Part shown: positions 1 to 34,876 of the stretch, piece after piece
How positions within the stretch are numbered: position 1 is the first letter of the stretch
How the letters are laid out: every line of letters begins with the position of its first letter
NCBI GenBank assembly: GCA_012727735.1
Contig: JAAYGM010000054.1
Coordinates: 1 to 34,876 of the forward strand
Direction: 5' to 3'
From: Bacteroidales bacterium
GTDB lineage: Bacteria > Bacteroidota > Bacteroidia > Bacteroidales > Dysgonomonadaceae
DNA length: 34,876 nucleotides
Notes under the pieces: generated by a model
Databases searched by the model: none
The model's input: the letters and a program-made list of their open reading frames with translations, nothing else
What the model was told of the DNA's origin: nothing
Program-made: the position numbers and the translations under genes

Positions 1-2
1 CG

Positions 3-2774
3 ACGGGAGGTGGGCAGGATAATGCAGGAGGGATGAGTGGTATGGTCGGCTTCATGGGCCTGCTGGGTATCGGTGACAATCAGGAAAGGATCATTGTCAA
101 AGGTTCGGATTATGAAATGATGCAGCTAGTTGCCGAAGATATCCGGTATCAACTGGAGCAACAGGAGTACATACAAAATACCCGCGTCTCTTTCATGCGT
201 CGTCAGCCGGAAATCATGCTTGATTTTAATCAGATACTGCTCACTTCATATGGCATTACACGCACCAATATTCTGACTGGCTTATCGGAGCTTGACAGTG
301 AGTTTTCTTCAGGAACCACGTTCAAGGTGGGTGAGGAATCATATGATATCATCATTCGGGATGAAATGACCGAAGAGGAGGAGGAGCAGCAGAATAAGCA
401 AAAAACCATCGATGATCTCCATGCGGTGCAGATCATGAACAGTAGCGGCGGGTTGCACAACCTGAAGGATATTGCCTCGGTCAACAAAGGATATGGGCGC
501 TCCCGCATCATCCGTGTGAATCAGGATAAACAACTGGATGTGCGTTACGGGTTCTTGCCTAGCATCGAACAATCCAAAACGTTGCTTGAAGGGTATCGTG
601 CAGACATCGACCAGCTGATCGCCGGCTACAATCTGCCTGCCGGTGTGGCCATCGAAGTGATCCACGAGGAGGATCAGTTTGCTGATTTTAAATTTCTTAT
701 CCTCGCCGCCTTTCTTTTGATATTTATGATCCTGGCAATGGTGTTTGAATCGGTCACGACCCCACTGGTCATCCTCTTCTCGATACCCCTGGCGGCCATC
801 GGCTCACTGATCGCATTGTTCCTTACCGGCAACAGCCTACTCAACGCAAATACGTTAATGGGATTCCTTATCCTGCTGGGTGTGGTGGTGAACAATGGCA
901 TCATCCTGATCGACTATTCAAAACTGTTGCGTAAACGTGGATACCGGCGTGAACGAGCATTGATGACAGCAGGGATATCCCGTATCAGACCCATACTGAT
1001 TACGGCCATCACTACGATTATTGCCATGTTGCCGCTAGCCATGGGCAATACTGAGTATGCAGGAGCTATCGGTGCACCGTTTGCCATTACTGTCATCGGC
1101 GGTCTGGCTTTTTCAACCTTGTTGACACTGCTGATTATCCCGACAGTATATATGGGACTGGAGAATGCGTTGGAATGGTATCAGACGCTGACGGTAAGGA
1201 CAAAAATCATCCATCTCCTGCTTTTTGTGACCGGTGTCGCAGCCATCTATCTCTATGGAGAGGGTATGTTGTATCAGGTGTTATACCTTACGGTGCTTGC
1301 AGTGCTGATTCCGGGAGTTACATTTTTTGCACAGACCAGCCTGCGTCGTGCCAGAGCAGATGTCGTTGATCCGGCTCAGGAGGTAGAGATAGTCGTACGC
1401 AGCCTGGTGAAGATCTATGATCGTTCCGGCCGTTTTACGCGTGAATGGAACAGCGGCCTGGAAATAAGGAGACGTATGGGGCTGAGTGGTGAATACCATT
1501 CGCTGAAAGATTTTATCCCTGTTGCCTGGCAGTTTATCTTGTGGGGGTTTGGCTTCTATTTCACTTACTTTTATATCGAAAGCAGGTTGTGGGGTTTCCT
1601 CTTCTCGTTTGTGATGTATGCTGCCACACTTTATTTATGGCGTAAGATACGGGCATACCTGTTTTATCGTTATGAAGGGAGCAGGATTGTGAGATCTACC
1701 AACCGCATCCTCTTCTGGAGTATGCCACCATTGATATTGTGGGGTCACTTCAGGATGCTGGATAATCTGCCGATGGTGTTGATAATAGGTGTTTTGTGGG
1801 GATTAGGCATCGCCATCTATGTTTCTTCACAATATCTGTACGGGAAGAATGTCAATATCGAGAGAGTAACAGGCCGCTATGCCGGGCTGAAACGCTCCTA
1901 TTTCCGTATGGTCATGAGCATCCCGCTGTTTGGTAAGCGCCGTCGTCCGTTTAAAGCATTGCGTGGTGTCTCGTTTGAAATAAAAACAGGGATGTTCGGA
2001 TTGCTTGGACCCAACGGTGCCGGAAAATCGACCCTGATGCGTATCATTACCGGTATTTTAGAACAGAGTTACGGGAGCATCTGGATCAACGGGCTGGATA
2101 CCCGTCTCTACCGGGAAGAGCTACAGAGTCTGATCGGTTTCCTTCCGCAGGAGTTCGGGATGTATGAGAATATGACTGCATGGGAATTCCTCGATTATCA
2201 GGCGATCCTGAAAGGGTTGACCGACAAAAGTGTGCGGGATGAACGTATCGGATACGTATTGAAGTCGGTACATATGGTTGAACGCAAAGATGATCAGATC
2301 GGTTCCTTCTCAGGCGGAATGAAGCAGCGTATTGGTATTGCGATGATACTGCTGAACCTGCCGCGTATACTTGTGGTGGATGAACCTACTGCCGGACTTG
2401 ATCCACGTGAACGTATCCGGTTCCGCAACCTGTTGGTAGAGTTGAGTAAAGATCGTATTGTCATCTTTTCTACCCATATCATTGAAGATATATCCAGCTC
2501 ATGTAATCAGGTAGCGGTGGTAGACAAAGGGGAGTTGAAGTACTTCGGTGTACCGGAGAAGATGGTCGATATGGCTTTAGGTAAAATCTGGCAGTTCCTG
2601 ATTGATAAGGAGTCGTTTGAGGAAAAGCTGGACAAATCACTGGTGGTACATAATATACAGGATGGAGACAGGATACAGGTACGGTATATCTCCGGGACAG
2701 AGCCATATCCCGGTGCTGTTCAGGTAGAAGCCAACCTTGAAGATGCCTACCTCTGTTTATTGAAAAATATCTGA
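3..2774 (+). CDS. RND efflux permease C-terminal half fused to additional TM region and ABC transporter ATPase (5' end outside window)
   Basis: Frame is open upstream of Met at 33 to the window edge (TGGGQDNAGGMSG...). RND TM motifs (VVVNNGIILIDYS, SRIRPILITAITTIIAMLPLAMG), then about 6 predicted TMs, then an ABC NBD: Walker A GPNGAGKST, signature FSGGMKQR, Walker B ILVVDEPTAGLD, H-loop FSTHI. Confidence 0.9.
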   Translation, partial: TGGGQDNAGGMSGMVGFMGLLGIGDNQERIIVKGSDYEMMQLVAEDIRYQLEQQEYIQNTRVSFMRRQPEIMLDFNQILLTSYGITRTNILTGLSELDSEFSSGTTFKVGEESYDIIIRDEMTEEEEEQQNKQKTIDDLHAVQIMNSSGGLHNLKDIASVNKGYGRSRIIRVNQDKQLDVRYGFLPSIEQSKTLLEGYRADIDQLIAGYNLPAGVAIEVIHEEDQFADFKFLILAAFLLIFMILAMVFESVTTPLVILFSIPLAAIGSLIALFLTGNSLLNANTLMGFLILLGVVVNNGIILIDYSKLLRKRGYRRERALMTAGISRIRPILITAITTIIAMLPLAMGNTEYAGAIGAPFAITVIGGLAFSTLLTLLIIPTVYMGLENALEWYQTLTVRTKIIHLLLFVTGVAAIYLYGEGMLYQVLYLTVLAVLIPGVTFFAQTSLRRARADVVDPAQEVEIVVRSLVKIYDRSGRFTREWNSGLEIRRRMGLSGEYHSLKDFIPVAWQFILWGFGFYFTYFYIESRLWGFLFSFVMYAATLYLWRKIRAYLFYRYEGSRIVRSTNRILFWSMPPLILWGHFRMLDNLPMVLIIGVLWGLGIAIYVSSQYLYGKNVNIERVTGRYAGLKRSYFRMVMSIPLFGKRRRPFKALRGVSFEIKTGMFGLLGPNGAGKSTLMRIITGILEQSYGSIWINGLDTRLYREELQSLIGFLPQEFGMYENMTAWEFLDYQAILKGLTDKSVRDERIGYVLKSVHMVERKDDQIGSFSGGMKQRIGIAMILLNLPRILVVDEPTAGLDPRERIRFRNLLVELSKDRIVIFSTHIIEDISSSCNQVAVVDKGELKYFGVPEKMVDMALGKIWQFLIDKESFEEKLDKSLVVHNIQDGDRIQVRYISGTEPYPGAVQVEANLEDAYLCLLKNI

Positions 2775-2778
2775 TGCA

Positions 2779-3495
2779 ATGAAAATAAATAAATATATTG
2801 ACTTGACAACCAGCATTGTACGGTATAACCTGAAGATTATATTTGCCGGTAAATTCCTCTGGTTTCTTTTGGCTGCTTTTGCCTTTTTTGCCTTTTTCAT
2901 GTTTCAACAAGCATGGAACAGGGCCGATATTAATGAGGGTTCGATTTATAGCTTATTGTTGTTCCCTTGTTTACTGCTTATTTTCTATCCGGTCGTTTTC
3001 GGTATTCAGAACGATGAAGACAACCGGATACTGGAAATTATTTTCGGGATACCCAATTACCGATACAAAGTATGGGGTGTACGGATGCTGATGATTTATG
3101 TGTCTAACTATTTTATCCTGGTTGTTTTTGCTTATGTCGCTCGTCTTATGCTATACCCTGTTAACATCTTTGAAATGGCTTTTCAGCTGATTTTTCCGAT
3201 GTTATTTTTTGGCAATCTGGCTTTTATGTTTTCCACAACCACAAGGAGCGGCAACGGTACCGCCGTCATCATGATAGTCTTCGGTCTTATTTTTTATATC
3301 TTCCTGAATGCCAATAGACAAATTGCCCAGTCATACTGGAATGTTTTCCTGAATCCGTTTTCTATTCCTTCCGACATCCATCCAATGATCTGGCAGAACA
3401 CCATCCTTAAAAACCGGCTATTCCTTGTAATCGGCGCGATTATATGGTTGATGATCGGATTCCTTAACCTTCAGAAACGGGAGAAATTCGTGTAG
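2779..3495 (+). CDS. ABC-2-like membrane permease, probable partner of the upstream fusion protein
   Basis: 238 aa, about 6 hydrophobic segments, starts 4 bp after the fusion stop codon. Confidence 0.7.
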   Translation: MKINKYIDLTTSIVRYNLKIIFAGKFLWFLLAAFAFFAFFMFQQAWNRADINEGSIYSLLLFPCLLLIFYPVVFGIQNDEDNRILEIIFGIPNYRYKVWGVRMLMIYVSNYFILVVFAYVARLMLYPVNIFEMAFQLIFPMLFFGNLAFMFSTTTRSGNGTAVIMIVFGLIFYIFLNANRQIAQSYWNVFLNPFSIPSDIHPMIWQNTILKNRLFLVIGAIIWLMIGFLNLQKREKFV

Positions 3496-3616
3496 ATAAT
3501 TTGATCAGTTTTATCAGATCACCTCTGTTTCATCTGATGGTATCCAAAAAAACTATTGGTATTAAATTTAACTGTATCAAGCACCAAATAAGATACGCGC
3601 GAGCGAGAACAAATAT

Positions 3617-4789
3617 CTATGATAAAACAATCAGCGTTTCTTCGCAGAGGGTGATCTTCTCCAGTCCGTTCTCATGGACGATATAGCTATTCTCGATTCC
3701 TACAGGGCCGATACCGGGAAGCACGAACTTGGGTTCCAGGGCAATCGCCATCCCCGATTCGAGGATCTCCCTCGAGCGGGGTGTCAGCACAGGTGGCTCG
3801 TTGATCTCAAGACCCACACCATGGCCGATAAATTTCGCCTGCTGGCGGGTACCCATGAAATAGCGTTGCATTCCCTTCTCCTTCACCATCTCCTCCGCCA
3901 TGAGGTAGAGATTGGCACAGGGAGTGCCGACCCGGCTGCTCTGCTCTATTGCACGGACAATATCGATTGATAGCTGATGGGTCTTCAGGGCGATATCGGG
4001 AGCTTCTCCGATGGCAAAGGTTCGGCTCATATCATCCATCCATGGGCGGTAGTTTCCCGCCATATCCACCATCAGCGTCATCCCCGGTAGCATCTTCGTA
4101 CCGTTGGCACCCAGCGGCAGCAACGGTGATGTGCCGGCACCCCCAAGTGCGTAGTCGAATGGGGAGACTGCCTGGGCATTGTCGCCGGCAAGCATACTGC
4201 CCATAAAGATATCCATGTTCTCACCGAATGATCGGAAGATGCCCACCGAGCCATGAAGACGCATCTCCCGTTCGATCTCGATCTGTAGTTCCAGATCGGT
4301 CATTCCCCTTCGATACAATGAGGGGATCAGCTCATAAACTTTGGTGTGAATCCGGGCACTTTCACGTATCTGATTCAATTCATATTCCGATTTCACCGAA
4401 CGTAATCTCCGTATCTCTCCCGAGACATTGATCACTTCAGGCATCTCCAGTGCTGCCTGCAGACGCATCACGCTGCTGTAGCTTAGCAGGTCGCTCTCTA
4501 TCAGAACACGTTTAGGTAAAGGCAGATCAGCATCCCGAAGCATGTCAGGAATCTGTTCCGGTTTACGGATCTGTATCACTCTCTCATCCGTTATGCCGGC
4601 AGGACGTTTCACAAACAGCACCGGATCCCCTTCCGGAAACAGCAACATGTATCCGTCAAAAATATAACCACAAAGCCAAAACTGGTTGACCGATGATGTG
4701 ATAATGCATGCATCGGCATTCGCGTCGCTTATTGTTTGTTGCAGCTTTCTCAGCCTGGTATCAGTCTCTTTCTTTAGAAGATTGTTCAT
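3617..4789 (-). CDS. M24 family aminopeptidase (Xaa-Pro aminopeptidase-like)
   Basis: N-terminal creatinase-like domain; all five M24 metal ligands recognisable (VDMAG, DDMSRTFA, GHGVGL, EPKFV, GIENSYIV). Confidence 0.9.
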   Translation of the reverse strand: MNNLLKKETDTRLRKLQQTISDANADACIITSSVNQFWLCGYIFDGYMLLFPEGDPVLFVKRPAGITDERVIQIRKPEQIPDMLRDADLPLPKRVLIESDLLSYSSVMRLQAALEMPEVINVSGEIRRLRSVKSEYELNQIRESARIHTKVYELIPSLYRRGMTDLELQIEIEREMRLHGSVGIFRSFGENMDIFMGSMLAGDNAQAVSPFDYALGGAGTSPLLPLGANGTKMLPGMTLMVDMAGNYRPWMDDMSRTFAIGEAPDIALKTHQLSIDIVRAIEQSSRVGTPCANLYLMAEEMVKEKGMQRYFMGTRQQAKFIGHGVGLEINEPPVLTPRSREILESGMAIALEPKFVLPGIGPVGIENSYIVHENGLEKITLCEETLIVLS

Positions 4790-4806
4790 ATAGCGATAGT
4801 TTACTC

Positions 4807-4814
4807 CAAATATA
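4807..4814 (-). promoter_or_regulatory. Putative Bacteroidetes -7 element for the M24 gene
   Basis: CAAATATA on + strand = TATATTTG on - strand, matching TAnnTTTG, just upstream of the start at 4789. Confidence 0.4.
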
Positions 4815-4816
4815 CT

Positions 4817-4841
4817 ACATTCTCTTCATCTGAAGGAATGT
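4817..4841. promoter_or_regulatory. Inverted repeat, possible operator
   Basis: ACATTC-t-CTTC-atct-GAAGGAATGT: 10-bp complementary arms with one bulged T. Confidence 0.4.
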
Positions 4842-4929
4842 AAGATGTCGATTTAAAGCTTGTGAACCGCTAAAAAAACTTAATCAGGTATATAAAATGT
4901 TACCTTTCATCAAACAGCCGTAAGGTTTT

Positions 4930-4959
4930 TTTGGAAAAAAAATAAAAAAGCTATCTTTA
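4930..4959 (+). promoter_or_regulatory. Putative Bacteroidetes promoter for the NtrC-family regulator
   Basis: TTTG (4930-4933), 18-bp spacer, TATCTTTA (4952-4959), 22 nt before the GTG start. Confidence 0.5.
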
Positions 4960-4981
4960 CGCGATCTCATATAAATATCAA

Positions 4982-6337
4982 GTGAACGAGAGAATACTAA
5001 TAGTGGAAGATGATCGTTCTTTCGGTGCCATGCTTCAGAAGTGGTTCGAGAGGAACGGTTTTTCAGTTACTTTATGTGCTGGGATGGTTGCTGCTCAGGA
5101 GGAACTGGTCAAAACATCATACAGGGTCATCCTGTCTGATCTGCGCCTGCCTGATGGTGACGGTATCATGCTGCTGACCTGGCTGAACGAAAGAGATCTG
5201 TCGACACCCGTCATTATCATGACAGGTTATGGTGAGATACAGACCGCTGTAGCGGCTATCAAGCTGGGTGCTTTTGATTTCCTTGAAAAACCGATCAACC
5301 CCTCTCTTCTCACACTGAAGATTGAAGCGGCTTTCGAATTGGAAAATGAGGCATCTCCTCCCCGGAAAAAGCCATCGGCAGAAAACAGACAGAGCCTTGG
5401 GGAAGAAACAATTGTTTTCGGGCGCAGTCCCCTTTCAACCCAGATGTATTCATTTATAGACCTGGTTGCGCCCACACAACTGGCTGTGATGATTGCGGGA
5501 GAAAGCGGAACAGGCAAGGAGCATGTAGCGCAATTGATTCATAACAGAAGCACACGGTCTGATGGTCCTTTCGTGGCTGTTGATTGTGGCAGCTTGTCGA
5601 TGGAGCTTGCCCCGAGTGAACTTTTTGGTCATAAGAAAGGATCTTTCACTACTGCCATAGAGAATAAAACAGGATTTTTCTCAGCTGCCAGCGGTGGTAC
5701 ACTGTTTCTTGATGAAGTGGGCAATCTGCCCTACGGCGTCCAGATGCAGATGCTGCGTGCTTTGCAGGAGAAAAAAATAAGGCCTGTGGGCACCTCAATG
5801 GATATCGTGGTGGATGTGAGAATCATTACTGCGACAAATGAAGATCTGGAGAAAGCCATAGAAGAAGGGCGGTTCAGAGAAGACCTGTATCACCGGCTGA
5901 ATGAGTTCATGATCAGGGTGCCCTCCTTGCGGGAGTGTGCCAATGATATTCCAGTTTACGCAGACCATTTCAGAGAGGAGGCAAACAGAGAGCTTAATAA
6001 AAAAGTGCGAACTGTATCACCGGAAGCGCTCATGCAGTTACAGGGGTACTCATGGCCGGGTAATCTGAGAGAGTTACGCAATGTGATCCGTCGTGCAGTC
6101 CTCTTTTCGGCGGTAGATTCCATTACAGAAGAAAGTTTGCCCCTGTTATCTGAAAAGAAGGAAAAGCATGAAAATGTGATCGAAGAATCACTATTCCCGG
6201 AACCGGAAAAAGAGAAAGAGAAAATAATCCGGGCACTGAAGAGGGTGAACGGCAACAAGACGAAAGCCGCCCTGCTGCTTCACATAGACCGGAAAACGCT
6301 CTACAATAAGATTCATCTATACAATATCAGTCTATAA
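4982..6337 (+). CDS. NtrC-family response regulator (REC, sigma-54 AAA+, Fis-type HTH)
   Basis: REC (ILIVEDD, SDLRLPDGDG, EKP), Walker A GESGTGKE, Walker B GGTLFLDEVG, GAFTGA-loop variant GSFTTA, C-terminal Fis-like HTH NKTKAALLLHIDRKTLYNKI. GTG start. Confidence 0.92.
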   Translation: MNERILIVEDDRSFGAMLQKWFERNGFSVTLCAGMVAAQEELVKTSYRVILSDLRLPDGDGIMLLTWLNERDLSTPVIIMTGYGEIQTAVAAIKLGAFDFLEKPINPSLLTLKIEAAFELENEASPPRKKPSAENRQSLGEETIVFGRSPLSTQMYSFIDLVAPTQLAVMIAGESGTGKEHVAQLIHNRSTRSDGPFVAVDCGSLSMELAPSELFGHKKGSFTTAIENKTGFFSAASGGTLFLDEVGNLPYGVQMQMLRALQEKKIRPVGTSMDIVVDVRIITATNEDLEKAIEEGRFREDLYHRLNEFMIRVPSLRECANDIPVYADHFREEANRELNKKVRTVSPEALMQLQGYSWPGNLRELRNVIRRAVLFSAVDSITEESLPLLSEKKEKHENVIEESLFPEPEKEKEKIIRALKRVNGNKTKAALLLHIDRKTLYNKIHLYNISL

Positions 6338-6395
6338 GCAGCTCTTTACTGATGACCACCGCAATAACGGGACTATTCACAGTTAAAGCGAAATT

Positions 6396-8831
6396 TTATA
6401 AATACTCTTCTCTGATTCGCTCAGTGAACTCTCTGATCTGTCTTATTGTTTCCCTTAACTCATCTGCCCATTCAGGATAGGAATCCTCCTCACTACCCCT
6501 CAGTCTATCCATTTTACGTAATGGTCCGCAAAGATGATCAGCATCCAGCTGACTGAAAAACGGATATATCCTGTGGCAGAGCTCTTGTGCATTTTTAAAG
6601 TCGTTTCTGTTTATCAGCTCTGTCAATGTCTCCCTGTCTTTCTCCGACGTCTCAACAAATGTTGCTAATATATCTTTGATTACCTGCTCGTCGTTGTGAA
6701 ATAATGTGGTCAGTTTTGGAAATCTCCCATTGAATAGCTCCCCCCTCTCTTCCTGATGCTCGGAGACGGTAAGGATCTCAGTGAGCCTGCTCAACTGAAT
6801 GGGTTTGGTGATCAGACCCCTGAATCCTTTCTCCAGTGCCTTCTCCGTCGTATACTCATCGTAGGCTGTCATGAGCCAGACAGGAATAGCATCATCACTT
6901 TTTCTAATTTCACGGAGAATATCAATTCCGGTGATATGCATCATCTGCATATCCGTAAACACAATATCGAAAGAGGAGATTAGTCGCAGGAAACCTTTCA
7001 CATCACGCGTATTACTGCACAACTTCACCTTAAATCCTTTGTGAATAAGGAATTCTTTCAGCATGTTCCCCAGTGAGGCATCGTCTTCGAAAAGAAGTAT
7101 CTTATCAAAGACGCGGCTGTTCATCATAGAATGCTCTTTATTCACTGTTGATTTCTGACCATCAAGTCGTGTCAGAGGCAACTTAATTGTCACGCTGGTG
7201 CCTTTTCCTTTTTCCGATGTAAGCGTAATCTCACCCTTCAGTGAGTCTACCAGCCCCCTGGTTACATACAAGCCGAAACCGTTACCTTCGGCTTTCAACG
7301 GGTTTTTGATGCGGGAGAAAGGTCTGAATATTTTCTCCAGATCCTCCCGGTCAATCCCTATCCCGGTGTCGATGACAGTGAAGATGAGCTGCTGCACATA
7401 CTCCACCCGAATATGTACACTTCCCTGAAGTGTGTATTTGACTGCATTGGATGTGACGTTGACAAGGATCTGCTTGAGAAGTGTGTAATCTGTCTCAACG
7501 AAAAACGGAGATGAGGTCATGTTCTCCAATTCTAGATGCAGCTTTTTCTCCTCTGTGAAGGGCAGGAACATATTGATCACATCATTAATCAATTCCATCA
7601 GATTGAACCGACTGTTATGCATCTCACCTTTGTTACGCTCCAGGCGAGAGAATTCAAGGAGATTGGCCAGCATGCTCAGAATGTGTCTTCCTGAGTTCCG
7701 TGCCGACCTGAGCTGTCGCTGTTTCTCTTCCGGAACTTCATTCGTATCCCACATCTCCAAATATCCCATGATGGAGCTGAGAGGTGTTTTAATATCATGC
7801 GATACGGACAACAGCAGCTTATGACGGCTCTCAATCAGCTCTTCGGTGAGTTGTTTCTCTTTTGCAAGGTCTATGCGTGCTTTTTGTCCCTTGTTAAGAT
7901 CATCAATGATCAGAAAGATGATAACCAGAATCAGTAGCAGTGAAACTGCTCCCACGGTAAGTGCAAAAGCAAAGATCCTCTGCGTAAGTGATTCACTGTT
8001 TTCTGTTCCCTCCTTTGAGGTTTCTATCGCCTCGTTATAATAACGGGTGATGAGCCGTGATATACCCAGAGAAATGTTTTGTTCTGCGAGAATCAGCTCC
8101 CTCACCTGTCTCTCTATTCCCTCTATTTGTTTTGAATAGGTTCTGGATGCTTCCTGGGTGATGTTCTTCAGATCGGAATACATCTCCGTGTCAACTCTTG
8201 AAGTGGATCTTGCCTCCTGTTCCGTGTGTGATATGGTTAACGTCGTGTCGGGAGCATATTTCGGATCAAATAAATTCCTAAGACGGCTCCAGAAATCCTT
8301 CCGTTGTTTTGAAACCATTGTGGTATCCTTGCTGGTGGTCACCACGATCGAGTCCTGGATGATATTATCATAGGTCTCTATTTTCTTGTCGAGTTCAATC
8401 ATAGGATTTTGTGACCGGAACTGCCTTACGAGCTTATTCACTATTCTATTCTTCTCCCGGAGCAGTGAATCGATGTCTTCCAGCAAAATATCCTTCTCTT
8501 TTTCATTTGAGACACGCTTAATATACGCTATTTGCCCGGAAATATCGACCCAGATTGAATCATATTGCTGCTGAAATTTCCTTTGCGGTGAGACCAGGTA
8601 ATTGTTCAACATATCCTGAGCCTGCTGTACTGATACAATCAGCTGATTGCTGTAGGTTAAGACATTGTTGGCGTTGATCATCTCCTGTTTCTGCTTGTCA
8701 ATGTGCTGCTTGAAAATATAGGAATAGATAAATAGTCCTGTAAAATAGAGGATGATGACAAGCAGTATCAACCCAATTTTTATCCTTATCCGTTGTTCAG
8801 GTGTTTTTTTTGATCCCATATTTGATCCCAT
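6396..8831 (-). CDS. Hybrid sensor histidine kinase with receiver and Hpt-like domain
   Basis: Two TMs flanking a long periplasmic coiled region; H-box SVSHDIKTPL; N/G boxes (SNAVKY, DTGIGI, GNGFGLY); REC (LLFEDDAS, FTDMQM, TKP); C-terminal helical region with CHRIYPFFSQL. Confidence 0.92.
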   Translation of the reverse strand: MGSNMGSKKTPEQRIRIKIGLILLVIILYFTGLFIYSYIFKQHIDKQKQEMINANNVLTYSNQLIVSVQQAQDMLNNYLVSPQRKFQQQYDSIWVDISGQIAYIKRVSNEKEKDILLEDIDSLLREKNRIVNKLVRQFRSQNPMIELDKKIETYDNIIQDSIVVTTSKDTTMVSKQRKDFWSRLRNLFDPKYAPDTTLTISHTEQEARSTSRVDTEMYSDLKNITQEASRTYSKQIEGIERQVRELILAEQNISLGISRLITRYYNEAIETSKEGTENSESLTQRIFAFALTVGAVSLLLILVIIFLIIDDLNKGQKARIDLAKEKQLTEELIESRHKLLLSVSHDIKTPLSSIMGYLEMWDTNEVPEEKQRQLRSARNSGRHILSMLANLLEFSRLERNKGEMHNSRFNLMELINDVINMFLPFTEEKKLHLELENMTSSPFFVETDYTLLKQILVNVTSNAVKYTLQGSVHIRVEYVQQLIFTVIDTGIGIDREDLEKIFRPFSRIKNPLKAEGNGFGLYVTRGLVDSLKGEITLTSEKGKGTSVTIKLPLTRLDGQKSTVNKEHSMMNSRVFDKILLFEDDASLGNMLKEFLIHKGFKVKLCSNTRDVKGFLRLISSFDIVFTDMQMMHITGIDILREIRKSDDAIPVWLMTAYDEYTTEKALEKGFRGLITKPIQLSRLTEILTVSEHQEERGELFNGRFPKLTTLFHNDEQVIKDILATFVETSEKDRETLTELINRNDFKNAQELCHRIYPFFSQLDADHLCGPLRKMDRLRGSEEDSYPEWADELRETIRQIREFTERIREEYL

Positions 8832-8832
8832 A
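8809..8832. repeat. 12-bp perfect tandem duplication at the kinase start codon
   Basis: TTTGATCCCATA x2 (encodes the duplicated MGSN/MGSK start on the - strand). Confidence 0.85.
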
Positions 8833-8850
8833 TATGTATCATTGGCGTTT

Positions 8851-8858
8851 CAAATATA
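8851..8858 (-). promoter_or_regulatory. Putative -7 element for the hybrid kinase
   Basis: CAAATATA = TATATTTG on - strand, 20 nt from the start at 8831. Confidence 0.4.
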
Positions 8859-8914
8859 CAGGATATATTTGAATTTACATGAACTATCGTTTATTGGCAG
8901 GGGAGCATAAGAAG

Positions 8915-8952
8915 TGTAGAATAATCAGGTTCGGTTGTAGAAATATTCTACA
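8915..8952. promoter_or_regulatory. Half-site array with palindrome TGTAGAA-ATA-TTCTACA
   Basis: TGTAGAA at 8915-8921 and 8936-8942 (21 bp apart), plus the inverted copy TTCTACA at 8946-8952. Confidence 0.5.
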
Positions 8953-9152
8953 ATTTCCCCATCTGTTCCACATTTGAATCGCTGGGAGCAATACTCATTT
9001 GCATGTTTTATATTGCAGATATACAGTGGTATATGGTGTGATTCCCGAATGCTTTATTTGTTTTAGCACAGAGTTTGATATATAGATGGTGTACAGGGAA
9101 ATTAAAATTGGATTAAAATTCAATGTGTAATCATTTTTAAATATAAATCATT

Positions 9153-9539
9153 ATGAAAAAAGCTATTTTAACAATTGCATTTGCAACAAGTATGATCGCA
9201 GTTAGTCATGTGCAGGAGCTGAATGCAATGGATCTGCAACCGACTGCAACTATTATAACAGGTGACACCACAGGTGACGATGGTTTTGTAGAAGTGAAAC
9301 TGGAAGACCTCAGTACCGCAGTTCAGGCAGCGGTCAATGCATTAACACAAGAGTATGATGTGAAGGCATTGAAATATAATGCTGAAAAACAACTTACCAA
9401 GGTTAAGTTGATAAAGAAGGAGGATAAATCTAAGAAGACGGTTTATTTTGATATAGAAGGCAAGGAAGTAAAGAAAGAGCCGGCCCTGGAAGCTGAAAAA
9501 GAAGCCACTGAAGTAATTGAAGTTTCCAGTGTGATATAA
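9153..9539 (+). CDS. Small secreted PepSY-like protein
   Basis: Signal peptide MKKAILTIAFATSMIAVSHVQELNA; one beta/alpha module VKLEDLSTAVQAAVNALTQEYDVKALKYNAEKQLTKVKLIKKEDKSKKTVYFDIEGKEVKKE resembling PepSY-like folds. Confidence 0.7.
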   Translation: MKKAILTIAFATSMIAVSHVQELNAMDLQPTATIITGDTTGDDGFVEVKLEDLSTAVQAAVNALTQEYDVKALKYNAEKQLTKVKLIKKEDKSKKTVYFDIEGKEVKKEPALEAEKEATEVIEVSSVI

Positions 9540-9617
9540 AAAAGGACAAATTACACTCTCGCACCTCTATATATTTTCTTAGTTAACACATTCTTCATGA
9601 AACAGCTAAGGAATCCC

Positions 9618-9658
9618 ATCGCCCTCTTATTGTGAAATTTAAGAGGGCGATATTTTTT
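9618..9658 (+). terminator. Rho-independent terminator after the small secreted protein
   Basis: Perfect 12-bp stem ATCGCCCTCTTA / TAAGAGGGCGAT, 10-nt loop, followed by ATTTTTT. Confidence 0.88.
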
Positions 9659-9696
9659 ATTGACCTTACCTAGCCATCAGCACGAAAAGGTTTTTA

Positions 9697-10455
9697 TTAT
9701 TCTGCGCCCTTCCATATCTCCCATGCCGCCAGAGCCTGCCTACAGAGCATCTCTTTCCCGTTTTTAGTTGTGGTACCCTGTGCTTTTCCTTTTTGCAGGA
9801 ACAGCGTCTCCTCGGGGTTATAAATCAGGTCATACAGCAGATGATCCGATGTAAGATACTGATAGGGTATGGCGGGAGATTCATTCAGGTCTGGAAAAGT
9901 ACCCACAGGTGACGCGTTCACGATGACAGTGTAGTCCGAGATGATCTCCTGCGATAATTCATTATAACTGTACCTGTTGACTCCCGCGGAGCGGGAAACA
10001 TGTTTCCATTCAATTTCCAGATCGGTGAGTGCCTGGCCTACCGCTTTTGAAGCACCCCCTGTCCCCAGTATCAGGGCTTTTTTGTGGGTCGCTCTGTTCA
10101 GGAGGGGGGTGAGAGATGCTTTGAAACCAATATAATCTGTGTTGTACCCTGTCAGCTTGTAGAAATACATATCAGCGGGTCTCCGTTCCACTTTGATTAC
10201 GTTGACAGCACCAATTTTTTCTGCTTCCAGCGAGATGGCATCGAGAAAAGGAATCACACTCTCTTTGTAGGGGATGGTTACATTTAATCCTTTCAACTGT
10301 TGATTGAAAAGTATCACATGACGGATCTTCAGAATATCCCCGATTTCAAAGTTAAGATACTCGGCATCTATATGCTCCTTTTTAAATTTCTCTGTGAAGA
10401 ACAGGGCTGAATAGGAGTGCTTTAGCGGAAATCCGATAAGTCCGTAGGTGTCCAT
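9697..10455 (-). CDS. aroE: Shikimate dehydrogenase
   Basis: MDTYGLIGFPLKHSYSALFF, NVTIPYKE, NVIK, NTDYIGF, LGTGGASKAV. Confidence 0.93.
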   Translation of the reverse strand: MDTYGLIGFPLKHSYSALFFTEKFKKEHIDAEYLNFEIGDILKIRHVILFNQQLKGLNVTIPYKESVIPFLDAISLEAEKIGAVNVIKVERRPADMYFYKLTGYNTDYIGFKASLTPLLNRATHKKALILGTGGASKAVGQALTDLEIEWKHVSRSAGVNRYSYNELSQEIISDYTVIVNASPVGTFPDLNESPAIPYQYLTSDHLLYDLIYNPEETLFLQKGKAQGTTTKNGKEMLCRQALAAWEIWKGAE

Positions 10456-10459
10456 GCCT

Positions 10460-11197
10460 CTATTTTTCTGCGATATACAAGGTTGTGATACCCAGGGTGT
10501 ATCGTCTCAGACGGATGTTTCTGAACCCGTTCTTTTTCAATATCAGCATCATCTCTCTTCCCTGTGGGAACGCGGCTATGGATTCAGGCAAATACTGGTA
10601 CGCCCGCTGTTCAGTATCGAAGAGCCCCGAGAGGAATGGCATCACATGTTTTGTATAGGTGCCGTACAACTCTTTCACCGGTGATTTGTCGGGAGTGGTC
10701 AGCTCAATAAAAAGGAAAACACCTCCGGGTTTAAGCACACGCAAAACCTCCTGAAAGCTTTTGTCAATATCTTCGAAATTACGTACACCGAAGGAGACCG
10801 TGGCTGCATCGAAGCTGTTGTCGGCAAAGCTCATCTCAGCACAGTCCTGATACTCAAATCGGATGATGTCGGCAATACCTTTCCTGGCAACTTTCTTTCT
10901 ACCCACCTCCATCATGCCCTCTGAAATATCCACGGCAGTGATCGTTTCCGGTTGCAGTATCTTTTGTGCCAGGATGGCAAAATCACCTGTGCCGGTGGCG
11001 ATATCCAGCATATGCCTGGGTTTGTATTTTCTCAGTTCTTTCAGTGAGTCACTGCGCCAGTAACCATCTATCCCCAATGAGAGGGTACCATTCAGCCGGT
11101 CATAACTGGGTGCAATGTCATTGAACATTCGTACAACCTGTTCATTCTTCCTTTGGTCTGCATTATAGGGATTAACTTTCTCTACCTTGTAGCTCAT
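10460..11197 (-). CDS. ubiE: Demethylmenaquinone/ubiquinone methyltransferase
   Basis: [55 protein letters not shown]. Confidence 0.93.
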
Positions 11198-12135
11198 ATT
11201 CTTAAGTATTCAGTTACGTTCTTCTCAATACGTGCTTCCAGATTCCCGGCGTCTGCTTTCACAAATTTTTCCCCGACAATTTTCTCGAATAGCTCAATAT
11301 ATCTTTCCGAAACACTCTGACAATATGCATCGCTCATTTCCGGGACCTGCTGTCCCTTTTGCCCATGGAACCCGTTATCCATAAGCCATTTGCGCACGAA
11401 CTCTTTTGATAGTTGTTTCTGCTCTTCTCCCTTTTCGAATCGCTCTTTATACCCTTCGCTGTAAAAATAACGGGATGAATCAGGTGTGTGAATTTCATCA
11501 ATCAGGTAAATCACTCCATCTTTTTTGCCGAACTCATATTTGGTATCTACCAGGATCAACCCTTTCTCGGCAGCCATCTCCGTACCGCGTTTAAACAGAT
11601 CGTAGGTGTATTGTTCCAGTTGCTCATATTCATTTCTGCTCACTAACCCCTGGGCAATGATCTCCTCTTTCGAAATGTTTTCGTCATGACCCTCATCGGC
11701 TTTTGTGGTGGGGGTGATGATCGGTGTTTCAAACTTCTGATTCTCATGTAATCCTTCCGGCAGGGGCAGTCCGCAAAGGGTGCGGGCACCTTTCTTGTAT
11801 TCACGCCAGGCACTGCCGGTGATATAACCACGAATCACCATCTCCACCTTGTATGGTTTACAACGCACACCCACCGTTACCATCGGGTCTGGTGAGGCTT
11901 GCTTCCAGTTGGGTACGATGTCTGATGTTGCATCCAGAAACCTTGATGCAATCTGGTTCAATACCTGTCCTTTGTAGGGGATCCCCCTTGTCAGCACTAC
12001 ATCAAATGCGGATATCCTGTCTGTAGCAATCATCACCAGTCTATCCTCTCCGATGCTGTAGACATCGCGTACTTTTCCGTTATAAACCTTTGTCTGTCCC
12101 GGAAAGAGGTAATTTGTTTTCGTTAGCGTATCCAT
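11194..12135 (-). CDS. purC: Phosphoribosylaminoimidazole-succinocarboxamide synthase
   Basis: [53 protein letters not shown]. Stop overlaps the ubiE start by 4 bp. Confidence 0.94.
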
Positions 12136-12243
12136 ATTTTGTCAATTTAGTCGTTTCCACACGTTATATATTATTCAGCGTCACCACATCATACTGGTTA
12201 TTTCTTAACAAGAACAGGGCCGCTCTTGTTTGATTGTTGTTTG

Positions 12244-13254
12244 TTATGATTCCGGCAACGTCGTTCCCTCCGCTTTTTCTGTTTTCTCTGCTTTGCTTTG
12301 TGGTGATGAACCCTGCTCACTGCTGCTTTCCTGCTCGTAGGCCTCTACGATCCTTTGTACAAGCCTGTGACGGACGATATCCTTCTTGTTGAACTCTACC
12401 GTTGCAATGCCATTGATGTGACGTAACAGCCTCATCGAGTGTATCAGGCCTGATTGCTGGGAGTGAGGCAGGTCTATCTGTGTGATATCTCCCGTGATGA
12501 TCATTTTCCCGTTTATTCCCAGGCGGGTAAGGAACATTTTTATCTGTGCCTTCGTGGTGTTCTGCGCCTCATCAAGAATGATCACCGCATCATTGAGTGT
12601 GCGGCCGCGCATGAATGCGAGCGGTGCAATCTGGATGATCTTACTCTCGATATACTCCTTCAGTTTCATCGGCGGAATCATATCTTCCAGTGCATCGTAA
12701 AGCGGTTGCAGGTACGGGTCGATCTTCTCTTTCATGTCGCCCGGCAGAAACCCCAGCTTTTCGCCGGCTTCCACCGCAGGACGGCTAAGAATGATCTTGC
12801 GCACCTGCTTTGTTTTCAGTGCGCGGACAGCCAGGGCTATGGCTGTGTATGTCTTACCCGAACCGGCAGGACCAATCGCGAAAACCATGTCATTCACATC
12901 AAACGCCTCCATCAGCTTCTTCTGATTAGCGGTACGTGCCATGATTGGTTTTCCATTCATCCCGTGAATGATGAGATTATCCACATTGATGATTGTGGGA
13001 GCCTTGCCTTTTACGATATCCAGGATGTCTTCTTCCTTCAGCACATTCATCTCAATGCTGAACTTCTCCAGTTCATGTATCTTCTCTTCAAACGATACCA
13101 ACTCTGCTTCATCACCGATCACTTTAATCACGTTCCCTCTAGCCACAATGCGCAACTTAGGGTACAAAGTTTTCAGTAACTGGATATTGCCGTTGTTGAT
13201 GCCGAAGAAAACCAGCGGGTCAACATTCTCAAGGATGATAATGCGTTCTATCAT
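12244..13254 (-). CDS. phoH: PhoH-like ATPase
   Basis: AIGPAGSGKTYTAIA, SRPAVEAGEKLGFLPGD, VIILDEAQNTTKAQIKMFLTRLG, GDITQIDLP. Confidence 0.94.
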   Translation of the reverse strand: MIERIIILENVDPLVFFGINNGNIQLLKTLYPKLRIVARGNVIKVIGDEAELVSFEEKIHELEKFSIEMNVLKEEDILDIVKGKAPTIINVDNLIIHGMNGKPIMARTANQKKLMEAFDVNDMVFAIGPAGSGKTYTAIALAVRALKTKQVRKIILSRPAVEAGEKLGFLPGDMKEKIDPYLQPLYDALEDMIPPMKLKEYIESKIIQIAPLAFMRGRTLNDAVIILDEAQNTTKAQIKMFLTRLGINGKMIITGDITQIDLPHSQQSGLIHSMRLLRHINGIATVEFNKKDIVRHRLVQRIVEAYEQESSSEQGSSPQSKAEKTEKAEGTTLPES

Positions 13255-15179
13255 TCTTTGTTTTTATTGAAATTCAAAGCATACTGGCGGGTGATGTTCT
13301 CCGCACCTTCGATGTAGTTGATGAATGCGCTGTTGACCAGCCTGTTGCCGCCGGGTGTGGGGTAGTTGCCCGAGAAATACCAGTCACCGCTATTGTTGGG
13401 GCATGCTTTGTGCATGTCCTCAATACTCTGGAACACAATCTCTACTTCAGCTTTTATATCTTTCGAGGTGAGCATCTGCGCAATTTTGGCAGAAATCTCT
13501 TCATCGGTGAAAGGAGCGTATATATCTTTCACGTGATTGATGATCTCCTCTTTACGTTTATATTTCTGTGCCACCGATTTCTTGTATGTCTCTTCGATGA
13601 TATGTTGCAGGCTACGCTCTTTCAGCAGCTCCAGGGCTGCCTTGAAAGCAATGAACTCACTCATTCGCGACATGTCTATGCCGTAACAGTCGGGGTATCG
13701 TATTTGTGGGGAGGAGGAGACGATGACAATTTTCTTCGGGTCAAGCCTGTCAAGTATTTTGATGATACTCTGTTTGAGTGTGGTCCCTCGGACGATGCTG
13801 TCATCGATAATCACCAGATTATCCACCCCTCTCCTTAACGATCCGTAAGTCACATCATAGACATGTGCGGCAAGGTCATTCCTGGCATTACCCTGCGCAA
13901 TGAAGGTGCGCAGTTTGATATCTTTGATTGCCACCTTCTCGGACCGTACACGCTTTGAAAGTATTGCGTCAATCTCTTCTTTGCTTAAGCTGTCTCTTTT
14001 CTCAAGAATGGTCTGTGCTTTTTTGTGGTTGAAATGGTCCTCCAGACCCTGCTGCATGCCGTAGTACGCTACCTCTGCGGTGTTGGGGATAAAAGAGAAG
14101 ACCGTATTGTCGAAGTCATCATCAATTGTTTCAATGATTTTCGGTACGAGCAGCTCTCCCAACTTTTTCCGTTCACGGTAAATATCGTAGTCCGATCCAC
14201 GGGAAAAGTATATTCGTTCAAAAGAGCAGGGTGTTATTTTTTCTTTCTTCTCCTGAATCTGATGCAGCGAGATCGCGCCGTTGCGTTTCACCACGAACGC
14301 TTCTCCCGGCTGCAGTTCGTGCACCTCTTCTTTCTTCAGGTTGAATGCTGTTTGAATTACAGGGCGTTCCGATGCCACGACTGCCACTTCATCGTCGTAA
14401 TAATAGAATGCGGAACGAATACCCCAGGGATCACGCAATGCGAAAGCGTCGCCACTGCCTATTAACCCGCAGAGGGCATAGCCACCGTCCCAGATTTTGG
14501 ATGCTCTTTTTAACAGGAAAGGGATATCCAGCTTCTCCTCAATCTGATGACTCAGTTGTTGGCCGCTCAGATTGCTGCTTTGAAGTTGATCATACTGGTA
14601 CTGTACCTCCCTGTCGAGATAATGACCGATCGACTCCAGCATGACAAACGTATCGGCGTATTCACGGGGATGTTGTCCCTCCGCTATCAGCTGCCCGAAC
14701 ATCTCATCCACATTGGTCATATTGAAATTCCCTGCCAGGGCCAGGCTTCGTGAAGCCCAGTTATTTCGTCGCAGCAGCGGATGAACATAGGTCAATCCGC
14801 TTTTGCCGGTGGTGCTGTATCGCAGATGCCCGATAAAGAGTTCGGAGGCAAAAGGGACCGATTTTTTTACAAAATCAATATCCTTTAACTGCTCTTCGGA
14901 AAATTGCCGGAATGAGGAGTGTACTTTAGAGAATATATCTGCAATAGCGCCTGAACCTACAGCCCTCTCTCTGAAAATGTACTCATTTCCTGGTGAGGCC
15001 TCCAACTTCACCGCACCCAATCCGGCACCCTCCTGGCCACGATTGTGTTGTTTTTCCATGAGCAGGTAGAGTTTGTCCAACCCATATTGCCATGATCCAT
15101 ATTTTTTAAAGTAATAGTCGAGGGGTTTGAGCAGGCGGATAACTGCGATACCGCACTCATGCTTGATGATGTCAGTCAT
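13251..15179 (-). CDS. Long PurF-like amidophosphoribosyltransferase homolog
   Basis: Ntn Cys motif HECGIAVI, QHNRGQEGAG, HLRYSTTG, PRPP-binding VIIDDSIVRGTT; 642 aa with C-terminal extension. Stop overlaps the phoH start by 4 bp. Confidence 0.88.
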   Translation of the reverse strand: MTDIIKHECGIAVIRLLKPLDYYFKKYGSWQYGLDKLYLLMEKQHNRGQEGAGLGAVKLEASPGNEYIFRERAVGSGAIADIFSKVHSSFRQFSEEQLKDIDFVKKSVPFASELFIGHLRYSTTGKSGLTYVHPLLRRNNWASRSLALAGNFNMTNVDEMFGQLIAEGQHPREYADTFVMLESIGHYLDREVQYQYDQLQSSNLSGQQLSHQIEEKLDIPFLLKRASKIWDGGYALCGLIGSGDAFALRDPWGIRSAFYYYDDEVAVVASERPVIQTAFNLKKEEVHELQPGEAFVVKRNGAISLHQIQEKKEKITPCSFERIYFSRGSDYDIYRERKKLGELLVPKIIETIDDDFDNTVFSFIPNTAEVAYYGMQQGLEDHFNHKKAQTILEKRDSLSKEEIDAILSKRVRSEKVAIKDIKLRTFIAQGNARNDLAAHVYDVTYGSLRRGVDNLVIIDDSIVRGTTLKQSIIKILDRLDPKKIVIVSSSPQIRYPDCYGIDMSRMSEFIAFKAALELLKERSLQHIIEETYKKSVAQKYKRKEEIINHVKDIYAPFTDEEISAKIAQMLTSKDIKAEVEIVFQSIEDMHKACPNNSGDWYFSGNYPTPGGNRLVNSAFINYIEGAENITRQYALNFNKNKE

Positions 15180-15205
15180 TGATAAACCTTTCTGAAATTT
15201 TGATA

Positions 15206-15213
15206 CAAATTTA
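15206..15213 (-). promoter_or_regulatory. Putative -7 element for the purF-like/phoH/purC/ubiE/aroE operon
   Basis: CAAATTTA = TAAATTTG on - strand. Confidence 0.35.
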
Positions 15214-15337
15214 CGCTTATTTGTGGAGATTCTATCAGTTTTACGTTTATAATCTTTCCAAAATATATCGAAGACTCATTTTGATGATGCGCCGCAGCGT
15301 CTGTCAGGTAGTTGGGGGGTTATATAAAAGTTTGTTC

Positions 15338-15345
15338 TATCTTTG
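15338..15345 (+). promoter_or_regulatory. Putative -7 element for dgt
   Basis: TATCTTTG matches TAnnTTTG, 20 nt before the ATG at 15366. Confidence 0.5.
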
Positions 15346-15365
15346 TTGTATTAAGAAGATTTAAA

Positions 15366-16694
15366 ATGAATTGGGAACAGTTACTATCAGCGACACGGTT
15401 TGGCATGGAGCATTATGAAGATGTGAATAAACATGAACGGACAGAGTATCAGCGCGATTACGACAGGCTGATATTTTCATCACCCTTCCGCCGGTTGCAG
15501 AACAAGACACAGGTGTTTCCTCTGCCGGGGAGTGTGTTCGTGCATAACCGTTTGACGCATAGCCTGGAGGTCTCGAGCGTGGGACGTTCACTGGGTGAGA
15601 ATGTTGCACGTAAGCTGCGCAATAAATATCCGACCGCTCAGACACATTTCGAAGAGATCGGAGCGATAGTCTCAGCAGCATGTCTTGCACACGATCTTGG
15701 AAACCCCCCTTTTGGCCATTCCGGTGAGAAGGCGATATCCACTTTTTTCTCTGAAGGGAAAGGGATCTCTCTGAAAAAAGCTGTTGAGGAAGAGGGGGGG
15801 CGATGGACCGATTTTACCTCCTTTGAGGGAAATGCCAATGCCATTCGGCTGTTGATGCATCAGTTCAGGGGGAGACGAAAGGGTGGTTTCGCAATGACCT
15901 ACTCCACACTCGCCTCAGTGGTGAAATACCCCTATTCATCCGCATTGAGCGGGGGGAAGAACAAATTCGGTTTCTTCTCGTCCGAAGAGGCCGATTATCA
16001 GCGCATAGCCGACAGCCTGGGCATCAATAAGCTGAACGATCATCCCTTGCAGCTTGCACGGTATCCACTGGTTTATCTGGTGGAAGCTGCTGATGATATC
16101 TGTTACCAGTTGATGGATATTGAGGATGCACATAAACTGCATGTGATTTCCACCGAAAAGGCGATGGATCTTTTACTCTCGTTTTTTGACAGCGACAAGC
16201 GGCTAGGAAGAGAGAAGACGCTTGCGCTGGTGAATGATGTGAATGAACAGATCGCTTATCTGCGTGCCGGAGTGATTGGCCTGTTGATAGAAGCGTGTGC
16301 TGATATTTTTGTTGCGAACGAGAAGAGGATTCTTGCCGGAGAGTATACAGGTTCACTGATAAAGCATGTGTCACCTGCAGTTGCAGCTGCCTACATGAAT
16401 TGTTCTGAGTTTGCATTTCAGCATATTTATCGCTCAAAGGATGTGCTGGACATTGAGCTTGCCGGTTATCGCATCATTGGTTTCCTGCTGGAGGTCTTCA
16501 CCGATGCGATCCGGGAACCGGACCATGCCTACTCCAGGTTGCTTCTGGACAGAATTCCTGAACAGTATGAGACTGATGCGATCACGATGTACGGGAGAAT
16601 ACAATCTATTGTCGATTATGTTTCAGGAATGACCGATGTCTATGCACTCGATTTATATCGCAAAATCACGGGGATGGGTTTACCTGTTGTCTGA
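15366..16694 (+). CDS. dgt: Deoxyguanosinetriphosphate triphosphohydrolase (dGTPase)
   Basis: YQRDYDRLIFSSPFRRLQNKTQVFPL, RLTHSLEVSSVGRSLG, CLAHDLGNPPFGHSGE, EAADDICYQLMDIEDAH. Start moved to the internal ATG because the 15312 start precedes the -7 motif. Confidence 0.93.
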   Translation: MNWEQLLSATRFGMEHYEDVNKHERTEYQRDYDRLIFSSPFRRLQNKTQVFPLPGSVFVHNRLTHSLEVSSVGRSLGENVARKLRNKYPTAQTHFEEIGAIVSAACLAHDLGNPPFGHSGEKAISTFFSEGKGISLKKAVEEEGGRWTDFTSFEGNANAIRLLMHQFRGRRKGGFAMTYSTLASVVKYPYSSALSGGKNKFGFFSSEEADYQRIADSLGINKLNDHPLQLARYPLVYLVEAADDICYQLMDIEDAHKLHVISTEKAMDLLLSFFDSDKRLGREKTLALVNDVNEQIAYLRAGVIGLLIEACADIFVANEKRILAGEYTGSLIKHVSPAVAAAYMNCSEFAFQHIYRSKDVLDIELAGYRIIGFLLEVFTDAIREPDHAYSRLLLDRIPEQYETDAITMYGRIQSIVDYVSGMTDVYALDLYRKITGMGLPVV

Positions 16695-16747
16695 TTTTAC
16701 TTTCAATTAGATTGAATCAGATAATTTTTTATTTTTTATTGAAATTA

Positions 16748-16779
16748 TTTGGAGGGTTTTAATTTCTTTTTTATATTTG
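16748..16779 (+). promoter_or_regulatory. Putative consensus Bacteroidetes promoter with no annotated adjacent gene
   Basis: TTTG (16748-16751), 20-bp spacer, TATATTTG (16772-16779). Confidence 0.6.
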
Positions 16780-16824
16780 TCTCGTGGTTTTTTCATAATA
16801 GTATTAGATTTAAGGTTAACATGT

Positions 16825-16854
16825 TTGGCAGAATGTCGAGAGACATTCTGCCAA
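16825..16854. other. Perfect 13-bp hairpin with GAGA (GNRA) tetraloop; candidate structured RNA/leader element
   Basis: TTGGCAGAATGTC-GAGA-GACATTCTGCCAA, no downstream T-run. Confidence 0.75.
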
Positions 16855-16996
16855 TTTAGTTATAGCCACCTTTATCAGCCACCTCCCGGTGTAAATAGAA
16901 ACATCCTGTTCTGCAGTGAATAGCCCTATCCTGCCCATTATTGACGGTAAATCAAAAAATTAACGTTGAATATTTTTAATGTAGTCCAAACTTTTT

Positions 16997-17004
16997 TATT
17001 TTTG
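16997..17004 (+). promoter_or_regulatory. Putative -7 element for the lipoprotein/CD225 cluster
   Basis: TATTTTTG matches TAnnTTTG, 19 nt before the ATG at 17024. Confidence 0.45.
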
Positions 17005-17023
17005 TGGAACAATTCTTTTACAA

Positions 17024-17425
17024 ATGCGAAAAACATTCTTTATTCTCTCTCTGATCTTCTACTCTCTGTTAATTGTACAATGTAACACCGGTAAAAGAGA
17101 GCTGCATCAAAAACTGACACAGATGGCTGTAGAGCTCAATGAATCTGCTCCGGTGTCGCTCGATCAGTACACACGGTTCGAAGAAGCCACCGTGACGAAC
17201 GATAATGTATTCCGCTATCGTTACAGTGTGACGAACATCAATAACCCCGATTCGTTGCTCGAGAGCAGAAAGGACGAACTCATGAAGAATATCAGAACAA
17301 TGTTCTCCACAAATGCTGATTTGCGTATATTCACGGAAAACAATGTTGTTATTGAGTATGACTATACCGATGAACAGAACAATCACATACGTACAATAAG
17401 GATTAACCCTGAAGATTATCAATAA
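17024..17425 (+). CDS. Small lipoprotein of unknown function
   Basis: MRKTFFILSLIFYSLLIVQCNTGK: signal sequence with lipobox-like cysteine; 133 aa. Confidence 0.75.
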   Translation: MRKTFFILSLIFYSLLIVQCNTGKRELHQKLTQMAVELNESAPVSLDQYTRFEEATVTNDNVFRYRYSVTNINNPDSLLESRKDELMKNIRTMFSTNADLRIFTENNVVIEYDYTDEQNNHIRTIRINPEDYQ

Positions 17426-17436
17426 AAACAAAATCT

Positions 17437-17997
17437 ATGAACCGCTATTTTTACATCGACGCTGAAGGGAAGCAGAAAGGTACTTTCTCACCCGACGAAC
17501 TCAGACAAGAGATTGTGAAACCTGAAACGCTTGTCTGGACTCAAGGTATGGAACAATGGAAGCGTGCCGATGAGGTTGCTGAGCTAAGTTTCCTATTTTC
17601 CGGTTCAGCTGTTGCCCATGAAACAGAGCAGTCAGTAGAGGTGTTGCAATCACAATCCAACAGACCTGCAACCCCGTACGGATCACACCCGCCTCAGCCA
17701 ATGCCAAAGACATGGTTGGTGGAGTCCATCCTGGTCACCATTCTGCCTTTCATCCTGTGCAGTAGCTTCCTGAGTCTTCTGGGGATTATCGGGATTGTCT
17801 ATGCATCCCAGGTAGAGTCATTCTTCAACAGGGGTGATTATGCTGCTTCAGCCGAAGCATCCCGTTCAGCTGCCAAGTGGATAAAAATTGCGTTGTGGAT
17901 TGCCATAGGATGGGTGTTGCTAATTGTCATTACAATCATTCTGCTCTTTGTCTTTGTTGGTTCAGTAGCAGGGATAGGTGAACTGTTGAATACATAA
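17437..17997 (+). CDS. GYF_2 domain plus CD225/dispanin-like membrane protein
   Basis: N-terminal YFYIDAEGKQKGTFSPDELRQ...TLVWTQGMEQWKRADEV (GYF_2-like); C-terminal LLGIIGIVYASQVESFFNRGDYAASAEASRSAAKWIKIALWIAIG (CD225-like). Confidence 0.85.
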   Translation: MNRYFYIDAEGKQKGTFSPDELRQEIVKPETLVWTQGMEQWKRADEVAELSFLFSGSAVAHETEQSVEVLQSQSNRPATPYGSHPPQPMPKTWLVESILVTILPFILCSSFLSLLGIIGIVYASQVESFFNRGDYAASAEASRSAAKWIKIALWIAIGWVLLIVITIILLFVFVGSVAGIGELLNT

Positions 17998-18011
17998 AAC
18001 AAAAAAAACAT

Positions 18012-18401
18012 ATGGAAGATCATAATGAGAGATCCTTACAGGATCAGCCTTCAATGCCACCTCCCGCGCCGCAACAACAGTATCAGGAGCAGTCAGCAGA
18101 GAGGCTCCCTCCCATGAAACCCGGCAACTGGCTCTGGCAGTCGATTGTTGCAACAATACTCTGTTGTCTCCCACTGGGGATTGTGGGGATTGTATATGCA
18201 GCAAAGGTGGATTCACTCTACTTCAACGGCCAGTATGATGCATCGCTGAGGGCGGCGAAAAAGGCCAAAATGTGGACTGCTATTGCTTTTACAATTGGCA
18301 TTCTTTACCTGATACTATGGATTATCATGTTCTCTACCGGAAATATGCCGGCATATATGGAGAACATTATTGAAGAAAGTGCAAGCGGGTACAATTTTTA
18401 A
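18012..18401 (+). CDS. CD225/dispanin-like membrane protein
   Basis: WQSIVATILCCLPLGIVGIVYAAKVDSLYFNGQYDASLRAAKKAKMWTAIAFTIG. Confidence 0.88.
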   Translation: MEDHNERSLQDQPSMPPPAPQQQYQEQSAERLPPMKPGNWLWQSIVATILCCLPLGIVGIVYAAKVDSLYFNGQYDASLRAAKKAKMWTAIAFTIGILYLILWIIMFSTGNMPAYMENIIEESASGYNF

Positions 18402-18418
18402 GCGTTTCTGCTCCCATA

Positions 18419-18802
18419 GTGAACAGGTCAATAAAAATAGGGATTATCGCTGCCACAAATATTCTGCTTGTGACAGCTTTTATCTTTTTTTTTCTTTTTG
18501 ATCCCGACACCCATTCTTTATTCCCCAAATGTCCCTTTCTCCTCGCCACCGGTTTTGAATGCCCCGGGTGCGGTTCGCAAAGAGCCATCCATCATCTGTT
18601 GCATCTCAACATCATGGGCGCATTGAAGCAGAATACTTTTATGGTGCTGGCACTGCCATACATATTTTTGGGGATATATCTGGAGTATCTCGGCGGAAAA
18701 CGTCGCTTTCCCCGGCTGGAGAAGATCTTCTTCGGGAGATGGTCGGCTGTCGTGGTACTGTCGGTGATCGTTGCTTTCTGGATAGGGAGGAACCTGTTCT
18801 AA
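18419..18802 (+). CDS. DUF2752-like membrane protein
   Basis: KCPFLLATGFECPGCGSQRAIHHLLHLNIMGALKQNTFMV: CPxCGSQRA motif and 3 TM segments. GTG start. Confidence 0.85.
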   Translation: MNRSIKIGIIAATNILLVTAFIFFFLFDPDTHSLFPKCPFLLATGFECPGCGSQRAIHHLLHLNIMGALKQNTFMVLALPYIFLGIYLEYLGGKRRFPRLEKIFFGRWSAVVVLSVIVAFWIGRNLF

Positions 18803-18815
18803 ACCGTTTTACCTC

Positions 18816-21611
18816 TTAAGGCAGCTTCTCCTTTAAAAATCTCCCTGTATGTGACTCACGGCAGGCGGCAATTTGCTCAGGTGTACCGGAGCAAACAACA
18901 TAACCACCCTCTTTCCCGCCTTCGGGTCCGATATCGATAATATGATCGGCACATTTGATCACCTCCATATTGTGCTCAATGATGATTACCGTGTGTCCCC
19001 GTTCAATGAGCGCATTGAATGCTTTTAGCAGTGTCCTGATATCGTGAAAGTGCAACCCCGTTGTCGGTTCATCGAAAATGAAAATGGTCGGTTTTGATTT
19101 CTCCTCGCCAAGGTAATAGGCCAGTTTCACACGTTGGTTCTCACCTCCCGAAAGAGTCGAGGATGATTGTCCCAGCTTAAGATACCCCAGCCCCACATCC
19201 TGTAAAGGCTGCATCTTCCTTGTGATTTTTTTCTCTGTTGTCCCCTTCTGTTCACCGAAGAATTCGATGGCCTGGTTGACCGTCATCTCAAGCACATCAT
19301 AAATGGTCTGTCCATTGTATTCAATCTCCAACACTTCAGGCGAGAAACGTTTACCATGGCATGACTCACACACCAGCTTGATGTCTGCCATGAACTGCAT
19401 CTCCACGGTGATGGTACCTTCGCCCTTACACTCCTCACAACGTCCTCCCTCCACATTAAAAGAGAAGTAGGCCGGTGTGAAATCCATCTGTTTTGCCAGC
19501 GGTTGTGCCGCAAAGAGCTTTCGGATCTCATCGAATGCCTTCAGGTAGGTCACCGGATTGGAGCGGGATGATTTGCCTATGGGGTTCTGGTCCACATATT
19601 CCACCCCTTTCATTTGTTTGATATCACCGGAGATGGCGTTGAACTCTGCACGTTCAAGCGCCGTGCCCTTGTAATGATGTTGCAGTGCGTTATAGAACAC
19701 ATCATTCACCAGCGAGGACTTGCCCGATCCGCTCACACCAGTCACTACGGTCATTACGTTCAGTGGGAACTTCACATCGATGTTCTTCAGATTGTTCTGC
19801 CGTGCTCCTTTGACTTCAATGTAGTTGTTCCATTTGCGGCGTGATCCGGGAACCTCAATCAGTTCTTCCCCTGTTAGATACCTGACAGTATAGCTCTCAC
19901 TCTCTTTCTCCAGCTCTGCGACATTACCCTGATACATCACTTCACCACCCAGTCGCCCAGCCTTGGGACCAATATCAATAATATAATCCGCCGCACGGAT
20001 GATCTCTTCATCATGTTCAACCACCACAACCGTGTTGCCTAAACTCTGCAACTCCTTTAGTACCCCGATGAGAAGGTGCGTGTCGCGGGAATGGAGTCCA
20101 ATGCTTGGCTCATCGAGGATATAGAGTGATCCAACAAGGCTGCTTCCCAGTGAGGAGACAAGGTTGATGCGCTGACTCTCACCTCCCGACAGAGTGTTGG
20201 AGAGCCGGTTGAGGGTGAGATAGCCCAGTCCCACATCTAAAAGGAACTGCAGCCGGTTGTTTATCTCCGTGAGCAGCCGTTCGGCAATAGCGGCATCGGT
20301 TTCTTCCAACTGCAGCTGATCGAAAAAAAGTTTCATCTCTGTCACGGGCATCAGCACCAGTTCCGAGACCGACTTGCCTCCGATCATCACGTAGAGCGCT
20401 TCCGGCTTAAGGCGTGCACCCTTACAGAGGGGGCACTCTGTCTTACCGCGATAACGTGCCAGCATCACACGGTATTGAATCTTATAAAGATTTTTTTCGA
20501 GCATCCCGAAAAAATCATTAATGCCATAGATATCAAGGTCGTGACGTCCGTTCCAGAGGATGTCCTTCTCCTCAACGGTCAGATCAATATAAGCGCGATG
20601 GATCGGGAAATCGGCCTTGTAGGCATTCTGTACAAACTCCCGCCGCCATTCGCTCATCTTTTCCCCTCTCCAGCACTGTACACACTCCTCCTGCAGCGAT
20701 AGACTTTTATCGGGGATGACCAGGTTTTCATCGATACCCATTATTTTCCCAAACCCTTCACATTTAGGACAGGCACCGGCGGGACTGTTGAAGTTGAACA
20801 TCATTTCCGATGGCTCTTCGAATATGATGCCGTCCGCCTCAAAACGATTGGAAAAGACGAAGCTCTCCATGCCGTTCTCTCCCCAGAAGCGGATAATAGA
20901 TTCACCGCTCCCCTCAAGAAAGGCTGTCTCCACCGAGTCGGTCAACCTGTTTATACTCGCTTTGTCGGAAGAGCAGGAGAGGCGATCGATCACCAGCAGC
21001 ACCTCATCAGCGGGCGGGAGGTTCTTTTGTTCCAGCAACTCATCAATGCGGTAGAACTGATCTCCCACATCCACACGGGTGAAGCCCTCCTTCATCAGTA
21101 TCTCCAGCTGCTCCCGCAGATTACGGTTGTTCCGTAACTGGATGGAGGAGAGTACAGCCAGGCGTGTTCCCTGGCGATACTCCTCCATTTTCTCCACCAC
21201 ATCGTGGACATAATGTCTTTTCACCTCTTTCCCGGTGATAGGAGAGAGTGTCTTTCCTATACGTGCGTAAAGGAGTCGCAGATATTCGTAAATCTCGGTG
21301 GAGGTGCCTACCGTAGAACGTGGGTTGCGGGAGGTTGTCTTCTGTTCAATGGCGATCGCAGGTGGAATACCCTTTATGTAGTCACATTCCGGTTTGTTCA
21401 TCCGCCCCAGAAACTGACGTGCATAGGAGGAGAGGCTTTCCACATAACGCCGTTGTCCTTCGGCGTAGAGGGTGTCGAAAGCCAGTGAGGATTTACCTGA
21501 TCCCGAGAGGCCTGTAATCACCGTAAAGGTGTTGCGGGGGATGATCACATCGATATTCCTGAGGTTATTGACGCGTGCACCCTTTATTTCTATCTGTTTT
21601 TGATTGCCCAT
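18816..21611 (-). CDS. uvrA: Excinuclease ABC subunit A
   Basis: [38 protein letters not shown], two ABC signatures ([16 protein letters not shown]), C-terminal zinc finger CEECKGEG...CESCHGKR. Confidence 0.95.
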
Positions 21612-21695
21612 GACGTAAAAATATAACCCGCAAAGATAATCACTTTTGTGCCTCCAAAAAAGGATGAGGGTGTCAAATAAATCAATTTATTTTTT

Positions 21696-21703
21696 TAATT
21701 TTG
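21696..21703 (+). promoter_or_regulatory. Putative -7 element for the antiporter gene
   Basis: TAATTTTG matches TAnnTTTG. Confidence 0.4.
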
Positions 21704-21764
21704 TGTATGATAGAGGATAATGACAGTATGCAGCCTCTTTTCACAAAACGATAAAATTATCCTG

Positions 21765-23834
21765 ATGGCAGATTTTCTAACCGAATTACAGCATGAGTTT
21801 GCTCTACCGTTCACCAATCCGGTATTGATATTCTCCATTCTTTTACTGATTGTTCTTCTGGCTCCCATACTTCTTAAACGTTTCAATGTTCCGAGTATTA
21901 TTGGTTTGATTGTGGCAGGTGTGATCGTTGGCCCTTACGGACTTAACTTTATTGATCACAATCACGGCGGGGTTGAGATATTCTCTACCATAGGGCTGTT
22001 GTATATCATGTTCATTGTCGGTCTGGAGCTCGATTTGGGTGAGTTCAAGCAGAACCGGAACAAGAGCCTCACATTTGGCTTTTACACCTTCATCATCCCA
22101 CTGCTCATCGGGTATCCCGTATGTTATTATCTGTTGGGTTATGATGCCAATGCCAGCTTTCTCACTGCCAGCATGTTCTCCACCCACACACTGGTTGCTT
22201 ATCCTATTGTCAGCCGTATGGGTGTGGCCAGAAACCAGGCTGTAGCCATCACCGTTGGGGGTACCATCCTCACCGATACGGCTGTGTTGATCATTCTGGC
22301 GATGGTCCTTTCGGGTAGTGATGGTGGACTGGATCTGAGTTTTTTGCTTAAGCTGCTTATCTCACTGGCCCTCTTCTCTCTGATTATTTTCATCATCGTA
22401 CCACGCATAGCCAAATGGTTCTTTCAGAAGGCTGAATCGGAAAAATATTCCAACTTTATTTTTGTCCTTTTCATTGTTTTCTCCGCCGGGTTTCTGGTGG
22501 AGCTGGGAGGTATTGAACCTATTATCGGTGCATTCGCCGCAGGGCTTGCACTGAATAAGCTTATCCCTCACTCATCCGCCCTGATGAACCGGATTGAGTT
22601 TTTCGGTAATGCCCTTTTCATCCCTATCTTTCTGATCTCAGTCGGTATGCTGGTAGATGTCTCGGTGGTGTTCGATGGTCTCAAGACCATTGTGGTAGCA
22701 TTAACCCTTACCATAGTAGCGTTAGTGGGGAAATGGGTCGCTGCCTTCGTTACACAAAAAACATTTCGCTACACAACCACACAGAGAACGCTTATATTCG
22801 GGCTGAGCAGCTCCCACGCTGCAGCCACCCTGGCCATCATCATTGTTGGATACAGGGCGGGTATACTGGATGAGTATATCCTGAACGGGACCATCATCCT
22901 TATCCTGCTCACCTGCATTGTGGCATCCGTCTTTACACAGCGTTCGGCTAAGAAAATAGCCCTGAGTGAAGAGAATGCACCTTTGACTCCCGCCGCCATG
23001 GGTGAGTTTGCACAGGAGAAGATACTGGTGCCAATAGCCAACCCTTCCCATATTGGTTACCATGTGCAGCTGGCACTGCTGCTGAAAGATAAGAAGTCGG
23101 TCAACCCTATCTCGCTCCTGGGGGTGGTACCTAATAACCAGGAGGCAGAAAAAAATATTGTCAGTTTCCGGAAAAGGCTACAAGAGTTTGTCGCCACGGC
23201 AAAAGCGGCTGAGGTGAACGTGGATATCATCACCACTATAGATCATAATCCAGCGGACGGCATCGTAAGGACGGCACGCGAGACTATGTCCGATATCGTT
23301 ATCCTGGGATGGCCGGGTAAAGCGGGCTTATGGGATAAGCTGCTGGGTGAGAAGATCGATCTGATCATAAAGAACATGGATAAGAATCTTTTTGTATGTC
23401 ATGTAGAACAGAAGCTGATCACACACAAGCGGATTGTACTTATCTCACCTCCGTCGGTGGAGAAGGAAGATGGGTTCAGTATGTGGGTAGACAAAGTATC
23501 CACCCTCTCATCCGAGCTCTCTGTTCCAGTGCTCCATCTGGGTCACCCTGATACACAGAAGATCATTGCCGGACAAAAGAATACAGGGAACTTTTCATTC
23601 CAGCCTTTCGTCGACTGGGACAACCCTTTGTCTTGCGGTGATCAGATCAGGAAAGATGATCTGATTATTATGATCTCAGCCCACGTGGGTTATGTCTCCC
23701 ACCTTCCGGTGATGGAGAGTATGCCTACCCGTATGGAGAACAGGTTCCCCGATCACAGCCGCATTGTTGTTTATCCCAAGAAGCATCTGGCGGATCAGCT
23801 ACTGGAGAACGATGACTATATTTTTATTCCCTGA
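21765..23834 (+). CDS. CPA2-type cation/proton antiporter with C-terminal USP-like region
   Basis: LLAPILLKRFNVPSIIGLIVAGVIVGPYGL, 12-13 TMs; C-terminal EKILVPIANPSHIGYHVQLALLL... with nucleotide-binding-like fold. The ORF could start at 21720. Confidence 0.88.
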   Translation: MADFLTELQHEFALPFTNPVLIFSILLLIVLLAPILLKRFNVPSIIGLIVAGVIVGPYGLNFIDHNHGGVEIFSTIGLLYIMFIVGLELDLGEFKQNRNKSLTFGFYTFIIPLLIGYPVCYYLLGYDANASFLTASMFSTHTLVAYPIVSRMGVARNQAVAITVGGTILTDTAVLIILAMVLSGSDGGLDLSFLLKLLISLALFSLIIFIIVPRIAKWFFQKAESEKYSNFIFVLFIVFSAGFLVELGGIEPIIGAFAAGLALNKLIPHSSALMNRIEFFGNALFIPIFLISVGMLVDVSVVFDGLKTIVVALTLTIVALVGKWVAAFVTQKTFRYTTTQRTLIFGLSSSHAAATLAIIIVGYRAGILDEYILNGTIILILLTCIVASVFTQRSAKKIALSEENAPLTPAAMGEFAQEKILVPIANPSHIGYHVQLALLLKDKKSVNPISLLGVVPNNQEAEKNIVSFRKRLQEFVATAKAAEVNVDIITTIDHNPADGIVRTARETMSDIVILGWPGKAGLWDKLLGEKIDLIIKNMDKNLFVCHVEQKLITHKRIVLISPPSVEKEDGFSMWVDKVSTLSSELSVPVLHLGHPDTQKIIAGQKNTGNFSFQPFVDWDNPLSCGDQIRKDDLIIMISAHVGYVSHLPVMESMPTRMENRFPDHSRIVVYPKKHLADQLLENDDYIFIP

Positions 23835-23858
23835 TCAATAATTAGATAGCTCTTCATT

Positions 23859-25379
23859 ATGAATAGATTACACCGGCTGCTGTTCTTTTCTCTTCTGACC
23901 GTCCTGGTGGCGGCGTGCGGTACCTCAAAAAATACCCTTACACAAAAAGCCGATCCCATCCCAAAACGTGAGTTCAGGGGAGCCTGGATTCAGACGGTGG
24001 GACAGTCACGCTACCAACAGATGAACAGTGCAGCCATGAAGTACTATCTTGCCGATATGGTACGAAAGCTCGATGAGGCCGGCATCAATGCCGTCATTTT
24101 TCAGATTCGTCCTGAAGCCGATTCGTTCTACCGATCTGAGCTGGAGCCCTGGAGCAGGTTTTTAACGGGTGAGCAGGGTAAAGCACCTGATGATGCTGCT
24201 TTCGACCCTTTGGCTTTTATCATTGAAGAGTGCCACCAACGGGGGATGGAGTTACATGCCTGGATGAATCCCTACAGGGTGAAAACGAATATCAGTAACA
24301 GGCTGTCACCCGGTCATATCTACCGGAGGTATCCCGAGCGGTTTGTGCAGTATGGCAACCAGCTCTTTTTTGATCCCGGTCTGCCGGAGAACAGGAGCTT
24401 CATCTGCGATGTGGTGCGTGATATTGTCACGCGCTATGATGTGGATGCCATCCACATGGATGATTATTTCTACCCTTATCCCATTGCCGGCACCCCTTTC
24501 CCCGATGACAACAGTTTTAACACCTATGCTCCCTCCCAGGGTTTCTCTTCCTCACAGCGGGGCGACTGGCGGCGTAACAATGTGAACCTGCTTATTCAGC
24601 AAATTAAATATACCATCGCCGGCACAAAGCCGTGGGTACGCTTCGGCATCAGTCCCTTCGGGATATACCGCAACAAACGCAGTGATCCCCGCGGGAGTGA
24701 GACCAACGGCTTGCAGAATTATGACGATCTCTATGCCGACATTCGATTGTGGGTGGAGAAAGGATGGATCGATTACAACCTGCCGCAACTATACTGGGAG
24801 CGAGGACACACTGCAGCCGACTACACCACGCTGTTGCACTGGTGGAACGCCAATAATTTCCAGCAACATCTCTATATAGGACAGGATCTGAAGCGCAGCA
24901 TCGATAAGAATGAGCTTGACACAAAAATAGAGATGACGCGTGAGATGTCGTTCGTGCATGGTAACTGCTACTGGTACGGCTACCAGATCCTTGATAATTT
25001 TGCCGGTGCAGCCGATATGCTGAAAAGAGATATTCATCGAGAAAGAGCTTTAATCCCGGCCTACACGCATATGCATGACGGGCGTCCTGATGCGGTGAAG
25101 AAGCTGACAGAGGTGTTTACGGAAGACATGCATTTTCTCACGTGGGAACAGCAAAAAGAGCCGTTCAACGCTGAGGCAGCCCGGAAATTTGTGGTGTATC
25201 GTTTTCAGCACAAGCAGAAAGCAGACATCAACAGGGCAGAGAATATATTGACTGTAACACCTGATAATTTTTTTGTGTTGCCCTACGAGGGGGGAGAAAA
25301 CAGATACACGTATGTGGTCACGGCACTGGATGCATTTGGAAACGAATCGAAAGTGAGGAAGATAAAGGTAAAACAGTGA
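23859..25379 (+). CDS. Lipoprotein, glycoside hydrolase-like (GHL10/DUF187-type)
   Basis: Lipobox LVAACG; EFRGAWIQTVGQSRY, INAVIFQIRPEADSFYRSELEPWSRFLTG, MELHAWMNPYR, VDAIHMDDYFYPYP. Confidence 0.9.
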   Translation: MNRLHRLLFFSLLTVLVAACGTSKNTLTQKADPIPKREFRGAWIQTVGQSRYQQMNSAAMKYYLADMVRKLDEAGINAVIFQIRPEADSFYRSELEPWSRFLTGEQGKAPDDAAFDPLAFIIEECHQRGMELHAWMNPYRVKTNISNRLSPGHIYRRYPERFVQYGNQLFFDPGLPENRSFICDVVRDIVTRYDVDAIHMDDYFYPYPIAGTPFPDDNSFNTYAPSQGFSSSQRGDWRRNNVNLLIQQIKYTIAGTKPWVRFGISPFGIYRNKRSDPRGSETNGLQNYDDLYADIRLWVEKGWIDYNLPQLYWERGHTAADYTTLLHWWNANNFQQHLYIGQDLKRSIDKNELDTKIEMTREMSFVHGNCYWYGYQILDNFAGAADMLKRDIHRERALIPAYTHMHDGRPDAVKKLTEVFTEDMHFLTWEQQKEPFNAEAARKFVVYRFQHKQKADINRAENILTVTPDNFFVLPYEGGENRYTYVVTALDAFGNESKVRKIKVKQ

Positions 25380-25392
25380 AGTATAAAATGAC

Positions 25393-25400
25393 TATCTTTG
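25393..25400 (+). promoter_or_regulatory. Putative -7 element for the methyltransferase gene
   Basis: TATCTTTG matches TAnnTTTG. Confidence 0.4.
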
Positions 25401-25411
25401 TACCCATATAA

Positions 25412-27241
25412 TTGACAGAAAAGATGATTGAAACCCAACAATTTCCGCTTATAGCCAAAACCATGGCGGAATTAGAAGATGTGCTGGCCGAAGAATTGAT
25501 TACCCTGGGTGCAGACAATGTGGAGATAGGCACGCGGATGGTCTCCTTTACCGGCGACAAGGCCCTGATGTACAAGGCCAACCTTCATTGCCGCACGGCG
25601 TTGAGGATTTTAAAACCGGTCTATTCATTCAAGGCAGAGAATGCCGATGAGGTATATGAGGCACTGAAGCAACTTGATTGGGAAGAATTTCTTACGCTGG
25701 ACACAACATTCTCGATAGATGCAGTCGTCTTTTCACACATATTTCATCATTCAAAGTTTGTCGCTTACCGGGTGAAGGATGCTATTGCCGACTGGTTTAA
25801 CGAGAAGTATGACAAACGACCCTCTGTCAGTGTCTCCAACCCTGATATCGTCTTCAATATCCATGTGGCGCACAACAAATGCACGCTTTCCCTCGATAGC
25901 TCAGGTGAATCACTGCACAAACGGGGTTACCGTGTGGCACAAACAGAGGCACCGCTGAGTGAGGTGCTTGCAGCTGGCATGATTCTCAAGTCGGGATGGC
26001 ATGGTGAAAGCACCTTTGTTGATCCTATGTGTGGTTCAGGAACACTATTGATTGAGGCGGCGATGATCGCGCTGGGAATACCTCCCGGTATACATCGTCC
26101 TCACTTCGCGTTTGAGAAATGGAAAGATTTCGATGAGGAGCTCTTCAGCACAATTTACAATGATGATTCCTCAGCACGCGTGTTCACCCATCGCATCGTC
26201 GGTTCTGATATCTCACCGGTAGCCATCGCCATCGCGGAGAAAAATATCAAAAGTGCCGGTTTGAAAAAATATATTGATCTGAGTGTGAAGCCTCTGCAGC
26301 AATACACCGAAGCGCCTGCCGATGGAGGTGTGCTGATCACCAACCCGCCTTATGGTGAACGTATCAGGGTGGAAGAGCTGGAAGCGCTCTATGCGATGAT
26401 CGGTGAGCGGCTGAAGCATGTCTTCCTGGGATTCAATGCCTATGTCCTGAGTTACAGGAAAGAGTCGTTCGATGCGATCGGGCTGAAGCATTCCAATCGT
26501 TTTTTCCTTTACAACGGCGCACTGGAATGTGAGATGCGGGAGTATGAGATCTTCTCCGGGAAACGGAAGGAACTCCTGAGGAGTGATGACTCTCGCGAGA
26601 ATAGAAGGAGAAAGGAGGCACAGCAGGAACGAAACTCAAAAGAGGGCTATCGCCGTTCCAACAGGAGCGAACACGCCGATGAGGATGCATCGCGTGGTGA
26701 TTATAACAGAAACAGAGGAGAGGAGAGAACTGATAGAAAAGAAGAGAGACCTTTCACTCCTCGTGATCGCTCTCACGATTCCGACAGAAAAACGGAACGG
26801 CGCTCCTCTGATCACGGCAGCAAGCCGGAACGGCGCCCCCACGACTCTGGAAGCAGGCCGGAAAGACGCCCCTACAGTTCCGATAGCAGACCGGAACGGC
26901 GTTCATTTGATTCCGGCAGCAGGCCGGAGCGACGCCCTTATAACCCCGACAGCAGGACTGACAGACGCTCTTCCGGTTCTGATAACAGGCCGGAGCGGCG
27001 ACCCTATAATACTGAAAACAGGCCGGAACGACGCTCTTTTAACCCCGACAGCAGGCCGGAACGACGCTCTTCTGGTTCTGACAAAAGACCGGACAGACGT
27101 TCATTTGATTCCGATAAACCGCGCGATTTTAGAAAGAGAGACGACCGTAAAAGAGATGATGCACCTTACGACAGTAAGAGAAAAAGTGACGGTGCAGTAA
27201 AAGAGTTGAAGCTGAGTCGTTTTCCAAAGAAAAAAGAGTGA
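25412..27241 (+). CDS. THUMP-domain class I SAM-dependent RNA methyltransferase (RlmL-type) with repetitive basic tail
   Basis: THUMP-like N-terminus, FVDPMCGSGTLLIEAAMIA, GSDISPVAIAIAEKNIK, LITNPPYGERI; Arg/Asp/Ser-rich tail after about residue 390. Start codon uncertain (the ORF caller gave 25412 with a non-ATG start; ATG at 25424). Confidence 0.9.
   Translation: MTEKMIETQQFPLIAKTMAELEDVLAEELITLGADNVEIGTRMVSFTGDKALMYKANLHCRTALRILKPVYSFKAENADEVYEALKQLDWEEFLTLDTTFSIDAVVFSHIFHHSKFVAYRVKDAIADWFNEKYDKRPSVSVSNPDIVFNIHVAHNKCTLSLDSSGESLHKRGYRVAQTEAPLSEVLAAGMILKSGWHGESTFVDPMCGSGTLLIEAAMIALGIPPGIHRPHFAFEKWKDFDEELFSTIYNDDSSARVFTHRIVGSDISPVAIAIAEKNIKSAGLKKYIDLSVKPLQQYTEAPADGGVLITNPPYGERIRVEELEALYAMIGERLKHVFLGFNAYVLSYRKESFDAIGLKHSNRFFLYNGALECEMREYEIFSGKRKELLRSDDSRENRRRKEAQQERNSKEGYRRSNRSEHADEDASRGDYNRNRGEERTDRKEERPFTPRDRSHDSDRKTERRSSDHGSKPERRPHDSGSRPERRPYSSDSRPERRSFDSGSRPERRPYNPDSRTDRRSSGSDNRPERRPYNTENRPERRSFNPDSRPERRSSGSDKRPDRRSFDSDKPRDFRKRDDRKRDDAPYDSKRKSDGAVKELKLSRFPKKKE
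26792..27121 (+). repeat. 33-bp (11-aa) tandem repeat, 10 units, in the methyltransferase C-terminus
   Basis: Units of type PERR[PS]xxxxxR: TERRSSDHGSK, PERRPHDSGSR, PERRPYSSDSR, PERRSFDSGSR, PERRPYNPDSR, TDRRSSGSDNR, PERRPYNTENR, PERRSFNPDSR, PERRSSGSDKR, PDRRSFDSDKP. Confidence 0.93.
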
Positions 27242-27297
27242 TCGGCAGTGATGCGGCAGCAACCGTAACGGTGCGATCTTCAAATATTGAAGGTCGA

Positions 27298-28377
27298 CTA
27301 TAAACCTATCTCTTTCGCCAGCTTTAGTGTTGCTGTGCGGTCGATCTTACCGCTTCCGGTGAGTGGAACAGCCTTAACCGTAAAGATGTGCAACGGCTGC
27401 AGATAACGGGGGCGAATCTGTTTCACGGCCTTTCTTACAACCTCAGGGTCAGCCGCCGGCTCTATCAGCAGCACGATGGCTTGTCCCAGTTTCGGATGGG
27501 GCAGGGAGGTGACTGCGTAGTTGCCATTTATGAAAGGACCCAGTTTTTCCTCCACCTCTTCTGTTTGCACCTTGATGCCCCCGCTGTTGATCACATTGTC
27601 TCTTCTCCCGATAATACGAAATGTACCATCTTCTCTGATCACGACAATATCGTTGGTGGCGACCGGCACGTCGCTCACCAAAGGCACATCGGCTATCAAT
27701 GTGTTCTCTTCCGAGACGCTGATCCCTACACCCGGCAGCGGGGTGTAGTAGCTCTCTGCTTCGACACCATTGATCCGGCGCAGTGCAATATGGGAAAGCG
27801 TTTCGGTCATACCGTAGGTGGAGTAGATATCATTGGGGAACCCTTTCAGTGCCTCTTGAAGCTCCTCGTCAACGGCTCCTCCGCCAATGATAAGTTGTCT
27901 GATCTGAGATAACCGTTTTTTTTCCTCTTCGCTTTGGAGGGTGTTGCAGACCTGCAGCGGCACCATCGCTGCAAAATCGTAAGACAGAGCACGCTCCGCC
28001 AGCGGATGGCCCGATGGCTCCACGGGATAGAGATTCAGCCCGGCATAGATGGCACGCACCACCATCATCTTCCCCGCAATATAATCGAGAGGAAGGCAGA
28101 GCAAGGCCCTGTCGCCTCTCTTCAGTTGAAAGAAGTCACAGGTCATCTTCGCGCTCTGCAGCAGTTGTTCCTTGAGAACGGTGATCTCTTTCGGCACACC
28201 CGTTGATCCCGATGTATGCAGACGGATGGTGGAAGATGGTGAGAACCACTCCTTCAGAAAGAGATAGAGCTGATGATGAAAGGGTGTCTCCGACGCAAAA
28301 CCTGCCGGTGGGTCTCTCAGGATCTCATCGCGGTTGTAGGTTATTCCTGAGATACATAGTTCATCCATATTCGTCAT
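27298..28377 (-). CDS. menE: o-succinylbenzoate-CoA ligase
   Basis: AMP-binding motif LHTSGSTGVPKEI, STYGMTETLSHIALRR, GRRDNVINSGGIKV, PLTGSGKIDR; men operon context. Confidence 0.9.
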   Translation of the reverse strand: MTNMDELCISGITYNRDEILRDPPAGFASETPFHHQLYLFLKEWFSPSSTIRLHTSGSTGVPKEITVLKEQLLQSAKMTCDFFQLKRGDRALLCLPLDYIAGKMMVVRAIYAGLNLYPVEPSGHPLAERALSYDFAAMVPLQVCNTLQSEEEKKRLSQIRQLIIGGGAVDEELQEALKGFPNDIYSTYGMTETLSHIALRRINGVEAESYYTPLPGVGISVSEENTLIADVPLVSDVPVATNDIVVIREDGTFRIIGRRDNVINSGGIKVQTEEVEEKLGPFINGNYAVTSLPHPKLGQAIVLLIEPAADPEVVRKAVKQIRPRYLQPLHIFTVKAVPLTGSGKIDRTATLKLAKEIGL

Positions 28378-28434
28378 TTTTTATTATTGTGAAGCACCTT
28401 CAGGTCATCATGCGGGAGGAATGCTCCCGTGATG

Positions 28435-29517
28435 TTATGAAAAGTGCTCGTCGTCGATGTCAGGGAAGAACCTGTCTGTTATCTCAGGGAAAAAACCCCC
28501 GGGATGGAACCACAAGCGATCACCCCTGATCTCCAGCGGGAGAGGGATATTGTTGCTGTAGAGGGTACCGGTGCCCAGTCCCTGCGGTAACGGGTTGCCG
28601 AGGGTAGCGCTCCATTGCGCGATACTGTTCAGTCCGATGTTCGACTCAAGTGCTGAGGTGATCCACCAGCCGATATGCAACGATTCAGCCAGGGTGATCC
28701 ATTCGCTGCATCCGCTGATGCCGCCGTGCAGGGAGGGTTTCAGGATGATATAGTGCGGCCGTATAGCTTCCAGCAGTCTTCTCTTCTCACCGGGATCACT
28801 GATGCCTATCAGCTCCTCGTCCAGCGCCACGGGCAGGGGAGATGAGGCACACAGACGGGTCATCTCCTGCCACTGTCCCGCCCGGATGGGTTGTTCGATG
28901 GAGTGGATCTCCAGTTTGGCCAGCCTCTCCAGCTTTGCCGCGGCGTCACTTCTGCTGAAGGCACCGTTGACATCCACACGCATTTCTACTTCTGTGGCTG
29001 CATAGCGGCTGCGGATGATGCGTAACAGTGCCAGCTCTTTTTCAAAGTCAATCGCTCCGATCTTCATTTTGACACAATGGAACCCTTTTGCCAGTGCTGA
29101 CTCAATCTGCTGCAGCATTGAAGGATAATCGCCCATCCAGATCAGCCCGTTGATGGTGATCCCTTCTTCTCCACAGCTGAAGGGGGTGTCCCACAACTGC
29201 CAGGAGCGTTGTTGATAGTGCCGCAGGGCCGTCTCCAGCCCGAAGAGGATAGAGGGGTGATTGCGCAACAGCTCGCTATCCGGCTGTTGTTGTTCCTCCA
29301 TGATCCGGCAGAAGTGGCTGAGTGTCTCAGCATAGCGGTCGTTGTAGTCGCAGCTCAGGCCGGGCAGTGGTGCACACTCGCCGATACCGATGTGCGAGGG
29401 ATCGGCCCTGTTTCGGAGCAGCACATACCACACCCTGTGTTCACGGTAGACACCTCTCGAAGTGCCTGCCGGCTGTCTGAACCGAAGCGTGTGGGGGATG
29501 ATCTCTATTCTGAACAT
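28435..29517 (-). CDS. menC: o-succinylbenzoate synthase (enolase superfamily)
   Basis: ECAPLPGLSCD, FHCVKMKIG, EMRVDVNGAFS, SIEQPI, ALDEEL, ILKPSLHGG, SALESNIGL. Confidence 0.9.
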   Translation of the reverse strand: MFRIEIIPHTLRFRQPAGTSRGVYREHRVWYVLLRNRADPSHIGIGECAPLPGLSCDYNDRYAETLSHFCRIMEEQQQPDSELLRNHPSILFGLETALRHYQQRSWQLWDTPFSCGEEGITINGLIWMGDYPSMLQQIESALAKGFHCVKMKIGAIDFEKELALLRIIRSRYAATEVEMRVDVNGAFSRSDAAAKLERLAKLEIHSIEQPIRAGQWQEMTRLCASSPLPVALDEELIGISDPGEKRRLLEAIRPHYIILKPSLHGGISGCSEWITLAESLHIGWWITSALESNIGLNSIAQWSATLGNPLPQGLGTGTLYSNNIPLPLEIRGDRLWFHPGGFFPEITDRFFPDIDDEHFS

Positions 29518-29586
29518 GAATCTTTATTCAGGTTCCTTTGGTTGTATGTGACCGAAGAAACAATTCCGGAAATTCAAAGTATTGTT

Positions 29587-30408
29587 TTAGGGTAGTTTGG
29601 GGAATTGCCTGAAGTTCGGCTTCCGTTTCTCCAGGAAAGCCTGCTTGCCCTCCTGCGCCTCGTCGGTCAGGTAGTAGAGCATGGTGGCGTCACCTGCCAG
29701 CTCCTGGATGCCCGCCTGTCCGTCCAGCTCGGCATTGAGCCCCGCCTTGATCATGCGCAGCGCCAGCGGGCTGTGCTGCATCATCGTCTCAGCCCATTCC
29801 ACCACCTCATCCTCGAGGCGGTCGAAAGGCACCACCTTGTTCACCAGTCCCATGTTGAGTGCCTCCTGTGCATTGTACTGACGGCAGAGGAACCAGATTT
29901 CCCGTGCTTTCTTCTGTCCCACGATACGGGCGAGGTAAGAGGATCCGAAGCCGGCGTCGAAGCTGCCCACGCGGGGGCCTGTCTGTCCGAAGATGGCATT
30001 GTCGGAGGCGATGGTCAGGTCGCACACAACATGCAACACGTGGCCTCCACCGATAGCGTAGCCGTTCACCATCGCGATCACCGGCTTGGGGATGGAGCGG
30101 ATCTGCTTCTGGACCTCCAGTACACTGAGACGCGGCACGCCATCCTTACCGATATAGCCGCCTTTTCCCTTCACATTCTGGTCACCTCCCGAACAGAATG
30201 CCTTGTCGCCTGCGCCGGTGATCACAACCACGCTCACCTCCTCCATCTCCCTGCTGACGCGCAGGGCATCGCTCATCTCTCCGGTAGTGGTGGGGGTAAA
30301 GGCGTTGCGGTAACGGGGACGGTTAATGGTGATACGTGCAATACCGTTGTAAAAATCAAAGAGAATATCTTCATATTCCTTTATCGTTCTCCATGCTCTC
30401 GTTATCAT
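29587..30408 (-). CDS. menB: 1,4-dihydroxy-2-naphthoyl-CoA synthase
   Basis: [81 protein letters not shown]. Confidence 0.95.
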
Positions 30409-32137
30409 TGTTCTTTTTGTTTTTTTGTTGTAGATAATAGGATGTGATCACTTCTTTGTTCTCTCTCGCGGAGGTGAACACCTCCAGAAGAACGGGTTTA
30501 TCCCCCTCGGGGTTCATGAAGACAGGCATCATTTGTTGGAGCTCCTCACTGCTGCGGGCGGCAAGATAGTGCAATCCCTGTTGCTCAGCCCAGGACTTTG
30601 CCCCGGTGGTATGTGCCACCGCAATGTAGTCTTTCAGCACCTCCGAGCCGTTCAGTCCCGGTAGCATGTGGAAGATCTCCCCTCCGCCATTGTTGTTCAG
30701 CAGGATGCGCAGGTTGGGAGAGAGATGTCTGTTCCAGAGGCCGTTCATGTCGTAGAAGAAGCTCAGGTCACCGGTCAGCAGGAAGGTCATCCGCTGCGAT
30801 GCAGCTGCACACCCTACAGCCGTGGAGAGCGACCCCTCAATGCCGTTGGTGCCCCTGTTGCAAAAGCAATGGACCGAAGAGGGCAGGGCGAACAGTTGCG
30901 ACAGATAAACACTGTGGCTGTTGGCCAGCTGCAGCGTGGCATTGGCCGGTATGCTGTGCATCAATGCCCCCACCGCATAGAGGTCGGAGAAGGCTGCCTC
31001 CGGTGCATTGAAGGTGGCACAGGCACTCTTCCAGGCTTCAGCGAACGGGAAGGATATGTTATCGGGTGTTGTAGATGCTTTAGTGGGCAGAGATGCAGGA
31101 TTATTGGATCGCGTTGATATCATACCGGAATGATCTTCCGCCAGATAGCGCAGGAATATTTCATAGTCGCTTCTCACAATGTCGGTCACCTGCTGAAACG
31201 TGTCGGTGACCTCTCCCGAGGGAGCGATATGCCACAGCTCACTGATCACGGCAGAGCGGATGAATTGCTTCAGCCGTTTGGAGACGATATGTCCGCCCAG
31301 CGTGATCACCAGCCCGGGTGTCAGCGCCTTGAGCTCCTCCTCTGTCGCTCTGCGGAGCAGCGCATCGTATCGGAGCGTCTCCCCTGCCTCCACGTTGGAG
31401 AGGTGGTCTGCCAGCACCACCACGCCCTGTTCCTTGCGGAGCTTCTCCAGCAGCTCTGACAGCCCATTCTCCGGTAGCAGCTGGCCGACGATGATCATCC
31501 TTTTGGTAAAACGTGCGAACCGTTTGCGGTATGTACCTTCCTCACTGATACCATATGACTGTTTCGGCCGGCGGATCATACGCACAGCGGGGAGGGTGGG
31601 TGTGGTGAACCCGAAGAGTGGTTCGGAGAGGGGGATATTGATATGGGCAGGGCCTTTTTCAATATTATCGAGGCTGAGGATCGCCTCGTTGATAAGCCGG
31701 TTGCAATGCCACTCCTCATCACTGTCGCTCACCTGAGGCAGCTGCACCGATTGGCGTACCATAGGGCCGAACATGCCGGCTTGCGGGATGGTCTGCCCGT
31801 CCATCTGCCCAATCCAGGCGGGGGGGCGGTCGGCGGTGATCACCAGCAGCGGCAGCTGCTGGTAATAAGCTTCGGCCACGGCCGGAGCCAGGTTCAGCGC
31901 AGCTGTTCCTGAGGTACAGCATACCGCTGCCGGCTTGTTGAGCGCCTCTGTCACTCCCAACGCGAAAAAACCCGCGCTCCTTTCATCCACGACGCTGTAA
32001 CAGGTGAAATCCTTGTCTGTCGCCAGCGAATGGATCAGCGGTGCATTGCGCGAGCCGGGAGAGAGAACGACATGCGTGATATCATGCGCCTTGAGTAAAG
32101 CCACCAGTTGTAGAACACTTTTTTTATCTGAATACAT
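30371..32137 (-). CDS. menD: 2-succinyl-5-enolpyruvyl-6-hydroxy-3-cyclohexene-1-carboxylate synthase
   Basis: [75 protein letters not shown]. Confidence 0.95.
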
Positions 32138-32145
32138 TACGCACT

Positions 32146-33219
32146 TTATTTAACGATACTTGCCATGGTCTTGAGCTTCTGCTCCGTCTCCTTCCATTCA
32201 TCCCTGCAGGTGGAGGAGGGGAGCAGGCCGCTGCCGGCGTACAAAGTAAGCGAACTTTTTCCTATCTCCATGCAGCGGAGGTTGACATACAAATTTGTTT
32301 CTGCCAATGGATCGAGCATACCTAGGAAACCGGTATAATAACGCCGGTCGTACCCCTCCTGTTCATTGATAAACCGAAAGGCCTCCTCCTTGGGAAGTCC
32401 CGATACTGCCGGGGTGGGATGGAGCGTCTTTAACAGTGTGCCTATTCTCGGATTGACGGGCAGTGAGAAGCTGAAGTCAGTACGCAGATGTGCCAGCTTG
32501 CCTGCTTTGATGGTATAGGGACCATTTATCTCCGCCGCGACCCGGAAGGTGGTCAGCTGTTTCAGCAGGTAGGAGGTAACCAGATGCTGCTCGCGTAGGT
32601 TTTTATCATCCCAGGAGATGTTTCCTGTATTGGGAAACCGTGTGCCTGCCAGTGCCACTGTCTGCCATTCGCTCCCGGTCCCTGCCAGGAGTATCTCTGG
32701 TGTGCTTCCCAGCCAGGTACCGCTTTGAGGAGTATGGAAAAGGAATACAAACGATCGGGTATACTTCTCTGCAGCCCTGTAAAAAGAACGTCCCGCAGAG
32801 AAGGTTTCTTCACGGCCAATCGTCTTGCTTCTTGAGAGTACCAGTTTTTTTATCTCACCCTTCAGCAGTGTTGTGTGGAACTGATGGAATAGCCGGCTGT
32901 ATGCAGCTTTATCGATGTTGTCAAACCTTTTTCCGGTCAGCTCCTGCCGTGACCTGGCGGTGATAGTACAATCCACCTCGGTGAGGTCGGTGCAGTCCGG
33001 CCGTATCACTACGAGCGGTGATCCGGGGGAGATGCGGAAGGGAGCGATCACAAAACCGCTCTGTCCGTTCAAAGCTTCAATGTCATTGTGGAGTGCTGCT
33101 TTCCCTGATCGCTGCATCACGAACCGTGGAGAGGCCTCCCCCGGCAGCCTGTAAATGGCGAAGCATGCATCCTGTTTAATGAGCGCATCCAATCGCTGAT
33201 GCCTGTTGCCGTTGCTCAT
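32146..33219 (-). CDS. menF: Isochorismate synthase
   Basis: Chorismate-binding domain: KLVLSRSK, STPEILL, VALAGTR, LRTDFSF, HPTPAVSGLPKEEA, AGSGLLPSS. Start chosen at M27 of the ORF because it gives a 4-bp overlap with the upstream gene. Confidence 0.9.
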   Translation of the reverse strand: MSNGNRHQRLDALIKQDACFAIYRLPGEASPRFVMQRSGKAALHNDIEALNGQSGFVIAPFRISPGSPLVVIRPDCTDLTEVDCTITARSRQELTGKRFDNIDKAAYSRLFHQFHTTLLKGEIKKLVLSRSKTIGREETFSAGRSFYRAAEKYTRSFVFLFHTPQSGTWLGSTPEILLAGTGSEWQTVALAGTRFPNTGNISWDDKNLREQHLVTSYLLKQLTTFRVAAEINGPYTIKAGKLAHLRTDFSFSLPVNPRIGTLLKTLHPTPAVSGLPKEEAFRFINEQEGYDRRYYTGFLGMLDPLAETNLYVNLRCMEIGKSSLTLYAGSGLLPSSTCRDEWKETEQKLKTMASIVK

Positions 33220-33656
33220 CTCCTCTTCAGTATGCTGTTCGTCACCCTGACTGAGGAGACCAGTCTGCCTGTTGAGGTGAAGATATCCACATTCCATAAA
33301 TGTGAGGTGCGACCCTGGTGAATGATGGTTCCCACGGCGTGCACCTTGTCACCCTCTTTGGCGGAGGAGATATGGTTACAACTCACCTGAACACCTGCCG
33401 CCACCTCATCCGGGCCGCAAAGCATCATCGATCCCTGTCCCGCCACCGATTCTGCCAGTGCCAGGGTCGCTCCGCCGTGCAACAGGCCGAAGGGCTGGCA
33501 GGTACGCTTCTCCACCGGCATCCCGGCCTCTATCCTGCCCGGGGAGAGAAGGGTGAACGCTATTCCCAGCGTTCCCATCAGTGTCCGGCTGTTGGCAGCG
33601 TTGATCTCTTCTGCTGAAAACTCCCTGTCTGCAGGGTTCTGACTCGTATGGTTCAT
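33216..33656 (-). CDS. PaaI/hotdog-fold thioesterase, probable DHNA-CoA thioesterase
   Basis: PFGLLHGGATLALAESVAGQGS, SCNHISSAKEGDKVHAVGTIIHQGRTSHLWNVDI; first gene of the men operon. Confidence 0.85.
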   Translation of the reverse strand: MNHTSQNPADREFSAEEINAANSRTLMGTLGIAFTLLSPGRIEAGMPVEKRTCQPFGLLHGGATLALAESVAGQGSMMLCGPDEVAAGVQVSCNHISSAKEGDKVHAVGTIIHQGRTSHLWNVDIFTSTGRLVSSVRVTNSILKRR

Positions 33657-33679
33657 TTAACTATCCTTTTTCTATCCTG

Positions 33680-33687
33680 CAAAAATA
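33680..33687 (-). promoter_or_regulatory. Putative -7 element for the men operon
   Basis: CAAAAATA = TATTTTTG on - strand, about 24 nt upstream of the thioesterase start. Confidence 0.45.
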
Positions 33688-33720
33688 GTGATTCCCTTCG
33701 CATGAACCTCTTAAGATATA

Positions 33721-34876
33721 TTAAAAAGAGACCAAATCGGAGATTCCGTTCTCATTGAATGCCTCGATGGCGAAAAAATAGTCCACCCCTCTGTTCAGTG
33801 CTCTCAGCTCATACGCAGAGGCATCATAGATCATCACCGAATTGTTCAGCTTGTCCGGTTCGATACCCCAGTAGAGCACATATTCCATCGCATCCTGTAC
33901 CGGCTCCCAGCTGATGTCGGCATTGCGGGCATCAGCCTGTCGCTCTACCCGGAAAGAGGTGGATGCGGCAGGTTTTTCACCGTTACCAAACACCCGGAAC
34001 TCACCGATGGCCAGGTAGCGGTTAGGGAAATATCTGTTGGTGAAACGGATGAACCTTCCCTCTGTCGTCTTTTCCAGCTCGATATAGGCTTGGGGTCTGT
34101 CCTCGCTGTTCTATGAAAGGTCGACCGAGGTCTGCCACGCTTTGCCGTCGACCGAGGTCTCAATCACAAACTGCTGCCGCAGGGTGTCGGGTTTACCGAA
34201 GATAGTGGCATTGAAATCCTGGTAGTTAAGCTGGAATGCGCGGAGGGTCATCACCCTTCCCAGATCCATCTCAAACCCGAGGGTGTCGCTGTTGTTTTCA
34301 GCCACCCAGAGGGAGCGGATATGCTCATCGTTGATCTTTTCGATGCCATAGTCGGGAGCTTCCTGCTCCGGCATCTGTCCCTTTTCATGCTCGTCCGCCA
34401 CGTTGAGGTGTACCCCTGTCAGCACCGAGTTGCTCTTCACCGGCTTATCTTTCGACAGCAGCATCCAGCCGGTGAAGCGATGCTTGTGATCCTCCACCTC
34501 CACATCGGGGAGGTAGTGGGGGTAATCCCCATAGGCGGTGTTGACATACATCTGTCCGTTCTCCTCAAAGCCGGCGGGGTACATGCCTAACGTTCGCTCG
34601 AACTTGTAGTTGACCGTGATGGCCATGGTGGAGAAGTGCCAGTGGTTACCGCTGTTGTCCTTCACCGCGCTGCCGTGCCCCGCGCCGCTGAGGAAGCCAC
34701 CCGGCTTGTAGGCTGCCGGGTTGTAGGGTGCATAGGTGAAGGATCCCAGGGGGTTGTCGGTCTCGATGATGGGACCTCTGCCCGACGGATCACCGTAAGC
34801 CAAAATCTTATCGTCTCTCACTGCAGCTGCGGGGGCGTTGGAGCCGCTGAAATACCAGCTTTGAGGACGGGTAAAG
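33721..34876 (-). pseudogene. Glycosidase-like protein with discoidin-like and FN3-like C-terminus, interrupted by one in-frame TAG (5' end outside window)
   Basis: Same frame before and after TAG (34111-34113): ...TSVDLS*NSEDRPQAYIELEKTTEGRFIRFTNRYFPNRYLAIGEFRVFGNGEKPAAS...; continuous family-like sequence on both sides. Confidence 0.75.

Follow-up and report, generated by a model that had tools for sequence, protein, structure and literature searches.

Does a single polypeptide join an RND permease to an ABC ATPase, and if so, to which kind of exporter does it belong? This question is raised by the first gene of a 34,876-nt stretch of DNA from a Bacteroidales bacterium (the window). From position 3 to 2774 the window contains a single unbroken frame of 923 aa, which is open at the 5′ contig edge. 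Pfam recognized ACR_tran at residues 30-384 (2.5e-58) and ABC_tran at residues 653-797 (2.1e-27) of this one frame, which bears out the uninterrupted RND-to-ABC frame that an earlier note had read from the letters. The complete NBD with Walker A, signature, Walker B, and H-loop described there is present as well, and the separate 238-aa ABC-2-like permease (PERM) indeed starts just downstream, at 2779, 4 nt after the fusion stop. The features are as follows:

3..1154, + strand: C-terminal part of the RND2 permease (porter region, TM8-TM12), its 5′ part off the contig; Pfam ACR_tran
1194..1343, + strand: two predicted extra TM helices after RND TM12 (model residues 184-204 and 208-233); AlphaFold model m078979bf3eaf
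1389..1418, + strand: predicted beta strand 1 of the NBD, EIVVRSLVKIY, with the A-loop Tyr as its last residue; model strand 249-258, aligned to the standalone NBD N-terminus MSISIRSLNKIY
1419..1946, + strand: predicted insertion in the NBD of about 170 residues (amphipathic helix, four TM helices, one further helix); model, alignment to the standalone NBD
1947..2771, + strand: remaining NBD and its C-terminal domain; Pfam ABC_tran, alignment, motif census
2007-2033, 2307-2321, 2376-2387, and 2475-2477, + strand: Walker A, signature, Walker B, and H-loop His of the fused NBD
2779..3495, + strand: PERM, 238-aa ABC-2/type V permease; AlphaFold, Foldseek, Pfam in relatives

The fusion gene is cut by the contig edge. 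Contig C243, which begins with the window, is one of the 309 contigs of a 3.0-Mb genome and holds the 3′ part of a gene of about 1,565 residues. Contig C291 of this genome carries the N-terminal 522 residues and breaks off before the gene is complete, so that about 119 residues, or about 357 nt, are unassembled between the two contigs. Upstream of the partial fusion gene, C291 carries the genes for an OMF, an MFP, and a further RND permease (RND1). A third contig, C79, carries a standalone NBD and the start of a large gene termed BIG; the overlap between the end of C79 and the start of C291 measures exactly 127 nt. This overlap and the gene content of C291 and the window show that the organism possesses a full set of seven genes, spread over three contig pieces.

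Conservation and distribution of the fusion

A scan of 84,980 species genomes with a pattern-limited method yielded at least 116 relatives, which is a lower bound, and the best 80 of the 116 were kept. Linker and NBD lie in a single frame in all 80 of these loci, which come from other genomes and rule out an artefact of the contig edge, the sequencing, or the assembly. The earlier note had considered a frameshift or stop between the RND and ABC parts; RND sequence is present in the same frame in all but one locus (L057), which is cut by a contig end. Walker A, signature, Walker B, and H-loop are kept in 80 of 80, and loci from separate searches showed the same RND-membrane-ABC fusion as the best 80 of 116. 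Complete fusion genes of relatives encode about 1,544-1,590 aa. The earlier note had asked for the upstream sequence; in the relatives the RND half is full length, and MFP and OMF genes lie upstream. Taken together, the fusion gene is genuine, and RND, membrane, and ABC parts are encoded in one polypeptide-coding frame. PERM adjoins the fusion gene in 78 of 81 loci, while the remaining three end at contig ends. The spacing has a median of 4 nt (102 pairs, none on opposite strands).

The architecture is widespread but patchy and occurs in environmental bacteria, mostly in Bacteroidota and related phyla. By record title, 70 of 81 rows belong to Bacteroidota and others to Krumholzibacteriota, Calditrichota, Chlorobiota, and Ignavibacteriota; KSB1 was found among the rows without an assigned rank. 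Whole-genome searches with a linker profile detected the system in 6 of 396 Bacteroidota genomes, 13 of 80 genomes of the Krumholzibacteriota phylum, 41 of 82 genomes in the phylum of a KSB1 genome, and 12 of 99 genomes in the order of Labilibaculum. In a tree of the fusions, a branch with support 95 separates the Bacteroidota from the rest, and the distribution can be explained without wholesale transfer between phyla. Outside the Bacteroidota sample there are a few shorter or split fusion frames, and those inspected were contig ends or broken MAGs. Two broken MAG copies of the fusion (L016 4971-9431 and L129 655-3785), with an early frame end or two overlapping frames, possibly reflect sequencing errors or decay.

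The fused NBD is split by a membrane insertion

The last 709 fusion residues were modelled with AlphaFold from a 63-sequence alignment (mean pLDDT 78.8). In the model, two helices follow RND TM12, and then come a strand (249-258), an amphipathic helix, four long helices, and another helix; the remaining NBD strands begin at 436. The early strand, EIVVRSLVKIY, aligns with the N-terminus MSISIRSLNKIY of the standalone NBD encoded in the same operon, and its Lys256 and Tyr258 are invariant in the 63 sequences. In the standalone NBD, only the four residues PNGN stand between this first strand and HALKDINMEI, compared with about 170 residues including four TM helices between the first strand and FKALRGVSFEI in the fusion. 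Model and alignment together thus place the four helices within the NBD, after the A-loop tyrosine and before strand 2, and they rule out that the linker is a plain tether ahead of the NBD. The number of about six extra hydrophobic helices in the earlier note therefore stands in the model, but not their arrangement as a single linker before the NBD, because two are predicted to precede strand 1 and four to be inserted in the NBD. A membrane insertion at this site would be an unusual way to couple an ATPase to a neighboring membrane domain.

The insertion of about 170 residues matched no Pfam family. The linker, which had no consistent Pfam match, is also not a diverged ABC-2 permease: hhalign found it dissimilar to PERM, with an E of 0.13 over 19 columns. 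A divergent KSB1 branch, in which the linker scores 17 bits, keeps the split plan in the order LTIEISNLTKIY, VREW, four helices, and HALRSVNLKI. Two loci of this very divergent branch in a KSB1-type phylum, L181 (11447-16186) and L183 (10945-15714), have a nearly unalignable linker and retain both the split-NBD plan and the gene order. In a quick tree with long outgroup branches, the fused NBDs formed one clade (SH-aLRT 99), and the standalone NBDs were nearest among the NBDs tested. The fused NBD has the Walker A, signature, Walker B, H-loop, and A-loop aromatic residue of a type V exporter NBD. Its nearest relatives are TM_1403, ABCA, and NosF by fold and ABCA by sequence.

The seven-gene operon

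Where contigs extend upstream, the gene order is NBDa (the standalone NBD, 297-299 aa), BIG (about 1,090-1,276 aa), OMF, MFP, RND1, the RND2-NBD fusion, and PERM, and every gene is on the same strand with short spacing. About 15 loci showed the upstream genes, and fewer showed NBDa, because some contigs or stretches start inside BIG. One carrier of the operon is the non-pathogen Proteiniphilum acetatigenes DSM 18083 (L014). Bacteroidota, KSB1, and Chlorobiota share the same gene order, and parts of the operon were also found in Krumholzibacteriota and Calditrichota. NBDa and BIG lie upstream of the OMF gene wherever the contig reaches (Bacteroidota, KSB1, and Chlorobiota, including the very divergent KSB1 branch). 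The operon thus contains exactly two ABC ATPases, two ABC-2 permeases, and two RND permeases, together with a single MFP and a single TolC-type OMF. Positions 3-3495 of the window are the distal part of this operon, which probably encodes an RND-ABC hybrid envelope exporter with a heterodimeric ABC part.

Both NBDs keep consensus Walker A and B, signature, and H-loop motifs. The closest paralogue of NBDa in the genome of the window is the fused NBD (NBDb; 233 bits, the next 134). RND1 is a full-length RND with 12 TM helices and porter domains (ACR_tran at 1-1020 of 1021 residues). The MFP and OMF on C291 carry HlyD_D23 and OEP domains, and the two genes have the same order in other loci.

The PERM model (pLDDT 83) is a six-TM permease with a NosY/ABCG fold. 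Its best Foldseek matches were NosY, ABCG2, PmtCD, and ABCG25, with a probability of 1.00 and modest E-values (0.0045 and above). Pfam ABC2_membrane_3 was detected in 23 of 52 PERM relatives (best 6.2e-08), while the PERM sequence gave only chance matches against the PDB. According to hydropathy, BIG has about seven N-terminal hydrophobic helices, and the position of its large non-TM domain is likewise predicted from hydropathy. Among 14 BIG members, Pfam detected Golvesin_C in all 14, ABC2_membrane_2 in 3, and a weak Peptidase_M1 in 7. The HEXXH zinc motif is absent from 15 BIG sequences, including one C-terminal fragment, which rules out an active M1 aminopeptidase. The combination of an ABC-2-like permease with a degenerate region resembling an M1 peptidase and a C-terminal golvesin domain is exemplified by L135 6507-10337, L114 15962-19333, and L105 1-1092. 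Profile similarity between PERM and BIG is weak (hhalign E 0.029). Strong BIG matches occurred only in genomes with the fusion (4 of 198 Bacteroidota genomes), and two other genomes had weak matches.

Both RND permeases keep the equivalents of AcrB D407 (the TM4 Asp), R971, and T978 (TM11). At the equivalents of D408 and K940 both have Asn, as do 10 of 16 stand-alone Bacteroidota RNDs that were checked. Because the relay residues are shared with stand-alone RNDs, proton coupling by RND1 and RND2 is plausible, and RND2 is probably not a dead RND kept only as a scaffold.

Relation to known systems

Tripartite pumps are energized by transporters of the ABC, RND, and MFS families, and MdtBC is one of the rare RND heterotrimers (PMC8277102). 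The operon resembles MdtABC-TolC and other tripartite RND pumps in having an MFP, an OMF, a Pfam-recognized RND core, and two adjacent but distinct RND permeases. In contrast to MdtABC, which is without ABC parts, RND2 carries two extra helices, the four-helix insertion, and an NBD, and the relay reads D-N-N-R-T instead of D-D-K-R-T as in AcrB. In MacAB-TolC, too, an ABC exporter cooperates with a TolC-type channel and an MFP (PMC8277102). MacB, however, joins its NBD to a permease domain of its own, lacks an RND subunit, and belongs to another fold class. The PERM fold and an NBD near TM_1403, ABCA, and NosF are shared with the type V ABC exporters (NosFY, PmtCD, ABCG, ABCA), whereas here the NBD lies inside an RND protein and appears to be split by the four-helix insertion between strands 1 and 2.

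Within Bacteroidota, the gliding-associated ABC transporter GldA/GldF is a further candidate, as GldA is the best NCBIfam model for both NBDs. However, the scores of the fused NBD (172.8 bits) and NBDa (200.9 bits) are far below the cut-off of the GldA equivalog TIGR03522 (402.6 bits). GldF is a small permease similar in size to PERM. The Gld transporter is not known to have an RND, MFP, or OMF.

No well-characterized fusion family of the kind that the earlier note had allowed for was found in open-licence papers, a scope in which absence is no proof. The passages of the tripartite-pump review on fused or hybrid transporters or on ABC and RND contain no description of an RND-ABC fusion (PMC8277102). 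Each half is of a known kind, the joint architecture appears to be undescribed, and the coupled mechanism is one that we infer. Tripartite pumps are classed as ABC, RND, or MFS according to a single energy source, and a conserved polypeptide with RND and ABC parts breaks this classification.

A proposed machine with two energy sources and its alternatives

The simplest reading of two NBDs and two permeases in one operon is exactly one heterodimeric type V ABC exporter, and two RNDs with an MFP and an OMF would form one tripartite pump, to which the ABC part would be bolted by the fused NBD. We hypothesize that the operon encodes one machine, that its heterodimeric type V ABC transporter is covalently tied to a heterotrimeric RND pump, and that ATP and the proton gradient both power transport by one MFP-TolC duct; we give this an even chance. 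The conserved operon suggests such an envelope-spanning machine with two energy sources. NBDa and NBDb would form the ABC transporter with BIG and PERM and have two ATP sites; the pairing of PERM with BIG is presumed from the gene content. Because NBDb would be embedded in RND2 by the two helices and the four-helix insertion, the ABC transporter would stay permanently beside the RND1/RND2 heterotrimer, which would dock on MFP and OMF and be built as in MdtBC. Most likely, ATP hydrolysis would lift or release a substrate at the periplasmic face, guided by the putative periplasmic domain of BIG, and the proton-driven RND trimer would then move it through the MFP-OMF duct. Subunit pairing, joint assembly, a shared substrate path, and dual energization are all putative; the substrate would most likely be a lipid, a lipopeptide, or another amphiphile. 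With complete ABC and RND sets, the operon is a tractable system for the question of whether two energized transporters hand over one substrate.

One of two alternatives in the earlier note was that the NBD serves the downstream permease but stays attached to the RND pump. This proposal is the best supported one, as fusion and PERM are neighbors in every locus with a continuing contig and PERM has a predicted type V fold, but it missed the second NBD, the second ABC permease, the TolC-like channel, the MFP, and the second RND upstream. A related alternative, which we regard as rather unlikely, is that two separate ABC transporters share the operon, with the fused NBDs of two RND2 subunits acting on a PERM homodimer and NBDa and BIG working apart. 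The gene arrangement would fit, because PERM directly follows the fusion gene while NBDa and BIG adjoin at the other operon end, and so would the closest fold match of PERM, NosY, which works as a homodimer. However, all seven genes co-occur as a set, and genomes without the fusion lack strong BIG matches. NBDa and NBDb are sister paralogues, moreover, as is expected of heterodimer partners, though possible in separate transporters too.

It is improbable that the ABC half moves no substrate and instead acts by mechanotransmission, like FtsEX and MacB, to assemble or gate the RND pump. In favor of this reading, NBD and RND2 form one covalent chain, the four-helix insertion could relay a conformational change to the RND TM domain, and the large degenerate peptidase-like domain of BIG would fit a role in binding or signalling. 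Yet PERM has the predicted fold of a type V export permease and not that of the type VII proteins FtsX and MacB, and the RND relay resembles that of stand-alone RNDs, which need no ATPase. A neutral fusion of neighboring genes without functional coupling, or an artefact, is highly improbable and already contradicted: although the copy in the window is cut by the contig edge and a few MAG copies are broken, the single frame is kept across several phyla with the same NBD insertion even where the linker is barely alignable, no unfused form was found among 396 Bacteroidota genomes, and the median pairwise identity is 74% for the NBD versus 37% for the linker.

Surroundings of the operon

No gene downstream of PERM was shared among the loci inspected. 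A 161-aa ORF lies on the same strand between RND1 and the fusion in L181 (10603-11088) and was not seen in the other operons inspected. In the window, a sigma-54-type response regulator gene (4982-6337, + strand) and a hybrid histidine kinase gene (6396-8831, − strand), both named from their translations, are located near the operon end.
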